Below the pieces are notes generated by a model. It made no database searches. It saw only the letters and a program-made list of their open reading frames with translations, and was not told where the DNA came from. Both the position numbers and the translations under genes were made by a program. A stretch of DNA of 64,000 bases, taken from positions 434,001-498,000 of the forward strand of contig NZ_ML660165.1 in the NCBI RefSeq assembly GCF_007004725.1, read 5' to 3'. How positions within the stretch are numbered: position 1 is the stretch's first letter; each line of letters opens with the position of its first letter. Source of the DNA: Aliikangiella coralliicola (GTDB lineage Bacteria > Pseudomonadota > Gammaproteobacteria > Enterobacterales > Kangiellaceae). Positions 1 through 64,000 of this stretch are shown piece after piece.

Positions 1-384
1 ATATTTGTCAAAAAGGCACTCATAATTTTTTATTATTAGTGCCTGAAAAAATGAAAAATATAAAAATAACAAATGCAACAAATCAAAAAACTCTCAAGTA
101 AATCTAAGATTTATTTTCGTTAAATAGAAAAAGACCGTTAACACTTGTATACCCGACATTTCCTCAACGCCGGAACTTATTAAATAGAATTTTGTTCTAA
201 CTGATCACTCAACTTAAGAAAAAGAAAACACAACTGATATAATTTTTTTCTCCAATATATTTATTGCAAAGCGAGTTTCAAATAACCAAAAAATAATTAA
301 TTAAGTTGAAACATTAACCTACCATTATTTTTCCCGCGCAAGGCGCAAATTTCAAAGACACAACACTTTATCAGGAGAAATAAA
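1..384. other. AT-rich intergenic region, left edge
   Basis: No coding sequence is supported here. Bases 14-44 form a stem-loop (13-base arms, one mismatch, loop of T residues). Read on the minus strand it is followed by a T run, so it could terminate leftward transcription. The remainder is AT-rich and must hold the promoter of the gene at 385; a clear AGGAGA ribosome-binding site lies just before that start. Confidence 0.5.
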
Positions 385-1149
385 ATGAAGATTTTATCTT
401 CAATTGCAATTTCTAGTTTGTTAGTACCGGCCCTACAAGCAGCTCAACCAATCTACGATGAAGACCAGTCATACAATCGCTCCACTGAATATTCTTATGG
501 ACCAATAGAGCGAGTAGAAGTCAACTCTTCGAGTAACTATTATCTTGAAGCCTACGTCTATAACTCAACGGGGAATACAAACTGTTCCCAAGCCAATATT
601 TTGATCGAGTCGTCTTACCAAACTTTAAATTCTTTGGCTCTAACTCAAACGCCTTTCGGTTATGTCGCACACGGAAAACTGGACAAAGGTTATGAGTCAC
701 AACCCAAAACACTGAAGCTAGATTGCCAAAACGATTTAACTGAAAATTTTAATGTTTATCACAAGATACCTGCCACACCAAGTATCAATCTGTCTTCAAG
801 TTTACACGGAAGTGACTGGGTTCCGCCCTATCGTTATCGTCCGGGATTTTTTCGTCAGCTCGATTATCAAGGGCAAACATTTATCGACAATCAAAGCCCC
901 GACGGTTCATGCGTTGAAGGCGTAACAGGCTATTTGCCCACATTATCGATTCCAAGTGAAGAGAAGTTTCATAGCAACAGCTTCAGCCGGGCGGGTAAGG
1001 CTCGCTACTCCAGTATTTTTTACCCTCACTTAAACAGGAATATTATTTGCAAAAATTCTGGAGGAACTACTGTATTTTACGAACGTTGGGATCTACCGAA
1101 GTACGATCCCGATAATATCAACGTGACTTATGAGATGGTCACTCGGTAG
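385..1149 (+). CDS. Secreted hypothetical protein, 254 aa
   Basis: The protein begins with a typical Sec signal peptide (Met-Lys, hydrophobic stretch, cleavage near Ala-19/Ala-20 in LQAAQ), so the mature product should be periplasmic or extracellular. A strong AGGAGA site 8 bases upstream supports this start. The mature part is rich in Tyr, Ser and Asn, with scattered Cys residues that could form disulfides, and I recognise no catalytic motif or named family. It is a lone gene with about 280 non-coding bases between it and the convergent gene at 1434. Function unknown. Confidence 0.75.
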   Translation: MKILSSIAISSLLVPALQAAQPIYDEDQSYNRSTEYSYGPIERVEVNSSSNYYLEAYVYNSTGNTNCSQANILIESSYQTLNSLALTQTPFGYVAHGKLDKGYESQPKTLKLDCQNDLTENFNVYHKIPATPSINLSSSLHGSDWVPPYRYRPGFFRQLDYQGQTFIDNQSPDGSCVEGVTGYLPTLSIPSEEKFHSNSFSRAGKARYSSIFYPHLNRNIICKNSGGTTVFYERWDLPKYDPDNINVTYEMVTR

Positions 1150-1364
1150 TTATTTGATAGTTCTAAAATCACACAAAAAATATAATTAGCCAAGCAATAA
1201 CCTTTGACTAACGACTATATCCAAAAAGCGATTATGAACATAGTTTGAAAGAAATAACGAATAAAAATCTGGCAGTCAAATCATTAACGAAAACTAGCTC
1301 AAAGGAGAAACCTAGCGCAGCGAAATAATTCATAACACAGCAAGGATATCACATAAAATTTGAA

Positions 1365-1409
1365 AGTGGACTCAGCCGAAACAATATTGGCGTTCGAATA
1401 TAGTCCACT
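1365..1409. other. Inverted repeat between convergent genes
   Basis: Perfect 8-base arms (AGTGGACT and AGTCCACT) lie 29 bases apart in the gap between two convergent genes. It may act as a weak bidirectional terminator, but no strong T tract follows on either strand, so this is only suggestive. Confidence 0.3.
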
Positions 1410-1433
1410 AAAACGAGAAAGGTGACAAATACG

Positions 1434-2549
1434 TTATTTTATACTTGCTTTTTGTTCATGATATAGATTAATAGCTTTATCTATATACTTTAAGCCTTCC
1501 TCGCTTCTACCAACTTCACTGAGAAGTAACCCTCGATTTAACTCAACGAAAAGTTTTTGCTGAACCCCAAGATCGCTGTTATCCAGTAGCTTTCCGGCGT
1601 ACTCTTGATAAACCTCATAACGATCTTTTAAAAATGCGCTAGTCATTATTATATTATAAAAGAATCCTTTACTCTCTTTATCAATATCATTCGACTCAAT
1701 ATACTGTTCTGTCGCACTAATCGCATCTTGCCAGTCTTTGTCATTGTCGCTTTCCAGCTTATTAAAAATCATTGAGGACTGATTGTAATTTTGCGTGGTA
1801 GGCTTCATTTTGAACTTAAGTTCTTTAGCATTAGCGACATACTTTAGCGTCTGAACTTTTGCAAGTAGCAGCGCATTCTTATCAAGCTCTCCCAACTTTT
1901 CATATTCACTAGCATCGTTGGTGTACAACGAAAAACCTTTAGCCATAACCTGTGCGTTGTCTCGCGGCCCAAAACTTGCCAAATGCCGGGCATAAAGCTT
2001 TCTTGCTTCTTCCTTGTTAACTAATTGCTCACTTAAACACTCAACAGCTGCCAGATATCGCAACGCTATATTATCCGGCGAGCTTGCCAGTTGCTCTGTG
2101 ACTAAAGTTTTATCATCGCAATATTTTCTAATTGATGTATAAAGTGAAGCAACCTCTGCTGGATTTTTTTGATATTCAGAGTTAACCATTTCAACGCTTT
2201 TTAAACGGAGTTTCAACCAGGAAGGCGTATTACTTCCCAGTGCTTTCGCCCAATAGATAAAACTCTCTTCGTCGAAATTTCCAAAATCGCCTGTAAATAA
2301 TTTACCTGATAGTAACTCTATGGCATTTTTTCGCATTTTTGCATCAGTTCCCGGATCATCAATCATATCTTCCAGTGACTTTCTGGCTTTGACATAATCA
2401 GCTTTTCCTGCAGAGTCATCCATCGCCTGCTTGTAATTATCCCAATGTGTTCGCTGTGGCGATACCGTCTTACAACCCACAATGACGAAAGCGGAGAAAA
2501 CCATAAGCCACGTTGCTAAGCTGGCGTTATTGGTGGAATTTCGGTGCAT
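1434..2549 (-). CDS. Putative TPR-like lipoprotein, 371 aa
   Basis: I place the start at the ATG at 2549, because an AAAGGAAGA ribosome-binding site precedes it and the hydrophobic signal ends in the lipobox VIVGC; an in-frame start at 2591 would add 14 residues ahead of the signal. The mature part is almost entirely alpha-helical by composition, with repeated A/L/Y-rich helices and phrases such as KLFVELNRGLLLSEVGRSEEGLKYIDKAI that resemble tetratricopeptide repeats. It is probably a lipid-anchored periplasmic scaffold protein. It is transcribed alone, divergent from the gene at 2829. No specific partner can be named. Confidence 0.7.
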   Translation of the reverse strand: MHRNSTNNASLATWLMVFSAFVIVGCKTVSPQRTHWDNYKQAMDDSAGKADYVKARKSLEDMIDDPGTDAKMRKNAIELLSGKLFTGDFGNFDEESFIYWAKALGSNTPSWLKLRLKSVEMVNSEYQKNPAEVASLYTSIRKYCDDKTLVTEQLASSPDNIALRYLAAVECLSEQLVNKEEARKLYARHLASFGPRDNAQVMAKGFSLYTNDASEYEKLGELDKNALLLAKVQTLKYVANAKELKFKMKPTTQNYNQSSMIFNKLESDNDKDWQDAISATEQYIESNDIDKESKGFFYNIIMTSAFLKDRYEVYQEYAGKLLDNSDLGVQQKLFVELNRGLLLSEVGRSEEGLKYIDKAINLYHEQKASIK

Positions 2550-2828
2550 ACTTCTTCTTCCTTTGGCAATAAATTGAAAATTTAACAGCAAACATTTTTA
2601 TTTCGTTAAAATGTGACCGCTGAATTATATCTAAATTCACTTAAAATACATCTATTTTCTCTGTGTAATCATGCCCATGCCAGATTGTTGAATGACGCAT
2701 TTGTAACTATTTGTCTTATAGTTAGTCATTAACTACTAAGATTGCTTTTTCGTTCAGATTCACCTGGATATTTAACCGATCTTAAACAAAGCACTTCAAT
2801 CGCCCTCAATTGCTCCAGGATTACGAAT

Positions 2829-3323
2829 ATGAAAATAGTCATTAAGATAATTTTTTCGCTGAGTTTCTTGGCTAATATTGCGTTAGCTAACGATGGTCAG
2901 ATGACGGCAAAATTGTTGACCGATACGATAAAGTCTTATGGCAATAAAATTGAAATTAATAGCAATGTCATTAGCTTTAAGTATGACAGTGTGTCACTCT
3001 ATTGTGTATTTGATATCAACGCTGATCGCATGCGTTTAGTCAGCCCAATTGCCAATATTGATCAACTGTCAGCGGAAATGGTCATCAGAGCAATGCAAGC
3101 GAACTACCACTCTGTGCTAGACGCAAGATACGCCATTGGCGATGATTTGATTTATTCTGCTTTTATTCATCCTCTTTCATCCTTAACTGTAAAGGAAGTC
3201 GAGTCTGCTATCAGACAGGTGGCAACTGCTGCGCAAACATTTGGTGGCCTGTATTCCAGTGGAGAATTAGTTTTTCCCCAAAGTCCACAAAGAGAAGAAA
3301 AACCTAAGAAAAATGAAGCCTGA
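2829..3323 (+). CDS. Exported YbjN/CesT-like small protein, 164 aa
   Basis: The reading frame opens at 2742, but the ATG at 2829 gives a clean Sec signal peptide (MKIVIKIIFSLSFLANIALA), so I use that start; an AGGA lies about 10 bases before it. The rest has the alternating strand/helix pattern of YbjN or CesT chaperone-like folds: an initial helix (LLTDTIKSYG), a beta sheet centred on SVSLYCVFDI, and a final long helix (EVESAIRQVATAAQ). The family call is tentative. It is convergent with the DUF1223 gene, ending 12 bases from it, so the two may share a terminator. Confidence 0.6.
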   Translation: MKIVIKIIFSLSFLANIALANDGQMTAKLLTDTIKSYGNKIEINSNVISFKYDSVSLYCVFDINADRMRLVSPIANIDQLSAEMVIRAMQANYHSVLDARYAIGDDLIYSAFIHPLSSLTVKEVESAIRQVATAAQTFGGLYSSGELVFPQSPQREEKPKKNEA

Positions 3324-3335
3324 TAAAAGCGACAT

Positions 3336-4196
3336 TTATAACCAATCAGCAACCACCTGTATTGGTGCTTGTTGATTTTTTTCAGACACCCAGATAACAA
3401 TCGCTTTTTGAGTCAATTCAAATTCGGAAACATCGGGTAAAGACAAAACGGCTGAGGATTCTTGTGCAACTTTTTTCATGGGCTGCTTGTGATAACCGGC
3501 AACAACGAAATCATGGCTAAGGCGTTTACCGGCATTTTCACCACGTTTTACTGCAGTTACTATATCGAAACCAAGTATTGCAACGTGTACCTGTAAATCT
3601 TCATCAATCGGATTAACCGGATTAAATCGGATATCAGCCTGCTGCTGGGTTAACTCGGCGGAAATGACGCCAACGGGTTTGCCTTGCGCAAGTGGTAGCG
3701 GCATGCGAGCAAACCAGCCGCTCCAGCCTCTTCCGTTAACCATAAATCCGGGCGTTGCTACAACTCGACTTCTTTTTGTTTTTTTGTACTCTCGCTGCCT
3801 TTTGGTAAATTCAGCAGAGGCAAAGGGATCTTTCCATCCCAGAAAATCCCAGTAATCCACATGGAAATTAACAGGAACAATTTGTTTCCATAAACGACTG
3901 TCATTTTTAAACTTTGATATCCATTTTTCAGCCGGCGGACAACTACTGCAACCCTGTGAGGTGTATAGTTCCAGCATGTTGTTTTGATTTACTTCACTAC
4001 GCAATGATTTCGTCACATTCTGAATATTCTGGTTTGAAGAAGCATTAGCGGAAAGTGGCATAATAAAAATGAAAAAAAGGGTGAATAAAAAATAAAATGA
4101 TAACAATACCTGACTAGTCGTTCGCTTTAAAACAGTCGCGTTCAACGCAATCCTGTTTTTGTTAGAAATACCATCACTTGAAACTTTAATACGCAT
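3336..4196 (-). CDS. DUF1223 thioredoxin-like exported protein
   Basis: After a long N-terminal region and a hydrophobic export segment (about residues 30-52), the protein shows the DUF1223 signature LELYTSQGCSSCPP, with a CxxC pair at Cys-83 and Cys-86. These begin a thioredoxin-like fold. Further family landmarks are VNFHVDYWDFLGWKDPFAS and the GFMVNGRGWSG segment. DUF1223 proteins are secreted or membrane-anchored; their substrate is not established. The length of 286 aa is normal. The N-terminal 30 residues before the hydrophobic segment are longer than a usual signal peptide, so either a later start or an N-in membrane anchor is possible. Confidence 0.85.
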   Translation of the reverse strand: MRIKVSSDGISNKNRIALNATVLKRTTSQVLLSFYFLFTLFFIFIMPLSANASSNQNIQNVTKSLRSEVNQNNMLELYTSQGCSSCPPAEKWISKFKNDSRLWKQIVPVNFHVDYWDFLGWKDPFASAEFTKRQREYKKTKRSRVVATPGFMVNGRGWSGWFARMPLPLAQGKPVGVISAELTQQQADIRFNPVNPIDEDLQVHVAILGFDIVTAVKRGENAGKRLSHDFVVAGYHKQPMKKVAQESSAVLSLPDVSEFELTQKAIVIWVSEKNQQAPIQVVADWL

Positions 4197-4289
4197 AACC
4201 TAGCTCTGATCCAACCATTTTTCTATGAATTCATTATAGTTAACGACACCTGGAGAGTTATCACAATTCCATAACATTTTTGATGCAAA

Positions 4290-4309
4290 GCTCCGCGCTA
4301 ACGCGGAGC
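4290..4309 (-). terminator. Stem-loop after protease gene
   Basis: Perfect 8-base GC-rich arms (GCTCCGCG / CGCGGAGC) around a 4-base loop lie 16 bases past the stop codon of the minus-strand protease gene. The following T run is short (TTTGC), so it is a plausible but weak intrinsic terminator. Confidence 0.55.
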
Positions 4310-4325
4310 CACAACTGCCTTTGGT

Positions 4326-5834
4326 TTATTTAACCAACAAACTTTTAATGTTAGAAGAGTGACTACACTTTTGATCAGTGTTATCCGCACAGGCATAAAC
4401 TTTGTAGTGATAGGTGCTGCCTTTATCGAGTGCCGAGTAGTTAATTTTATATTCGATATTGGATGTAGAAACATGCCATTGCCATGAAGTGTCGTTCACT
4501 TTGCGATAAATCCGGTAGTTTTTGGCATCACTGATTCTGTTCCATTTGAGCTTGGCATTTTTATGTTTACTGAGAGTTTGAATGAGTTCCAGTATGGGCG
4601 CGGTCAATTTATCTTTCACAACATTAATATCAACCAGTTCTTGCGGTGGATACAATCCGGGGCCATCATGCGCGCTTAATATCATGGTAAAACTGCCAGC
4701 CTTGGAAAATTGATGAGTCACTTTCTGCGTTTTGTAAGCGGCAATTTTGCGGTTGCCTGAGTAGAGTGACCAGCGGAAATTGAGCGAGTCGCCATTGGGG
4801 TCGTATGAATCTCCGGCATCAAAGTTTAAGGTGTCCCCCTTGGCGATAGTGAGCACATCACCCGGTTTATAATCTGGGAACTGGTCGACTTTAATCACCG
4901 GAACAGGCGGATGAGGCTGTTTAATATAATCGCTGTATTTTGCAACGGTTGGTGCATAGCTGACTATGAATGAGAGGTTATTTGCCTGGGTGTTACCAAT
5001 AGGTACTCGTTGATTGGCGACATAATCAAATTGAGAAGCGGCAGAAAACTTTCTGGATGGAAAACAAAAGCCTGCTGGACCACAGTGACCCACGGGCCAG
5101 ATGTCCCGCCAATTATTGGCTTGGTTGCATACATCTTGATAAGTCATAATGGTTCTCATGCCATGATGGTGGGACGTTGAACAGCCGGTTGTGTGGAAAA
5201 ATGTAGAAGCCAGTCCTTTGTTATTGTGTTGGCCTGGAAGCACATTAAACTTGGAATGATCCGCGCCGAGTAAGTGGCCTATTTCATGGATGATGTTTTC
5301 CAGTTGAGGAAAACTATCTTCAGCATCAGGATCTACTTCGTATAGCCTCGCAACCGCCATAGCTCTAAAAGCTCTTTTTAAACTATGGGTATTGAGTTGG
5401 ATAGAGGAGCCATCGTGACTAGCATTATTGGCGGAATGTTGCTCTCTTAGTAGCACCAGCAAATCAGTATCATAATCCTGTTTCATCCTTACAATTTCAT
5501 TGCTGCCGTGTATTCGTCCTCGATTTTTTGCGTCGCCAGTGTCGTTATAATAACTATCTCTGCATGGCGCGGATATATTTCCGATGCATGGTATCGAGGA
5601 TGGCGCAAAGCGAATCGCTTTTGTGGACTTACCATCGATAACACTTAACGCAGTAAAATGGATATTTGGATATCCTTGCGCACGAAAAATTTGATTTAGG
5701 TAAATCAGAGTTAGGTTAACGAGTTTTGCTATTTCTCTGTTCGCTATGTCTAGCCCTTGGAATTTATTGACAAAATATCTCTCCGCAACAAATAGTAGAT
5801 TGATGTCGATTCTTTCAGAAGTGCTGAGTTTTTT
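4326..5834 (-). CDS. Metzincin protease, catalytic and C-terminal part (frameshifted)
   Basis: An open frame runs from 5834 to the stop at 4326, but its first ATG is only at 5486, inside the protein. The part before that ATG reads as the start of a metzincin catalytic domain (IDINLLFVAERYFVNKF). After it come the zinc motif HEIGHLLGADH, a Met-turn (IMTY), a PKD-type domain (GDTLNFDAGDSYDPNGD) and a final FN3-like domain. The frame has no ATG, GTG or TTG start of its own before residue 117. It joins smoothly to the gene upstream (5815-6537) if one A is removed from an A8 run at 5829-5836. I therefore read the two as one secreted metalloprotease of about 736 aa. It is either a recent pseudogene, rescued by slippage, or a sequence error. 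Confidence 0.85.
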   Translation of the reverse strand, partial: KKLSTSERIDINLLFVAERYFVNKFQGLDIANREIAKLVNLTLIYLNQIFRAQGYPNIHFTALSVIDGKSTKAIRFAPSSIPCIGNISAPCRDSYYNDTGDAKNRGRIHGSNEIVRMKQDYDTDLLVLLREQHSANNASHDGSSIQLNTHSLKRAFRAMAVARLYEVDPDAEDSFPQLENIIHEIGHLLGADHSKFNVLPGQHNNKGLASTFFHTTGCSTSHHHGMRTIMTYQDVCNQANNWRDIWPVGHCGPAGFCFPSRKFSAASQFDYVANQRVPIGNTQANNLSFIVSYAPTVAKYSDYIKQPHPPVPVIKVDQFPDYKPGDVLTIAKGDTLNFDAGDSYDPNGDSLNFRWSLYSGNRKIAAYKTQKVTHQFSKAGSFTMILSAHDGPGLYPPQELVDINVVKDKLTAPILELIQTLSKHKNAKLKWNRISDAKNYRIYRKVNDTSWQWHVSTSNIEYKINYSALDKGSTYHYKVYACADNTDQKCSHSSNIKSLLVK

Positions 5835-6537
5835 TTAAATCAGATTTTTCATCTACCGGCAATATGATCCTGTCATTTGGTCGTTTGCCTTTGTGTTTAC
5901 GCTCAAGTGGAACAGATTTATCTCTGACCCATATCTCATAATCATTTGAAGAAACTTTTCCTTTACGATTGAAACGGACAAAATACTGTCCCACGTTGAG
6001 AGAAGCTTCGATATCGTTATCGATTATCACAGAGTGCTGTTCATGGTGGCCGTCTATTTTAAAAAACACATAGTATGTATCGACGGGTATTACATCGTCT
6101 CTCACTTTTCCATCAACGATGTTTGTTCCTGGACTCATAGTTATTTCTTCAATATAAGTTTTATCAGAGAGCAAACTCCCAAAATCGAACACAAGATCAA
6201 TCCCCAATTTAACGCCTTCTTGCTTCTCAAATATCGCACTATGATTTCCTATCGGGTTAGTTTTGCGCTCACTCCGAGCATTAAATAAGTCTTTGATATA
6301 ATCTTTAAAGTATTGCTCGGCTAAAGGATCTAGTTCGACAGGATAACCAAAAGAAGCAACCAGTCCTTGTTTATTTCTTTTGTAAATGCTCTTTTTCAGG
6401 TTGGCATCTAAAGGTTTAAAAAGTGGGATAGCAGATGCTTTCTTTTGAACCGAAAGTACCTGTCTGAAATCGTTAATTCGCTCGGCATTAGCCATCAACG
6501 AAAATATGGCAATTAAAGTAATTAAAAAGTATTTCAT
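5815..6537 (-). CDS. Metzincin protease, signal peptide and prodomain part
   Basis: This 240-aa frame starts with a clear Sec signal peptide (MKYFLITLIAIFSLMANA) and continues with a domain lacking catalytic residues, ending DEKSDLKK followed by an out-of-frame tail TQHF. Secreted metzincins commonly carry an N-terminal prodomain, and the catalytic domain starts directly after this point in the neighbouring frame (see 4326-5834). I infer that it is the N-terminal part of one protease gene interrupted at the A8 run. As annotated alone it would make a secreted 240-aa protein without known function. Upstream 6538-6740 supplies the promoter. Confidence 0.8.
   Translation of the reverse strand: MKYFLITLIAIFSLMANAERINDFRQVLSVQKKASAIPLFKPLDANLKKSIYKRNKQGLVASFGYPVELDPLAEQYFKDYIKDLFNARSERKTNPIGNHSAIFEKQEGVKLGIDLVFDFGSLLSDKTYIEEITMSPGTNIVDGKVRDDVIPVDTYYVFFKIDGHHEQHSVIIDNDIEASLNVGQYFVRFNRKGKVSSNDYEIWVRDKSVPLERKHKGKRPNDRIILPVDEKSDLKKTQHF
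5829..5836 (-). other. A8 homopolymer frameshift site in protease gene
   Basis: On the minus strand the run of eight A follows GATTT (…D-L-K-K). The upstream frame then reads T-Q-H-F-stop at 5815, while the frame one base over continues open for 502 codons with protease motifs. One base too many in the run, or transcriptional slippage to seven or ten A, explains the layout. Confidence 0.85.
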
Positions 6538-6740
6538 TGTATTTACCTTTTAGTGATTATTTATTAAACATCAGGTTGACTGTTAGTTCAACCCGTTCAT
6601 GGTCTTTCTTTTTAGCTTCGTTTTTGTTTCACCTCCTTAAATGTTCAATGACACTCGCATCACCGCAATTTGATTTTGAGATGAATATTCAAAATTGCGA
6701 TTTAATTGATTGTTAAAGTCCGACGCCAACCGGTAGCACT
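6538..6740. other. Non-coding region upstream of protease
   Basis: No gene seen. An imperfect dyad lies near 6663-6705 (CGCAATTTGA … TCAAAATTGCG), without a T tract, so it is not a convincing terminator. The protease promoter must lie here. Confidence 0.4.
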
Positions 6741-6896
6741 GTAGGTCGGGTTGACGAAGGAAACCCAACAGCGATCTCAAAATTTTCAAAGGGAACAACA
6801 AATTGAAAACCAGCATTCAAAAAAGACTTTTATTCATTAATATTTCGTTTTGGCTTCAAGCTTTGTTGTTGGGTTTCCTTCGTCAACCCAACCTAC
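6741..6896. mobile_element. 156-bp MITE-like element, copy 1
   Basis: Non-coding element bounded by 30-base inverted repeats (6741-6770 and 6867-6896, 29 of 30 matching; outer end GTAGGTTGGGTTGACGAAGG). A second copy of exactly the same length, with a closely similar 96-base interior, lies at 10767-10922. Length, terminal inverted repeats and lack of coding capacity fit a miniature inverted-repeat or REP-like element mobilised in trans. No target duplication is evident. Its right arm supplies the stop codon of the minus-strand gene at 6883-7200. Confidence 0.8.
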
Positions 6897-7200
6897 GCCC
6901 CTCATGCTTTTTTTCGCCCACGACAGACAAGCTCCTTATCGTTTGCGGACAATCTGGGTTTAAAATGGCATTTAGCCTGATGTTTTCGCTAGCGGTTAGT
7001 CCATGTAACCGAATCTCAATCGGAGGCTGTCGTTTGGCTTCTTCTGAATTCTGTGGAGGCTGAAGCATTTCCTCAATTTCCTTCTGGCATTCGCTAATTC
7101 TTTTTTCAAGCTGCTTGAGTTTTTGCAAGTTTTTCTGTGCAAGTTCTTGTTGAATTCGTTTGGCGAAATGTTTTTTTCTTGCCCTGGCTGGGTGTGTCAT
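6883..7200 (-). CDS. Hypothetical coiled-coil protein, 105 aa
   Basis: A small, very basic N-terminus (MTHPARARKKHF) is followed by a heptad-like helix rich in Gln, Lys and Glu (about residues 15-46), typical of a short coiled coil, and then a proline-rich linker and a short beta-rich end. No family is recognised. It is second in a two-gene unit, 30 bases after the gene at 7231-7581. Its last three residues and stop codon lie inside the inverted-repeat arm of the mobile-like element, so the natural C-terminus has probably been replaced or trimmed by the insertion. Confidence 0.6.
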   Translation of the reverse strand: MTHPARARKKHFAKRIQQELAQKNLQKLKQLEKRISECQKEIEEMLQPPQNSEEAKRQPPIEIRLHGLTASENIRLNAILNPDCPQTIRSLSVVGEKKHEGRRLG

Positions 7201-7230
7201 GGTGTTTTCTTCCTGTGGTTTATCGGGTGG

Positions 7231-7581
7231 TTACTTTCTTAGTGCTTTCCTATTTCGCTCTTCAAGAAACTGATTAATTGTTCCGACTAAATCTACATTG
7301 ACATAGGAAAGGTTTCGGAAAACTTGGGCGTTATAACATTTTCGTTCTGTAACAACGCCCTGTTTCTGCAGCTGTATTTCAATGCGATGCTCCATGCGAT
7401 AAAAATTACAAGAAAGTGAATAAAGCAGACTGATTTCTTCCCGAGTGTTAAGGTGCTTGAAATATCGCATTAAAAAACTCGCAGAAATCCCCATCATATT
7501 GCGCAAGTCTTTTAACAACTGTAAAAGCGCTTGCTGCCCCACTTGATTGTCGGGTTGATATTTTTCGAATCGCTCCTGCAT
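7231..7581 (-). CDS. Hypothetical protein, 116 aa
   Basis: A soluble, largely helical protein with no signal peptide, no membrane segment and no motif I recognise. A strong TAGGAG ribosome-binding site supports the start. It forms a unit with the gene at 6883-7200. The leader is unusual: a terminator-like hairpin with a T7 run ends directly at the ribosome-binding site (see 7598-7646), so expression may be controlled by read-through. Confidence 0.6.
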   Translation of the reverse strand: MQERFEKYQPDNQVGQQALLQLLKDLRNMMGISASFLMRYFKHLNTREEISLLYSLSCNFYRMEHRIEIQLQKQGVVTERKCYNAQVFRNLSYVNVDLVGTINQFLEERNRKALRK

Positions 7582-7597
7582 GGCTACTCCTAAAAAA

Positions 7598-7646
7598 ACC
7601 AGTCAGACAACAGAATCAATTAAAAAACATCGATTCTCTGACTGGT
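7598..7646 (-). terminator. Terminator-like hairpin in gene leader
   Basis: On the minus strand 10-base perfect arms (ACCAGTCAGA / TCTGACTGGT) with a further inner 5-base pair block (GAATC/GATTC) are followed at once by T7 and then by the AGGAG site of the 116-aa gene. This is the shape of an intrinsic terminator placed between promoter and start codon, hence an attenuator, or the end of a small transcript from upstream. Confidence 0.6.
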
Positions 7647-8096
7647 AATGGAACAAGGTTTAATTCCTAATGAGTAAGGAAGTGTTCCTGTTTGGAACTG
7701 GTGGAAATTATTCAGGATAAAAAATAAATTAAAATACGACTTTTCTAGAATTTATCAGAATTTATTTAGTTATTTTCTTGAGCACTGAGTTGTAAAATAA
7801 TTGTAAAGCGTGAAAAAAATCAAGTTGAGGAAAGCCGCAATAAAAAATATTTATTAATGTTGTCGATGACTTCCATGCCGTAAATCACTATCGTTCCACT
7901 GATGTAGCGAAAAATGGGATTCAATTGAGATAAAACAGACTTGTAAAATAGTAGATCTGTCACCTATAAAATACTGGAAAGACGTGAAGAATACGTTAGA
8001 TGCGTGAATAAGTAGAATAAATTAAGTTTTAGCGCAAAAAACAAATGAATCAGTTTATTACGCTAAAATCAGCAAAGCTATTTAAACTGAATCGTA
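7647..8096. other. Non-coding region
   Basis: About 450 bases with no credible coding sequence. A small hairpin (GTTCC / GGAAC) lies near 7684-7700. If the hairpin at 7598-7646 ends a small RNA, its promoter would be in this stretch; none stands out by eye. Confidence 0.4.
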
Positions 8097-8381
8097 TTAC
8101 TCCCTGATGGCATCTTGATGCTCAACTAAATTCTCGAACAGCTCAAACAGCCAGTTAGATTGAGTGTTGAACTCCTGATTGCCTGATTGACTATCACTAT
8201 TATCGTATTTGCATTGTGGGTAAGGTGTACAAGATCCATAGCCAGACACATTTTGGGTAACAGTTTCTTTCGCGAGAGAGTTTTCCGAACTTTTTTTTTC
8301 ATTGTCGGTACCGGCCTGCGTTGCTAACGAGAATAACAGTATGCCGGTAATTAACGGAAACTTGTGTTTGACGTTTTTCAT
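8097..8381 (-). CDS. Small secreted hypothetical protein, 94 aa
   Basis: A Lys-rich start and a hydrophobic core ending near TQAGT give a Sec signal peptide; GGAG lies 8 bases before the ATG. The mature chain of about 70 residues is hydrophilic and holds one cysteine pair in SCTPYPQCKY. No family recognised. It faces away from the membrane regulator at 8672, sharing its 290-base upstream region, which makes it a possible target of that regulator. The small exported protein at 11144 also carries a short cysteine pair near its mature start (DCPFSMCGY). Confidence 0.65.
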   Translation of the reverse strand: MKNVKHKFPLITGILLFSLATQAGTDNEKKSSENSLAKETVTQNVSGYGSCTPYPQCKYDNSDSQSGNQEFNTQSNWLFELFENLVEHQDAIRE

Positions 8382-8671
8382 TTGACTTGCTCCGATTGAT
8401 TGATAATTTTTTTATTGTAGAGTATACGATGTTGCATTTTTATTCAGCAAAATATCTCATCTCACGCAGAAATAAGACGCACAACATCACAGGTTGTTCA
8501 ACAAAATTCCATCTCATAAAAAAATAATAAAATGCTTATTAACAATTCAATAGAACTGGCATTTCACGCCGCGATAATAAAGATTTTATTTTTGTAACAA
8601 CGCTTGATAATATCAAAAAATTCATTCCGCTATTAAGTAACTAGTTAACCCGTTCAGGACAATAATAAAGT

Positions 8672-10744
8672 ATGGAAAATAGGACACCGATTATCAGTCA
8701 TCATATTTTTGCAGGATTAACTTATTACCCCAATAAAGCTCTACTTAAAATTGATGACGAAACTCGGCGGGTTAGCGGGATCCCCAAAAGTCTTTTAGAT
8801 GGCGTTTTAAAATATTACCCGGAATTAGTCTCGATGGAGCGACTGGCAGAGGAGCTTTGGCCAGACGAACCAGAGAAACGCACTAGCACCAATTTTTATA
8901 CTCAGCTCAGGTTAGTCAGAAAACTCCTGGGTGATGATAAGCAGGAGGTAGACAGGGAAACGGGGGAAAAACGACCGAGAATTATCGATTTTATTTCAAC
9001 AGGATTTATAGGGGTTACCTGCAAGGTTGAAACCCATTATCACGAATCGTCTCTGCCTTATCGAACACGCTCCTTAAGTGGGTGGACAAAAGCCGGGATA
9101 AGCGCCTCACTGTTGGCAATTGCCACCATCAGTTTTTCGTTTGCCTTTAAAGATACCGTTTATTACGCGCAAAACAAATCGCAGCTTTCTCAACTCAATG
9201 GTGAATTTCAGCGGGCGGCAACATCGCCTAATGGTCTAATAACGGTTTACAACTTTAAATATGAGAGCAGCACCAGCTGGCATTTAATTGCCACGAACAA
9301 GCAAACCAGTGCCACTAGCTGGTTGGTCACTGAGCAAAAGCCTGATACCCATAATACCGAGCCAAACTTTTCACCTTCTGGCAAACAGCTTGTTTGGGTA
9401 CGTACTGATTATAAAACTCATTGTGAAATACTGGTTGCTGAATTTGAACCAGATACTCTGACCTTTGCACGTACCAGAAAGGTGCTCAATTGCGACCCAC
9501 CGATGAACGCCAGAACACCGCAGTTTAAAAATGAAAACGAAATTTTAGTGGCGGTTAGCGACTTTCAATCACCGTTTCGCATCATTAAACTGAACCTTTG
9601 GACTGGCGAAAAAACGACAATCACTAAACCGGCAAATGAAAACAACAATGACTATAGCTTATTTTATAATTCGGACAACCAACAAATGGCTTACCTCCGT
9701 GAAGCTGATGGAACAGGTGCCGAACTTAGAATTTATGACTTTACTCATCAGACGGATTCACTACTGAAAAAATATCCATCCGCACTTTATTCAGTGGCTT
9801 GGATTAACAACCGTATTGTTGCACAGTCAGAAAAAGGTTATGAGGCAATATCAACCACAGCCTCAATAACACCAATACAATTTAACGAAGTAGAATCACT
9901 GCACTTTCCCTTTTCCGATGGCCCAAAAGCAGTTGGCTTTGTTAAGGGCACTTTGTTTAATCGAGATATCGTTATATATCATTTAAAAACGCCCTCAGAG
10001 TTTAGTCAATTATCAACTAAACATGCCGACTATGTGGTTGTCGGTGCCAAAAATAATGACACTCTCATTTTTTTCTCCCTTAAAGATGGCAAAAACTTAG
10101 TTTCTTATCAAAAAGGAAAAAGCACCAAAGTAATTGCCGATTTACAAAAAAATGGAGCCGATGATCTGGCAGTTTCACCAAACGGAAAAACTATCGCCTA
10201 CAAATTAGAAAATACTCTTATCGTTCAAGATCTGGAAGGCAAAACACTATACTCAGAAATCACGGGAATTTCAGGATTCACCTTTAGCAGTGACAGTCAA
10301 CAATTGCTAATATCAAAATCCTCTCCCAATGAAGAACCCACCATTGTCAGTTTGTCGTTGAATAATCAATTTCAACCAACCACTATCACCAAAGGCTTCC
10401 TGCCCAAAACCACCAACAACAAACTCTACTACATGCGCAAAAACCCGGCAGACGAAAAAGTCTGGCTTTACGAACATTCAGATGACGAACCAAAACCAAT
10501 CATGGTCGCGCCCTTTTCCACCGACCGCATTTATTCCTATGCGTTCGATATCGTCAATAACAACCTTTATTATTTTGAGAATGATGCTTTAGTTAAAACA
10601 GATTTAACAACCCAAGAAAAAACAATCGTTACTCCGGTGGAGAATGCACGAGGCGTGTCCATCAACAACGCAGAAGATTTATTTCTCACCACTAAAAAGA
10701 TGCCGGTGCAAAATAGTTTAATTTCCGTTGAGCTGGTGAAATAA
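8672..10744 (+). CDS. CadC/ToxR-type transmembrane regulator with beta-propeller
   Basis: Residues about 10-110 form an OmpR-type winged helix (…SMERLAEELWPDEPEKRTSTNFYTQLRLVRKLLGD), the DNA-binding domain of the CadC/ToxR class. A single membrane segment follows (about 142-160, ISASLLAIATISFSFAF), and the remaining 530 residues have repeated TolB/PD40-like propeller blades (FSPSGKQLVWV, VSPNGKTIAYK, FSSDSQQLLIS). The layout implies a cytoplasmic DNA-binding head and a periplasmic sensor propeller. Such proteins act without phosphorylation. Target genes are not known, but the divergent gene at 8097 and the following one at 11144 are the obvious candidates. Confidence 0.85.
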   Translation: MENRTPIISHHIFAGLTYYPNKALLKIDDETRRVSGIPKSLLDGVLKYYPELVSMERLAEELWPDEPEKRTSTNFYTQLRLVRKLLGDDKQEVDRETGEKRPRIIDFISTGFIGVTCKVETHYHESSLPYRTRSLSGWTKAGISASLLAIATISFSFAFKDTVYYAQNKSQLSQLNGEFQRAATSPNGLITVYNFKYESSTSWHLIATNKQTSATSWLVTEQKPDTHNTEPNFSPSGKQLVWVRTDYKTHCEILVAEFEPDTLTFARTRKVLNCDPPMNARTPQFKNENEILVAVSDFQSPFRIIKLNLWTGEKTTITKPANENNNDYSLFYNSDNQQMAYLREADGTGAELRIYDFTHQTDSLLKKYPSALYSVAWINNRIVAQSEKGYEAISTTASITPIQFNEVESLHFPFSDGPKAVGFVKGTLFNRDIVIYHLKTPSEFSQLSTKHADYVVVGAKNNDTLIFFSLKDGKNLVSYQKGKSTKVIADLQKNGADDLAVSPNGKTIAYKLENTLIVQDLEGKTLYSEITGISGFTFSSDSQQLLISKSSPNEEPTIVSLSLNNQFQPTTITKGFLPKTTNNKLYYMRKNPADEKVWLYEHSDDEPKPIMVAPFSTDRIYSYAFDIVNNNLYYFENDALVKTDLTTQEKTIVTPVENARGVSINNAEDLFLTTKKMPVQNSLISVELVK

Positions 10745-10766
10745 TCTTAAGTATTTCACAATCACG

Positions 10767-10922
10767 GTAGGTTGGGTTGACGAAGGAAACCCAACAGCGA
10801 TCTCAAAATTTTATAGGAACCCCCCAATTTGAAAACCAGCATTAAAGAAAGACTTTCACTCATTGATATTTCGTTTTGACTTCAAGTTTTGTTGTTGGGT
10901 TTCCTCCGTCAACCCAACCTAC
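10767..10922. mobile_element. 156-bp MITE-like element, copy 2
   Basis: Second copy of the element at 6741-6896, in the same orientation, 22 bases after the regulator stop codon. Its 30-base terminal inverted repeats (10767-10796, 10893-10922) match at 29 of 30 positions and the interior is again 96 bases. The conserved arms and drifted interior are typical of elements recognised by their ends. Confidence 0.8.
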
Positions 10923-11143
10923 TGCCCTGTCTAACGGTTACCCCGAGCGACAATGCCATCCACATTTTTTAAATTAAATCACATATCTCAAAAATATATC
11001 TCACAAAAAAATCAAAAAAATTTTATCTCATATTGCAACTTGTTCACTCTGGTTCGTAGTTGTAGCATTTAATCGCCACTCCAAACGGATGGCCTCGGTT
11101 GTGGCCGCAACGCTTACTCTAATTTATAATTAAGGAGAAAAAT
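10923..11143 (+). promoter_or_regulatory. Upstream region with repeated ATCTCA motifs
   Basis: ATCTCA occurs at 10985-10990, 10998-11003 and 11025-11030 in an A/T-rich tract before the gene at 11144; the same word occurs at 8454-8459 and 8511-8516 between the genes at 8097 and 8672. Repeated degenerate words upstream of both neighbours of a ToxR-type regulator could be its binding sites. Statistical support is untested. Confidence 0.35.
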
Positions 11144-11512
11144 ATGAAGAACTTACTTCGAGCCGTTGTTGTTTTGTACATAACTTTAAGCTCTGGTACA
11201 CTTTTCGCGTTTGCTAATGGAGATGCTGATAACAATTTCGTTGTTGATTGTCCTTTTAGCATGTGCGGTTATCCCGGCAGCAATATGAATAATTACTACG
11301 AATATCAAGATCGTGCGGACCAATATGCGCGCGACAATAATTTAGGAGCGGGTACGCACACAATCGTTGTCGTAAATCAGGATCAAGATACGTATGCGGT
11401 TGTGCATGTCACAATGAACGATAGTAACCAAGTTACCTACTCACATACCGATGGGCCGAAGTCTGGTTATAACGGTGGACGCGGTGAAAGCAATGAATCT
11501 GATGAAAAATAA
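11144..11512 (+). CDS. Small secreted hypothetical protein, 122 aa
   Basis: AAGGAG precedes the start, and the N-terminus is a Sec signal peptide (MKNLLRAVVVLYITLSSGTLFAFA). The mature chain has a short cysteine pair (DCPFSMCGY), a Tyr/Asn/Asp-rich segment, a small beta-like segment (THTIVVVNQD…YAVVHVTM) and a Gly/Ser-rich acidic tail. No family recognised. Its final 20 bases overlap the start of the next gene, which suggests translational coupling and joint function. Confidence 0.7.
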   Translation: MKNLLRAVVVLYITLSSGTLFAFANGDADNNFVVDCPFSMCGYPGSNMNNYYEYQDRADQYARDNNLGAGTHTIVVVNQDQDTYAVVHVTMNDSNQVTYSHTDGPKSGYNGGRGESNESDEK

Positions 11513-12305
11513 ATCATTATTACTCGTGATTTTATCCCTTACCGCTATTTTAGCGGTATGGGGGTTTAGTCAAACAAGCGACAATTCGAATGTAAGCACT
11601 CGGAAAATTGAAAGTGAAGGACTACAGTTTGCTAAATCGGGAATTCAGGCAAACGTACAGACAAAAGAGCCAGAAAAGACTTTAAGTTCTGATAACATTG
11701 TTCCCATTCAAAATACGCAATCTGATAATGAACAAGAAACTCTTGTGGAAGGTGAAACTGGCTTTCTTGAAGATGGGAGACGCTATGTAGTCTCTCTAAC
11801 AAGTAAAGGGAAATTATATAAATTTATCTTCGGAAAGAACCCTGTTAAAAATGCTAACTATTTAGGACGCAGAGTTAAATTTGCAGGGACAACATGGGAG
11901 GCGATGACCGATGAAGAGCTTCTTGTGGCAGCAGAAAGCGGTGATGCAATGGCCACGTTGTTTCTCACTCATAAAAAATTGAGAGCGGGCGCAGCTGACG
12001 CGCAAAAATGGTTAGAAGCGTCATTGATTGATGGAAGAACCAGTGTTTTAGAATATGCTCAAATGGCGTTGAGGGAAGAGGCGAGTGCAGAAAATCGAGA
12101 AGTCGATAAAGTTCTTTTTCATACTTATGCTTTGCTTATGAAAATGCGGGGAGATAGACGTTCCACACTTGAAGCATTTGGAAATGACCTGAATGCGGAA
12201 GAATTGTCTCAAGCACAAACTCAAGCCGAAGCGATGTACAACGAACTTTCCTCAAAACGCATGGACGTTTACGGCATTCCTTGGGAGTGTTGCGAAGGAC
12301 AGTAA
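11493..12305 (+). CDS. Membrane-anchored hypothetical protein, about 270 aa
   Basis: The frame opens at 11451, but the ATG at 11493 (GGTGA just before it) or 11502 gives a proper N-terminal hydrophobic anchor (KNKSLLLVILSLTAILAVWGF), so a start inside the end of the previous gene is preferred. After a Ser/Gln/Glu-rich linker the C-terminal 150 residues are helical (EELLVAAESGDAMATLFLTHKKL, then repeated A/E-rich helices), reminiscent of Sel1-like repeats, though I cannot confirm these. A periplasmic helical domain tethered to the inner membrane is likely. It ends in the cysteine pair WECCEGQ. Confidence 0.65.
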   Translation: MNLMKNKSLLLVILSLTAILAVWGFSQTSDNSNVSTRKIESEGLQFAKSGIQANVQTKEPEKTLSSDNIVPIQNTQSDNEQETLVEGETGFLEDGRRYVVSLTSKGKLYKFIFGKNPVKNANYLGRRVKFAGTTWEAMTDEELLVAAESGDAMATLFLTHKKLRAGAADAQKWLEASLIDGRTSVLEYAQMALREEASAENREVDKVLFHTYALLMKMRGDRRSTLEAFGNDLNAEELSQAQTQAEAMYNELSSKRMDVYGIPWECCEGQ

Positions 12306-12433
12306 TCCACGCTTTTCTCTATCGAAAACAAATCAGCGAGGTCACCCATTAGCCAGCCGGCGTTAATAGCACGAGTTGACTTTCACCGATAATACTATCT
12401 GCGTTGGAGACAGTAAAAAATTAAATTTTCCAG

Positions 12434-15400
12434 CTAAATCGGATCACCAACATTAGAATTCAAATCCACCGGAATACAAATTTCAACTTCAAAGCCCCCA
12501 CTGGCAGATCGATTACACTCAATACTACCGCCTAACATTTGGGTCACCTGATTATACACAATATTCAACCCCAAACCGGTATGACCGCCACCTCGTTTCG
12601 TGGTAAAAAAAGGTTCAAACACTTTTTCCATCTGTTCTTCTGACATTCCTTTTCCATTATCTGAGTGAATAATTCTTATTTTACTTGGCTGATGAAGAGA
12701 GTCCTCCTTTTTAAATCGAATATTTTCTTCTTCAACGGTTACTAACTTGATTGAAATCACACCACCACCCAATTCACCAAAACCATGATAAATGGAATTG
12801 AGTGAAAGGTTCATTATTATTTGCTTAATGATTCCGGGATAGCTGAACACATTAATGTTTTCGGGATACTCCAGTTTGAGTTGTATCTTTTTTTCTTCCA
12901 ATATTGAACTCAATGTACCAAGAGACTCAGTAATTAGTTGGCCTAAATTAAATTCATGGCAAACTTCCATAGACTGCGCCACATCGATACCTTTGAAGTT
13001 TTTAATCAACTCCCTGGTTTTTAGCAGCCCTTTCAAAATTAAGTTAATACTGGTATGTGCATCTTCCTCAAATTCCTGAAATTTCTTTTTGGTTAACTCC
13101 CCTCTTTTTTGCCTACGAAATAGCTCTTCAATTTCATGTTTAAAGTGAGTAGCAGTAGTAATGCAAATACCCAAAGGCGTATTGATTTCATGGGCAACAC
13201 CTGCCACCAGACCGCCAAGAGAAGCCATTTTTTCCGATTCAACTAAATGTTTTTGTGCATCGATTAAACGTCGATGAGTTCTCGCATTTTCCAAAGCTGT
13301 CGCTGCATAAGATGCCAGCGTTTGTAAGATATCAACATGAATTGGTTGATAAGCATTCTTTTTCAAACTCTGTACGCTTATAATACCAACGACTTTGTTA
13401 ACCAGCAGCATGGGAATATAAATAAAAGAGCCAGGCTTAGATGATCGACCACCACCTTCCAATATGACCGCGTTATCATCGTAGTTGTAGTATTCGTGGT
13501 TTTTAAGATACTTTTCACCGTCCACATCCAGATCATTAATAAACACTACCTTTTTGTTTTCGATACACCAAACAGGAAATTGCTCTCGATTGAGAGTGCT
13601 GCGAGTATAAGGTTTATATCGCTGCCCGTTTTCGATTGCCAGCTCGTAACGAATAAGCTTTTTTTCTGGTTCATAGACGCCAACACCAAAGATGGTTGCA
13701 TCCATCAATTGATTGACATACTCGTGTACCGTTAATAAAACTTCTTCAAAGTCTAGTGTTGCGTTAATCTGTTTACCGATTTCGCTCAACACGCTGACAT
13801 TATCGTAAGAATCCTGCAACGCCTGTTTTTGCTGGTTAAGTTCGGCTGTCCTTAGTTGAACCTGTTCTTCGAGATATTGTTTTCTTTTTTTAAGACGCTG
13901 TACTCTTTTTTTATAAATTAAATAAAAAATACTCAAAATGAATAAGGCGACAAGAAATTTAAGCCACACTGTTTGGTACCAGGCAGGAACCACTCGAATG
14001 GGTAACGCAAGTCGATTATCGCTCCAATCACCCAGACGATTCGAACCTTTGATATGCAGAACATATGTTCCAGGATCAAGATTGGTATAACTAGCCTGCC
14101 GATGTTCGGAATCTGCATCATTCCACGATGAATCATAGCCGTATAGTTGATAAGCGTATTGATTATTGGCTGGGCCTGAATAATCAAGGGTAGAAAATTC
14201 GATTGAGAAACTTTTTACTTCAGGCCCTAATACTAATTCATCCAATCCCGCTACCGGCTGCCTCATTCCATCAATGATTAGCTCACTGATCACCAGTGGC
14301 GGCTGATAAGACCAATCACGAAATAATTCTGGCTTTACCAATAACACACCTTTGCTTCCACCAAACATCAAAGTGCCACCCGATGTTTTGATAAAGGAAT
14401 TATCCCAATTTCCGCCTATATCAATGTCATCGAAGCGGTCAAACGATCGAAACTGCCAACTAGTTAAATTTAGCATCCCTTCATCAGACCAAATACGGCC
14501 TTGTGGATCCTGAAGCATGTTGGCAAAAACCTGACCATCGGCAAGTTGTAAACGTCGATTAATGGATTCAAACTTTGCAGTATATTGCCCTTTTTGCTGA
14601 CCTTTTTGACTATCCAGTTCGCCCGACAACAAATTTAGCCCCAATGCAGTATCAATCCACAAACGATTCTGATCATCCACCAGCAGCCCACTCACGCTGT
14701 CGTGATTAAGTGACTCCGTTCCCCCGGGTTGATGAGTAAATCGAATTAACTGTTTTTCGCCTGCCGGCAATGCATAAAGCCCCCAGTCAGTCCCCACCCA
14801 TAAAGTTCCGTCGTTTTGCATCGCCAGACTTCTCACTCTTTTCTGAAATAATTCATCGGGCTTTTCGACTGCCGTAAATGTTTCAAACGTCAACTGGTCT
14901 GGCAGCGCTTTTTCGGAATTTGTTTTTTTTAAATTTGAATCGCTCGCGTTTGAATGGCTGATTTTTTCTTCGCTTAATGCATTGTTCAAATCTGAATCAA
15001 CCAATTCTGAATCGTTCGAAATCAGCTTCTTAACATTTTCTGAGTTCGGCTTTATTCGATTAAGACCTTTACTGGTTCCAATCCAGAGATTGTTTTTGTC
15101 ATCAACCAACATAGTGGTAATGTCATTACCTAAAGGTCCTTCACTCAGAAATTTTTCACCTCGAGCTTTTCGATCAAGGTGCTCTTCTCCCTGCCCGCCG
15201 GTACTGGCAACATAACGACGAAACGAACGCGTACCGGGCAAAAAACGGTGTAAGCCAGCTTTAACGGTTCCAACCCAAATCGTTCCATCATGAGTTTGCG
15301 CCAGAGATTTAATTGCAATATCTGCTAATCCACCTGGTTTTTCATACTCGGCTCTAAAACTATCAATGACGCCTTTTGCAGGATCAATAACATCAATTCC

Positions 15401-16594
15401 ATTACTTCGAAACCCTACCCAGATATTGCCATTGGATAGCTCTAGCAGCGAAGAAACATCTGCACTACTTAAAGTTCTGGTTTTAGTGGGGTTATGACGT
15501 AAACTCCTGAATGCACTATTGTTCGGGTTATATCGATTTAAACCGCCACCCCAGGTGCCAATCCAGAGCAAGCCGGAAGCATCAACTTTTAGCACCGCAA
15601 TATTATTTGAATTAAGGCTGCCAGGCATAGTCACGTCATGACTGAGCTGGCGTAAAATTGTACCGTCTGATGCATCAACAATACTGATCCCACCACCATA
15701 AGTTCCTAACCAGATTTCAGACTCTCTTGGCTGTGCAATCGAATAAATAATGTCATATCCCTGGTACTTCTGTTGTAACGAACTCGAATTCACTCGAACC
15801 AGTTTCCCCTCTTTTCCAATCCAGGCAGCCCCCTGTCCTTTGGTCCCTACCCAGACTTTCCCATCGCTTGCTTGAAATAGTTGAGTAATCGTGTTGTTGG
15901 TCAGAAAACCAGAACTATCAGAATCACCTAAATGTTGAATGAACGATTTTTCTTTGATATCAAACAGACTAATTCCATCTTCACTACCGACCCACAAAAT
16001 GCCGTTTTGATCACGCATCAGAGAATGGATTATATTTCTCCGGTTGTCGCTAATTGAACTGTGAGCAATCTGCTTAAAATGCTGAAATTGATCAGAGTCA
16101 GGTGCCAGGTAATCAAGCCCGCTATTGGTTCCAACCCAAACACCACCATCCTGGTCACTCAGTAATGAATGGACCTTGTTATCAACCAAACTATAAGGAT
16201 CATCAGAAGAATAACGATATCGCGTAAACTTTTCGTTTTTCGGATTATAAACCGATACGCCATCGGTGCTGGTGCCTACCCATAAACGACCATCTTGAGC
16301 AGGCGAAAGCGCAGTGATTAAGTCACCCGAGATAGAGTTAGGATCATCAATGGAATATTTAAACTGACGAAACCGATAGCCATCAAAACGCAGTAAACCA
16401 TCCTGAGTACCTATCCACAAAAATCCGTCTTTATCTTGCTCGATTTCCATGACACTCCCCCAGGGAATGTCACTTTCATCTCCAACAGTTTCGAAATAAA
16501 GCTCGCCCAGTTCAAAAATATCCGCAGCAATGACAGGCTTAGAAAATACAAAGGCGAAAATGAACAAGATCAGGTGAGACAACAGCTTGAGCAT
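12434..16594 (-). CDS. Two-component sensor kinase with Reg_prop propeller, Y_Y_Y, GAF
   Basis: A signal peptide is followed by at least twelve Reg_prop blades with the signature LWxGTxxGL (for example FLWIGTQDGLLRFDG, LLWIGTWGGGLNRYNP), together about 730 residues. A Y_Y_Y domain (about 790-860), one membrane segment (FLVALFILSIFYLIY, about 880), a coiled coil, a GAF domain (about 940-1085) and a histidine kinase core follow. The H-box is VAGVAHEINTPLG (His near 1135); the ATPase boxes are NLSLNSI, DNGKGM and GGGHTGLGLNIV. It has no receiver or HTH domain, so it differs from hybrid versions in Bacteroidetes, and no response regulator lies next to it. A Ser/Asn-rich insert (about 515-570) breaks the propeller. 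The ligand is unknown; polysaccharide sensing is common for the architecture, and a GH16-type enzyme is adjacent. Confidence 0.9.
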   Translation of the reverse strand: MLKLLSHLILFIFAFVFSKPVIAADIFELGELYFETVGDESDIPWGSVMEIEQDKDGFLWIGTQDGLLRFDGYRFRQFKYSIDDPNSISGDLITALSPAQDGRLWVGTSTDGVSVYNPKNEKFTRYRYSSDDPYSLVDNKVHSLLSDQDGGVWVGTNSGLDYLAPDSDQFQHFKQIAHSSISDNRRNIIHSLMRDQNGILWVGSEDGISLFDIKEKSFIQHLGDSDSSGFLTNNTITQLFQASDGKVWVGTKGQGAAWIGKEGKLVRVNSSSLQQKYQGYDIIYSIAQPRESEIWLGTYGGGISIVDASDGTILRQLSHDVTMPGSLNSNNIAVLKVDASGLLWIGTWGGGLNRYNPNNSAFRSLRHNPTKTRTLSSADVSSLLELSNGNIWVGFRSNGIDVIDPAKGVIDSFRAEYEKPGGLADIAIKSLAQTHDGTIWVGTVKAGLHRFLPGTRSFRRYVASTGGQGEEHLDRKARGEKFLSEGPLGNDITTMLVDDKNNLWIGTSKGLNRIKPNSENVKKLISNDSELVDSDLNNALSEEKISHSNASDSNLKKTNSEKALPDQLTFETFTAVEKPDELFQKRVRSLAMQNDGTLWVGTDWGLYALPAGEKQLIRFTHQPGGTESLNHDSVSGLLVDDQNRLWIDTALGLNLLSGELDSQKGQQKGQYTAKFESINRRLQLADGQVFANMLQDPQGRIWSDEGMLNLTSWQFRSFDRFDDIDIGGNWDNSFIKTSGGTLMFGGSKGVLLVKPELFRDWSYQPPLVISELIIDGMRQPVAGLDELVLGPEVKSFSIEFSTLDYSGPANNQYAYQLYGYDSSWNDADSEHRQASYTNLDPGTYVLHIKGSNRLGDWSDNRLALPIRVVPAWYQTVWLKFLVALFILSIFYLIYKKRVQRLKKRKQYLEEQVQLRTAELNQQKQALQDSYDNVSVLSEIGKQINATLDFEEVLLTVHEYVNQLMDATIFGVGVYEPEKKLIRYELAIENGQRYKPYTRSTLNREQFPVWCIENKKVVFINDLDVDGEKYLKNHEYYNYDDNAVILEGGGRSSKPGSFIYIPMLLVNKVVGIISVQSLKKNAYQPIHVDILQTLASYAATALENARTHRRLIDAQKHLVESEKMASLGGLVAGVAHEINTPLGICITTATHFKHEIEELFRRQKRGELTKKKFQEFEEDAHTSINLILKGLLKTRELIKNFKGIDVAQSMEVCHEFNLGQLITESLGTLSSILEEKKIQLKLEYPENINVFSYPGIIKQIIMNLSLNSIYHGFGELGGGVISIKLVTVEEENIRFKKEDSLHQPSKIRIIHSDNGKGMSEEQMEKVFEPFFTTKRGGGHTGLGLNIVYNQVTQMLGGSIECNRSASGGFEVEICIPVDLNSNVGDPI

Positions 16595-16973
16595 ACTTGG
16601 GTTCCACTCATCATTTTCGTGCAGATAAACTCTGATGCCCGGAATTGAGACAAAAGCCCTAATTTGGAATGATTAGTTTTTTTCCAAGTATCAGTTTATT
16701 CCTGTATTCAAAGCGCGATATTAACGTCACTATCATAAACCTCGCTATGGACATTAAAGTATAGATGAAGATTGAGATATCTTGACAACAAATAATATCA
16801 CCACGACCAACGGCTTGATTTAGCGGCTAAAATCAATACAACCAATCCATTAATGATGTCCTGAATTGGCCATTCCCGAGATATCGGGCAACTTCGAAAA
16901 TATCCGAAGTCCCCGAAAAAATTTCGCTTCAGGCAAAAGCTAGCCCGACAGTCAGGGCCAACTTTTCTATTTT
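16595..16973. other. Non-coding region between kinase and GH16 genes
   Basis: No supported gene. Bases about 16870-16950 hold several short stem-loops (CCCGA/TCGGG; CTTCGG/TCGAAG-like), which could end the GH16 transcript on the minus strand; none has a clear T tract. The kinase promoter should lie near 16600-16750. Confidence 0.4.
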
Positions 16974-17969
16974 TTATAAACCGCAAGGCGAAGGTAAAAC
17001 CGGCGTTCCCGGTGAAACCGTATCTCGAAAATTCACTTTGTTTTTTCTTAACTCAGCCACTTTGCGGTCAACTTCCAGCGGCGATAAAATTTCGTCCGCG
17101 TTATGATAAACCCAATCGATATCTTCCTGGTATACACGTTTTTCCTTCGAGTCAATTGGACCTTCTGGCGTAAACCATTGATTAAAGTTTATTGACATTC
17201 GCTCCTCTGGATAAATCACATCACTATGTTCGGCGAACATTTTTCCATCAACATAGTAACGAACTTTATTATCGCCAACTTGCAAGACTAAAGTGTGCCA
17301 ACCTTTAAGATCTTCAAAATGGGTATCGTTTTCATTCACTTTGGTCCAGGGCTCTAATTGAAATGTTTCCCATGAAGTCGCCCAAAGCGCGTGCTCGCCT
17401 TTGCCCCAACCACCATTAGGAAGATACTCAAAATCGAGTTCACTATAATCGAGATCCATTGGCGCTTTTAACGGACTGATCACATAAAATGTTTGGATCA
17501 CTTCATCACCGTCAGGCCCATGAGTCGGCTTATTACGAAAGTAGACTCGGGCGGCAAAAGTTCCTTCTCTGTATTTTCTCGCGTGGCAAATTTGAGTGTG
17601 CAATGTATTTTCAGCGGTCCCGTCGGTATATGAAGTAATTCGAGCCATGCCATTAAGCGCTCCTTCACTAGCCTGTAAAAATGAAATCCCTTCCTCCGAC
17701 CACGAAGCACCTTTCACACCCGGATGTCCCGTCTGTGTTCTGGCTTTCCAGCCATTTTGATAGAAAGCGTTGAGATCTTGATAATTAAAATCATCAAATA
17801 AAATTGCAGCTTTAGATTGATGTTCCGTTTTCTCAGTGGATCCTTTTTGAGAGTCTGTTTTTGCAAGCTCTGCTTTTTGCTGAGCCGAACAACTTACGCA
17901 CATCGAGATCCCTGCCGTAGCCAATATCCATTGAACAGACTTTATTCGTTGTTTTATTAATTGATACAT
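16974..17969 (-). CDS. GH16-type glycoside hydrolase-like lipoprotein
   Basis: The GH16 catalytic signature E-x-D-x-E is present as SELDFEYLP (about residue 177 from the chosen start), in a jelly-roll context (TFAARVYFRNKPTHGPDGDEVIQTFYVISP; GWHTLVLQVGDNKVRYYVDGKMF). GH16 enzymes cut beta-1,3/1,4-linked glucans and galactans. The ATG at 17969 has AGGA close upstream; an in-frame start at 18035 would add 22 residues. A hydrophobic segment ending in CVSCSAQQ suggests lipid attachment. The exact substrate cannot be read from the sequence. Next to a propeller-type sensor kinase it may form a polysaccharide-response pair. Confidence 0.8.
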   Translation of the reverse strand: MYQLIKQRIKSVQWILATAGISMCVSCSAQQKAELAKTDSQKGSTEKTEHQSKAAILFDDFNYQDLNAFYQNGWKARTQTGHPGVKGASWSEEGISFLQASEGALNGMARITSYTDGTAENTLHTQICHARKYREGTFAARVYFRNKPTHGPDGDEVIQTFYVISPLKAPMDLDYSELDFEYLPNGGWGKGEHALWATSWETFQLEPWTKVNENDTHFEDLKGWHTLVLQVGDNKVRYYVDGKMFAEHSDVIYPEERMSINFNQWFTPEGPIDSKEKRVYQEDIDWVYHNADEILSPLEVDRKVAELRKNKVNFRDTVSPGTPVLPSPCGL

Positions 17970-18163
17970 TTTCCTACCCATAAGTTGACAAATATTCAGA
18001 TAATCGAAAATGATGACACACCTTGGCAAGCTCAAAACTTCGATTAATTGGATATCTCTAGAATGAAGTCACCACTTTGCAACAAAAATGACAACGCTGT
18101 CAAATCTTTATCAAAATACGATATAAGCTAACCGGAAATCGGCATCAGTTATTTTTGAGAGAA

Positions 18164-18188
18164 AAGCCTGTTCAGACTAAACAGGCTT
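18164..18188 (-). terminator. Terminator of mscS
   Basis: Nine-base perfect arms (AAGCCTGTT / AACAGGCTT) around a 7-base loop, followed on the minus strand by TTTCTC, 73 bases after the mscS stop codon. Confidence 0.65.
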
Positions 18189-18261
18189 GAATTAACTCGC
18201 TTTTTTACTGGTAAGCCATGAAATAAAATGTTTCAGTAAGATCAGGGTCTGTCGCACTAAA

Positions 18262-19092
18262 TTAGCTCAACATTTTAACTTCGCGTTGTGGGAATGGAAT
18301 TTCAATATTATTTTGCTTTAGCGCATCCCAGATGGCTTTGTTAATCGCAAAGCGCGCTGCGTTGATTTTATTGGAGTCTGCCCATACGCGAACCTCAAAG
18401 TCGACACTGCTATCACCGAACCCCGCGATTCCAACCTGCGGTTCCTTAGCGTCACTCGCGTCTTGATGATTCTTAATGGTCGTTTCCAATAACCGGGTCA
18501 CCTGATCCAGATCCGAACCATAGGAGACACCGACGCTCAACTCCAGCAGTGAAACCGAGTGGCTGTTGTGGATAATTTCTCCAACGATATGTTTGTTAGG
18601 GATAGTAATTTCCACATCGTCCTCTGTCACAATAAGCGTATAAGCCAGCAAAATGTCTTTCACCTGACCACTCACCCCCTGTACCTTGATGGTATCGCCT
18701 ACGACAAAATAGCGGGTCAAAATGATGTTTAAACCGGCGCCGTAATTTGACAATAATCCCTGAACCGCCAGGCCAGCCCCCAGAGAAATGGCACCAATGG
18801 CAGCAATCAATGGTGTAATGTTAATCCCCAGCTTATTCAGGCATATGACCGCCACCATGGTGACAATAACGATTTTTGCGATATTGGCCAGAAATCTGGA
18901 AAGCGTGATGTCCAGCCCCTTGGCCTCACATACTCTCTGAACAAATTTCGCGACTCGGCGAGCAATAAACAAACCGATAAACAGAATGAACAGAGCGCCG
19001 ATGATTTGAAAACTGTAGTTAACAAAGAAGTTGATTACCGTGTCGTAAACAACCTGAAGTTGCTGGAATTCTTTTTTAAGTTCTTGTTCCAT
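18262..19092 (-). CDS. mscS: Small-conductance mechanosensitive channel MscS
   Basis: Three membrane segments in the first 125 residues, then the MscS hallmark in TM3 and the beta domain (SLGAGLAVQGLLSNYGAGLNIILTRYFVVGDTIKVQGVSGQV; ITIPNKHIVGEIIHN), and the alpha/beta C-terminal cage ending in NIEIPFPQREV. At 276 aa it has the size of E. coli MscS (286). It is an inner-membrane channel releasing solutes on hypo-osmotic shock. AAGGAA precedes the ATG. It is a single-gene unit with its own terminator at 18164-18188. Confidence 0.95.
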   Translation of the reverse strand: MEQELKKEFQQLQVVYDTVINFFVNYSFQIIGALFILFIGLFIARRVAKFVQRVCEAKGLDITLSRFLANIAKIVIVTMVAVICLNKLGINITPLIAAIGAISLGAGLAVQGLLSNYGAGLNIILTRYFVVGDTIKVQGVSGQVKDILLAYTLIVTEDDVEITIPNKHIVGEIIHNSHSVSLLELSVGVSYGSDLDQVTRLLETTIKNHQDASDAKEPQVGIAGFGDSSVDFEVRVWADSNKINAARFAINKAIWDALKQNNIEIPFPQREVKMLS

Positions 19093-19291
19093 TGATGTTT
19101 CCTTGATTGCTGTTATTTAAATCTGCAGTGTTGAATTTTAAAAACCAATAGTATCAAGCTAGCAAGTTCAGTCAAAAATTGGAAGAATCACATTAAAAAA
19201 TAGACAATCAAAGCAGAAGTTAAGAATCCAGGGTAAAACGCCCCTATTTTGGCTTGAATAACGATTTTGGATTGAATAAGGATATCGCAGC

Positions 19292-19334
19292 TTGACAGAT
19301 TGCATCACCAGAGAAGATAATGAGAATCATTATC
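19292..19334 (+). promoter_or_regulatory. Sigma-70 promoter overlapped by Fur box
   Basis: TTGACA at 19292-19297 is followed after 18 bases by GATAAT at 19316-19321. The sequence at 19316-19334 (GATAATGAGAATCATTATC) differs at one position from the classical 19-base Fur box. The repressor would cover the -10 box, so the downstream pair should be switched on under iron limitation. Confidence 0.9.
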
Positions 19335-19414
19335 AACAACTATTGCTGGCCGCACGATGATAAATTATCGCGACGGAGCAGTAACTAAGTCCAAATGAGC
19401 TGGTTTGAGAAAAT

Positions 19415-19762
19415 ATGCTAATACCCGATGATACCACCAAGTTCAAAACCCTTGAGACCATTATCCGATATGGCAAACAACCGAATAGCCCCACGCTTCT
19501 ATACCACTACCTCAGGCTTGGTGAGCAACAGGCAAAAACGAAATCAGAATTTGCCGAGCGACAAATGTACCTTGGTATGTTTAATACACTCATGAACACT
19601 ATTTGCGATACTTGTGTCGCTTACCATTGGCGTAACCTTTGTCTCGATCATGTTTACAAACCACTATTCTTAATCGAACGCCTGATTAAAACCCAGGCTG
19701 ATCAACGGCAAGTTAAGCAGCTGTACCGAGAGCTAAAAACACTGAGTCACTATTTTTTATAA
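19415..19762 (+). CDS. fagA: FagA-like protein, iron-regulated, 115 aa
   Basis: A small soluble protein with no signal peptide. The call rests mainly on context: in Pseudomonas aeruginosa a Fur-controlled operon runs fagA-fumC-orfX-sodM, and here a Fur box is followed by a protein of similar size and then by fumC. The central segment CDTCVAYHWRNLCLDHVYKPLFLIERL, with several Cys and His, is the most distinctive part and could bind metal. The role of FagA is not established. It is probably co-transcribed with fumC 83 bases downstream. Confidence 0.65.
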   Translation: MLIPDDTTKFKTLETIIRYGKQPNSPTLLYHYLRLGEQQAKTKSEFAERQMYLGMFNTLMNTICDTCVAYHWRNLCLDHVYKPLFLIERLIKTQADQRQVKQLYRELKTLSHYFL

Positions 19763-19845
19763 ACTCAAATGAAAACCTATATTTAACTTGAACTCAGGTT
19801 ACTTAGTTCAAAATCGAAGCGATAGACAGATACCAGGATCTCATT

Positions 19846-21243
19846 ATGAATAAGACACGAATTGAAAAAGACAGCATGGGCGAACTTGAGGTGCCGTTCA
19901 ACGCACTTTACGGCGCTCAAACCCAGCGGGCTGTTAATAATTTTCCAATTAGCGGTCAACCGATGCCTGAGCCCTTTATTCATGCACTGCTCGCCATAAA
20001 AGCCTCGGCAGCCAGAGCGAATAGTCATTTAAATAGTATCGATAACTCAATGGCGGAAGCGATTGTTGATGTTTGTAGCGAGCTATTAGCGCGAGATGAT
20101 TCATCGCCTGCTAATAGCCTGATGCAACACTTTCCGGTCGATGTTTTTCAAACCGGTTCTGGTACCAGTACCAATATGAATGCAAATGAAGTGATCGCTC
20201 ACCTTGCCAGTATCAAGCTTGGTTCGTCGGTTAACGCTAACGACCATGTTAATTTTGGCCAAAGTAGTAACGACGTTATTCCAACGGCTTTGCACGTGAG
20301 CGCTGCAACGCAACTTCACAATAAACTACTACCTGCTCTGATTCACCTGGCAACGACCATCGAGAACAAAGCAGACACTCTGTCTCAATATTGTAAAACC
20401 GGCCGAACTCATCTAATGGATGCCATGCCGGTGAGAATGGATCAATCACTGCGAGGCTGGGCCGAGCAAATCCATTCGAATATCAGAAATCTGCAGTCGA
20501 TACAGCCCGCAATCCAAACCCTGGCGCAAGGCGGCACGGCAGTGGGAACCGGCATTAATGCTCATCCCAAATTTGCACGCAGTTTCACCCAATTTCTCAG
20601 TGAGTTAATCGGTATCAAATTTTCTCCCGCCAGCAACCACTTTGCCTTAATTAGCTCTCAAGACACCGCCGTTGCCCTCTCAGGCCAGTTAAAAACCACC
20701 GCAGTGTCAATAATGAAAATATCCAATGATCTACGCTGGATGAATTCAGGCCCCCTCGCCGGACTTGGAGAAATATCACTGGAAGCGTTACAACCAGGTT
20801 CTTCCATCATGCCGGGAAAAGTTAACCCGGTGATCCCGGAAGCAACTGCGATGGTTGCCGCGCAAGTTATCGGCAATGATGCGGCAATAACCATCGGTGG
20901 ACAGTCTGGTAACTTTGAACTCAATGTGATGCTGCCCATGGTTGCGTTTAACTTGCTCAACAGTATTGAGCTTTTAAGCAATAGTGTTCGCTTACTAGCC
21001 GATAAAGCGATTGCCACTTTTGAAGTGAATCAGGACAAACTGACTGAAGCGCTCGACCGCAATCCCATTCTGGTCACCGCTTTAAATCCGATTATTGGTT
21101 ATTTGAAAGCTTCTCAAATTGCCAAACAGGCTTACCAGGAAAAACGCCCGGTCATTGATGTTGCGGCAGAAAACACTGACCTGTCACGAGAGGAATTAAA
21201 GCAGTTGCTTGATCCAGACAAGCTGACTCGCGGTGGTTTATAA
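19846..21243 (+). CDS. fumC: Class II fumarate hydratase FumC
   Basis: Contains the fumarase/aspartase signature GSSIMPGKVN (about residue 316), the substrate loops TGSGTSTNMNANEV and GRTHLMDAMP, and the normal 465-aa length. It catalyses reversible hydration of fumarate to malate in the citric acid cycle. Class II enzymes lack the oxygen-labile iron-sulfur cluster of class I, which explains placement under Fur: the iron-free isozyme is induced when iron is scarce. It is second in the Fur-controlled unit. Unlike in Pseudomonas, no sodA follows; the next genes are convergent. Confidence 0.95.
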   Translation: MNKTRIEKDSMGELEVPFNALYGAQTQRAVNNFPISGQPMPEPFIHALLAIKASAARANSHLNSIDNSMAEAIVDVCSELLARDDSSPANSLMQHFPVDVFQTGSGTSTNMNANEVIAHLASIKLGSSVNANDHVNFGQSSNDVIPTALHVSAATQLHNKLLPALIHLATTIENKADTLSQYCKTGRTHLMDAMPVRMDQSLRGWAEQIHSNIRNLQSIQPAIQTLAQGGTAVGTGINAHPKFARSFTQFLSELIGIKFSPASNHFALISSQDTAVALSGQLKTTAVSIMKISNDLRWMNSGPLAGLGEISLEALQPGSSIMPGKVNPVIPEATAMVAAQVIGNDAAITIGGQSGNFELNVMLPMVAFNLLNSIELLSNSVRLLADKAIATFEVNQDKLTEALDRNPILVTALNPIIGYLKASQIAKQAYQEKRPVIDVAAENTDLSREELKQLLDPDKLTRGGL

Positions 21244-21285
21244 GAAAGGAAATTATCACTCGCCAAGTTGACAGTGACTTTTGCA

Positions 21286-22251
21286 TCAGTCTCGAACTAT
21301 TTTGAGTTTATCTTCTTCTCGATAGGTCAAAATAAAAGTGACTTCACTCTGCTTTAAAAAGGCTATCGCGTCTTTCACCGGTAATAACATACCAAGTGTC
21401 GATAGCGTTCCAGCAACAATACAAAGCGGCGCAATAACTGTCACACTCGCCGCGTTGGACACAGGATAACCTGTCTTTGGATTAAAAATATGACAATACC
21501 TGCGACCATTCTGGATGAAAAATTTTTCATAATCTCCGCTGGTAGCCACCGCTCCATGTAATAGATTGATACGACAGCATGCCTTGTCACTATTATCGGG
21601 ATGGCGAATGCCAATGGGCCAGCCTTGATTCGCAGAATAATCTGAATCCGCGAATGCGCTCCCGTTGCTCTCTTTTAAACTAATCGATGAACTTAATTTA
21701 GTTTCCTCAGTTAGCTCGGATCCAATGGCAACAATATCTCCCCCCAAATTGATCAACCCATTTGTAATCCCAGAGTTTAACGCGATATTCTTAACAGCAT
21801 CAGCCGCGTATTCTTTCACAATGCCACCAAAATCAAGCTCCATGTCTTTAGGCACTGAAATCTCACCGTCATTCCAATTGATTTTGTTCCAACCAATTCG
21901 TTTCAAACAATTGTTGACCACTTTTTGTTCGGGAATTAGCTTTGACTTGAAATCCCAGATCGTGCGGAGCACGCCCGAGCTGATATCAAATAAGCCATCG
22001 CTAATTTGATAGGCTGTCTGCGCGTAGTTGAGTATTGCGGTAGTCTCAGAATCGACTTTAGTTGCATTAGAATGCTGATTAATTTTAGAGAGGACGCTAT
22101 CTTCAAGATAGCGAGAGTATTTCTTTTCGAAGCGAAGCACTTCATTTCTACAGGCGTCAAAAACCTTGCGAACACTTTTTTCACTGTGATGAAAAAAACG
22201 CAGTTCGCAAGGGCCGCCCATCGCGTGAAAAGAGATTTGATAGCATTTCAT
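21286..22251 (-). CDS. apbE: ApbE-family FAD:protein FMN transferase
   Basis: ApbE landmarks are in order: HAMGGPCELRF, RYLEDSVLSKIN, LDFGGIVKEYAADA, NLGGDIVAIGS, TSGDYEKFF…CHIFNPKTGYPV, and the end domain (SVTVIAPLCIVAGTLSTLGM). The enzyme transfers FMN from FAD to Ser/Thr of [S/T]GA[S/T]-type sites in redox proteins, using Mg. It is the last gene of a six-gene co-directional series. It is odd in having no signal peptide or lipobox, and an in-frame TAA just upstream of the ATG excludes an extension, so it should act in the cytoplasm although its neighbours are exported. A Glu replaces the usual Gly in the GGIxKGY motif. Confidence 0.9.
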   Translation of the reverse strand: MKCYQISFHAMGGPCELRFFHHSEKSVRKVFDACRNEVLRFEKKYSRYLEDSVLSKINQHSNATKVDSETTAILNYAQTAYQISDGLFDISSGVLRTIWDFKSKLIPEQKVVNNCLKRIGWNKINWNDGEISVPKDMELDFGGIVKEYAADAVKNIALNSGITNGLINLGGDIVAIGSELTEETKLSSSISLKESNGSAFADSDYSANQGWPIGIRHPDNSDKACCRINLLHGAVATSGDYEKFFIQNGRRYCHIFNPKTGYPVSNAASVTVIAPLCIVAGTLSTLGMLLPVKDAIAFLKQSEVTFILTYREEDKLKIVRD

Positions 22252-22337
22252 CGTTTATAGTTTACACGCTTTTGGAAAACGAACTATCAATATATTTTTT
22301 AATCGGCGCAATAAATTCCATCGCCGGTAAAAACAAT

Positions 22338-23480
22338 TTACCACTTAGTATCAAACCCAATAGTTAACCGGGTAAAGTCAACTAACCCAGGACTTTCTAA
22401 CGCCACATTGTTAAACGAATAGTCAGCGTCCGAATCATAATTTTCGTATGAAATCGTATATGACCACGAACTAAATCTCTGGATAAAGGCAAGCTTAAGA
22501 CTCAACGCACCATAGGGCGATAACCGAAAGTCTGACGAATAAAACTCAGGTTGATCATCGGGTTCATAGGGTTCGTAGAAGAATGTCTCTCCTTGAGAGT
22601 AATAACGAATCGCCGGAACCAGTTGCATATCGGTCCCAATATTTTGATGCCATTCAATATCAATCGTATCTGACTGCATTTTCCAGTCGTCACTATAGTA
22701 GCGATAATTAAAATGCAACGCGGCATCAGCAGCATCAAAAAAGCTTCGTAATTGAACGCTATACGCACTTTGTTCTTTAGTCGTCGGACGAGAATCACCT
22801 GTTTTGTAAGGATCAGTTAAAAAACCTTCCGACTCGGTAAAGCTGGTGCCGAACAAAATAATATTGTTTGGCGAAAGAATTTGCGACAAGCTGAGAGAAT
22901 ATGAACTGGTTTCTTTTTCGGCACTTAACACGCGATTAAATACTTCTGCGTCCGATGGTGACAAATCATCATCTGCCGTGGAGAAACCAATATTCAATGA
23001 TGTATTTTTGGCATTAAAAGAAAAACCTAAATCGCCGGCCACGTAGCTCGACTCATAATCATTTTCTTTTGATACGCCACCTTCCAAAGCCCAGTTAAAA
23101 AGTTCACCATAATGGGTAAAACGAACACTGGTATCTTGCCGCTTTTCTGAAATACTGGCACCACTCATAATTAAGCCAACGCCGTTAGCGGTTCTTTCCG
23201 TGGCAACCGGTGATGCACCGGAAAGTGATTCTCCTAACCAGTTCACTTCCAATGAATTATCATCGCCAATTAAGGTTAATAACCTCATTTGGTGCACATC
23301 AATTTCATACCGAGACTTGACGCCGCCGGTTAGTTCAACATCATCGGCGATGTCGTCTTCAACATAACTGGAGTAACGATAACTAAATTCCGAATCAACG
23401 GGTGCGCCATTTCCGGAAGCAACAGCCGGCAGCATTAACGCACTGGCCATCAGGCAATTTTTTGGATTTATTTTTTTCAT
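22338..23480 (-). CDS. DUF3570 family outer-membrane-like protein
   Basis: A signal peptide (…ALMLPAVASGNG) is followed by alternating amphipathic strands with aromatic residues, ending …DFTRLTIGFDTKW, the pattern of a beta-barrel ending in an aromatic residue. The early part has SLSGASPVATERTANGVGLIMSGASISEKR, with two SGAS words that resemble ApbE flavinylation sites. DUF3570 proteins are of unknown function and I associate them with DUF4266 proteins and ApbE. It lies 12 bases after the DUF4266 gene and 86 before apbE. Identity as DUF3570 is by motif and context. Confidence 0.8.
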   Translation of the reverse strand: MKKINPKNCLMASALMLPAVASGNGAPVDSEFSYRYSSYVEDDIADDVELTGGVKSRYEIDVHQMRLLTLIGDDNSLEVNWLGESLSGASPVATERTANGVGLIMSGASISEKRQDTSVRFTHYGELFNWALEGGVSKENDYESSYVAGDLGFSFNAKNTSLNIGFSTADDDLSPSDAEVFNRVLSAEKETSSYSLSLSQILSPNNIILFGTSFTESEGFLTDPYKTGDSRPTTKEQSAYSVQLRSFFDAADAALHFNYRYYSDDWKMQSDTIDIEWHQNIGTDMQLVPAIRYYSQGETFFYEPYEPDDQPEFYSSDFRLSPYGALSLKLAFIQRFSSWSYTISYENYDSDADYSFNNVALESPGLVDFTRLTIGFDTKW

Positions 23481-23492
23481 TTCACTAATGTC

Positions 23493-23714
23493 CTAATTAC
23501 AACCACAACCGCCGCCGGCAGCTGAACTGCCTCCTGATGAAGCTTCTTTACTCCAATAAATATGCGACTCTAAACGACCTTCAAGAACATCATTGCTCCA
23601 GGCCATTTCAGGTCTGGCTAATTTGCCTCTTTCCCAAGGCTGAACAACCTGACATCCACTTAGAAACATTCCCAACAGCGAAATGCTTAATATCAATCTT
23701 ACGCGGTGATACAT
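23493..23714 (-). CDS. DUF4266 small lipoprotein, 73 aa
   Basis: Lipoprotein signal (LGMFLSGC at residues 14-21), then the DUF4266 core PWERGKLARPEMAW and a Gly/Ser-rich tail ending AAGGGCGCN. The last residues contain a Cys-Gly-Cys pair. The mature chain is only about 53 residues, so the protein is probably a lipid-anchored substrate or carrier rather than an enzyme. It begins 6 bases after the thioredoxin-like gene stops, which suggests that its CGC tail may be handled by that protein. This last point is inference. Confidence 0.85.
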   Translation of the reverse strand: MYHRVRLILSISLLGMFLSGCQVVQPWERGKLARPEMAWSNDVLEGRLESHIYWSKEASSGGSSAAGGGCGCN

Positions 23715-23720
23715 CGTTAT

Positions 23721-24212
23721 TTACTCACTCAATAAAATCTTGATAGCTTGATCCAATTTAGCCTTGTCAGACTTTTTATAACCCTGATGTCGCAGTCGAA
23801 TCTTGCCTTTTTTGTCAATTAAAAAAGACGACGGCATGGTGGCAACCTGGTAAGCTGATGGCGTCTGTTTTTTATCATCGTAAAGATTGGTGAAACTCAC
23901 TTTAAAACTTTTGAGAAACTCTTTTCCAAGACCTGCGTTGTCATCAAGATTAACAGTGATAACTTCAAATCCTTTGGCTTTGTTTGCCTGGTAAATTTCT
24001 TCCATAGCAGGAAATGATTTCCGGCAAGGTCCGCACCAGGAGGCCCAAAAATCGACATAAACGACCTTTCCGGCATAATCAGAAAGCGACACTTTCTTGC
24101 CTGAATAAATATCTGACAAGGTAAATGCCGGGGCCGGTTCATTTTTAGCCTGGGCAACAGAAATGGATGCTACTAATGCAAGTAGACCTAACAACTTAAA
24201 CCACAACTTCAT
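23721..24212 (-). CDS. TlpA/ResA-like thioredoxin, periplasmic
   Basis: The ATG at 24212 has AGGAG upstream and gives a clean signal peptide (MKLWFKLLGLLALVASISVAQA); the frame opens at 24266, overlapping the previous gene. The mature part is a redoxin/AhpC-TSA type thioredoxin with WCGPC at Cys-60/Cys-63 and the cis-Pro loop VATMPSSFLID. Such proteins transfer electrons to periplasmic disulfides, often during cytochrome c or metal-site maturation. Neighbours include a multi-haem protein and a CGC-tailed lipoprotein, either of which could be its client. Confidence 0.9.
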   Translation of the reverse strand: MKLWFKLLGLLALVASISVAQAKNEPAPAFTLSDIYSGKKVSLSDYAGKVVYVDFWASWCGPCRKSFPAMEEIYQANKAKGFEVITVNLDDNAGLGKEFLKSFKVSFTNLYDDKKQTPSAYQVATMPSSFLIDKKGKIRLRHQGYKKSDKAKLDQAIKILLSE

Positions 24213-24258
24213 TGATTTTTTCTCCTGATAAAAAGCGCGAATTAAAATTTGTTTTACG

Positions 24259-25581
24259 TTAAACATTGGTAAAAATATTATTTAGCGTCGAAACATTGCC
24301 CCCATAAGGAACCGTTGTTCCAACCGCTTTGGCAACTGTCGCCCAAACTCTCTGAACATCGACGAGTTTACCTAGTCGCCAATGGTTGCGTTCACCCTGC
24401 TCACGTAAATCAAAGTAGCGACCTGTTCCGTTCCCATTTTTTAGTAAACCTGAAGCACCGCCGATCATGGTGATAGGTAAATCAACCATATGCTCTGGTG
24501 CTCCGTCGGCCATTTCGCTGGTGAAAATAACTAAGGTGTGATCGAGCAGAGAGTCTCCCGGTACATCGGGATCAGGGTAAAAAGCGAGCCGGTCAAGCAA
24601 ATGGCGTACTTGTTTTACGTACCAGATCCGTGAACCTTTCCATTCTTCAGCACTGCCATAACGATGGGAGCAGTCGTGAGGATTACGAGTTGGGGAAACC
24701 GATTTAATGACCACTTGATCCGAAGAGCGGCCAATCTGGTAGGTTGCCACCCGAGAACTCCCGCAGCTTAACGCAGAAGCCAAAATGCTGGCGTGCGCCT
24801 GCGTTACCTCTTGTCGAAAATCGGGGGAAGTAATTGCCATTCCCTCTTCCGGCTTTGCACTGGCAGGACTACACCCTTCAATTGGAACACTATCTCTGAG
24901 TTCTTGCGCAACTTGTTCAACGGCATCAAGATGAGTGTTTAATTTATTTCGTTCACTAAGTCCTAATTTTGAGCGCAACTCTTTAATATCTTCTTTCACT
25001 GGATCGAAAACATGTGCTTTATTGGCAGGGCCTTCTCCTGAACCATCTGCACCGTAAATCTGTTCAAAAAGTTGGTAAGGGTTATCTTCTGGAAGCAACA
25101 AAGTATTATCTTTATAAGAAACATTCCATTGCACGCCAACCATCGAATGAGGGCCGGAATAAAGCCTTTTTAACGCAGGAGTGTTTCCGGGAATGGCATT
25201 ACCAATGATATTATCGATTGACGTCATACTTGAATTGGAATCCCTTAAAATCGTTTTCCAACCATTGTGGCCGCCGGTGCCGCTTCCCAAAATAAAGCCA
25301 CGCAAAAATAACGACTGCTTGTAATAGTCTCCCAAATGTTGCGACATTTCATTCATCAGGAATGATGTCGTGTCTACTTCATCGGTTTTTGGATACCACA
25401 AACCATCATCAAAACCAGCGAAGCTATCAACGCCAAAACCATCGGGCATCACCGCAAAAACAACTTTCAACTTAGGCGTTCCAGAAGCCATCGCCATGCG
25501 CATCATCCCTGTCATTGACAGAGGCGTCGCGATTGAAGTTGCTAACACACTATTTAAGAATTTTCTTCGAGTCATATTCAT
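24259..25581 (-). CDS. DUF1552 family protein, Tat-exported
   Basis: The N-terminus has a twin-arginine motif (TRRKFLNSVLATSIATPLSM), implying export in folded form, probably with a cofactor. The body shows the DUF1552 pattern: GTGGHNG, SSMTSIDNII, GVQWNVSYKDN, RVATYQIGRSSDQV and DHTLVIFTSEMADGAPEHMVDLPITMIGG, the last resembling the metal-site region of alkaline-phosphatase/sulfatase-like DUF1501 relatives. DUF1552 genes are known to pair with DUF1592/1588/1585 genes, as here (25 bases after that gene). Biochemical role is unknown. Start could be ATG at 25581 or 25575. Confidence 0.85.
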   Translation of the reverse strand: MNMTRRKFLNSVLATSIATPLSMTGMMRMAMASGTPKLKVVFAVMPDGFGVDSFAGFDDGLWYPKTDEVDTTSFLMNEMSQHLGDYYKQSLFLRGFILGSGTGGHNGWKTILRDSNSSMTSIDNIIGNAIPGNTPALKRLYSGPHSMVGVQWNVSYKDNTLLLPEDNPYQLFEQIYGADGSGEGPANKAHVFDPVKEDIKELRSKLGLSERNKLNTHLDAVEQVAQELRDSVPIEGCSPASAKPEEGMAITSPDFRQEVTQAHASILASALSCGSSRVATYQIGRSSDQVVIKSVSPTRNPHDCSHRYGSAEEWKGSRIWYVKQVRHLLDRLAFYPDPDVPGDSLLDHTLVIFTSEMADGAPEHMVDLPITMIGGASGLLKNGNGTGRYFDLREQGERNHWRLGKLVDVQRVWATVAKAVGTTVPYGGNVSTLNNIFTNV

Positions 25582-25606
25582 GACGTTTACTCTCTATTGT
25601 CTTTTA

Positions 25607-28600
25607 TTACTCTCGATCCAGTCGATAAATTGAAACATTGTTCATCAACATTTCTTTGATCAGCGCTTTCATATCACCGGAATCTCTAAAGTTCTTCTGC
25701 ACCTGTTCGAGTCCTTTTCTTGAGGTAACATCATCTTTGTGACCGGTAACAAATCGAAACATATTATCGGCGAAGCAGTCTCGAACCAGATTGCTGCTTC
25801 CCATAAACTGAGTTAGCTCGCGCGCGGTTTGGTAGTTCAATAGATCGGTTCCGCCGGAGTTGTCTCTCAGAGTACCGGCGGTAACAATATCAAGCATTTT
25901 GCTTGCATCGTTGTAGGCAGGTTCTTGCGTTCTGAATTTTCCTGTCTGGTCGAATGATTCGAGTGAACTTCCCGGCTCATTCATTAACTGATGACATTCC
26001 CAGCATTGCCCTTCACTGGCCGCCGGTCCTGTGATGACATTCCATCGTTCTCTTGTGGTGATGGGGTGAGTGGGTAACTCAATAGTCGCCGGGTCAACAC
26101 CAGACGGAACGCCCATCTCGTGGCACAACATATTTTCTCGAATCATTTTGCCGCGCTTAACCAATGATGTCGCCGCGAAATCACTATTCAGAATTTGTGT
26201 GTATCCCTGGTGTAACAAACCACCTCGATTTTGATCACTTAACTCAGTTTTTTGTACTGTAGAACTCGCGACTCCATTGATACCATAGTGAGAAGCCAGC
26301 ACGTTATTTAGAAAGGTGTAACCTGGGTTGAACAGTTCGTTAATATTTGCAGTGCCTTCCTTAAACAAATACTTAACTGACTCTTGTTGTTCTTGCTTCA
26401 TCGCACCGATGACAGAGGCATTCAATCCTGGTTTTTCATGGGGCTCGCCATAGGTTTTGGTGTAGTAAGAAACGAACTTTCCAAGGTGTGCCGCAAAGCG
26501 ATCATCATTCATCATGGTGTCGATCTCTGTGCCTATTTTTTCAGAGACGATGAAATCATTACTAGCAGCCTTGGCTAACATTGCGCTATCGGGTGCTGTT
26601 CCCCAAAGTTGAAAGGACAGCATTGATGCAACTTCATAGGAGTCGAGCTGATAAGCTTTTTCTTCTTCACTCCATGTACCTAACTCAACCAAATACAAGA
26701 AGTGAGGAGACAGCAACATTGCGTTAATCGCATCGGCAGCTCCGTGATTAGTATTGATTGTGCTATAGCGTGTTGTCTCGGCAGAAGTCAGCGGTCGCCT
26801 GAACACTTTTAAACCCAGCGCGACCAATTGCGCTTGCGTACAAGCATTGGCAGAGCAACCAACCGCAGTCAAATTAGTTCTCGCCGCGACTTTTTCTGCT
26901 AACGCGTGAAACTCCCGAACTCGATCAGCTAACAGCACGCCTCTTTCAGCTTGCGTCGGGTATTTAAAGTCATCTTCAAAAATCGCTTTAGGTAGTAGTT
27001 CATCTTCTAGCGCAACCTGGAAAATATCCTTAACCACGTTTTGGTATTCGTAAGGCGTTAATAGTCTCAAACCTCTCACGCCTCTTGCCAACGTCGGTGT
27101 TTCTCCTGGGTCAATGGTGAATCCCCACGCGTCTTCCCAGATATATTGTGAGATAATATCAAGGCAGTCTGTGTCGCAATCAACCACTTGCATCGACGCA
27201 ACTTTGCTGGTGAATTCATCATAAGTTTTCGTCGACCATTTGGTTTTAACCTGGCTGGTAAACAGATCACCACCAATGCCGCCGCTTGAATTATGACAAC
27301 CAGAACAAACTCGGTTAAAAGCAGATTCGCCTGGACTGGTTGCCGGGTAAGTCACCTCGCTGACATTAGTAAACGCAGACTCACCAATCGAATTTTTTGC
27401 GCTCACTTGATAGGAGTATGTTGTCCCTTCTGTGATTGACGAATCGGTATAGGTTGTCGTGTTTGCACCAACTGACGTTAGTCGACTCCAGGCTGCGTCG
27501 CCAATTCGTCTGTAAATCTCGAAACTATCTTCGTTGGTCGCATTGTCTTGCCAGGTCAAAATAATTGAGTTCGATTCAAAAACACCGGCTAACAATGTAG
27601 GCGCAGGTGGAATGACTTCATCTTTTTTAACTTCAACCAGGTTACTGGTAATTTTCGCCGCGTTACCAAAATTGTTATACGCCATCAGCTGATATTGATA
27701 GGTGTGATTTAGCGTAATACTGGTATCGGTGTAGCTAGTAACTTCTGCTTGTACCGTTGTCAGTTCTGAATAACTTCCCGAATCAATTGAACGATAGATT
27801 TTAAAACCCGCTTCGTTATCAGAATTATCCTGCCAGCTAATTGTGACGTTTTCTTTATCGGCAGAAACGACTGCATTGACCGAACTAACGTCTGCCGGAG
27901 CAACTCGGAATTCAATGACATTACTGGCAACCTTGGCAGCCTTGCCAACTGAATTATAAGCTTCAACCTGGTATTGATAGCGATGGGAGTTACTGATATT
28001 GCTATCACTGTATTGAACAACATTCGCGACTACTGTCGAAAGTAAATTGAAGCTACCATTATCGATAGAACGATAAATATTAAATCCTGTTTCATTACCT
28101 GAGCGATCAGTCCAGCTGAGTGAAATATTATCTTTATTCTGTGAAGCTTCCGCCTTCACTGATTTAACAGCTAACGGAATTTCGTTTTCGCCATCGCCTA
28201 ATTCGTAACCCCACTTTTCATTCCATAAGTATTCCGCAAGTGTTTTGGTACAATCGGCATCACAGTCAGAAGTATTCATCGTTTTGACTTTGGTGTGGAA
28301 TTCAGGGAAGGCTGCGTTAGCCCACTTTGCTTTGATTTGCATATCAAGCAAGTTCACTCCAACACCACTACCATCAGCCTTATGACAATCCATGCATTTG
28401 TTTTCAAATAAAACCTGAGTTGGATTCACTGCCGGATAAGTAATCGTAATTTCATTACTGCTTGCCGACTCACCAAGTGAGTTTTTGCTACTGACTTTGT
28501 AAGAGTAATTGTTACCGGCGGCAATCGCGGTATCGTTATATTGCGTCGTGTTGGCTCCCAGGGAAATCAACAATGACCAACTACCACTTCCTGTTTTTCG

Positions 28601-30568
28601 ATACAACTCGAACGTATCTTCATTATCGGAGTTGTCGTTCCAGGAAAGCGAAACCAGGTTAATATTGAAAGCGCCGACTAAAGAAGAAGGCGGTGAAGGT
28701 GGCGTATTTTCTTGTTTCAACTCAACTAGATTACTTAATACTTTCGCTGCATCGCCAAAAGAATTATACGCCATAATTTGATACTGATAAGAGTGGTTCA
28801 ATGCGACATTATCGTCAATGTAAGACTGACTATCAGCGGTCAAGTTTAGTAATTTTTCATAGTTACCGGAGTCAACTGATCGGTAAATTGTAAAACCATC
28901 TTCGTTATCAGACTGATCTTTCCAGGTGATTGTAATTGAGTCTTTATCCGCAGATGCGATGGCATTTACTTGCTCAACCGGTTGCGGAGCAACTCTAAAT
29001 TCTATCGAGTTACTTTCCACCTGAGTTGATTCGCCGAAATCATTGAATGCTGTTAGCGCATATTGATATTTATGGTTATTTGAAATTTCAGAATCAACCA
29101 GCTCAACCGTGTTTTCAGATAAAGTCTTGTAGAGTTCATAAACGCCATCATCGATGGCCCGAAAAACTTTAAAACCAGTTTCATTGTTTGAACGATCAGT
29201 CCAACGAATTGTGATTTTATCTTTTGCTTGCGATGCAACGGCAGTGACATCATTAACACTCGCCGGTGGATCATTTTCGGCATCAATGGTGTACAGCCAC
29301 TGATCTTTCCACACATATTCCGCAACAAGATTAAAACACTCGTCATCACAATTATCAGCTTGCATTGTCTTAACCTTGGTTAAAAACTCTGCATAGGTAT
29401 TCGATGACCAACTCTGTTTCACTTGCGGATCCAGCAAGTCGACGGCGACACCGCTGCCACCAGTTTTATGACAACCGACACAAGTTGTCTCAAACAACGC
29501 AGCACCTGTTGCTTTTAAAGTGACTTGAACCACATTGCTGTGACGAGATTCGCCCGCAGCATTTTTCGCGGTCACGCGATAACTGTAGGTTGTTCCTTGC
29601 TCCACACTAGCATCAACATAGCTAGTTACATCAGCTTGGGTTGAATAAATAACAGACCAGTTATCGGTATTATTTCGCCGATATATTTCAAAACTTTCCT
29701 CATTGGCAGCGTTGTCATTCCAGTCCAGAGAAACGCGATTATTTTGCAGCATTCCGCTCAGCATCGAAGGCGCAGCCGGGGTCGTTAAATCTTCGCTTAA
29801 CTCAACAGCATTACTTTTTACACCTTCGGCTTCACCAAAATCATTAAAGGCAACAACTTGATACTGATAGCGATGATTTAACTCAACATAGTTATCAACG
29901 TATGCCTGAGTATTTTGCGGCACAGTTTCTAACAAATCAAAAGTCCCATTATCAATTGAACGTGAAATTCTGAAGCCCGACTCTTCTCCGTTGCCAGGAC
30001 TCCAACTCAACGAGATAGAATCCTTTGAACGAGAAGACTGCGCAACAACCGCACTTACCGACTCAGGTGGTTGCTCGTTCTGCTCATTTAGCATTTTCTC
30101 GTAAAGGTAAACCAGGTAGGGGGTTATCAAATCAGCGCAATCGTTGTCGCATTCATCGGGACGACCATAAGGCATTGTTTTCAATGTTACTTCGTGCATG
30201 CTCGCGTAAGATTTAGCAATTTTAAATAGTGGGACCTGACCTTTACCATCGCCACCATGACAAGACTGGCAATTCATATCGTAGGATTCTTTCGACGCAA
30301 CGATCTCCGGCGGTATTGGGTCAATCACAACTTCTTGATCGTCTTTTGAAGCGCCCATTTCTTCTTCGGAAGCAGAACAAGCAGCCAGAATGAGAAGTAA
30401 CCCAAAAACCCCAAATAGCCTGCGACATACACTCGCGAATGAGTAACCAGATTCAACTATCAACTTAAATCTCCGAACTAAAGGAATACACACTTTAGCC
30501 ATGGCCAAAATTATTTTGTGCGCAATTGTATCGGAAGCAGAAATCTCAAAATGCCAAATAATTGACAT
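25607..30568 (-). CDS. Giant DUF1587/1592/1588/1585 lipoprotein with haem and FN3 modules
   Basis: About 1630-1653 aa. A hydrophobic segment with lipobox LILAAC marks a lipoprotein; the true start may be the ATG at 30502. Four cytochrome c-like modules follow (CQSCH, CVGCH, CMDCH, CSGCH), each with a later KTM/ASM candidate Met ligand and a CDxxC pair. They are separated by eight FN3 domains (blocks of two, three and three). The C-terminal 480 residues hold the planctomycete-type DUF1587, DUF1595 (LGLKVFRRPLT), DUF1592 (LLSPHFLYLVE), DUF1588 (RGKMIRENMLCHEMG … a fifth CxxCH, CWECH) and DUF1585 domains. It probably stands on the membrane surface as a multi-haem oxidoreductase; the reaction is unknown. 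First gene of the six-gene series. Confidence 0.9.
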   Translation of the reverse strand: MSIIWHFEISASDTIAHKIILAMAKVCIPLVRRFKLIVESGYSFASVCRRLFGVFGLLLILAACSASEEEMGASKDDQEVVIDPIPPEIVASKESYDMNCQSCHGGDGKGQVPLFKIAKSYASMHEVTLKTMPYGRPDECDNDCADLITPYLVYLYEKMLNEQNEQPPESVSAVVAQSSRSKDSISLSWSPGNGEESGFRISRSIDNGTFDLLETVPQNTQAYVDNYVELNHRYQYQVVAFNDFGEAEGVKSNAVELSEDLTTPAAPSMLSGMLQNNRVSLDWNDNAANEESFEIYRRNNTDNWSVIYSTQADVTSYVDASVEQGTTYSYRVTAKNAAGESRHSNVVQVTLKATGAALFETTCVGCHKTGGSGVAVDLLDPQVKQSWSSNTYAEFLTKVKTMQADNCDDECFNLVAEYVWKDQWLYTIDAENDPPASVNDVTAVASQAKDKITIRWTDRSNNETGFKVFRAIDDGVYELYKTLSENTVELVDSEISNNHKYQYALTAFNDFGESTQVESNSIEFRVAPQPVEQVNAIASADKDSITITWKDQSDNEDGFTIYRSVDSGNYEKLLNLTADSQSYIDDNVALNHSYQYQIMAYNSFGDAAKVLSNLVELKQENTPPSPPSSLVGAFNINLVSLSWNDNSDNEDTFELYRKTGSGSWSLLISLGANTTQYNDTAIAAGNNYSYKVSSKNSLGESASSNEITITYPAVNPTQVLFENKCMDCHKADGSGVGVNLLDMQIKAKWANAAFPEFHTKVKTMNTSDCDADCTKTLAEYLWNEKWGYELGDGENEIPLAVKSVKAEASQNKDNISLSWTDRSGNETGFNIYRSIDNGSFNLLSTVVANVVQYSDSNISNSHRYQYQVEAYNSVGKAAKVASNVIEFRVAPADVSSVNAVVSADKENVTISWQDNSDNEAGFKIYRSIDSGSYSELTTVQAEVTSYTDTSITLNHTYQYQLMAYNNFGNAAKITSNLVEVKKDEVIPPAPTLLAGVFESNSIILTWQDNATNEDSFEIYRRIGDAAWSRLTSVGANTTTYTDSSITEGTTYSYQVSAKNSIGESAFTNVSEVTYPATSPGESAFNRVCSGCHNSSGGIGGDLFTSQVKTKWSTKTYDEFTSKVASMQVVDCDTDCLDIISQYIWEDAWGFTIDPGETPTLARGVRGLRLLTPYEYQNVVKDIFQVALEDELLPKAIFEDDFKYPTQAERGVLLADRVREFHALAEKVAARTNLTAVGCSANACTQAQLVALGLKVFRRPLTSAETTRYSTINTNHGAADAINAMLLSPHFLYLVELGTWSEEEKAYQLDSYEVASMLSFQLWGTAPDSAMLAKAASNDFIVSEKIGTEIDTMMNDDRFAAHLGKFVSYYTKTYGEPHEKPGLNASVIGAMKQEQQESVKYLFKEGTANINELFNPGYTFLNNVLASHYGINGVASSTVQKTELSDQNRGGLLHQGYTQILNSDFAATSLVKRGKMIRENMLCHEMGVPSGVDPATIELPTHPITTRERWNVITGPAASEGQCWECHQLMNEPGSSLESFDQTGKFRTQEPAYNDASKMLDIVTAGTLRDNSGGTDLLNYQTARELTQFMGSSNLVRDCFADNMFRFVTGHKDDVTSRKGLEQVQKNFRDSGDMKALIKEMLMNNVSIYRLDRE

Positions 30569-30905
30569 TTGATTATTTTTACGTCAAAAATGTGCGACAC
30601 GTCATAAAATGAACAACAGCCTAATTAAATTAGTTGAAAGGCGATTACCTACTAGCGCCAAGTAACATTATTAATGCTAAGTCACTATTTATTAATGATT
30701 GTTTTGTATAGAAAAAATTGAAATTAATTTCATTAACGCCGAAAAAGAACGACTCAACACCCACTTGAAAAGTCTTAATTGGAATAACAGCTGCGCAAAA
30801 TTCTCTAGCTAATGCTTAAAGGCAAAACAAAAAAACTACTCAAACAAGTAGTAATATTTTAGCAATCGAGTTATTATTCAAGTCTCCAGTGGGAGCTGTC
30901 ATGCC
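30569..30905. promoter_or_regulatory. Divergent promoter region of the DUF1592 operon and radical SAM gene
   Basis: No coding sequence. It must carry the promoter of the six-gene minus-strand series and that of the plus-strand radical SAM gene. No strong operator dyad or Fur box is visible by eye. Confidence 0.45.
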
Positions 30906-32012
30906 ATGGTCGAAATGGAAAAAGTCTCTATCAAACGAACATTAAAAGGTCGCGCAGTCTCGGAAAATACCCGCCATCGGTTTGAGACAACGACCAGCGA
31001 AGCAATCGATGATGGTTGGTGGCAACAAGAAGAATTGTCTGATTCCCTTCCAGTTAAAACGAGTCTAATTAAAGAACACAGCAAAACCATTATCTCCAAT
31101 AATCAATCACCAGATGTTCCTTTTGAACAAAGCATCAACCCTTATCGCGGTTGCGAACACGGTTGTGTTTATTGCTATGCTCGACCAAGTCACGCTTTCT
31201 GGGATTTATCGCCGGGACTCGATTTTGAATCAAAAATTATTTACAAAGCCAATGCAATCGAATTGTTAGAAAAAAAATTTAATTCGCCGTCTTACCAGTG
31301 CAAACCCATTACGATCGGCGCGAATACCGATGCTTATCAGCCAGTTGAACGAAAGTTAAAAATTACTCGCCAAATTCTTCAGCTAATGCTCGATTATCAG
31401 CATCCTGTATCGATTATTACGAAGGGTCAATTGATTGGTCGCGACCTCGACTTACTAGCGAAGCTAGCCGATAAAAACCTGGTATCTGTTGCTGTGAGTG
31501 TAACCACACTGGAAAACTCACTAAAAAGAATTTTAGAACCGCGCACTGCAAGCCCAACTTCGCGCCTTGAAATCATACGTAAACTCAGTGAAAAAAATAT
31601 TCCTGTGACGGCGCTTATCGCTCCGATTATTCCGGCTATTAACGATGGTGAAATTGAGAAAATGATACATCAAGTTAGCTTAAGTGGCGCGACAAGAGCA
31701 GCATACATTCTGCTGAGATTACCTTATGAGCTTAAGGCAATTTTTGGCGACTGGTTAGACACTCATTTTCCGCAACGAAAAGAAAAAGTACTCAATTATC
31801 TACGAGAAATGCGCGGTGGAAAGTTGAACGAGCAGCGGTTTGGTCGTCGAATGTCCGGCGATGGAATTTACGCTCAATTAATCAATCGGCGGTTTCATGT
31901 GGCCTGTCAAAAATTTGGGATTGAAGGGTTACATGGAAGAGAGGGAGATATTCAATCGTTAAACACTAGTTTGTTTCGTTCGGATCAGCCTAAGCAATTT
32001 GATTTGCTTTAA
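30906..32012 (+). CDS. PA0069/Rv2578c-type radical SAM protein
   Basis: The radical SAM cluster motif is CEHGCVYC (Cys-83, 87, 90) in the family context INPYRGCEHGCVYCYARPSH. The later segments SVTTLENSLKRILEPRTASPTSRLE and PGINDxE-like PAINDGEIEKM fit the spore photolyase-like radical SAM family annotated as PA0069 family. The reaction is not established; a role in DNA or nucleic-acid repair is often presumed from similarity to spore photoproduct lyase. Start at 30906 has GGGAG about 10 bases before; a second in-frame ATG at 30915 is also possible. Single-gene unit. Confidence 0.9.
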   Translation: MVEMEKVSIKRTLKGRAVSENTRHRFETTTSEAIDDGWWQQEELSDSLPVKTSLIKEHSKTIISNNQSPDVPFEQSINPYRGCEHGCVYCYARPSHAFWDLSPGLDFESKIIYKANAIELLEKKFNSPSYQCKPITIGANTDAYQPVERKLKITRQILQLMLDYQHPVSIITKGQLIGRDLDLLAKLADKNLVSVAVSVTTLENSLKRILEPRTASPTSRLEIIRKLSEKNIPVTALIAPIIPAINDGEIEKMIHQVSLSGATRAAYILLRLPYELKAIFGDWLDTHFPQRKEKVLNYLREMRGGKLNEQRFGRRMSGDGIYAQLINRRFHVACQKFGIEGLHGREGDIQSLNTSLFRSDQPKQFDLL

Positions 32013-32045
32013 CTTATATCTTCATTTAACGTCTGGCTCAGTAGT

Positions 32046-32306
32046 CTATTTATCACTTCTGCTTGCTAATTTTTCCAGATATTCACGCGCAACCTTTTCT
32101 GCTTCAGAACGTGCCCAAATACCATTTCGAAATTCTTTGGGATAGTATTCATTAGAGTCATCGATAGTATCGCCGTTTTCATCGTATACAGCCCACCACC
32201 ATCTTCGCCTTTCCATTTCTTCAGCTCTTAGAGTAAGCCCATTCCATCGAGCAATACAGTCGTCATTTAAATCACCAAACCATCCAATTTCTTGCTCTGG
32301 ATTCAA
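32046..32306 (-). CDS. Hypothetical protein, 86 aa
   Basis: Starts at a TTG preceded by GGGAG at a good distance. Soluble, acidic, with a Trp-rich stretch (MERRRWWWAVYDENGDTIDDS) followed by a helix. The pattern of a small strand-rich half with D/N-G turns and a terminal helix resembles small immunity-like or housekeeping hypotheticals, but I recognise no family. It follows the lipoprotein gene at 32369 on the same strand, 62 bases away, and may share its transcript. Confidence 0.55.
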   Translation of the reverse strand: MNPEQEIGWFGDLNDDCIARWNGLTLRAEEMERRRWWWAVYDENGDTIDDSNEYYPKEFRNGIWARSEAEKVAREYLEKLASRSDK

Positions 32307-32368
32307 AACCAGACTCCCTTTTTGTTCAATTAACGATTAAAATTACACAAATTCTGTAAATCCAACCA

Positions 32369-32899
32369 TTACTCCCTTTTTAACCTTACGTTCGCACTCT
32401 TGTCTGGAGTTTCTACAGATATACCTTTAATAGCATCTTCCATTATTTCTGGTAGTTTTTCGGAGGAATAGTTTGCAATAACCACTATCTGCCTTCCTTT
32501 GACTGTCTTAATGAAATAGCCTATTTTTGGTTTAGTTGCATCCAAGCGTTTAAAGGTCATCCAATCATAACTAGCGTATTCGCCTAGATCATGTTTTTTA
32601 AATTTTTCTGCTATTTGTCGTAGATATTCCTTATCAGAAAACTCCACTTCAATTTCTTCAAGGATACTTATATTCATTGCTAACTTTTTAGTTTTTGAAT
32701 CTACAACCGACATGTTTGCAATAAGATTCATGTTTCCTTTTTTATATTTTTTTTTGGTTTCATCAAATGCTGCAGGATTCAACTTCTCTAACGAGTGAAA
32801 CCCTTGAGGAATTGTATAATTAATGCCGCTAACATCATACTCTCTCGAATACGAACAACTTGAAAAGAAAAATAATAGTAAAAGTGCAAATAGTCTCAT
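32369..32899 (-). CDS. Hypothetical lipoprotein, 176 aa
   Basis: The short hydrophobic N-terminus ends in a lipobox-like FFSSCS, with a Cys at residue 15, so a lipid-anchored periplasmic protein is likely. The mature chain (SGINYTIPQGFHSLEKLNP…) resembles small exported proteins with an alternating beta-helix fold that begin with a phrase meaning 'peptide-like surface: IPxGF'. No catalytic motif. Probably a unit with 32046-32306. Function unknown. Confidence 0.65.
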   Translation of the reverse strand: MRLFALLLLFFFSSCSYSREYDVSGINYTIPQGFHSLEKLNPAAFDETKKKYKKGNMNLIANMSVVDSKTKKLAMNISILEEIEVEFSDKEYLRQIAEKFKKHDLGEYASYDWMTFKRLDATKPKIGYFIKTVKGRQIVVIANYSSEKLPEIMEDAIKGISVETPDKSANVRLKRE

Positions 32900-32963
32900 T
32901 TTGTATCCTAACTACTCTTTAGGTTGTAGGGCCTCCTCTGTCGAATCCAATTTCACCCTTTTA

Positions 32964-33281
32964 TTAACTGCTCAACCTTGCTCTATCTTCTAATATAAAC
33001 TTACGCAATTCTCTTTCACTGCGCATAACATAAAGAACAAATACAAGCTTCTCCTCAACGCGGTAGAATATTCTGCAAGGACCAATGATCAGTTCGCGGT
33101 AGCGAGTATCGTACAACTCAGGCGGGCGGCGTCCACTTTCAGGGAATTCTCTCAGGCGCTTAACTGAATTAATAATTTCTTTAACGAGATTCTTTGCTGC
33201 ACTTGGTTTATCTAATGCGATATATTCGGCAATCTCGTTCAAATCATTTAAAGCTGGCTCGGTCCAATTTATTTGAGCCAT
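32964..33281 (-). CDS. RelE/ParE-family toxin
   Basis: 105 aa with the ParE/RelE fold pattern: WTEPALNDLNEIAEYIALDKPSAAKNLVKEI (two helices), FPESGRRPPEL, then strands RYRELIIGPCRIFYRVEEKLVFVLYVMRSERE. ParE members block DNA gyrase while RelE members cut mRNA; the sequence features here (long N-terminal helices, no clear RelE catalytic set) favour ParE. The start overlaps the antitoxin gene by 13 bases, the usual coupled arrangement of type II modules. Confidence 0.9.
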   Translation of the reverse strand: MAQINWTEPALNDLNEIAEYIALDKPSAAKNLVKEIINSVKRLREFPESGRRPPELYDTRYRELIIGPCRIFYRVEEKLVFVLYVMRSERELRKFILEDRARLSS

Positions 33282-33526
33282 TTAGTCAATTTCTCTTCAG
33301 CTTCCGATTCAGAAAAGACTCGTCCTTCTAAAACAGCTCTTTCTCCTCTAGCGATGCCCTCTAGAATGTTCATTCTACTTTGCATTAGCTCAAAGTCTTC
33401 AAAATCAACAAGATAAGCTGAAGGTTTACCATGCTCAGTGATAAGAACTGGCTCTTTAGATTCATGAAGATCTGCAAGGATCTTCGTGGCTTGACGTTTA
33501 AGTGTTGTTACAAGTTCAGTTTTCAT
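33269..33526 (-). CDS. Phd/YefM-family antitoxin
   Basis: 85 aa with the Phd/YefM N-terminal DNA-binding pattern (LVTTLKRQATKILADLHESKEPVLITEHGKPSAYLVDFEDFE) and a C-terminal helical toxin-neutralising tail. Antitoxins of this class bind their own promoter, alone or with the toxin. A perfect dyad operator abuts the start codon (33528-33551). No ribosome-binding site is seen, so the message may be leaderless or start inside the dyad. Confidence 0.9.
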   Translation of the reverse strand: MKTELVTTLKRQATKILADLHESKEPVLITEHGKPSAYLVDFEDFELMQSRMNILEGIARGERAVLEGRVFSESEAEEKLTKWLK

Positions 33527-33527
33527 A

Positions 33528-33551
33528 AAAGTGATACTATTCTATCACTTT
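33528..33551 (-). promoter_or_regulatory. Operator of toxin-antitoxin pair
   Basis: Perfect 9-base inverted repeat AAAGTGATA - 6 bases - TATCACTTT directly before the antitoxin ATG. Size and place fit an autoregulatory Phd/YefM binding site. Confidence 0.8.
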
Positions 33552-33638
33552 ATCGATTGCAACCTTAATCTGAGCTAACAGTGCTGATGAAAACAGGTGT
33601 ATCAGAGTTGATTGTTCACGCTTAATCATCCACAAAAC

Positions 33639-34445
33639 TCACCCCCACCAAACATAGTTAAAAATCCCGAACTGCTCCCGAAACCCAAGACTAACATAAA
33701 GTCCTTTTCCCTCAACAGATGCCTGCAAAGTCACGTAACATCCATTCATACCAATACACATATCAACAACTTGATTCATTAGCTTACGCGCAATTCCTTT
33801 TCCCCGGCAATCAGGCAACACACCAACCTGATGAACACCAATAACGCTATTGGTATCGAACAACATGGCAGTTGCAACTGGCCGCTTATCAACAAAAGCA
33901 AGCAATAGCTTTACTTCTGGGTTGGCTGCAGCTCGGTGAATACTAGAAGTATCAATTTCATAATCGAAAGATTTGGCAGCTATGTTAGTCCATATCTCAA
34001 TATCTTGGGCCGAGTCGATTTCTCTAACTATAAATTGCTCTTCCAAGTTCGACTCCACTGACTGATGCTTTTTCGCCAGGTGTTTTCTTGTGTGATACTC
34101 TTTCAAGTCCAAATACATCGCGGTTTGTTCAAATAAAAGTTCAAAGCCGCTGCATGTCAAAATTTGTTTAATGTCGGTAAAAACCTCATCAGACTCCTCC
34201 CACAACGGAATCACCATCGGCTTTTTTAACTGGCTTAAATTTTCTTCTATCAATAAATCACTTGCACTGCTCTCCCCCCAATCAAGCCAACACCGATGGG
34301 GCCATTCTGTAGAAGCGCGCCAATTTCCGATAGTAAGCGGGCGACTGCCCATCAAACGCCACAATTGGGTAAGGTTGCTGATATTCGCTTTGTTCAGGTG
34401 ACGTAATTCATCACACTCGTTAATTACACTTCTCTTAGTCATCAT
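33639..34445 (-). CDS. GNAT-family N-acetyltransferase
   Basis: The C-terminal half is a GNAT domain with the acetyl-CoA loop VGVLPDCRGKGIARKLMNQVVDMC and the closing strand LQASVEGKGLYVSLGFREQF. The first 130 residues form a separate N-terminal region, so at 268 aa it resembles two-part GNAT proteins. Substrate unknown. Start at 34445 or one codon later. It stands alone between the toxin-antitoxin pair and the transporter gene. Confidence 0.9.
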   Translation of the reverse strand: MMTKRSVINECDELRHLNKANISNLTQLWRLMGSRPLTIGNWRASTEWPHRCWLDWGESSASDLLIEENLSQLKKPMVIPLWEESDEVFTDIKQILTCSGFELLFEQTAMYLDLKEYHTRKHLAKKHQSVESNLEEQFIVREIDSAQDIEIWTNIAAKSFDYEIDTSSIHRAAANPEVKLLLAFVDKRPVATAMLFDTNSVIGVHQVGVLPDCRGKGIARKLMNQVVDMCIGMNGCYVTLQASVEGKGLYVSLGFREQFGIFNYVWWG

Positions 34446-34476
34446 TCAAATCCATAAAGTAATTCTTGGTTAATTG

Positions 34477-34920
34477 TCATTCCCTGTTAATCAGCACTAT
34501 GCCAATAATTAATGAGAGTACTCCCACTAGCTTAGCGCCATTAAGCGGTTTAGTCGGGAGGTCAAACCAACCATAATGTCCTGCAATCACTGCGACGATT
34601 ATTTGTCCGGTTAAGGCATAAGACATCATGACACCGATTCCCATGCGCGGAATAAGATAGTAAAACATTGAAATACCAAAGGCGCTTAACAAACCACCGG
34701 AAAACCACAAATAAGAAGGAACCGCTCTTACCGCCTCAAGTGAAGGATACTTTTTGGTAAACACTATTACAGCCAACAAAGTAAACAATAAGCTGCTAAC
34801 AAAAGCGACGCTAGTTCCTAATAATGGGTTTCTTAATAACACGCCAAGCTGTGCGTTCATGCTCGCTTGCGTTGCTATGGCTGCGCCCGCCATAAATGCG
34901 AGCAATGACAGGTAGCTCAT
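34477..34920 (-). CDS. DMT-superfamily transporter, DUF606 (YdcZ) type
   Basis: 147 aa with five membrane segments and the DUF606 features AGAAIATQASMNAQLG at the first helix and GVLSLIIGIVLINR at the last. Such half-size DMT proteins act as dimers in the inner membrane; the substrate is unknown. It follows the Crp/Fnr gene by 74 bases on the same strand, which suggests that the regulator controls it. Confidence 0.9.
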   Translation of the reverse strand: MSYLSLLAFMAGAAIATQASMNAQLGVLLRNPLLGTSVAFVSSLLFTLLAVIVFTKKYPSLEAVRAVPSYLWFSGGLLSAFGISMFYYLIPRMGIGVMMSYALTGQIIVAVIAGHYGWFDLPTKPLNGAKLVGVLSLIIGIVLINRE

Positions 34921-34994
34921 ACTTAGACCGTTAAAATCATTTCTTTACAGGTTACCTGCCAAAAAAACCAAAGGCATTTACATAGGTTGATAAT

Positions 34995-35597
34995 TTACTT
35001 TTTTTTGCGAATTCGACTAAGCTGGGTTGGTGTAATGCCCAGATGTGAAGCAATATGATATTGAGGAATTCGTGAGCTAATGGCGGAATGTTCCAGGAGA
35101 AATCGCTCATATCGTTGGCTAGCATCTTCTTGAACAATTTCGACCTCACGCGCATCTTTGGCTAGCAACCAGTTCTTTTCCAGATAGTTGATATGAAATA
35201 GTTTTAGATCATCCTGTTCCAACAGCAGTTTTCGAAATCCTTTGAAGTTGATAGTAATAATTACGCTCGGTTCTAACGATTCGATGGTGTATTGTGACGG
35301 AGAAGAAGTTAATAAAGCTGTCATCGAGCCAGGGAATGTTCGCTCATCGAAAAAGATTTTATTATACTCATGACCTTTATCGTCAACCACGAAAAGCCGA
35401 AACAACCCCGAGTAAACAAAGGAAAATGATTGGGGTAATTCGCCAACACGATAAAGAATGGCATCTTTTTCAATTTCGCTAAATTGGCAAATATTCTTCA
35501 TTCCCTGCCAAGTCTCATCTGAAATAGGAAAATACGAATCCATCACTTTTTTCAGTTCAGCAAAAGCTAATTTTTCTACATTAAAGTTAGTATTCAA
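34995..35597 (-). CDS. Crp/Fnr-family transcriptional regulator
   Basis: 200 aa: a cyclic-nucleotide-binding-like beta-roll (ILYRVGELPQSFSFVYSGLFRLFVVDDKGHEYNKIFFDERTFPGSMTALL) and a C-terminal HTH (IPQYHIASHLGITPTQLSRIRKKK). It lacks the Fnr cysteine cluster, and the cNMP-binding phosphate cassette is degenerate, so the effector is unclear. It probably forms an operon with the DUF606 transporter. A perfect dyad at 35673-35695 lies 76 bases upstream of its start and could be its own site. Confidence 0.85.
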   Translation of the reverse strand: MNTNFNVEKLAFAELKKVMDSYFPISDETWQGMKNICQFSEIEKDAILYRVGELPQSFSFVYSGLFRLFVVDDKGHEYNKIFFDERTFPGSMTALLTSSPSQYTIESLEPSVIITINFKGFRKLLLEQDDLKLFHINYLEKNWLLAKDAREVEIVQEDASQRYERFLLEHSAISSRIPQYHIASHLGITPTQLSRIRKKK

Positions 35598-35672
35598 ATT
35601 GTGGCCTTATCGTTTAATCTTTCCAACAGGGTAAATTCTTAAAATTAATTCTCTAAGTTGAATTTTAGGCGG

Positions 35673-35695
35673 AATAACTCAACAATTGAGTTATT
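35673..35695. promoter_or_regulatory. Perfect 10-base dyad upstream of Crp/Fnr gene
   Basis: AATAACTCAA - CAA - TTGAGTTATT, with no adjacent T tract, so it looks like a protein-binding site rather than a terminator. It sits between the divergent Crp/Fnr gene and the response regulator gene. Confidence 0.6.
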
Positions 35696-35729
35696 GTAGA
35701 TCAACGAGCGGCAGACTCTCCACTTTTCT

Positions 35730-35789
35730 TTGTTGTTAGATTGTTGTTACATCGTTGTTACTTAGTCGTTACCTTGGTTTCTGTAAACT
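35730..35789 (+). promoter_or_regulatory. Four 11-bp-phased repeats and -10 box
   Basis: GTTGTTA at 35732, 35743 and 35754 and GTCGTTA at 35765 recur with exact 11-base spacing, as in PhoB/OmpR-class binding sites. The last repeat ends 12 bases before a -10-like TAAACT (35784-35789), taking the place of a -35 box. This points to activation, probably by the response regulator encoded at 35971. Confidence 0.7.
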
Positions 35790-35845
35790 TGATTTATGGT
35801 GGCGCATTAAACGGTTTCAATGAAGGGCTTTCAACCTCTCCCCAA

Positions 35846-35869
35846 CCCTCTCCTTATCTAAGGAGAGGG
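35846..35869. repeat. Perfect 10-base stem-loop in leader
   Basis: CCCTCTCCTT - 4-base loop - AAGGAGAGGG, in the untranslated leader before the response regulator gene. Pyrimidine-rich hairpins of this type (…CCCTCTCC…GGAGAGGG) recur in many bacterial genomes as dispersed repeats; no second copy occurs in this window. Confidence 0.6.
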
Positions 35870-35970
35870 AGTAGGATTAAACTCGGAATTTGAACTTTAC
35901 CTGTAACAAGGTCTATTCTAGGGGTAGCTATTATTTTCAGTGAATCTGCAGTTAGGCAACAGGAAAAATC

Positions 35971-36630
35971 ATGGTGGTATTACTAGTCGAAGATGATCAC
36001 TCGCTCGCCGAACTTGTGATTGAGTACCTGGAAGACGAAAGTTTTGAGTGTGATCACGCCTTCAACGGTAACCACGCCATTGAATTAATCTTGAATAACA
36101 CTTACGACGTTATTATTCTCGATATAAATCTTCCAGGAGCCAACGGTCTCGAAGTTTGTGAAACGATGCGCAAAGCGGGCCTTAACACCCCCTGCATAAT
36201 GCTCACCGCGAGAAATACCCTTGATGATAAAGTTACCGGACTTAATCTTGGCGCCGATGATTACCTGGTTAAACCTTTTGCAATGGCAGAACTTGTGGCT
36301 AGAATAAATGCGCTCACTAAACGAAACAGGCACAGTGACAGTTTGAAAATAGCCGATCTAGAAATCTATCTACCAGAGCATTACGCCAAACGCGGCGAAC
36401 ATAAAATTCAACCGAGTCCTGATGAGTGGAAAGTACTGACTTATCTTGCGAGCAAAAGTCCTCAAGTGGTTAGCCGAACCGAACTGGAAAATATTCTCTG
36501 GCCTGCCGGTGCACCGTCGACTGATGCACTGAAAATGGTTATTTACCGTCTGAGAAAAATGGTTGACCCGAAACCTCTCACACCACTCATCCAGACGATT
36601 CGGGGCGTTGGAGTTGCGCTAAAAGAGTAG
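35971..36630 (+). CDS. OmpR-family response regulator
   Basis: Receiver domain with acidic pair Asp-8/Asp-9, phospho-acceptor Asp-51 (VIILDINLPG), Thr/Ala switch (MLTAR) and Lys-101 (YLVKPF). A winged-helix DNA-binding domain follows (about 125-219, ending LIQTIRGVGVALKE). AGGA precedes the ATG. It forms an operon with the kinase gene 76 bases downstream. The 11-bp-phased repeats upstream suggest autoregulation. Confidence 0.95.
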   Translation: MVVLLVEDDHSLAELVIEYLEDESFECDHAFNGNHAIELILNNTYDVIILDINLPGANGLEVCETMRKAGLNTPCIMLTARNTLDDKVTGLNLGADDYLVKPFAMAELVARINALTKRNRHSDSLKIADLEIYLPEHYAKRGEHKIQPSPDEWKVLTYLASKSPQVVSRTELENILWPAGAPSTDALKMVIYRLRKMVDPKPLTPLIQTIRGVGVALKE

Positions 36631-36706
36631 GCCTATTGTTAAAACAGTCATCAATAATATGATCGGAAAAACCAAATTTTAAAAGCAACTATTTAAAGCC
36701 AAACCA

Positions 36707-38068
36707 TTGAATACTGAACAATCGAAAAACAAACATACAACACAAGCTCACGCTACTCAATTAACTGGTGGCGAGACACTAAGAAGTTACCTGCGGAATT
36801 ATCTCATTATCCTCGGATTACTATTTACCGCGATATTTGGTATTGGAATATCCACAACTTACCAGTGGGGGCTTCACGACACTTCTGAATTTTATTTAAT
36901 TCATGATGCAGAAACCGTCGAATATATACTCAACCAGGGAGAATCACTACCGGAGAATGATTCGTTCCGACAAAACTACCTGGGGTTGGAGAATCTGCCC
37001 GAAATTTATCATGATAAGGTCAAAATTAATCAACAAACTCCCTTGATTACCTACTTCAAAAGGGAGCAGCAATTTGACTATGTTATCGCCTACCCGCTAG
37101 CTACTGATCGCGTTGAGCTACAAAATAAAATGCTGTTTGTGGTGCATTCATTTGACAATGATGAGTCAGCAGACATTCCCGGTCTGACTATTTCTCAACT
37201 AGTTTTAATTTCTAGCCTGGTCGCCATTGTTTTTGCTTTCCTGACCGCTTCGTTGATATACAAGACGGTGACACGTGCAGTAAAATCATTATTAACTTTG
37301 AGTCAGCTAACTGAAGATAATCAAGTTCAGAATCCGACTTTGGCCCCTTGTCACAAGGAATTAAGATTTTCCGAGCTTCAGGACATTGGCGACAAGCTAC
37401 AAGATTCTATTGCCAACATCCAGGCATTTACAGAGCGGGAAAAGTCTTTTATTCGCAGTCTCAGTCATGAGCTGAGAACACCAATGGCAATAGTCAGCGC
37501 AGCGATAGATATTCTGGACAAAAAGTCCCTACCAGACGACATTCAGCCAAAACTCACCAAGATCCGACATGCCAACCAAAAAATGATCGCCCTTTCAGAT
37601 ACCTTACTTCGTCTCTGGCAAAATGAGAATCAATCAGTCTCTTCACAGCCAATCGCACTCCATCAATTGGTGACGGAAGCCATTGAAAACAATCAATATT
37701 TAAAAGTGAATGGTGAGGTTGAAATTGTTAATCGGATATCACCGGAACAAATTGCAACGGTCAATCGACAAGCTTTTGATGTCATCATTAATAATCTTGT
37801 TAAAAATGCGATGCAATATACGACACAGGGAAAAATTGAAATCGATGCGCGAGATAATTATTTCGAAATAAGCAACAACTATTTACCGAATAATAGCGAA
37901 TGCGATCACACGACAAGCAATAATAAAAGTGGGCAAAACAAGAAAGATCGTTCAGACTATGGTTTTGGATTAGGACTGTATATTGTTGAAAAGATAGCTG
38001 GTCAACAAAGCTGGAAATTTGAGCATCAGCAATTAAAAGACAAGTTTACCGCCAGGCTGTCATTCTGA
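36707..38068 (+). CDS. Sensor histidine kinase
   Basis: Two membrane segments (about 30-50 and 161-185) enclose a periplasmic sensor of about 110 residues; then a linker, HisKA with SLSHELRTPM (His-254) and a HATPase domain with N-box NNLVKNAMQYT and G2 box GFGLGLYIVEKI. The usual G1 motif DxGxG is missing, replaced by FEISNNYLPNN and an Asn/Ser/Lys-rich insert. The start is a TTG with no evident ribosome-binding site; an in-frame stop upstream rules out a longer form. It pairs with the regulator at 35971. Signal unknown. Confidence 0.9.
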   Translation: MNTEQSKNKHTTQAHATQLTGGETLRSYLRNYLIILGLLFTAIFGIGISTTYQWGLHDTSEFYLIHDAETVEYILNQGESLPENDSFRQNYLGLENLPEIYHDKVKINQQTPLITYFKREQQFDYVIAYPLATDRVELQNKMLFVVHSFDNDESADIPGLTISQLVLISSLVAIVFAFLTASLIYKTVTRAVKSLLTLSQLTEDNQVQNPTLAPCHKELRFSELQDIGDKLQDSIANIQAFTEREKSFIRSLSHELRTPMAIVSAAIDILDKKSLPDDIQPKLTKIRHANQKMIALSDTLLRLWQNENQSVSSQPIALHQLVTEAIENNQYLKVNGEVEIVNRISPEQIATVNRQAFDVIINNLVKNAMQYTTQGKIEIDARDNYFEISNNYLPNNSECDHTTSNNKSGQNKKDRSDYGFGLGLYIVEKIAGQQSWKFEHQQLKDKFTARLSF

Positions 38069-38212
38069 TGGGCAAGTGTAGCAATAGCGACAGGCCTGAT
38101 TTGTTCGATCAAGGTTTGGTCGATCAAGGTTTGACCAATAAAATTTCGACCAACCTTCGGGCTCGAATAACTCAAGGCCGACGAACTCACGAGACTGGCT
38201 TTAAAGTAAACT

Positions 38213-39316
38213 ATGAATCAAATTCTCAACATCACAACGAAAGATAACCATAGTGTCTCCCGGTTAATCGAAAAACGCACTGAAGCCCACCGACATTTAT
38301 TAAAAAATAAGTTACCGGAACTGGTAGAGTTAGAAAGAATTTTACTCCAGGCCAAAGATATCGTTACTGTCAGAATTAACGATTACGTTGAACACGAAGA
38401 TTTAAAACTCCCAATCTATACGATAGAACTCGGCAATTTCCAACCAGCACAGCCAAGGCTACTTATTGTCGGCGGAGTGCATGGTATTGAACGTATTGGT
38501 AGTCGAGTTGTCATTGCACTACTCAGTACCTGGATACAACGCATGGGTTGGGAAAAAAGCCTGCAGCACTGCTTAGAGAATATGTCGATTACTTTTGTAC
38601 CAATCGTCAATCCGAAAGGGATGCTTCAAAACACTCGCTCCAACGGAAATCATGTGGATCTTATGCGCAATGCGCCAATAGATGCCGAAGGAAAAGTCCC
38701 ATTTTTGATCGGCGGGCAAAGAATTAGTAAACATATTTCCTGGTTTCGTGGCAGTGAAGGCTCACTGGAAAAAGAGAATCAAATCTTAGAAGAAGTTGTC
38801 AATCGACTGTGCCAGGATTCTCCGCTAGTTATTTCTCTCGATTGTCACTCCGGCTTTGGTTTTCGTGATCGCGTCTGGTTTCCTTACGCTTATCGTCGTC
38901 GGCCAATGAAGGGAATTGCTCCAATCATGGCGCTAAAACTTTTGTGGGATAGCGGCTACCCAAATCACCAATACATTTTTGAACCACAGTCAAATCACTA
39001 CCTGACCCATGGCGATTTTTGGGATTACTGTTATAAAAAATTTAGCCTGCCGCCAGATAACCACAACTTTATTCCACTAACTCTCGAAATGGGTTCCTGG
39101 AACTGGGTTAAGAAAAAACCATCGCAATTACTTTCGATGGAAGGACTATTTAATCCTATGGCGCATCATCGACAGCAAAGAACACTAAGGCGTCATCTGC
39201 CTCTGCTAGATTTTTTACGCCATGCAACTTTTAGTTATTCAAACTGGTTTCCAGAAAAAGATCAGTTTAATCAGTTAAGGCAAATGGCAAATAGTTTGTG
39301 GTACCGGGAGAATTAA
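38213..39316 (+). CDS. M14-family zinc carboxypeptidase-like protein
   Basis: Zinc ligands of the M14 family appear as GGVHGIE (His-90, Glu-93) and LDCHSGFG (His near 211), with the catalytic Glu probably in LTLEMGSW. The Arg/Asn region VNPKGMLQNTRSNGNHVDLMRN fits the substrate pocket of the family. No signal peptide, so it is probably cytoplasmic and may act on peptides or on an acyl-amino acid. The following hydrolase gene starts on its stop codon (TAATG), so the two proteins are made together. Confidence 0.85.
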   Translation: MNQILNITTKDNHSVSRLIEKRTEAHRHLLKNKLPELVELERILLQAKDIVTVRINDYVEHEDLKLPIYTIELGNFQPAQPRLLIVGGVHGIERIGSRVVIALLSTWIQRMGWEKSLQHCLENMSITFVPIVNPKGMLQNTRSNGNHVDLMRNAPIDAEGKVPFLIGGQRISKHISWFRGSEGSLEKENQILEEVVNRLCQDSPLVISLDCHSGFGFRDRVWFPYAYRRRPMKGIAPIMALKLLWDSGYPNHQYIFEPQSNHYLTHGDFWDYCYKKFSLPPDNHNFIPLTLEMGSWNWVKKKPSQLLSMEGLFNPMAHHRQQRTLRRHLPLLDFLRHATFSYSNWFPEKDQFNQLRQMANSLWYREN

Positions 39317-40068
39317 TGCGCTTTATTTTGTTAAGAGGTCTCGGTCGTGATCAGTTGCACTGGACACCACTGTTAAATGCTATGAAAAAAAATTTTCCCG
39401 GTGCAAGTATCGAAACCCCTGATCTACCTGGCGCAGGTATTCTATTTAAAGAAAATAGTCCGCTAAAAATCCAGCAATATATTCCATTTCTGGAAAAACA
39501 ACTTGACGCTAATGACGAGCCTGCCACTCTAATAGGCTTATCGCTTGGTGGTATGATTGCATTAAAGTGGGCTGAAAAAAGTCCTGAAAAATTTAATCAG
39601 TTAATACTGATTAACTCAAGTAGCCGACTCAACTTTTTTTACCAAAGACTAAAAGTTTTCAATGCGATTCGTTATCCCGGCGTTATTGCGCTCAATAAGA
39701 AAACCAAAGAAACCGCCACCTATAAACTCACTTGTAATACCAGGCCTGTTGACGAAGAAACCATAGAACGCTGGACAAAAATTCAACAACAACATCCAGT
39801 AAAAGCTATCAACCAACTTCGTCAATTAATTGCTGCGCTTTGCTATTCATTGCCTCCTGAAAATCAACTCCCACCAGTTCATATTCTCTATTCAAAAGCA
39901 GATCGTCTGGTTAGTCCCCAGTGTAGTCGAAAGCTCGTTCAATATTATGGCGCGACATCGGATAGCCATGACTGGGGTGGCCACGACCTGTCAGAAGACG
40001 TGCCGGAATGGGTGGCTCAAAAACTAGCAGAACTGCTCAAAGCAAAAATAAAAACGAATGTTGATTAA
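39316..40068 (+). CDS. Alpha/beta hydrolase
   Basis: Nucleophile elbow GLSLGG (Ser-76), with LRGLGRDQLHW as the oxyanion-region loop, Asp in YSKADRLVSP and His in WGGHDLSED complete the triad. I use the ATG at 39316, which overlaps the TAA of the M14 gene and has GGGAG upstream; a GTG at 39298 would add 6 residues. No signal peptide. The tight coupling with an M14 peptidase suggests successive steps on one substrate, which is not identified. Confidence 0.9.
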   Translation: MRFILLRGLGRDQLHWTPLLNAMKKNFPGASIETPDLPGAGILFKENSPLKIQQYIPFLEKQLDANDEPATLIGLSLGGMIALKWAEKSPEKFNQLILINSSSRLNFFYQRLKVFNAIRYPGVIALNKKTKETATYKLTCNTRPVDEETIERWTKIQQQHPVKAINQLRQLIAALCYSLPPENQLPPVHILYSKADRLVSPQCSRKLVQYYGATSDSHDWGGHDLSEDVPEWVAQKLAELLKAKIKTNVD

Positions 40069-40090
40069 ATGAAATTCAACTATGTGAAAT

Positions 40091-40118
40091 CGCGAGTCCT
40101 AATCAACCAGGACTCGCG
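40091..40118. terminator. Bidirectional stem-loop between convergent genes
   Basis: Perfect 10-base arms (CGCGAGTCCT / AGGACTCGCG) around 8 bases, lying in the 81-base gap between the hydrolase and the minus-strand gene at 40150. Strong stem, weak T tracts. Confidence 0.65.
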
Positions 40119-40149
40119 TAAAGCAGACAACATATTATCTAGCGAAAGG

Positions 40150-41460
40150 TTACTGAGCCACCATGTAGCCATAACCAACCACCGGATACCTGCCGTTTTC
40201 AACGGTAGAACTTGAAACCTCAATATAAACAATCTTATCAATCATACCTGATGCGTCATAAACCGGTAACATCAGTTTTCTGTGGCCATTATTAATCTCT
40301 CCAGCGTCATAACAATAAGGTCCATAGTAAGCGTCATTTATTGCGGCATAGTTATGGCCATTGGTGCCTGAATCGTAAATATGAGAATTATAGTAACTCA
40401 TGAGCGCCGGCCATTCGCTATGTTGATTTACCAACATTGTATGCGCGACAAAAGCGGAGTGAACCGAAAGGTTATTATAGCCTTCATAAAGGCCACTATA
40501 GTTACCCGGTGTCTGATTATTCGCGCCAACAGTGTAATTAAGCAAACCATAGGTAGGATTATCGTCCCAACGAAATGGAAGTGCCAATGGTGTGCTATGT
40601 AGCGGTTCGCCCAGACTAAAGTCATTACTTCCTACACTCGCGTCCTGCGATCCAAAAGCATTATAGTGACTGGCCAATTTGGTATAGTGCAAATAACCGG
40701 TCTTTGATGAAATATAAGCAGCGCTCCTTAAGTCAGTCATCTGCTGACCGCTGGATAAATCGGTAATAGAGATCAAACGAAAAGCGTTGTTATAATTATA
40801 TTTCCACACTATTTTTTGCCCACCGACAGTAACGCTCAGAAAGTCATCAAAAAAAATGTAGCTTCCGCTTTTGGTCGTTAAGCTACCAGTAGTTGGTCGA
40901 TAAATTTCACCAGGTGCACATGCCTGATATCTTGCATTATTCCAATTGACTAAACCGTTTGCAGGATTAACATTAACAGGATAGCTTCCGTTGCTACTGA
41001 GATACTTATAGTCTACTAACTGGTTTTGATAAGCTTTCCCTGCGGGGTTTCGCCATTTGGCATAATCAGTGCCGTACTTGCTTATCAGGTTGTTCTTTAA
41101 ATTAGTATGCTCCAAGTTTTCAATAGGTCCCCCCTCGATATAACTCGGATTATATAGCCACCTTTGTCCCGTCGGTTCGGCGAGCGAACCAGTCGTGTTT
41201 GCATTAATGTCAATGGATTTGACTATCACACTACCAGGTCCGGTAAACTCATATTCACCAATAATCATATGGGTGCTGCCATTTTGGTCCTTAAAAGAGC
41301 CAGAATAAACCATATGATTTGATGGCATCGGATCAGCCACCACACTAGAGCCAAAAAGAAACAGATTTGTCAGCCCGATAGCTAAAGTCGTTGATATTTT
41401 TTTTACACTAACCTGAGGAAAGGATAGTGTCTCCTTAAAATTAATTTTCAGTCGTTTCAT
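40150..41460 (-). CDS. Secreted hypothetical protein, about 436 aa
   Basis: The frame opens at a TTG (41481) but the ATG at 41460, with AGAGAG upstream, is preferred. A long N-terminal region precedes the hydrophobic signal (ISTTLAIGLTNLFLFGSSVVA), cleaved near ADP. The mature protein is rich in Tyr, Asn, Gly and Ser and looks like an extracellular beta-rich protein: GEYEFTGPGSVIVKSIDIN, NYSGLYEGYNNLSVHSAF, ending YIEVSSSTVENGRYPVVGYGYMVAQ. No family recognised. It is followed upstream by a TonB receptor gene on the same strand, 167 bases away, so a shared role is possible. Confidence 0.65.
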   Translation of the reverse strand: MKRLKINFKETLSFPQVSVKKISTTLAIGLTNLFLFGSSVVADPMPSNHMVYSGSFKDQNGSTHMIIGEYEFTGPGSVIVKSIDINANTTGSLAEPTGQRWLYNPSYIEGGPIENLEHTNLKNNLISKYGTDYAKWRNPAGKAYQNQLVDYKYLSSNGSYPVNVNPANGLVNWNNARYQACAPGEIYRPTTGSLTTKSGSYIFFDDFLSVTVGGQKIVWKYNYNNAFRLISITDLSSGQQMTDLRSAAYISSKTGYLHYTKLASHYNAFGSQDASVGSNDFSLGEPLHSTPLALPFRWDDNPTYGLLNYTVGANNQTPGNYSGLYEGYNNLSVHSAFVAHTMLVNQHSEWPALMSYYNSHIYDSGTNGHNYAAINDAYYGPYCYDAGEINNGHRKLMLPVYDASGMIDKIVYIEVSSSTVENGRYPVVGYGYMVAQ

Positions 41461-41626
41461 TGATATACTCTCTGTCATCAATTACCTATGTAAGAGAGCG
41501 AAAAATAAACTTTTTTTAGGTGCAATCGGTATTAAAATTAGGACTAAAAATATTAAAAATGGAGCCCCTTCTAAAAACTAGAGGAGATTTAGGCACTTGC
41601 AGAAGATGCAAAGCCAGGCAGGATCA

Positions 41627-43741
41627 CTAAAATTGATAAACAACGCCTAACCGAATATTTCTTCCCTCCCACTGGTTATCATAATCAAGATCACCGCCAA
41701 ATGGTTGGCTAAAAATTTCTGCATCTAACAGGTTGGTAGATTTTAAGTAAAACTTAGCGTTAGTGGATAATTCTGTTGACAGATATAAGTCGAGCTTATA
41801 CCACTCATCAGCATTGTTGATGTTTCTAATTTCAACGGGAACACCTGTTTGGTAATCGGGCGGAACATCTCTTTTAGAAAAATAGGATAAGTTGATCCCA
41901 AAAGCAGTCTCATCCAACTGATAGCTGGCCGCAATTGATACCGAAAAATCACTTAAATAGACTAAATCAACTTCACCAGTATCAATGGCTTCCCCAAGAA
42001 ACAAGTCTGAATCTACCCTGCCAATTTCTTCCGTAAAATCAAAAAGGTAGGTTAAATTCAAATTAAGACTCAATTGTTCGCTGGGTATAAATCTTGAGCT
42101 GAACTCAAGCCCAGATAACCTTCTTTTGTCAGCATTAATTGCATACTCATCATCAACAACGCGATCATCAGGATCATTCACGGGCCTCTCTGGATTCGGC
42201 GTAACACAGTCATCAAGAAAATCTTCTTCACCATTTTGGATCGTGCACACTAAGAGATCTTTTATAAAATCCTGGTAATCACTGATAAAGTAAGTCAGGT
42301 TGGCGTCGCCTCGGTCAAACTTGCGGCCTATTTGTAATTCGAATGTTGTCATGTGCTCAGGTTGCAAGTCAAAATTGAATGAGCGAACATCAAGATATTC
42401 GCGATAAGACGGAATGCGATAAGCTGTTCCGACCATAGCTTTACCGTACCAGTTTTCGAAATCACCAGTTAGCGCAACCCGGTAATTAAGCTCATTGTCA
42501 AAATCGGAAAGGACATCTTTTCTGACACCATAAGTCAAAATCAATTCGTCAGTGAGCTCCCAGATATCCTGGAAATAGAGACCAATATCACTTCGATGAA
42601 CGCTATCCCTGGCCAAATTCAGTGTGCGCGTATTAGTAAGTAGATTATTCAAAGAGGCATTTTCGGTAAAATCAGCCTGATAGGACACGCCTAAATTGAT
42701 TATGTGCTGTCCCTTTTGCCAGGATAAATTGGTTTCCAAACCATTTAACAGAATTTTAAAATCTTCTTCAGTTCTAAGCGTTGTGTTTCCCAAGTTATCA
42801 AACCGGAAGCTCTCTCTGATAAACCGGTAATCAGAGTAATAACCATGGATATCAATTTTTGTAGAGTCCATGATTTGTTTTCGGTACTTCAAAGAAAAGT
42901 AGTCAGGGTTTCTATTGCCAAATTGGTTAGAATTTTGATCTCGATAAGTCCAGGGATGTTGGTAGTTTTGCAGGTTAAGTATCGCGGTCCAGTTATCATC
43001 TTGATATTTCAAGAACAGTTGTTCATTGTTAGCCCGTTGATCGTGATCAAAGGTTGAGCCGTCTCTATTACGCGAAGGCTGCCACCCCTTAGTATCATAG
43101 TAATCAACAAAACCTGAAAAATTATTTTTTGCAGCATTCACTGATAGCCCGATAGTATTATCATTACCAATATAAGCCTGAACCTCATTGCTATCGCTAC
43201 GTGTGATAACGCTGATCACACCAGCGAAGCCATTGGCCCCATATAACACAGAGCCGGGGCCGCTGATAATTTCGACGCGCTCAACATTTTGCAAGGGAAT
43301 CTGTTCGTCGATTAGAAACTGTCCGTAATAAGGGTCACGAATAGGGACACCGTCAATCAATAGTAGAATTTTACTATTGTAACGGGATTGAACTCCTCGC
43401 ATAAAAATAAGTGTATGTCCGTTTCTCGCCTCATCGAGCTGAACGCCGGGAACATTACCCAACAAATCTCTCAGCGTAAGATAGCCAAATTTTTCGATAT
43501 CATTTCGAGTAAACACACGCACCACGCCTGGTGCCTTCTGGATTAACTGAGATTGCTTTGAAGAGACGATAACTCTCATCTCTAAAAGATCTTCTAAAGA
43601 GAGATCAAATAGTGCATTCTGGTTGTTGGAGTCATCTTCATAGTCCTCTCCATTTTCAACTGCTCCTGCCTCACCAAGCCCCAAAATTATCACTAAAGCC
43701 ATAAAACAAATCAATCGACTATGATGCTGAAGCGAATGCAA
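41627..43741 (-). CDS. TonB-dependent outer-membrane receptor
   Basis: The start is a TTG with GGGAG 7 bases before it. After the signal peptide comes a conserved N-terminus (LFDLSLEDLLEMRVIVSSKQ), the plug domain (residues about 60-170: DIEKFGYLTLRDLLGNVPGVQLDE … RVEIISGPGSVLYGANGFAGVISVITR) and a 22-strand-type barrel ending in YQF. At 704 aa it is of normal size. These receptors import iron complexes, vitamins, or oligosaccharides; nothing in the neighbourhood fixes the ligand. No Fur box is evident upstream. Confidence 0.93.
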   Translation of the reverse strand: MHSLQHHSRLICFMALVIILGLGEAGAVENGEDYEDDSNNQNALFDLSLEDLLEMRVIVSSKQSQLIQKAPGVVRVFTRNDIEKFGYLTLRDLLGNVPGVQLDEARNGHTLIFMRGVQSRYNSKILLLIDGVPIRDPYYGQFLIDEQIPLQNVERVEIISGPGSVLYGANGFAGVISVITRSDSNEVQAYIGNDNTIGLSVNAAKNNFSGFVDYYDTKGWQPSRNRDGSTFDHDQRANNEQLFLKYQDDNWTAILNLQNYQHPWTYRDQNSNQFGNRNPDYFSLKYRKQIMDSTKIDIHGYYSDYRFIRESFRFDNLGNTTLRTEEDFKILLNGLETNLSWQKGQHIINLGVSYQADFTENASLNNLLTNTRTLNLARDSVHRSDIGLYFQDIWELTDELILTYGVRKDVLSDFDNELNYRVALTGDFENWYGKAMVGTAYRIPSYREYLDVRSFNFDLQPEHMTTFELQIGRKFDRGDANLTYFISDYQDFIKDLLVCTIQNGEEDFLDDCVTPNPERPVNDPDDRVVDDEYAINADKRRLSGLEFSSRFIPSEQLSLNLNLTYLFDFTEEIGRVDSDLFLGEAIDTGEVDLVYLSDFSVSIAASYQLDETAFGINLSYFSKRDVPPDYQTGVPVEIRNINNADEWYKLDLYLSTELSTNAKFYLKSTNLLDAEIFSQPFGGDLDYDNQWEGRNIRLGVVYQF

Positions 43742-44415
43742 GAAACCACTCCCATTAGGATATCTTTTTGAGATAGATTAATGGAAGTCTAGTCAAAAAA
43801 ATGGCAACTGTCAGGTAAGTTGTTTTTCTGAACAAGCACAACAATGCCTAAATGAGCGAACGACTGAGTCATTGAAATATTGAGCCATATTATGCTGTTA
43901 CTTCATCGATTAAGCGGTCAATTGATTAATTCAGGTCCGATAATTTGCAACAGAAGATAAAATGAGTGCCCTACTGCTGAAATATAACGAGAGTATGTCG
44001 TAACGACAGCTTCGGTATGTCGAAAAAATATTTTCTATTTTCCACAGAGCAGGTTATTATTCAGCCGTTTTTTGATGTAGACAAGAAGTAAAGAATGAAC
44101 AAGTGAAGGACTACTGCTTTTAATTCTCGGATTTAAGTTCTTGATTTTGGGTTCCGAGTTTAAACTCACAAATTAAGGAATTACGTGATCGTGTTTTTAT
44201 TACCCTTTGCTGGGTAAGTACCTTCCTTCTAAGTTATCTTTCTTAAACCTATCTAGTATTTTTTTAAATCTGATGGAATTATTTCTTGTGTCTATCGTCA
44301 GAATAATTGAAGCCAAACAGCGATAGAAAAGTTTATTAACAATTAACAAAATAAGCGAGATAAAAGTGGTTTGGACTGATTTATGGAGTAGTAGCAATTT
44401 TAAAGGGGCTTTATT
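43742..44415. other. Non-coding region between TonB receptor and small gene
   Basis: No convincing gene. A 65-codon minus-strand frame (44200-44397) has no ribosome-binding site and unlikely composition. The region should hold the receptor promoter and that of the 64-aa gene at 44416. I looked for riboswitch-like boxes for cobalamin or thiamine and saw none. Confidence 0.45.
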
Positions 44416-44610
44416 ATGGGTTTAAAAGTACGTAGCGAAGATTTTAAAGATAAACATTTCCAGCGCTCATCGCGCTTTCAATTAATCAACAATAAGTGGT
44501 TCTTCAAGACACGTGAAGACGAAGCATTAGGACCATACAATTCGCTCGAAGAAGCAGAGTATGGTGTTCAGGTTTATATCAGCTTGATGCAACTGGATAT
44601 TGCCAGTTAG
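44416..44610 (+). CDS. DUF6316-like small protein, 64 aa
   Basis: A small soluble protein with the pattern RSSRFQLINNKWFFKTREDEALGPYNSLEEAEYGVQVYI: short strands that read like a GYF/GW-type mini-fold (KWFFKTREDEALGPYNS) and a terminal helix. It resembles proteins annotated as DUF6316. AAAGGGG precedes the ATG and an intrinsic terminator follows, so it is a real single-gene unit. Function unknown. Confidence 0.7.
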   Translation: MGLKVRSEDFKDKHFQRSSRFQLINNKWFFKTREDEALGPYNSLEEAEYGVQVYISLMQLDIAS

Positions 44611-44632
44611 CTTCACCACTGAATCATTAAGG

Positions 44633-44670
44633 CGCCAACAATACAGTTATCCACACTCGTTGGCGTTTTT
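44633..44670 (+). terminator. Intrinsic terminator of 64-aa gene
   Basis: Seven-base arms (CGCCAAC / GTTGGCG) with a 19-base loop followed by TTTTT, 23 bases after the stop codon. Confidence 0.7.
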
Positions 44671-44750
44671 ATCAATATCACGAAAACCAAATTCCATTAT
44701 TCGAATTGATTTTATTAGCTCAACTTCATATACAGGAAGATAATAAATAT

Positions 44751-45668
44751 CTATTCTTTTAGTATCGATTCCTTTGGTTTCCATCCTGGTGCACGAAAAA
44801 TGTAACCCGCAAACTCACCCAGAGAGTTTGCATTACGCAGATCTCGATACATTCGCATCCATTCGTAAAATTGAACGGTGATAGGATTTTTTGAGGTCAT
44901 TGGTGTTGTTAAACCATAAGTAGGCAGTTTTTCTTCCTTAGCGAAAGTACCAAAAAGTCTATCCCAGATAATTAATATACCACCGTAATTAGTATCGATA
45001 TATTCCTTGTCTGAACCGTGATGAACACGATGATGAGACGGCGTATTAAACAACCATTCGAGAGGTCCTAGCTTGCCGATCATTTCATTATGGATCCAGA
45101 ATTGGTAAGCCTGAATAATAATTTCCGCAGCAAAAATAAACATGGGATGAAACCCAAGTAACAACAAGGGAATATGAAAAATCGCAGAAATTAACGGATC
45201 AAACAAGCTAAACCGAAATGCCGTCGCAGTATTCATCACATTCGAACTATGATGAACCGAATGCGCCGCCCAAAATAAACGAATTTTATGCAAGCAGAAA
45301 TGTTCGACGTAGTATGTGAAATCAGCCATTAGTAATACTAGAAAGAAGCTCATCGCATTCACGGGCATCTTCCAGGGAATATAGTCGTATAGCGTAAAGT
45401 AACCGTAAACAGCCGTTGCAAATACAACAACCTCGCCAAAGTAAAAAGGTATTTGGGTAAAAATACTGGAAAGCGTTTCTAGAAAACGATCTCCGGTAAA
45501 ACGCTTGGAAACCGCGTCATCTAAAAGTTCGATTAATAAGAAAAGCAAGGCGAAAACCAAAACCCAGTCATAAATATCTATGGATATGTATTCGAAATAT
45601 TCAGTAATCGTTTTAATATTTGACTGACTGCTCAGATAATCAAAAAAATTGTCCACAAAGCTCACCAT
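44751..45668 (-). CDS. Fatty acid/sterol hydroxylase-family membrane protein
   Basis: Several membrane segments and the eight-histidine pattern of the diiron family: HFCLH (His-123/127), HSVHH (136/139/140), HNE (193) and SHHRVHH (212-217). Members hydroxylate or desaturate sterols, fatty acids or carotenoids using O2. 305 aa is typical. It is the last gene of an operon with a Rieske oxygenase, a dihaem propeller lipoprotein and a small anchored protein, 12 bases after the latter. The substrate is probably a membrane lipid, inferred from family and context only. Confidence 0.9.
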   Translation of the reverse strand: MVSFVDNFFDYLSSQSNIKTITEYFEYISIDIYDWVLVFALLFLLIELLDDAVSKRFTGDRFLETLSSIFTQIPFYFGEVVVFATAVYGYFTLYDYIPWKMPVNAMSFFLVLLMADFTYYVEHFCLHKIRLFWAAHSVHHSSNVMNTATAFRFSLFDPLISAIFHIPLLLLGFHPMFIFAAEIIIQAYQFWIHNEMIGKLGPLEWLFNTPSHHRVHHGSDKEYIDTNYGGILIIWDRLFGTFAKEEKLPTYGLTTPMTSKNPITVQFYEWMRMYRDLRNANSLGEFAGYIFRAPGWKPKESILKE

Positions 45669-45680
45669 GATTTAAGTTTA

Positions 45681-46310
45681 TTATCGGTTAATCGCTAGAT
45701 AGGCGCGCTGAGAAAGCACCTGGAATTGCGCATTGACTTCATAAACTTCGAAGTCGACTTCATATTTTAATGCTAGCTCACCAGGATTTTGCCAGCTTTC
45801 AAGAACGGAATTGCGACTAACATAATTTCCCTGCGGGAGCGAAATGGATGCAAATCCGGTGGCATTCTCCCCCTCATCACCTACCTCAAACCCTAGCGTC
45901 AGTTCAACACTTTGCTGCTCTTCGTCATATTGAGAGTAGACCAGGTAGATGCTTCTTTTACCATTTTCAGCCGGAAACCAATCATGCAATTTCGTCGCAT
46001 AAAGTTCTGCCCACAAACTCTCCATTTGCATCGGAATATCCCGATTCAGGTATAAGTTTTTTCGAATTCCTAAAACTTTTGTCGTTGATAAAAATCGAAC
46101 ATTTTCTGATGAAGCTTCATTAGTGTGAGTCGATACTCTGCCTGTTAGCTTGTCAGAAGAATTAACCTGCTCCGCTTCACTTTCAGAATACGAAAAACTC
46201 TCTGGTTCAGGCCAATACGCCCTGACCAACATGCCCATGAAAGCAAACATAAAAAGTACTAGAAGAATATAGGCAGTTCGCAATATCAAGTTATGCCGTG
46301 GTAATGTCAT
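45681..46310 (-). CDS. Membrane-anchored GyrI-like (effector-binding) protein
   Basis: The ATG at 46310 has GGAG upstream; a GTG at 46322 is in frame. A single membrane segment (about 8-32, LRTAYILLVLFMFAFMGMLV) is followed by a linker and a domain whose pattern fits the GyrI/effector-binding fold: LWAELYATKL, SIYLVYSQYDEEQQSVELTLGFEV, FASISLPQGNYV. Such domains bind small hydrophobic ligands. Its periplasm-facing placement in an operon of lipid-type oxygenases suggests substrate binding or delivery. The domain call is tentative. Confidence 0.6.
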   Translation of the reverse strand: MTLPRHNLILRTAYILLVLFMFAFMGMLVRAYWPEPESFSYSESEAEQVNSSDKLTGRVSTHTNEASSENVRFLSTTKVLGIRKNLYLNRDIPMQMESLWAELYATKLHDWFPAENGKRSIYLVYSQYDEEQQSVELTLGFEVGDEGENATGFASISLPQGNYVSRNSVLESWQNPGELALKYEVDFEVYEVNAQFQVLSQRAYLAINR

Positions 46311-46364
46311 TATCGTCTCCACTCATAGCAACAATAGTCAAACCCTGTTTGCTTTTGCTCATCA

Positions 46365-49300
46365 TCATTCCTCATCACCATTTAATACGCCATCAAGATT
46401 TCTATCTAGCGCCATTTGCCTTCCCATTCCTGGCACCTGACAAGTAAAGGTTAAACTATTACTTTCTTGAGAAATTAAAGCGCTTAACTCAGTTAAGGTC
46501 ATGGACTCATCATCTTTTCGATCGGTTAAAAAGTTTTGATTTTCCGAATCAAATAAAAAACCTCTTCTTTCCCCGTCAATCACACCCTGAACGATTAAGT
46601 CGCATTCTGTTACAACGCCTCCAAGAATCTTTGAGGTAAAAGGCGTACTCGCGCGCGTTTGCAAAAGTTCAACTCGCTCCATCATCGCTAAAGTATAGTC
46701 GAATGTTAACGTCATTTGCTGACCGACGATCGGGGCTAAATCGGAATCAAACTCCATCATAAAGTCGACTAATCCTTGCCTCGTAGTATCATCCGGGATG
46801 CCCACTACTCCCTCATTGAAATCACAACCATGGGAACTCGATAATCCTTCAGGGCAAGGTGCCTCGCCATTATCAAACACGCCACCTTTTAAGAAATTAG
46901 CGAGCTGGTCGGTTGCACCATCGTGCAAAAAACCAAAACCTCTAACCTGAGCGCCTTGATGCTGTTTTGTATGAGAAGGAAGAAATCCTTCTCGGTCAGG
47001 CAAACCGAACATGCCAACCCTCGAATACAGGTTTCGCAGTTGCGGTACTTTGAAAATTTGAATTTCACCCCCATGAGCGACCTCTCCACGAGTACCATAA
47101 AATCCTTTGGCAGGATCTAAACCATGGCAGCCTTCACAGGTTACTCCATCTTGCTCAGGACCATTAAGGTCCGAGTCTACAGCTAAACCATCAGAGCGGC
47201 GTGTACCGATAAAAAAATCTCGACCGGTGACCGCCGAATTCGACAATGAATTATCCAAACCACGAATCGGATTTGGTGGCATTTGCACACTCAAAATAAA
47301 ATCAGCAAACTTATCCATATCATTTTCTAAATTAATGACGGCTTCGGACTTGTTGTCCTCACTAACACTTGCTGGTAAATCAATATCCAGTCCCAACAGT
47401 CCTTCAAATGCGACAATAAAATTCTTGAATGATGTTCGTTCGTCTAACTGCTGCTCGATATCGTTTCCGAAATAACCGACGGAACGATCACCGCGCCAAT
47501 GCATGTGACCATGAGTGCTCATTCCCCTGAGCGACTGGGAGAACATTGGCCCTTTCATCGAAGCGATAGTCAAAAGCTCACCATCACCATTTAAAATATC
47601 AAGTAGCTCGCAACTCGGCTCAGTAGGACCGACAAAGTCACACCCCAAAGAAGAAAATTTAGCTGTAGGAAATGGTTGTGGATTAACCTGATTGCTGGCA
47701 TCTGGGTTGCCGAGATTCCAGGCGAGCTGGTCGCTGTCACCAAATACATGACAGCTGGCACATGAAGCTTCACCATTTGACGAAGACCGGTTCGCATCAT
47801 AAAGCATAAAACGGCCGGCTTTCACCTGTGCCGGTTCGGGAGTCAACATTGCTATTCGTTGCAACTCGTTGCCATTTTGCGCGTTTAAAACAACCACAGA
47901 GTTATCAAAGCGTGTGTAAACCAGTAATTGATTTTTAGTTTCATTCAATTTTAATCCGACTGGTCCACCCGGCACATTAAAATGATCAGCACCGACAGTC
48001 ACAGGATCAAATTCCTCACCACGTCCGTCCCAAAGTTGCTGATCTTTTAAATCCTGCGTTTGGTAAATCGCAACTTTATTCGAACCAAGTGAAGCGACAT
48101 ATAGCCTTTCCCCATCTTTAGTTATTGCTAACTGGGTCGGTGTTGCCACAGTGTGCTGTTTTATTGCTTCACTTTCTTTGAGAGTTGAATAATCAATATG
48201 TCGGTTCAGAGGTCTTGCGCTAACTTGACCACTTTGGGTTTCGATAATGGTGATTCTGGCTGGCGCAATATTTCCCTGAACAGTTGTTCCTCCTGTTATA
48301 CCGGGACCTTCAAAACGGGTTGCATTATTAGAATTGGTATTAGTGACATAGAGCTCTCCACTTTTCGGATTGACTGTCATATTAAACAGCGTTGTTCCAA
48401 CATTAGAATAAGCGCTGGTTTGTTGCAGGCTCTCTGAATTGATGGCAAAAACATCCAGATCCGGCAAAGTAAAACGAATACCATTACTAAAATTCCGCCC
48501 CATCGAATCTCGCCATTCACCGCTATCAGAATCGAATTTAACGATCATAGAAGTCCATGGTTGATACACGCCATCACTATTAACTCCAGGCGCAGCTCGT
48601 CCGCCAGGCAAGTCGCCATTTGCAAGTCCTGCAGGAGAACGAATACCATCCATCACTTTACAAGGCTGACTGCCAAGATCGTCGTCGGTAAAACCATAGC
48701 AGAGCACAGATTCATGCACCGCGCTGGTTTGGTTACCAGAATGAAATACCGCAGCATAAACCGTTGACTGGTCCGGGGTTACCGCCAGAGCTCTGGGCGT
48801 ATCGCCAAACAATTCGATGATCTTTAAAGGAGTGCCGCCAACCGCCGCGCCAGGCTCATCGGCATCAAAAACCCAAATATCAGCCCGACCTATTCCTGGT
48901 TCATGCAATAACGGATCTCCTGCGCCTTCCACACCTGCCAAAGAAGAATGAGTCCTGTGTTGTCCTCGATGCGCGGTGGTGATAAAAGCGCGATTTTTCG
49001 CAAACACAATATCTCGAGGCTCATCACCGACTAATAGCGTACGAGCGACATAAGGGATAACCTGATCAATCCTCACAATACTGACAGAATCAGAAACATG
49101 GTTGGTAACCCAAACTTCTCGCTCGTCTTTTACCGAAACTGCAACCGGTTCAATACCAACTGGAACCGAGTGTTGCAACACTAATTGCTCCTGCTCGTTA
49201 TAGGTAAATATATCCAGCGAGTGATTCGGCGTGTTGGTAACAAAAACCCTATGCCCATCTAAAGATTTTGCCACAGGCCTGACAGGACCAGACTCGAAAG

Positions 49301-49424
49301 TAACAAAGGTATTTTTTGCAGGTTCCACAATCACCGGAGTGGGTACAGTTGTGTTTTTTTGTGATGTCCGGCTACATGCAATCACTAGTAGACCACAAAA
49401 CAATACTAAGACAATACGGCGCAT
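46365..49424 (-). CDS. Lipoprotein with YncE-like propeller and dihaem peroxidase-type domain
   Basis: Lipobox LLVIAC at the N-terminus. Residues about 40-540 are beta-propeller blades of the YncE/surface-layer type (VTNTPNHSLDIFTY, VTNHVSDSVSIVRI, VASLGSNKVAIYQT). From about 545 comes a cytochrome c peroxidase/MauG-like half with two CxxCH haem sites (CASCH near 555, CEGCH near 761) and other conserved stretches (SMKGPMFSQSLRGMSTHGHMHWRGD; FKVPQLRNLYSRVGMFG). It probably lies on the outer membrane or periplasmic side as an electron donor or peroxidase. Second gene of the Rieske operon, 34 bases after it. Confidence 0.85.
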   Translation of the reverse strand: MRRIVLVLFCGLLVIACSRTSQKNTTVPTPVIVEPAKNTFVTFESGPVRPVAKSLDGHRVFVTNTPNHSLDIFTYNEQEQLVLQHSVPVGIEPVAVSVKDEREVWVTNHVSDSVSIVRIDQVIPYVARTLLVGDEPRDIVFAKNRAFITTAHRGQHRTHSSLAGVEGAGDPLLHEPGIGRADIWVFDADEPGAAVGGTPLKIIELFGDTPRALAVTPDQSTVYAAVFHSGNQTSAVHESVLCYGFTDDDLGSQPCKVMDGIRSPAGLANGDLPGGRAAPGVNSDGVYQPWTSMIVKFDSDSGEWRDSMGRNFSNGIRFTLPDLDVFAINSESLQQTSAYSNVGTTLFNMTVNPKSGELYVTNTNSNNATRFEGPGITGGTTVQGNIAPARITIIETQSGQVSARPLNRHIDYSTLKESEAIKQHTVATPTQLAITKDGERLYVASLGSNKVAIYQTQDLKDQQLWDGRGEEFDPVTVGADHFNVPGGPVGLKLNETKNQLLVYTRFDNSVVVLNAQNGNELQRIAMLTPEPAQVKAGRFMLYDANRSSSNGEASCASCHVFGDSDQLAWNLGNPDASNQVNPQPFPTAKFSSLGCDFVGPTEPSCELLDILNGDGELLTIASMKGPMFSQSLRGMSTHGHMHWRGDRSVGYFGNDIEQQLDERTSFKNFIVAFEGLLGLDIDLPASVSEDNKSEAVINLENDMDKFADFILSVQMPPNPIRGLDNSLSNSAVTGRDFFIGTRRSDGLAVDSDLNGPEQDGVTCEGCHGLDPAKGFYGTRGEVAHGGEIQIFKVPQLRNLYSRVGMFGLPDREGFLPSHTKQHQGAQVRGFGFLHDGATDQLANFLKGGVFDNGEAPCPEGLSSSHGCDFNEGVVGIPDDTTRQGLVDFMMEFDSDLAPIVGQQMTLTFDYTLAMMERVELLQTRASTPFTSKILGGVVTECDLIVQGVIDGERRGFLFDSENQNFLTDRKDDESMTLTELSALISQESNSLTFTCQVPGMGRQMALDRNLDGVLNGDEE

Positions 49425-49458
49425 ATTGAATTCTCTTTTGGTTTATTTAGTGAAAAGA

Positions 49459-50637
49459 TTATTGATTGAAATTTAAAAAAAGCTTTGCCTGATTTGATTC
49501 GGAATATGCGTCAGGCGTTGAGTCAAATAATCGGGACGCAAGAAATTGCCTGAAATCGACTAGTATATTTTCCATAGAAACTAGTTTTCCTCCTTGAGCA
49601 ATTCTGGAATGCATCCCTCGCTGGACTCTTTCGCAAATCAACTTATCTTCCTCAAGGAAATCTTGAGTGAGTTGATCCTGGTTGACCTCACCTTTAGAGA
49701 CAAAATAGTTAGATAGCCCTCCCTGGCTCACGACACTGCTCAATGGACCTTTTGGCAAAATTTGTAGCCAGTCAAAAGATCCGTAAGTAAGAATTCCGAC
49801 AAAAGATGGTGGCAATGAAATAAGCAAGTAATGGTTGTAGACCTCTGGAGAATCTCCGGTTATCCATTTCATTAGTCGACTTCGGTCATCGCGAAGTTTT
49901 CCACCGCTCAAACTCGATTCGGAACTACCTGCTACATAATAAGTATCTTTACTCGGACTTTGTTTTTCTAAAGTCTCCTTATGAACTTTAAACAGATGAT
50001 AACTTTCAATCGCATTTTCAAACGCTAGCTTCCAGTTTGCTTCCCAACTTTCAGAGTTGCCCTGGTAACAGTTGAGTAATTTTTGCGGTTCAAATACATC
50101 AACAAAATTTTGTAAACAACCAGTTCGGTTTATCAAAGGCTCAGGCTCATCACCAAGATTAATAAAGAGAAGGCCCATCCAACTGTCCAGATGAAATCTG
50201 GGCAAACAGTGTTTTTCTTTTTCAACATGAATATCCCCGGCAAAGGGAACACCTTTTAATTTGCCAGAATCGTCATAAGTCCACGCATGATAAGGACAAA
50301 CAATATTCTTTTTAATATTGCCATATCCTTCATCGAGTAAGGGTGTCCCCCGATGGCGACAAATATTGGAAAGCGCTCTAAGTTGTCCGTCCTGGCCGCG
50401 AATCACAGCGATGGCTTCTCCGGCAATATCCAAGGCCAGATAATCCCCTTCGTTGGACAACTGTTGTTCGTGACAGACGAATATCCATTCTCGATGAAAA
50501 ATATACTCCGCTTCAGCCTGATACACCGAAGGATCATGGTAGACAGCGAAAGGCAGCGCTACTGCGTCCTCAATTGGTGCTGATGCTAATTTCTGATATT
50601 CCTGAAAGAGCAAATGCTCATTTGTATTTTTTACCAA
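49459..50637 (-). CDS. Rieske-type ring-hydroxylating oxygenase, alpha subunit
   Basis: Rieske 2Fe-2S site CRHRGTPL…CPYHAW (Cys-93, His-95, Cys-114, His-117) and mononuclear iron ligands in ENAIESYHLFKVH (His-214, His-219; an Asp/Glu later). 392 aa is normal for single-component-type alpha subunits. The start is a TTG with GAGG 8 bases before it; no ATG exists in frame before the upstream stop. No reductase or ferredoxin gene accompanies it, so electrons must come from elsewhere. First gene of a four-gene operon under a TetR-type repressor. Substrate unknown. Confidence 0.92.
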   Translation of the reverse strand: MVKNTNEHLLFQEYQKLASAPIEDAVALPFAVYHDPSVYQAEAEYIFHREWIFVCHEQQLSNEGDYLALDIAGEAIAVIRGQDGQLRALSNICRHRGTPLLDEGYGNIKKNIVCPYHAWTYDDSGKLKGVPFAGDIHVEKEKHCLPRFHLDSWMGLLFINLGDEPEPLINRTGCLQNFVDVFEPQKLLNCYQGNSESWEANWKLAFENAIESYHLFKVHKETLEKQSPSKDTYYVAGSSESSLSGGKLRDDRSRLMKWITGDSPEVYNHYLLISLPPSFVGILTYGSFDWLQILPKGPLSSVVSQGGLSNYFVSKGEVNQDQLTQDFLEEDKLICERVQRGMHSRIAQGGKLVSMENILVDFRQFLASRLFDSTPDAYSESNQAKLFLNFNQ

Positions 50638-50686
50638 TTGCCGACCCTCATCACTTAATGACCCTCAAGTTTCCATCACCGCATTT

Positions 50687-50706
50687 ATGAGACACAAGTG
50701 TATCGT
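50687..50706. promoter_or_regulatory. TetR-type operator, left copy
   Basis: ATGAGACA-CAAG-TGTATCGT, an imperfect palindrome of the form ATGAKACA-N4-TGTMTCRT, 50 bases before the Rieske start. It is the mirror partner of the site at 50722-50741. Confidence 0.75.
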
Positions 50707-50721
50707 AACTCAATTTACTCT

Positions 50722-50741
50722 ATGATACAATAATGTCTCAT
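50722..50741. promoter_or_regulatory. TetR-type operator, right copy
   Basis: ATGATACA-ATAA-TGTCTCAT, matching the consensus of the left copy; centres are 35 bases apart. Placed 27 bases before the tetR start, it would allow autoregulation. Confidence 0.78.
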
Positions 50742-50767
50742 AAATATTTTAAACAAGTGAGAAGTTA

Positions 50768-51331
50768 ATGAGCACGCAAGACGCTCGTTCCGTGCGCTCC
50801 AGGCAGGCATTGCTAGACGCAGGTATTGAATTGTTATTGCGAAATCCCGCAGCGACACTCAGTGAAATAGCTGCGCACGCTAATGTTGGTAGAGCGACTC
50901 TGTATCGGCAATTCGAGTCTAAAGAGCAACTTATTCAAGAGCTGGCGATAGAATCACTCGAGATGACAAGCGCGGTTATTGCGCCTGTCAAAAATCGTAA
51001 GCTCAGCGCTAAAGCAACGCTAGAAGAGATTTTTAAAGCAGTTATGCCATTAGCAGACAAGTATCACTTTTTACTATCCATCTGGAATATTGCCGAAAAA
51101 GACGACGAAGTTATCGCTATTTATAATCAACAATTAACAGAACTTGCGTCATTGATCGAACGTGGCAAAAAGGAAGGCACTATCAACAAAAACCTGGACA
51201 CTAGCTGGATTGTTTGTGTGATTGATAGTTTGATTTATTCAGGGTGGTGGATGATGGGGAATACTGGTATGTCGGCGGCGAATGCCTCGGCCCATTCAAT
51301 CGAGACGCTATTTGCCGGTATTAGTAAATAA
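50768..51331 (+). CDS. TetR-family repressor of the Rieske operon
   Basis: N-terminal TetR HTH (RSRQALLDAGIELLLRNPAATLSEIAAHANVGRATLYRQFESKEQLIQEL), then an all-helical ligand domain. 187 aa is typical. It is divergent from the Rieske operon with 130 bases between, which hold two matching palindromic operators. It very probably represses both transcripts and is released by a small hydrophobic ligand, perhaps the operon substrate. Confidence 0.93.
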   Translation: MSTQDARSVRSRQALLDAGIELLLRNPAATLSEIAAHANVGRATLYRQFESKEQLIQELAIESLEMTSAVIAPVKNRKLSAKATLEEIFKAVMPLADKYHFLLSIWNIAEKDDEVIAIYNQQLTELASLIERGKKEGTINKNLDTSWIVCVIDSLIYSGWWMMGNTGMSAANASAHSIETLFAGISK

Positions 51332-51732
51332 TACCGATTTCCCGGCGATTTTGCGAAAAAGCCAGGAAAATCAATAGACTTACCTTCCGTTGTTGGTGCT
51401 TGTGCCCGAGCTGGCTCCCCTTCTCACATAGTTTGTTACATTGTGATGTAGACCTCACGATCACCCTATTTTATATTCTACGCTGTCAGAAAAAATACAA
51501 AAACGACTTAGCTGCTAACAGGGCTTGTTTAGCTTTTGTAAACCGCAATTGCTGAGTGCATTTTTTGCCCAGCGAGTGATGCGGCATCCCGATAAAAGAT
51601 GAGTAATGTGGTCTCTCTGCTTATCTCGCCTTTTAATCCGGTCGAGCGAAAATACGAACCGTCCCTGAACCAACAAAACTGTTTTTTCATAAATAAATTC
51701 AATTACTTAACTAGCGAAGAATAGGAAATGCC
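51332..51732. other. Non-coding region before M16 peptidase
   Basis: About 400 bases with no supported gene or clear repeat. It must contain the promoter for the peptidase; I see no strong operator. Confidence 0.4.
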
Positions 51733-54486
51733 ATGAAGATAATACCAACGGTCAAAAAATCACTGGGCATCGTTGTGCTCGGCTGGTTATCGATTAGCGC
51801 GATAGCCAAAAATGTTGATGTCGATATTCCCTACCAAAAGTATGTACTGGATAACGGCTTACGCGTCATTGTTCATGAAGATCGCAAAGCGCCGATTGTT
51901 GCTGTGAGTGTCTGGTACAACGTGGGTAGCAAAGACGAACCTAAGGGTCGCACCGGGTTTGCCCATCTTTTTGAACACCTCATGTTTAATGGCTCTGAAA
52001 ACTACAACGATGAATATTTCAAACCTTTCCATCAAGTTGGTGCAACCGGCATGAATGGAACAACCTGGTTTGACCGCACCAATTATTTCCAGAACGTGCC
52101 AACACCAGCTTTAGAAATGGCTTTATGGATGGAGTCTGATCGAATGGGTCATTTATTAGGCGCTATTGACCAGGCAAAACTTGACGAGCAACGTGGCGTT
52201 GTCCAGAACGAAAAACGTCAGGGCGACAACCAGCCTTACGGTAAGTCAGAATATCGAATTCTGGAAGGGCTTTACCCTGCCGGCCATCCCTATCGCCACA
52301 GCACAATTGGTTCTATGGACGACTTAAATGCAGCCTCTCTCGACGACGTAAAAACCTGGTTTAAAGATTATTATGGCGCAGCCAATGCAGTCGTTGTTCT
52401 TGCTGGTGATATCAGTCCTGAAAAAGGCCGAGAATTAGTCAATAAATATTTTGGCGATATTCCAGCTGGACCTGAAGTTACCCGCATGAACGCCTGGATC
52501 CCGACTCGTCAACACAACACTCTCGAAGAAATGTACGAGAGAGTACCACAAGCTAGAATCATGAAAGTCTGGGCACTACCCGGCAGAAACGAAAAAGAAA
52601 CTGCACTACTTAACCTGGCAGCAAGAATTCTTGGCAGCGGAAAAAATTCTCGTCTGTATCAAGAGTTGGTTTATAAAAATCAGCTAGCCAGTAACGTTAG
52701 CGTTGATGTTGAAGAGCACTTACTAACAAGTAAATTTACCGTTGATGTAACTTTGAAGCCTGGTGCTGATCGACAAAAAGCAGAAGCTATCATGAATCGC
52801 GTTTTAGCCGATTTTAAAAAGAAAGCCCCCTCAAAAGACGAGTTATTAAGAGCTCAAACTGGAATTAAAGCAGCCACAATTCGCGGCTTGGAACAAGTCG
52901 GCGGATTCAATGGTAAAGCCAGTATTCTGGCCAGAGGTGAGCTATATGCCAACGATCCAGGTTTCTTCAAAAAACGTCTTGGATGGATCGCAGATGCAAC
53001 CACAAAAAGTATTCAAAAAGTTAGTAATAAATGGTTAGCTGACGGATTTTATCAACTAGCGGTACTTCCATACCCAGAATACAAAGTCGCCAAATCAACC
53101 GTTGATAGAAGCAAAGGTTTGCCACAAATTGGTGACCTGCCACAACTTAAGTTTCCTACTGTTCAACGTGCAAAATTAAAAAATGGTATTGAAGTTGTCT
53201 TAGCGGAAAGTAACGCGACGCCAGTTGTTAATGTCACTTTGCAATTTGATGCAGGATATGCAGCCGACTCCAGTGGCTTTAAACTGGGTACTGCGAGCTA
53301 CACCATGTCAATGTTAGACGAAGGAACCGATGATAAGAATGCATTGGAAATTAGCGCAGAAGCGGAAAAATTAGGTGCCAATATTTATACCTCTTCTAAC
53401 CTTGATATGTCGTCAGTAAACCTATCAGCACTAAAATCTAATTTAAAAGATTCAGTTGAACTATTTGCAGAAATCGTTCGCGAACCAGCCTTTAAACAAG
53501 GCGAAATTGATCGTTTACGCGGCCGCTGGATCGCTGGAATCAAACAGGAAAAAGTTCAGCCAGTTAACATCGCTCTGCGTAACCTGCCCCCTCTTATCTA
53601 TGGTGACAAACACGCTTATGGTATCCCTTTAACGGGTTCAGGTACTGAAGAATCAATTCAATCTCTCACCAGAGAAGATTTACAAAAGTTCTACAAAACC
53701 TGGTTACGCCCTGACAACGCGAAACTGTTTGTTGTTGGCGATACAAAAATGGATGAAATTCTACCTATCTTGAACCGAGAATTAGGCAGCTGGAAGGCGC
53801 CAAAAGCGGCATTACCGACTAAAAACATATCGGATGTATTGGTTGCAGAAAAACGCGTTATCGTCATCGATAAGCCAGGCGCTCCGCAATCTTTAATTCT
53901 CGCCGGAGAACTTGCGCCAGCAACGGGTGTTGATAATAACATTGCAATTCAGGCGATGAACGACATCATCGGCGGGCAATTTACATCGCGTGTTAATATG
54001 AACCTTCGTGAAGATAAACACTGGGCATATGGCGCTTATACATTTATGTTTGATGCCAGAGGCCAACGTCCGTTTATGGTGTACGCACCAGTGCAAACAG
54101 ACAAAACCGGCGCGTCAGTCAAAGAGCTTGTAAGAGAACTTAGTGAATTTAACGGCGATAAACCGGCGACTCAGGATGAAATGTTTAAGACCATTAAAAA
54201 TAACGTTAACAGCTTGCCAGGCGCTTATGAAACAAGCGGCGCAGTTATGCAAAGTCTGCTTGCCAATGATCGTTTTAATCGCCCAGATGACTATGTCGCG
54301 AAGTTAACTGACAAATATAACAATCTTAAGTTGCCAGAAATTAAAGCTGCAGCAAAGCAAGTTATCAACCCAGATAAACTCACCTGGATGATAGTTGGCG
54401 ATAAAAAGGAAATTGTTAAGCAGTTAAAAGATATGGAACTTGGAGAAATGATATTTATGGATGCAGATGGAAATGTTCTTAAATAG
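51733..54486 (+). CDS. M16-family zinc peptidase, two-domain, secreted
   Basis: Signal peptide (LGWLSISAIA), then two pitrilysin-type halves. The first is active: HLFEH (His-78, Glu-81, His-82) and the distal Glu-160 in VVQNEKRQ. The second (from about residue 475, KNGIEVVLAESNATPVV) lacks the zinc motif, as is usual. 917 aa with both halves is typical of exported M16 proteins of gammaproteobacteria. It degrades peptides in the periplasm. AGGAAA precedes the ATG and a strong terminator follows. Confidence 0.95.
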   Translation: MKIIPTVKKSLGIVVLGWLSISAIAKNVDVDIPYQKYVLDNGLRVIVHEDRKAPIVAVSVWYNVGSKDEPKGRTGFAHLFEHLMFNGSENYNDEYFKPFHQVGATGMNGTTWFDRTNYFQNVPTPALEMALWMESDRMGHLLGAIDQAKLDEQRGVVQNEKRQGDNQPYGKSEYRILEGLYPAGHPYRHSTIGSMDDLNAASLDDVKTWFKDYYGAANAVVVLAGDISPEKGRELVNKYFGDIPAGPEVTRMNAWIPTRQHNTLEEMYERVPQARIMKVWALPGRNEKETALLNLAARILGSGKNSRLYQELVYKNQLASNVSVDVEEHLLTSKFTVDVTLKPGADRQKAEAIMNRVLADFKKKAPSKDELLRAQTGIKAATIRGLEQVGGFNGKASILARGELYANDPGFFKKRLGWIADATTKSIQKVSNKWLADGFYQLAVLPYPEYKVAKSTVDRSKGLPQIGDLPQLKFPTVQRAKLKNGIEVVLAESNATPVVNVTLQFDAGYAADSSGFKLGTASYTMSMLDEGTDDKNALEISAEAEKLGANIYTSSNLDMSSVNLSALKSNLKDSVELFAEIVREPAFKQGEIDRLRGRWIAGIKQEKVQPVNIALRNLPPLIYGDKHAYGIPLTGSGTEESIQSLTREDLQKFYKTWLRPDNAKLFVVGDTKMDEILPILNRELGSWKAPKAALPTKNISDVLVAEKRVIVIDKPGAPQSLILAGELAPATGVDNNIAIQAMNDIIGGQFTSRVNMNLREDKHWAYGAYTFMFDARGQRPFMVYAPVQTDKTGASVKELVRELSEFNGDKPATQDEMFKTIKNNVNSLPGAYETSGAVMQSLLANDRFNRPDDYVAKLTDKYNNLKLPEIKAAAKQVINPDKLTWMIVGDKKEIVKQLKDMELGEMIFMDADGNVLK

Positions 54487-54520
54487 TCAATCTCAACTGT
54501 AAGTTCTTAGTAACTCAAAC

Positions 54521-54552
54521 AAAAAAGGCGCGCTACTAAACGCGCCTTTTTT
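54521..54552 (+). terminator. Intrinsic terminator of M16 gene
   Basis: AAAAAAGGCGCG - 8-base loop - CGCGCCTTTTTT: a GC stem flanked by A/T tracts, efficient in both directions, 34 bases after the stop codon. Confidence 0.9.
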
Positions 54553-54751
54553 GTTGCATTTTTTCTCACATAGACGGATGGAGAAAACCAGTATTCAAAT
54601 ATATAAGCAATCAAATTGCCGGTTAAATAAATTTATCTTTATCGGTTTATACTCAAACTGACATGTTCGAATTCTAGTTGTTATGAAATCTGATAGTTAT
54701 CGAGACAGCAGCTCATTAATCTATATCGAACATCTAATGATGACAGATTAA

Positions 54752-54795
54752 TAGGCACCTGTTATCTTAAAGCAGACATTGAATACAGGCGCCTA
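54752..54795. repeat. Imperfect stem-loop before 106-aa gene
   Basis: TAGGCACCTGT and ACAGGCGCCTA (10 of 11 pairing) with a 22-base loop, 38 bases before the gene at 54834. Role unclear; the rest of 54553-54833 shows no gene. Confidence 0.4.
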
Positions 54796-54833
54796 ATCAA
54801 ATACTCTGGACACCTCTAATTTGTTTTGGCGTT

Positions 54834-55154
54834 ATGTTTAAGGAATCCTCTGTGGGATGTTTCGTTTATTTAAAGAAAATCAATAGCTATCCTAAGAGCT
54901 CAGTCAGCGGGAAAGCGGGCCTTGATATTGCTTCCTATGTTGAAGTGAAAATGGGCGCATCTAATGGAGAGCTATTGAGTAGGTTGATTTATTTTCAGAG
55001 TAATGGTGTTTGCTTTAAAAGTGACAGAAGCTCTGATTTTAATGCCGTTGAGATTGATGATTTTGAAACCAATCTTTCCTTAGATGATTTTATAGGATTG
55101 ACAAAAAACGAATTTGAAGCACTTTGGAATAATGTTGAGTATAAGAGCACATAA
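54834..55154 (+). CDS. Hypothetical protein, 106 aa
   Basis: Soluble, mixed composition, with a beta-rich first half (CFVYLKKINS…IASYVEVKMGA) and an acidic helical end (SLDDFIGLTKNEFEALWNNVEYKST). No family recognised and no ribosome-binding site seen. The stop codon is followed by ATAACAAGC and the start preceded by GGCGTTATG, words seen at integron cassette borders, but no full attC structure could be found. Low-confidence accessory gene. Confidence 0.5.
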   Translation: MFKESSVGCFVYLKKINSYPKSSVSGKAGLDIASYVEVKMGASNGELLSRLIYFQSNGVCFKSDRSSDFNAVEIDDFETNLSLDDFIGLTKNEFEALWNNVEYKST

Positions 55155-55488
55155 CAAGCTATAGGAAGAACGACGAAAAAATATGTGCGCGCCAATTTGG
55201 TTTTTCTGGACTTCCGCAATTGGCCGTTTTGCGACTCTGTAAGAAAACCTCTGCTTTAACTGAGTTAGCTACAGGTCAAGTCTCAATCATCGAAGTCAGA
55301 TAAACTTGTTTTATATTCTTACTTAATTTCCTTTTTTAAGCGACATAACTAAATTATTTGAGATGCCGGGGGGTTCATTTACGCCTGGTAAAAGAATCTC
55401 CAGTAGATGGGGACTGAATCAATGAAATTGGTACCAAAATAATTGACTCCCCCCATGGTTAAAAGCCTCTCGAAAAAGAGACTGTCGA
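55155..55488. other. Non-coding region with degenerate repeat
   Basis: No gene. Bases 55206-55234 (CTGGACTTCCGCAATTGGCC…) resemble 57927-57956; this looks like a worn dispersed repeat. Nothing else seen. Confidence 0.45.
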
Positions 55489-56469
55489 TTATTCCCTGTC
55501 CTTAGTAATCATTTCCATCAATCCAACTAGCGCTGCAAACAATACAGCACCAACCGGCCAGACGATCCATGTCACATCCCATCTCATAGTCCAGAAACTC
55601 CAACCTAGATAAATAGCGATTAACAGTGGCCAATAAAAACCAGCAAGTGCTTCGATTTTTTTGTTCTCTTCTTTATTACGAGGGTGATAGTCACCTTCTT
55701 TGATAAGAAGACTGTAGGCATTATATTCCGCTGACGCTGGGACGATAATATACAAACCGGTCGCTATCATAAAAAACATGACGCATAGCATCTTTAAAAT
55801 TAAGTCACTAGTGCCTTCATTTATAGCTACATACATAAACGGCACTATGCTTAAAATAAACAGGCCAATGCTTATGGATAATTTTTTGTGATAGCTTGGC
55901 GTAATTTGTTGCAGCTTCTCTTTAAAGATGCTTCTTACCCCATATTCTAGTTCGAAATCGTCTTTTTCGATTGAGTATATCTCGTTCGAAAATTGACCCG
56001 TTCTAACAAAAAAGCTAACAGCCAACGCAACCATAACTAACATAGTAATAATTCCTGATACTGTGGCAGTCTTTGAATCAAGATTCATCTGTTCAGTTTG
56101 AGCCATTGAAAGCATAAAAAGCAGTGGGACTACTGAACATACGCATAAAAGAACACCTTTGACAGTGATACGACTTATTTGGTCTTTTATCTCCACATAT
56201 CGGTTAGCCTGGTTCAAGTTAACGCTATTGACCTCAGGCTCGATTTCGCCGTCAATTGATTGAATGGTTTCAATATCGTCTTTTAACAGGTAGTCAGTTG
56301 TTACCCCAAAAATCTCCGCCATATTAATGATTTTATTTATATCAGGAATGCTATTGGCGCTTTCCCACTTGGAAACCGACTGTCTAGAAACCCCCATTTT
56401 CTCGGCAAGATCTTCCTGAGACCACCCAAATTGTTTTCTTAATTTGATAATTTTATCTGCAAGTATCAT
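55489..56469 (-). CDS. XRE-family regulator with membrane domain
   Basis: The first 60 residues are an XRE-type HTH (LRKQFGWSQEDLAEKMGVSRQSVSKWESANSIPDINKIINMAEIFGVTTDYLL). From residue 100 about six membrane segments follow. Such HTH-membrane fusions are widespread, mainly in Firmicutes, and uncommon in gammaproteobacteria; the ligand is unknown. GAGG precedes the ATG. It stands alone in a gene-poor accessory stretch. Confidence 0.88.
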   Translation of the reverse strand: MILADKIIKLRKQFGWSQEDLAEKMGVSRQSVSKWESANSIPDINKIINMAEIFGVTTDYLLKDDIETIQSIDGEIEPEVNSVNLNQANRYVEIKDQISRITVKGVLLCVCSVVPLLFMLSMAQTEQMNLDSKTATVSGIITMLVMVALAVSFFVRTGQFSNEIYSIEKDDFELEYGVRSIFKEKLQQITPSYHKKLSISIGLFILSIVPFMYVAINEGTSDLILKMLCVMFFMIATGLYIIVPASAEYNAYSLLIKEGDYHPRNKEENKKIEALAGFYWPLLIAIYLGWSFWTMRWDVTWIVWPVGAVLFAALVGLMEMITKDRE

Positions 56470-57009
56470 TTACTTAATTCCTCTGTCTGAAGTTGTACTC
56501 AGAATAGAAAAATGGGCAGTTGCACACTACCAAGTAGAAGCTGAATTTTGTCAACCAATGGTTGCAATTTAGATTATTTATGTAAAATGCACAATAAAAA
56601 CCGCATTATTTCAAAGTGTTAGGGAAAATTTCACATAAGAGACCTCATCGGAGCGCGAAAATACCAGAGAGACAGATTGAGCTTACCCAGGCACCTAGTA
56701 AATAAAAACCAGACAGGCATCGATTGGTCAATTTCTGACATAGATACGAGACATTCACTGCTATCTAAGAGGCAGGTACCTGTTAGGTTTCGAGCCCTCC
56801 GTAGAATGGGCCCATCTTCAAGAAAGTGAATATTTGAAGCGATATATTTACTTTTCAAAATTACCAATAAGCCTATATAGTATGGACTACGAAGGGTGAA
56901 GGGATTGAAACTTCATTTTAAGTACTTAGCAAGACGCGGTTTTCGAAAATTTACACTGCGTTTCAATTTCCAAAACGCTGAGCGTTATTAGTATAAGGAG
57001 TCGGCAACT
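56470..57009. other. Non-coding region
   Basis: 540 bases with no gene I can support; a 78-codon minus-strand frame at 56631-56867 has no ribosome-binding site and an unlikely composition. A short perfect palindrome AACGCT-G-AGCGTT lies near 56974-56986, just before the ribosome-binding site of the gene at 57010. Confidence 0.4.
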
Positions 57010-57468
57010 TTGAAATGGATTGGACCATTGTTTACAAATTCGGGAGGATGGTCTGCTTATGTCTCTTTCGAAAATGGATCTTGGTTTATCGATAAGGATA
57101 ATCCCGTAAAAATTGGTGATGGAAGATCAGCCATGCTGTTATTGCCTATGATGGAAAAAGGGTATGGCAAGAACTATGAACATCAAATAAATATCCTCAA
57201 GACAGGACTTCGCGACACTGGCCTAAGTGAAGATATTGCTTGTTCGTTTCCATTTCACGTTCCGGTAGTATATTCGTTTGACCGAGCAATGATAAGATGG
57301 ACTGAAATGGCTGCTGATTGGGTTCAGTATCTCCACCTTAATCAAGAACTAGCACAAAAATTATATGACCATTGCCAAGATAATAAATTCAGTCAAAAGA
57401 CCAGGCACAAAGTTCTTAAAGTAGTTAATTCGTGGGCTAATGAAAATGAATTATCCTTATCCTGCTAA
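57010..57468 (+). CDS. Hypothetical protein, 152 aa
   Basis: The start is a TTG, supported by a strong AAGGAG 9 bases before. Soluble; a beta-rich first part (YVSFENGSWFIDKDNPVKIGDGRSAMLLLP) and helical second part with Trp residues (MIRWTEMAADWVQYLHLNQELAQKLYDH). No family recognised. It could be an immunity or accessory protein, as is common in such islands, but nothing proves it. Confidence 0.6.
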   Translation: MKWIGPLFTNSGGWSAYVSFENGSWFIDKDNPVKIGDGRSAMLLLPMMEKGYGKNYEHQINILKTGLRDTGLSEDIACSFPFHVPVVYSFDRAMIRWTEMAADWVQYLHLNQELAQKLYDHCQDNKFSQKTRHKVLKVVNSWANENELSLSC

Positions 57469-57543
57469 ATCTAGTAACCTAACATTGAAGAATAATGCAC
57501 GATTCGCGCGTCTCTATTGAGTGTTCTACGTAGAAAACTAACT

Positions 57544-57855
57544 ATGTCAAATAATTTTCCAAACATACCTAATGTTAGATTTGTACTCTTTGAAAGAAAG
57601 GACTATCCAGAGTTTGTATCAAAGAATAAAAATATAGACGAAAGTGCAATGCCTATCATTGCGGTATCTAGCGATCAACATATATGGTGTAAAAGAAACG
57701 GTAAATGGTTTAGGCTCGAAGAGTGTGTAAGAGATGACGGATGGGAATTTGTTCAAATCCGCGCAGTAGACTCTCCACTGTCTTTTATAATGCCATTAGG
57801 TATAGAAGATATGTACAATCTAAAGTTTGGTGATGAGTTTAATTTTGAAGCATAG
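57544..57855 (+). CDS. Hypothetical protein, 103 aa
   Basis: The frame opens at a TTG (57517), but the ATG at 57544 is a more natural start. Soluble, strand-rich: VRFVLFERKDYPEFV, IIAVSSDQHIWCKRNGKWFRLEE, WEFVQIRAVDSPLSFIMPLG. No family recognised. It lies 75 bases after the gene at 57010 on the same strand and might share its transcript. Confidence 0.5.
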   Translation: MSNNFPNIPNVRFVLFERKDYPEFVSKNKNIDESAMPIIAVSSDQHIWCKRNGKWFRLEECVRDDGWEFVQIRAVDSPLSFIMPLGIEDMYNLKFGDEFNFEA

Positions 57856-58135
57856 TTTTGCCAAAAGTAGAACAAGTGCTTGGTGATGCGACCTTCGTTT
57901 CACTCAGGGCACACAAGTAAGTGTTGCTGAACTTCCACAATTGGCCCGATTGAGACCAAACTACTAGTGTTCTGCAATGCCCGCTTTTGAGAGAAAGCAG
58001 TTCTTAATATCAAATCAAATCCAGACTTGATTCGAAACTCATAAGTTCAAATCTCAACTTTCTCAACTTACCCTTGAATTTCTCTCATCCTATCCCCACC
58101 TTAAATAACACCACAATAAAACTTGATCATCATCA
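57856..58135. other. Non-coding region with degenerate repeat copy
   Basis: No gene. Bases 57927-57956 (CTGAACTTCCACAATTGGCCC…) are the second copy of the worn repeat at 55206-55234. Confidence 0.45.
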
Positions 58136-58579
58136 ATGAAACGCAATCAACTACTGATACTACTATCTCTTATCAGTGCATTTATGATGAGCTTTCAATA
58201 TTATGCGCCGATTCAGTCGACTGTTCGGCAAATGATTTCGTTTGTAGTAAAAACGACAGCTGAAGATTCATTCACGAAGACGAGCAAAAACTCGGAGTTC
58301 GATTATTCAGCACTAGCCAAACTAAACAGCGATCACTTGAGTGGTGCTTCAAAACACAGCGCCAATAACACTCACACAATCACCCAATACTTAAACAATA
58401 GTTATCTGAGCATAACACCAATAACCTCTCCACAAAAATTACAAGATTACGCAGCCAAACTTCAAAAAATAATGCGCAACCAGCAAAACATCTATCACGC
58501 AATCAAAACTATTCATCTCGCCTTTATCTATCCTAAGCAACTCTTTTCTAAAGAACACAACGTCCTTTCTTTTTTTTGA
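58136..58579 (+). CDS. Small exported or membrane-anchored hypothetical, 147 aa
   Basis: A hydrophobic N-terminus (LLILLSLISAFMMSFQYYAP) acts as signal or anchor, followed by IQSTVRQMISFV, which matches in position the segment VETAIRQLGNIL of the protein at 58761. The rest is Ser/Asn/His-rich and helical. No ribosome-binding site is evident. Function unknown. Confidence 0.5.
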   Translation: MKRNQLLILLSLISAFMMSFQYYAPIQSTVRQMISFVVKTTAEDSFTKTSKNSEFDYSALAKLNSDHLSGASKHSANNTHTITQYLNNSYLSITPITSPQKLQDYAAKLQKIMRNQQNIYHAIKTIHLAFIYPKQLFSKEHNVLSFF

Positions 58580-58760
58580 GAAAGTTAATTTTCTCAGAAC
58601 ACATTATTCATTTGAACATCTCCAAATAGTAGTGTCCTAAACCAACCCGAGCAGCTTATTTGAATTAGCATTCAAATTTAGGTGCATGGTTTGGTAAATG
58701 CCCGTTTTCCAAAAGCACTATTTCGATGTCAACACAATTAATTGAAGAAAAGAGTTTGCT

Positions 58761-59162
58761 ATGAAAAAGAAAACGATATATACACTTGCCATTATAACCA
58801 GTGCGATTTTAATTATTAGCTTTAGCATGCCTGTAGAAACGGCAATACGCCAATTAGGTAATATTCTGATATCTCTGCTCAACCCTGTCGAAAAAATTCC
58901 TGCGTCGCAAATCGAATTTTTAAGAGAAATACTCAACTTATATCTACCATGGCTAATTTTTGCAGGCGTCGTTTTTTTATTTTCCAAGTTGTTACGTCGC
59001 GCCAGAAAGAGAAAAGCAGGCATCGTCATTTTGGCGTCACTCATTCAAATGTTTCTACCCGATCCTTTTGTGGAAAGAACGATTAAAATGGAACATATAC
59101 AAACCAGAAAATCAGAGGAGAAAGATGAGGGCGAGCAGGAGAAAAATAATTTATCTAAATAG
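58761..59162 (+). CDS. Small membrane hypothetical, 133 aa
   Basis: Two hydrophobic segments (about 8-24 and 65-80, LYLPWLIFAGVVFLFSKLL) and a basic, then acidic tail. The N-terminal block SFSMPVETAIRQLGNILISL resembles SFQYYAPIQSTVRQMISFVV of the preceding gene, so the two are probably diverged duplicates. AAGAG precedes the ATG. No family recognised. Confidence 0.55.
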   Translation: MKKKTIYTLAIITSAILIISFSMPVETAIRQLGNILISLLNPVEKIPASQIEFLREILNLYLPWLIFAGVVFLFSKLLRRARKRKAGIVILASLIQMFLPDPFVERTIKMEHIQTRKSEEKDEGEQEKNNLSK

Positions 59163-59240
59163 ATCGAACTTCAATTTTTAACCGCGTTTAACGGGGATAG
59201 GAATTGTAAATTTCATAGACAGAATATAACGACAAAGCAG

Positions 59241-59648
59241 CTACCAAAACTTCCACCATGGTTTTGTGCTCGACTTTTCCGTCTTGGAGATATTTTGCTT
59301 CAGCTCCAGAATGTTCCCTGCGAATTGCTCAATAGTCCCATGTTCATCAGAAGAATCGATGACATCGGTCTCATGATCCCAAAAGAAAACACACGGGTCT
59401 GACTCTTCCAGATCAATCACGTAATAATCGCCACACCCGGAAATACCGATACAAAAATAATTGCCTTCAGCTAACTTATCAATATTATTAATCTGCTCGT
59501 TGGCCTGTATAATTGCGGGTAAATTATCCAACAACTCAAAACTGGCTGTGTCTCCTGTATTTCTAAGAATATCAGGATAGTTTTCCATAAAAGTTAAATA
59601 CGCCTCAGGTAAATCAGGTTCTAGCTCTAATAACTTCGCTCTTTCCAT
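59241..59648 (-). CDS. SMI1/KNR4 (SUKH) family protein
   Basis: The ATG at 59648 has AGGTGA upstream; earlier in-frame starts exist at 59657 and 59666. SUKH pattern: LEPDLPEAYLTFMENYPDI at the start, FCIGISGCGDYYVIDLEESDPCVFFWDHETD in the core. SUKH proteins often serve as immunity proteins against polymorphic toxins; no toxin gene is next to it here. 135 aa is normal. Confidence 0.75.
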   Translation of the reverse strand: MERAKLLELEPDLPEAYLTFMENYPDILRNTGDTASFELLDNLPAIIQANEQINNIDKLAEGNYFCIGISGCGDYYVIDLEESDPCVFFWDHETDVIDSSDEHGTIEQFAGNILELKQNISKTEKSSTKPWWKFW

Positions 59649-59755
59649 AACAGACATCACCTTCAATAGATAACTAAAGCAAGCAAAAGAATATCTTCAA
59701 TAATCTTAGCAAAACTTTAGTTAACAAGCGTTGATCTCAATCACATTGGGTCTGA

Positions 59756-60142
59756 CTATTTCCACGTATTCACATTATCTGCGTCGTGAAAATCATCTCT
59801 TTGAGGATTAACTACACAAAACCTGTGGCCCGTCGGCGCCTCCATAACGACCCACCGCTCTAACTTTTCAATCACCTTGGCGCCAACGCCTTCCAGCCGG
59901 CTAACTTCCGCCGGTATATTATCGGTTTCAATATCGATATGAACTCGACTTTCATGCGCTACTTTCTGAACCAAAATATGTGGTTGGTCTTTTGGCACTT
60001 TTAAGTGTGAATACTTGGAAGACCAGTCTTCATCTGAACGCACACATTCCAATCCCAGTGCTTGCTCCCAGAAAATATTAGCCTCTTCAATATCATCAAC
60101 CTTGCTATCTAAAACCAATGCTGCTAATCGACTTTTATGCAT
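59756..60142 (-). CDS. VOC-superfamily (glyoxalase-like) protein
   Basis: 128 aa with the glyoxalase_6-type pattern: LAALVLDSKVDDIEEANIFWEQALGL at the start, HILVQKVAHESRVHIDIETDNIPAEVSRLEGVGAKVI and MEAPTGHRFCVVNPQ at the end. His in RVHIDIE and Glu in VVMEAP could be metal ligands. Substrate unknown. AAGGAG precedes the ATG; it follows the hydroxylase-family gene on the same strand by 70 bases. Confidence 0.88.
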   Translation of the reverse strand: MHKSRLAALVLDSKVDDIEEANIFWEQALGLECVRSDEDWSSKYSHLKVPKDQPHILVQKVAHESRVHIDIETDNIPAEVSRLEGVGAKVIEKLERWVVMEAPTGHRFCVVNPQRDDFHDADNVNTWK

Positions 60143-60212
60143 ACTGTCTCCTTAATTGATTGTCACCTTAACTGATCGTCACCTTGACTGATTAATGTTT
60201 GCTCTTGTATAA

Positions 60213-60932
60213 CTAACTCACTTTAGCACGCGTTTTAAAACAACGATCCCAAAAAGAATTGACGAAACCAAAGTTAACTTTTCCCAAGATGTGATGCGAT
60301 GAATGGTACGCAGGATAATTTCCCACTTGATTAAGAATGCTGTTGGACATACTTAAACGAAAGTTCGAATGTAAAAGTATCGTGAACATCATTCCCAGAA
60401 CATGTAACACCAGGGCCACACCTAAACTGAGAGAAAATAAACTCATAAAAACGGGCGCACTCATTCCAATGAAAAGTGCTTCGACCGGATGAACGCTGTA
60501 GGCACTCCAGGGCGTTACTCTTACCGACCTGTGATGAACGCCATGTACTTTTAAAAAAGGTTTGGTGTGTAATAGACGGTGAACAAAATAGGAATAAGTT
60601 TCATAGAAAAGAACAAATATGATGATTTGGCTAATGAGACTTAAAAATGATGACGGCCAGACAAGATCAAATAATTCGCGAGTGATCAGACTACATGCTG
60701 CAAAAATGATGCAAGCGGTAATACCGAATTTAAATTCCATCTTTTTTTGTTCAGATTTCAACTCACGCTCATCAATATAACTTCCCCATTGATACTTGGT
60801 AACTAATTTGCCAATTCCAACATCTAAAATAAAAGCAGTCGACACGAATACAGCGATATTGACTGCAACAGACATTACTAAAGCAATTGACCAATCGGCT
60901 TCAATCCAGAATTGAAAAAGCCAATTAATCAT
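60213..60932 (-). CDS. Fatty acid/sterol hydroxylase-family protein
   Basis: 239 aa with membrane helices and the histidine boxes HRLLH (His-118/122), HGVHH (130/133/134), HPVE and YHSSHH. It belongs to the same diiron superfamily as the protein at 44751 but is shorter and not closely similar. Its start overlaps the end of the DUF2000 gene by 8 bases, with AGGAGC inside that gene, so translation is coupled. Substrate unknown. Confidence 0.9.
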   Translation of the reverse strand: MINWLFQFWIEADWSIALVMSVAVNIAVFVSTAFILDVGIGKLVTKYQWGSYIDERELKSEQKKMEFKFGITACIIFAACSLITRELFDLVWPSSFLSLISQIIIFVLFYETYSYFVHRLLHTKPFLKVHGVHHRSVRVTPWSAYSVHPVEALFIGMSAPVFMSLFSLSLGVALVLHVLGMMFTILLHSNFRLSMSNSILNQVGNYPAYHSSHHILGKVNFGFVNSFWDRCFKTRAKVS

Positions 60933-61335
60933 GAAGTTTCGCTCCTTTAAAAATCTTATCGACCAGTTTTTTCTCTGCCCGAACAGCCATTCCTACCAAA
61001 GGCAAAGCATCCGTCTCATATTGAAGAACCGTTTCTCGATTGGCGGCATCATGTCCTGTTTTAAACATATCTTCAATATAAATAGCGCTACTCACATCAC
61101 GGCTATTTGCTCGCTGAAGAAATGTAGACAAGCGAGCCCGCGTAGATTTCAAAACAACGATGGGTTGAATACACAAGGAAGAATATTGCCTGTCAGAAGC
61201 GTCTTTATATTCACCACCAATGATATCGTTGGTATCACCTATAACCCCTGAGGTCAAAAAGGCGACCACATTTAGCTTCTGCCAAGAAGCTAAATCGTCA
61301 GCAACGGCAATCGCAAACTTCGTTGAAAATTCCAT
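60925..61335 (-). CDS. DUF2000 family protein
   Basis: 136 aa matching the DUF2000 pattern: KFAIAVADDLASWQKLNVVAFLTSGV at the start, QYSSLCIQPIVVLKST in the middle and YETDALPLVGMAVRAEKKLVDKIFKGAKLHD at the end. The family resembles peptidyl-tRNA hydrolase-like folds and has no known function. It is coupled to a hydroxylase-family gene. AGGGGAAG precedes the ATG. Confidence 0.85.
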   Translation of the reverse strand: MEFSTKFAIAVADDLASWQKLNVVAFLTSGVIGDTNDIIGGEYKDASDRQYSSLCIQPIVVLKSTRARLSTFLQRANSRDVSSAIYIEDMFKTGHDAANRETVLQYETDALPLVGMAVRAEKKLVDKIFKGAKLHD

Positions 61336-61403
61336 GCTTCCCCTTTTCTCTCAACAAAAAATCAACTCAACTCCAACAGTGCAATAAGTTTATAAGGCTT
61401 CTG

Positions 61404-62774
61404 TTATATTTTCTTAATTTTATAGCTATCCGAATGATCTTCTATACTATACCCTAACTTTGTCAACTGCTCTCTCAATTGATCAGATAAGTGCCAATCT
61501 TTATTTTGACGTGCCTGGAAACGCGCCTCTGCTATTCGCTCAATTTCGACAGGAATACGCTCAGCCATCTGACTGAAACTTGCTAGTTGCAATCCAAATA
61601 CCTGATCAAAATGCAGCAATGTCGCTTTTTTAGCAGCAGGAGATAACTGACTATTGAGCATTTCCCACATTAACGCAAGGGCTTGTGGGATATTAAGATC
61701 TTGATTGACAAGAGACTCAAACCGACTCATATAATGTTCGTCTGCAGTTCCCGTTTCACCAAAGGATACGAATAATTTCCTCAGGCGCTTTAACGCGTTC
61801 TCTGCGCCCTGCAGAGATTCCCAGGTAAAATTTAACCGACTTCGATAATGCGCCGAGAGTGTTAAGTATCGATAACTTAATGGGTCATAACCTTTTTTTA
61901 CTAATTCAGATAAGGTTATCGACTTTCCTGACTTCGCCACTTTTTCGTTATCGATCTGCAAGAAATAGCCGTGCATCCAGATATTGGCCATTCGCGTTTT
62001 ATTCTTTGCTTGTGACTGTGCAATTTCGTTGCTGTGATGGACTGGAATATGATCCTCTCCGCCAACATGGATATCGAACAGCTCACCCAGGTATTTTTCT
62101 GCCATTGCCGAGCACTCAATATGCCAGCCGGGAAATCCTTTTCCCCAAGGGCTTTCCCACTCCATCTGCCGCGCGGTCTTACCGCTGAATTTCCACAATG
62201 CAAAATCGGTTATATTGAGTTTATCTGCAATATCAATTCTAGCCCCCGCTTTAAGTCCTTTCACATCAAGCCGCGCCAAGTGACCATAATCTTCTAACTT
62301 CGAGGTATCAAAATAAATTCCATCATTGGTCTTATAGGAAAACCCCTTTTCCTCTATTACTTTAATAAATTCAATCTGCTCACTAATGTGCTCCGTCGCT
62401 CGGCATACAATCGTTGGTATCTGAATATTCAGCTGATGCATATCCTCGAAAAAATGCGCTTCATATTTTTTGGCAATTTCCCACGCCGATAAATTTTGAA
62501 GACGCGCACCTTTTTCCATTTTGTCTTCACCAGTATCGCCATCGGAAACTAAATGCCCAACATCAGTGATGTTCATAACATGTTTCACAGAATACCCATT
62601 GAACGACAGAACTCGCTTAAGCGTATCGACAAACAGATAGGTTCTCAGGTTACCGATATGCGCGTAGTCATAAACCGTCGGCCCACATGAATAAAGGCCA
62701 ACCTCTGAAAGATTGACAGGGTCAAAAGACACAACCTCTCGACGATAGGTATCAAATAAATTAAGTTCCATCAT
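61404..62774 (-). CDS. cysS: Cysteinyl-tRNA synthetase
   Basis: Class I synthetase with zinc ligands Cys-30 (YSCGPTVYD), the Cys of WHIECSAM and His/Glu of [15 protein letters not shown] site AHIGN; KMSKS loop present as [11 protein letters not shown], divergent from the usual KMSKSLGN. 456 aa is normal. It attaches Cys to tRNA-Cys. GGGAG precedes the ATG. The unusual loop suggests a second, divergent or transferred copy, but the rest of the genome is not visible. Confidence 0.93.
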
Positions 62775-62845
62775 ATTCTCCCGTTTTTAACTTTTTAAAA
62801 TATCTTCTGAGCTTTCACAAAAGCACCGATAGCTAAATCCAGGCA

Positions 62846-62880
62846 TAAAAAAAGGCCACAGATTTAATCGGCGGCCTTTT
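62846..62880. terminator. Bidirectional intrinsic terminator
   Basis: A run of A7 followed by GGCC, a 15-base loop and GGCCTTTTG, in the gap upstream of cysS. It would end leftward or rightward transcripts entering from outside; it lies between cysS and the gene at 63262. Confidence 0.55.
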
Positions 62881-63261
62881 GTTGAATATTGACTATTTAC
62901 AATATCGTTCACACGAAAACATGCCGCAACTCATCGCGACAACAGCATGTGTTTTGAATAAATAGTTTAGTTTTTAGATAAATCATTTTTATCGTTTCCG
63001 TTTTCATGGTTTGAGAATATACCAATATCTACCAATAGTTCAAGCTTTAAAATAATATTGCTATCTCGACGAAATTTACACTGTGAATGTCCTCTTTTTA
63101 CTACTTTTAGTCTCACAATTACTACCGATAAAAAGCTGAAAATCGCTATCTTGTTATCGATTGCCAAGGCAATCAAATGATGGCAGCCACCCAAAATAAA
63201 CAACATCGTTAATCAGGTTGCCAATTGCCAGTAAGTGAAAATTTGTTAAGAGGAAGAATGA
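62881..63261. other. Non-coding region before right-edge gene
   Basis: No convincing gene. A 79-codon minus-strand frame (62967-63206) lacks a ribosome-binding site and signal logic, so I do not call it. The promoter of the gene at 63262 should lie here. Confidence 0.4.
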
Positions 63262-64000
63262 ATGATTAAAAAAAAGTTGATGCGTAGTTTGCTCGCAGTG
63301 TGCGCAATAGGGTCAGCACAATTCAGTTGGGCTGAAGATCTAACTGGTAAATATTTTGTCAATGCGGCGGCTCACACAACAGAGCTCAACGGGCAAATCC
63401 ATAACTACCTGTCGCTAGGCTATTACCACTTTACCTCGCCGACAGAACTAACTTATACCTACTATGCTTTCGTGCCTAGTAACAACCGTAATGGCCTTCA
63501 GACCAGTTACAAACATCCCAATATGACGATGGATTACAATACCCATTTAAGTGGTCAATGTAAGCCAAAGCAAGAAATATGGCATGGGCCTAAGGGAAAT
63601 TTGAATATTCCATATATCTCCGATAAACGAGGTGATATTCGAATTCCACAGTATGATGAAAAAAGGGTTTACCCAGGCCAGTCTTATAACTATGACGGTA
63701 ATAACCTAACGGTCACTATCGGTAACGTAAAATACTCATGGACCTTAAAAGACTCGTATAGAGGGCGATGGGGAATCGACGGAACAGTCACTAATGCGAC
63801 CACTGGTGGAAAGCAAATTGGCGAACACTTCTATAAAAAGACAGTGGCCCACGGCTATCTTTCTGAAGATATTACTGCTGCCCCAACACTCAATTGGCAA
63901 AACCATTTAGTTCAGGGACATCAAGGTAACAGCGCTAGCGGTTACAGCGGTGCTAAGATTTCTAACCTTGACGATGACTATGCAACGGAATGGTTGAACT
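63262..64000 (+). CDS. Secreted hypothetical protein, partial at right edge
   Basis: Starts at the ATG at 63262 after AGAGGAAG, with a Sec signal peptide (LLAVCAIGSAQFSWA, cleavage before ED). At least 246 residues, open to the window end. The mature part is rich in Tyr, Asn, Gly and Thr, with strands such as ELTYTYYAFVPSN and NLTVTIGNVKYSWTL, and a later HGYLSEDITAAPTLNWQNH segment. It looks like an extracellular protein of the same compositional kind as the one at 40150, though not clearly homologous. Function unknown. Confidence 0.8.
   Translation, partial: MIKKKLMRSLLAVCAIGSAQFSWAEDLTGKYFVNAAAHTTELNGQIHNYLSLGYYHFTSPTELTYTYYAFVPSNNRNGLQTSYKHPNMTMDYNTHLSGQCKPKQEIWHGPKGNLNIPYISDKRGDIRIPQYDEKRVYPGQSYNYDGNNLTVTIGNVKYSWTLKDSYRGRWGIDGTVTNATTGGKQIGEHFYKKTVAHGYLSEDITAAPTLNWQNHLVQGHQGNSASGYSGAKISNLDDDYATEWLN

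Follow-up and report, generated by a model that had tools for sequence, protein, structure and literature searches.

A candidate extracytoplasmic electron-transfer block joining a DUF3570 flavinylation module to a planctomycete-type cytochrome pair

Six adjacent genes in the window (the whole stretch of 64,000 nucleotides that was analysed) raise the question of whether a multi-haem DUF1592/DUF1588 protein and its DUF1552 neighbour form one system with the thiol and flavin genes that follow them, or stand ahead of those genes by chance. The sequence-only reading had taken all six as one extracytoplasmic pathway and as a candidate for an undescribed system. Our data indicate that part of this pathway was already known, and that an outer-membrane electron relay is the most likely role of the six genes.

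Layout and products of the block

All six open reading frames were found on the minus strand in the places claimed for them, and the family names DUF1592/DUF1588, DUF1552, DUF4266, DUF3570 and ApbE were borne out by Pfam matches above the cut-offs.

25607..30568, minus: probable DUF1592/DUF1588 multi-haem lipoprotein (ORF of 1653 aa; Pfam)
within 25607..30568, minus: four c-haem domains with FN3 spacers, then DUF1595, DUF1592, DUF1588 and a fifth CxxCH (Pfam, motifs)
30377-30388, minus: lipobox LAAC of the large multi-haem protein (residues 61-64)
27338..29512, minus: two copies of a unit of one c-haem and three FN3 domains (53% identity over 357 aa)
25922..26647, minus: DUF1592 and DUF1588 region (DUF1592 26279-26647; DUF1588 25922-26227)
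25991-26005, minus: fifth haem motif, inside the DUF1588 region (motif search)
24259..25581, minus: DUF1552 (HXXSHH) protein (PF07586, 3e-34)
25555-25572, minus: Tat-type motif TRRKFL of the DUF1552 protein
24661-24678, minus: HDCSHR motif of the DUF1552 protein
23721..24266, minus: TlpA/ResA-like thioredoxin-fold protein (CGPC 24024-24035; probable start 24212)
23493..23714, minus: DUF4266 lipoprotein (PF14086, 1.9e-22)
23652-23663 and 23499-23507, minus: DUF4266 lipobox LSGC and C-terminal CGC (residues 70-72)
22338..23480, minus: DUF3570 protein (Pfam 4.3e-54; C-terminal Trp)
23211-23222 and 23154-23165, minus: two SGAS flavin-site motifs of DUF3570 (residues 87 and 106; motif search)
21286..22251, minus: ApbE FAD:protein FMN transferase (PF02424, 2.7e-69)

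The intergenic gaps are 25, -8, 6, 12 and 86 bases when the thioredoxin-like gene is read from its first ATG; the 46 bases previously given for the second gap hold with a start at codon 19, an ATG that is preceded by AGGAG and opens a signal peptide, and the other four values stand. The block is flanked by genes for fumarase C and a radical-SAM protein on the other strand (Pfam), and promoter and terminator scans of the six genes gave no signal above shuffles.

The large protein matches PF07631 (5.8e-23), PF07627 (3.8e-23) and PF13442 (1.6e-23), with DUF1592, DUF1588 and c-haem all present, and it carries five CxxCH motifs (residues 100, 363, 725, 1088 and 1522) and eight FN3 units. Because its lipobox lies at residues 61-64, the true start is probably downstream of the ORF start. 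The DUF1552 gene adjoins it across the 25-base gap; in a profile search with DUF1552, sulfatases made up four of the nine matches up to E 1, all of them weak (E 0.11-0.89). AlphaFold models of the DUF1592-DUF1588 region and of the DUF1552 protein (mean pLDDT 57.5 and 33.8) were too poor for use.

The thioredoxin-like protein matches Redoxin and AhpC-TSA above the Pfam cut-offs, and also Thioredoxin_8; at E 0.01 PF13899 is absent from its matches while these other thioredoxin-fold families are present. The NCBIfam TlpA and ResA models match only below their cut-offs, ResA being the nearest, which makes TlpA-like the right label. DUF4266 was rightly described as a CGC-tailed lipoprotein, and DUF3570, a probable outer-membrane barrel, retains both of its flavin-site motifs. 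ApbE has no signal-like stretch, its N-terminus lying nine residues ahead of the conserved AMGGPC, and is probably cytosolic. As ApbE is without a signal peptide, not all six products are exported, and the statement that nearly all of them are fails for this one.

Relation to described systems

Four of the six genes belong to a module that is already known. The main text of Meheust et al. (2021; PMC8238504) reports TlpA-like, DUF4266, DUF3570 and ApbE proteins together in hundreds of clusters, counts 285 clusters with an adjoining DsbD ('DsbD systems') and 316 further clusters without one, presents an experiment in which ApbE attaches FMN to DUF3570, and places the flavinylated site of the Chlorobium luteolum DUF3570 in a motif of the [S/T]GA[S/T] kind. 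Given this description, neither the claim that four of the six families are without established function nor that of an undescribed system as a whole is supported. The window's block shares with these clusters ApbE, a DUF3570 with two [S/T]GA[S/T] sites, a thioredoxin-like protein (PF13899 in the published clusters) and a DUF4266 with a C-terminal CXC, and it resembles those without DsbD, none being found among the five genes on either side. It differs in the multi-haem lipoprotein and Tat-type DUF1552 protein added upstream. DUF1552 and DUF1501 are both absent from the main text of PMC8238504, and as far as the literature searched goes the link of the module to a haem pair is new.

The haem pair in turn resembles the PSCyt/PSD systems of Planctomycetes and Verrucomicrobia, in which, according to the sections of PMC5615132 considered here, PSD, PSCyt and c-haem domains likewise share one protein and a second uncharacterised family adjoins it. 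The spacers are FN3 in the window's protein as against carbohydrate-binding modules in some PSCyt/PSD proteins, and those same sections make no mention of a flavin/thiol module, whereas the window has one.

Recurrence of the module with a cytochrome pair

If the DUF1592-DUF1552 pair lay only by chance ahead of an ordinary TlpA-DUF4266-DUF3570-ApbE module, the block would be two unrelated units. The exact pair behaves much in this way: its three nearest relatives, in Agaribacterium (61%), Vibrio splendidus (52%) and G045 (51%), lack an adjoining module in the flanks examined, which for Vibrio splendidus are below 1 kb on a short contig, and among 11 DUF1592 matches in 73 genomes only the window's lies near DUF4266. 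A second module in the window's genome (C10) is also without a cytochrome. Against this, three genomes from other families of the same class (G292, G304 and G526) have a DUF1588-type cytochrome and a Tat-exported DUF1501 protein with the module, and DUF1501 is homologous to DUF1552 (hhalign 97%, E 8.7e-11). G304 and G526 each carry DUF1501, TlpA-like, DUF4266, DUF3570 and ApbE genes, although the G526 cytochrome gene is interrupted by an in-frame stop and its contig ends within ApbE. These two account for two of the three DUF1588 matches above cut-off in 80 genomes of the class, at 3.1-3.2 kb from DUF4266, and the G304 cytochrome exceeds the cut-offs for both DUF1592 and DUF1588. Within the order, two of 71 non-HZS DUF4266 loci have a large c-haem protein together with a Tat-like one, both on the module strand, namely the window and G292:C35, and it is G292:C35 that holds the DUF3570 closest to the window's (35%, the next being 27-29%). 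When the cytochromes of the DUF1552 and DUF1501 versions are compared by profile, the haem motif is the only part that matches (58.9%).

In a tree of 116 DUF3570 sequences, the modules of the window, G292, G304 and G526 exclusively form one clade (support 0.997), which comprises only four tips, whose partner labels were assigned after the partners were known. Since an equivalent pair recurs with the module in three further families, and since this layout coincides with the DUF3570 clade, the block has the look of a single dedicated subtype and not of two juxtaposed units; chance neighbourhood we regard as unlikely. The neighbourhood survey suggested by the sequence-only reading thus found co-occurrence beyond close relatives when DUF1501 is accepted for DUF1552, while the literal DUF1592-DUF1552 pair with the module turned up in a single genome. 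These results suggest that DUF3570 systems fall into clades with fixed partners, and function may therefore be readable clade by clade.

Candidates for further membership were not retained. G759 and G688, with the next best DUF3570 scores, show no cytochrome pair in their neighbourhoods, and in G380, which falls outside the clade, a gene for a DUF1501-type Tat protein converges on the module but no c-haem protein adjoins it. A contig scan for DUF1552 with two short peptide patterns, which may miss many, returned two relatives. The radical-SAM neighbour is present in six of ten relatives, and its surroundings there contain no fumarase and no six-gene block, so synteny is uninformative on the arrival of the block. 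In G014, a single ApbE-like gene adjoins the radical-SAM gene.

A proposed relay and its alternatives

We tentatively propose, at somewhat short of even confidence, that the six genes are one extracytoplasmic electron-transfer system in which a distinct DUF3570 flavinylation clade specifically serves a cytochrome pair of planctomycete type. Probably from the cytosol, ApbE would load FMN onto DUF3570 at both SGAS motifs before this protein enters the outer membrane as a barrel. Thiol electrons from the TlpA-like protein would pass to the C-terminal CGC of DUF4266 and from there to the DUF3570 flavins, which would in turn exchange electrons with the DUF1592/DUF1588 lipoprotein through its five haems. 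With its repeated haem-FN3 units, this lipoprotein could extend outward from the membrane, and the Tat-exported DUF1552 protein would be its enzyme partner, whatever the substrate. Gene content, motifs, recurrence and the clade are observed here, and the attachment of FMN to DUF3570 comes from published work; the electron path, its direction, the location of the proteins, the substrate and the role of DUF1552 are all what we infer. Linkage of the six genes beyond the lineage, with DUF1501 for DUF1552, favours the first suggestion that they belong together, but a probably cytosolic ApbE speaks against part of the suggested pathway, and the proposed relay must work round an ApbE with no export signal. 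A compact putative operon in a genome of another phylum, tying such a pair to a kind of flavin and thiol relay whose initial chemistry is already established, makes both electron source and partner testable.

The thiol proteins might instead serve maturation, with the TlpA-like protein and DUF4266 keeping haem-binding cysteines reduced, ApbE finishing DUF3570, and only DUF3570 and the cytochrome forming the working complex. ResA has a role in cytochrome c maturation and is the nearest NCBIfam model, below cut-off, of the thioredoxin-like protein; moreover, two module types adjoin c-haem proteins. However, 50 of the 71 non-HZS modules in the order have neither a c-haem nor a Tat-like protein above 250 aa in the flanks examined, meaning that the two thiol proteins persist where no cytochrome adjoins them, and we consider this explanation improbable.

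Electrons could also flow oxidatively, the DUF1552-cytochrome pair oxidising a polymer or sugar bound at the surface while flavins and thiols serve only as electron acceptors. The G045 pair adjoins M66 and M64 peptidases with chitin-binding-type modules (M64 below cut-off), and a link between PSCyt genes and carbohydrate modules is described for Verrucomicrobia in the sections of PMC5615132 considered here. Yet thioredoxin-like proteins paired with DsbD generally take electrons from it, according to the main text of PMC8238504, and the operon contains neither a donor nor an acceptor enzyme; such a flow seems to us quite improbable.

Beyond the relay proposed for the window, it is conceivable, if doubtful, that the TlpA-DUF4266-DUF3570 core is a general outer-membrane thiol power supply, with each clade connecting it to a haem machine of its own at the surface: in the window a flavin-containing version with a pair of the DUF1592/DUF1552 type, in other clusters a hydrazine-synthase-alpha-like (HZS_alpha) cytochrome mostly without flavin and, once, an MtrC-like decahaem. 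If true, this would be a thiol to flavin to haem electron route across the outer membrane and the first electron source for the DUF1501/DUF1552/PSCyt families. In HZS_alpha-type clusters, TlpA-like, DUF4266 and DUF3570 genes likewise adjoin exported c-haem proteins and a Tat-like protein. Unlike the window's block, 30 of 31 such clusters in the order are without ApbE in the flanks examined, the flavin motif is missing from 21 of the 31 DUF3570 proteins, and their DUF3570 falls in a separate clade. A DUF1501 identity for their Tat-like protein was not found (hhalign probability 1). Within DUF4266-positive genomes, which are all that this count covers, 71 of 88 HZS_alpha matches have a DUF4266 gene at a distance of 2.6-4.6 kb, namely C7 of the window's genome and 70 further matches.

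The six-gene block and the known flavinylation core

The sequence-only reading's observation of six minus-strand genes at positions 21286-30568 of the window is upheld; the block is flanked by plus-strand genes for fumarase C and for a radical-SAM protein.

Proteins of the six-gene block, in order of transcription
DUF1595/DUF1592/DUF1588 protein: minus strand, 1653 residues, five CxxCH motifs and eight FN3 units
DUF1552 protein: minus strand, second gene, Tat-type
TlpA/ResA-like protein: minus strand, third gene, thioredoxin fold
DUF4266 lipoprotein: minus strand, 73 residues, C-terminal CGCN
DUF3570 protein: minus strand, fifth gene, SGAS at residues 87 and 106, last residue Trp
ApbE: minus strand, no signal-like stretch

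Within the large cytochrome, two [haem + 3 FN3] units share 53% identity over 357 residues. A terminal Trp, as in the DUF3570 protein, is frequent in outer-membrane barrels. Elsewhere in the window, also on the minus strand, there are a ParE-type toxin and Phd/YefM-type antitoxin pair (32964-33526) and a four-gene run (44751-50637) that includes a Rieske ring-hydroxylating oxygenase, an effector-binding protein, a fatty-acid hydroxylase and a 1019-aa lactonase-propeller/di-haem peroxidase-like protein with 2 CxxCH.

The same reading took the whole system to be undescribed, which is not so for its core. Among the literature matches, one paper treats the DUF4266/DUF3570 module, Meheust et al. 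2021 (PMC8238504), in which co-expression led to flavinylation of a DUF3570 by ApbE at two [S/T]GA[S/T] sites (here, the flavin motif) and the function of the module is regarded as uncertain; FMN on DUF3570 has been demonstrated by others, for a protein other than that of the window. The six-gene block is a variation on this already known flavinylation core. The main text of PMC8238504 names neither DUF1552, DUF1501 nor hydrazine, and its supplementary tables may name such neighbours; DUF3570 is absent from a follow-up of 2024 (PMC11334425), whose main text mentions neither DsbD nor thioredoxin. Among the literature matches listed, with preprints and many subscription papers outside their scope, no title or abstract opening joined DUF1552, DUF1592, DUF1501 or the HZS_alpha set with the module.

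Distribution of the cytochrome pair

Of the 295 genomes searched in the order, 9 have DUF1552 (8 above the cut-off), as do 6 of 369 in the class sample, the window's genome being included in both counts. None of the 8 other DUF1552 genomes of the order has a DUF1552 match near a DUF4266 match, two of these being without any DUF4266 match and one, G017, having short contigs. The closest DUF1552 relative in the order is in G045 (51%), and a contig scan by short peptide patterns gave two more, in Agaribacterium haliotis (61%) and Vibrio splendidus (52%); all three have a DUF1592-DUF1552 pair, and the module was not found in their flanks, which in Vibrio extend less than 1 kb on each side. In G045 (L051 3275-10856), genes for M66 and M64 peptidases that carry chitin-binding-type modules come after the pair. 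Among the 73 DUF4266-positive genomes of the order, DUF1592 gave 11 matches in 7 genomes, and only the match in the window is near DUF4266. Taken literally, this confinement of DUF1592-DUF1552 with the module to the window favours two units.

That the six genes belong together, as had been proposed, is nevertheless supported by sets that match if DUF1501 is taken as the equivalent of DUF1552, in three genomes of other families (G292, G304 and G526), and by a shared DUF3570 clade. Flanks were collected for 102 DUF4266 loci in the 73 genomes, 88 of them with 7 kb or more on either side, and these loci held one close relative of the window's DUF3570, at G292:C35 in another family (35% over 393 residues; next 27-29%). 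Immediately upstream of the module there, on the same strand, are genes for three proteins: one of 1726 residues that has two CxxCH and scores just below the DUF1588 cut-off (25.7 against 27 bits), one Tat-type DUF1501 and one that is SNase-like. Apart from the HZS-type loci, defined by an HZS_alpha-domain c-haem protein, 21 of 71 loci have some c-haem or Tat-like protein of more than 250 residues in their flanks, and only the window and G292:C35 have both on the module's strand.

DUF4266 was found in 90 of the 369 class genomes. A search for DUF1588 (PF07627) in 80 of the 87 DUF4266-positive class genomes outside the order gave 5 matches, 3 above the cut-off, two of which lie 3.1-3.2 kb from DUF4266, in G304 and G526. 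Both loci encode a two-CxxCH cytochrome, a Tat-type DUF1501 protein, TlpA-like, DUF4266 and DUF3570 proteins and ApbE, the last being upstream of the cytochrome in G304 and running off the contig end in G526. The G304 cytochrome is above the cut-offs for DUF1592, DUF1588 and cytochrome CBB3; that of G526 (L176 1738-4050) is interrupted by one in-frame stop, from a broken gene or an assembly fault. The DUF1501 and DUF1552 profiles align over 326 columns (probability 97%, E 8.7e-11). The window-type and DUF1501-type cytochromes align by profile only around one CxxCH (58.9%), so their kinship stands on common Pfam families.

In a FastTree tree of 116 DUF3570 sequences (102 of the order and 14 others), those of the window, G292, G304 and G526 form one clade (support 0.997). 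All four keep both flavin motifs: at the second site every sequence reads SGAS, inside MSGASI, and at the first site one has TGAS and the other three SGAS. A DUF1588/DUF1592 cytochrome together with DUF1501/DUF1552 was seen at none of the other 112 tips, as searched by motif patterns (order) or phmmer with our own queries (others), with Pfam run on part of the neighbours; the c-haem and Tat-like proteins at the HZS-type tips are from different families. The association of the cytochrome pair with this one clade is supported (Fisher p 1.4e-7, with related tips taken as independent and four labelled after their neighbours were seen). A phylum search with the window's DUF3570 profile matched in 26 of 353 genomes, and the next-best matches, G759 and G688, have no cytochrome pair; G380 has a DUF1501-type protein alone, without a cytochrome partner. 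Partners tend to be constant within a DUF3570 clade.

Several other arrangements were observed. In G380 (L226 10906-14040) the DUF1501-type Tat protein and a 554-aa lipoprotein-like protein are convergent with the DUF3570 module. The window's genome has a third DUF4266 module (TlpA-like, DUF4266, DUF3570, ApbE) at C10 (L054 7253-10296), without the cytochrome pair, and in one genome an MtrC/MtrF-like cytochrome with 10 CxxCH (L157 6070-8037) lies two genes upstream of a TlpA-DUF4266-DUF3570-ApbE module.

The HZS_alpha partner type

HZS_alpha (PF18582) is a domain whose name derives from hydrazine synthase. In genomes chosen for having DUF4266, 71 of 88 HZS_alpha matches are c-haem proteins 2.6-4.6 kb from DUF4266: 31 of 35 in the order (the 35 being in 31 of 73 genomes, the 31 at 2.9-3.9 kb in 21 genera and 9 families) and 40 of 53 in the class (the 53 being in 45 of 80 genomes, the 40 at 2.6-4.6 kb). 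The window's genome carries one such locus (C7; L053 11935-14622). The HZS-type loci inspected encode TlpA-like, DUF4266 and DUF3570 proteins, an SH3/barrel protein, divergent c-haem proteins, one with a DUF1585 match below threshold, and a Tat-like protein that matches no Pfam family. Among the literature matches listed, the HZS_alpha-DUF4266 cluster is apparently undescribed.

ApbE is in the flanks of 1 of the 31 HZS-type loci of the order, and 21 of the 31 have a DUF3570 without the flavin motif, compared to 2 of 63 non-HZS-type loci with ApbE near (Fisher 1.8e-11). The motif is kept at the other 10, and also at eight further loci of the order without ApbE nearby. HZS-type sequences make up 31 of the 32 tips of a separate DUF3570 clade, and the remaining tip, G817, likewise has an HZS system; flavin looks optional in this clade.

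Export and a possible electron path

At 96 of the order's 102 DUF4266 loci a thioredoxin-like gene is nearby, these genes all falling into one similarity cluster, and DUF3570 is near all 102. With a rough hydropathy limit of 1.6 as the score for an export signal, 95 of 96 TlpA-like and 60 of 60 DUF4266 proteins near DUF4266 in the order reach the limit, as do 11 of 64 ApbEs, and among the six highest-scoring ApbEs only one (G038) has a stretch that resembles a signal peptide. If ApbE is cytosolic, FMN attachment would precede DUF3570 export, unless ApbE exits by another route.

Electrons might pass from TlpA to the CGC tail of DUF4266, then to FMN and haem, with flow possible in either direction, and the haem-FN3 repeats may carry the chain outward from the membrane. 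DUF1552 would be an enzyme, and its Tat signal suggests folding in the cytosol. In a DUF1552 profile search 4 of 9 matches were sulfatases, all weak (E 0.11-0.89), which is compatible with a phosphatase-like fold and no proof of one.
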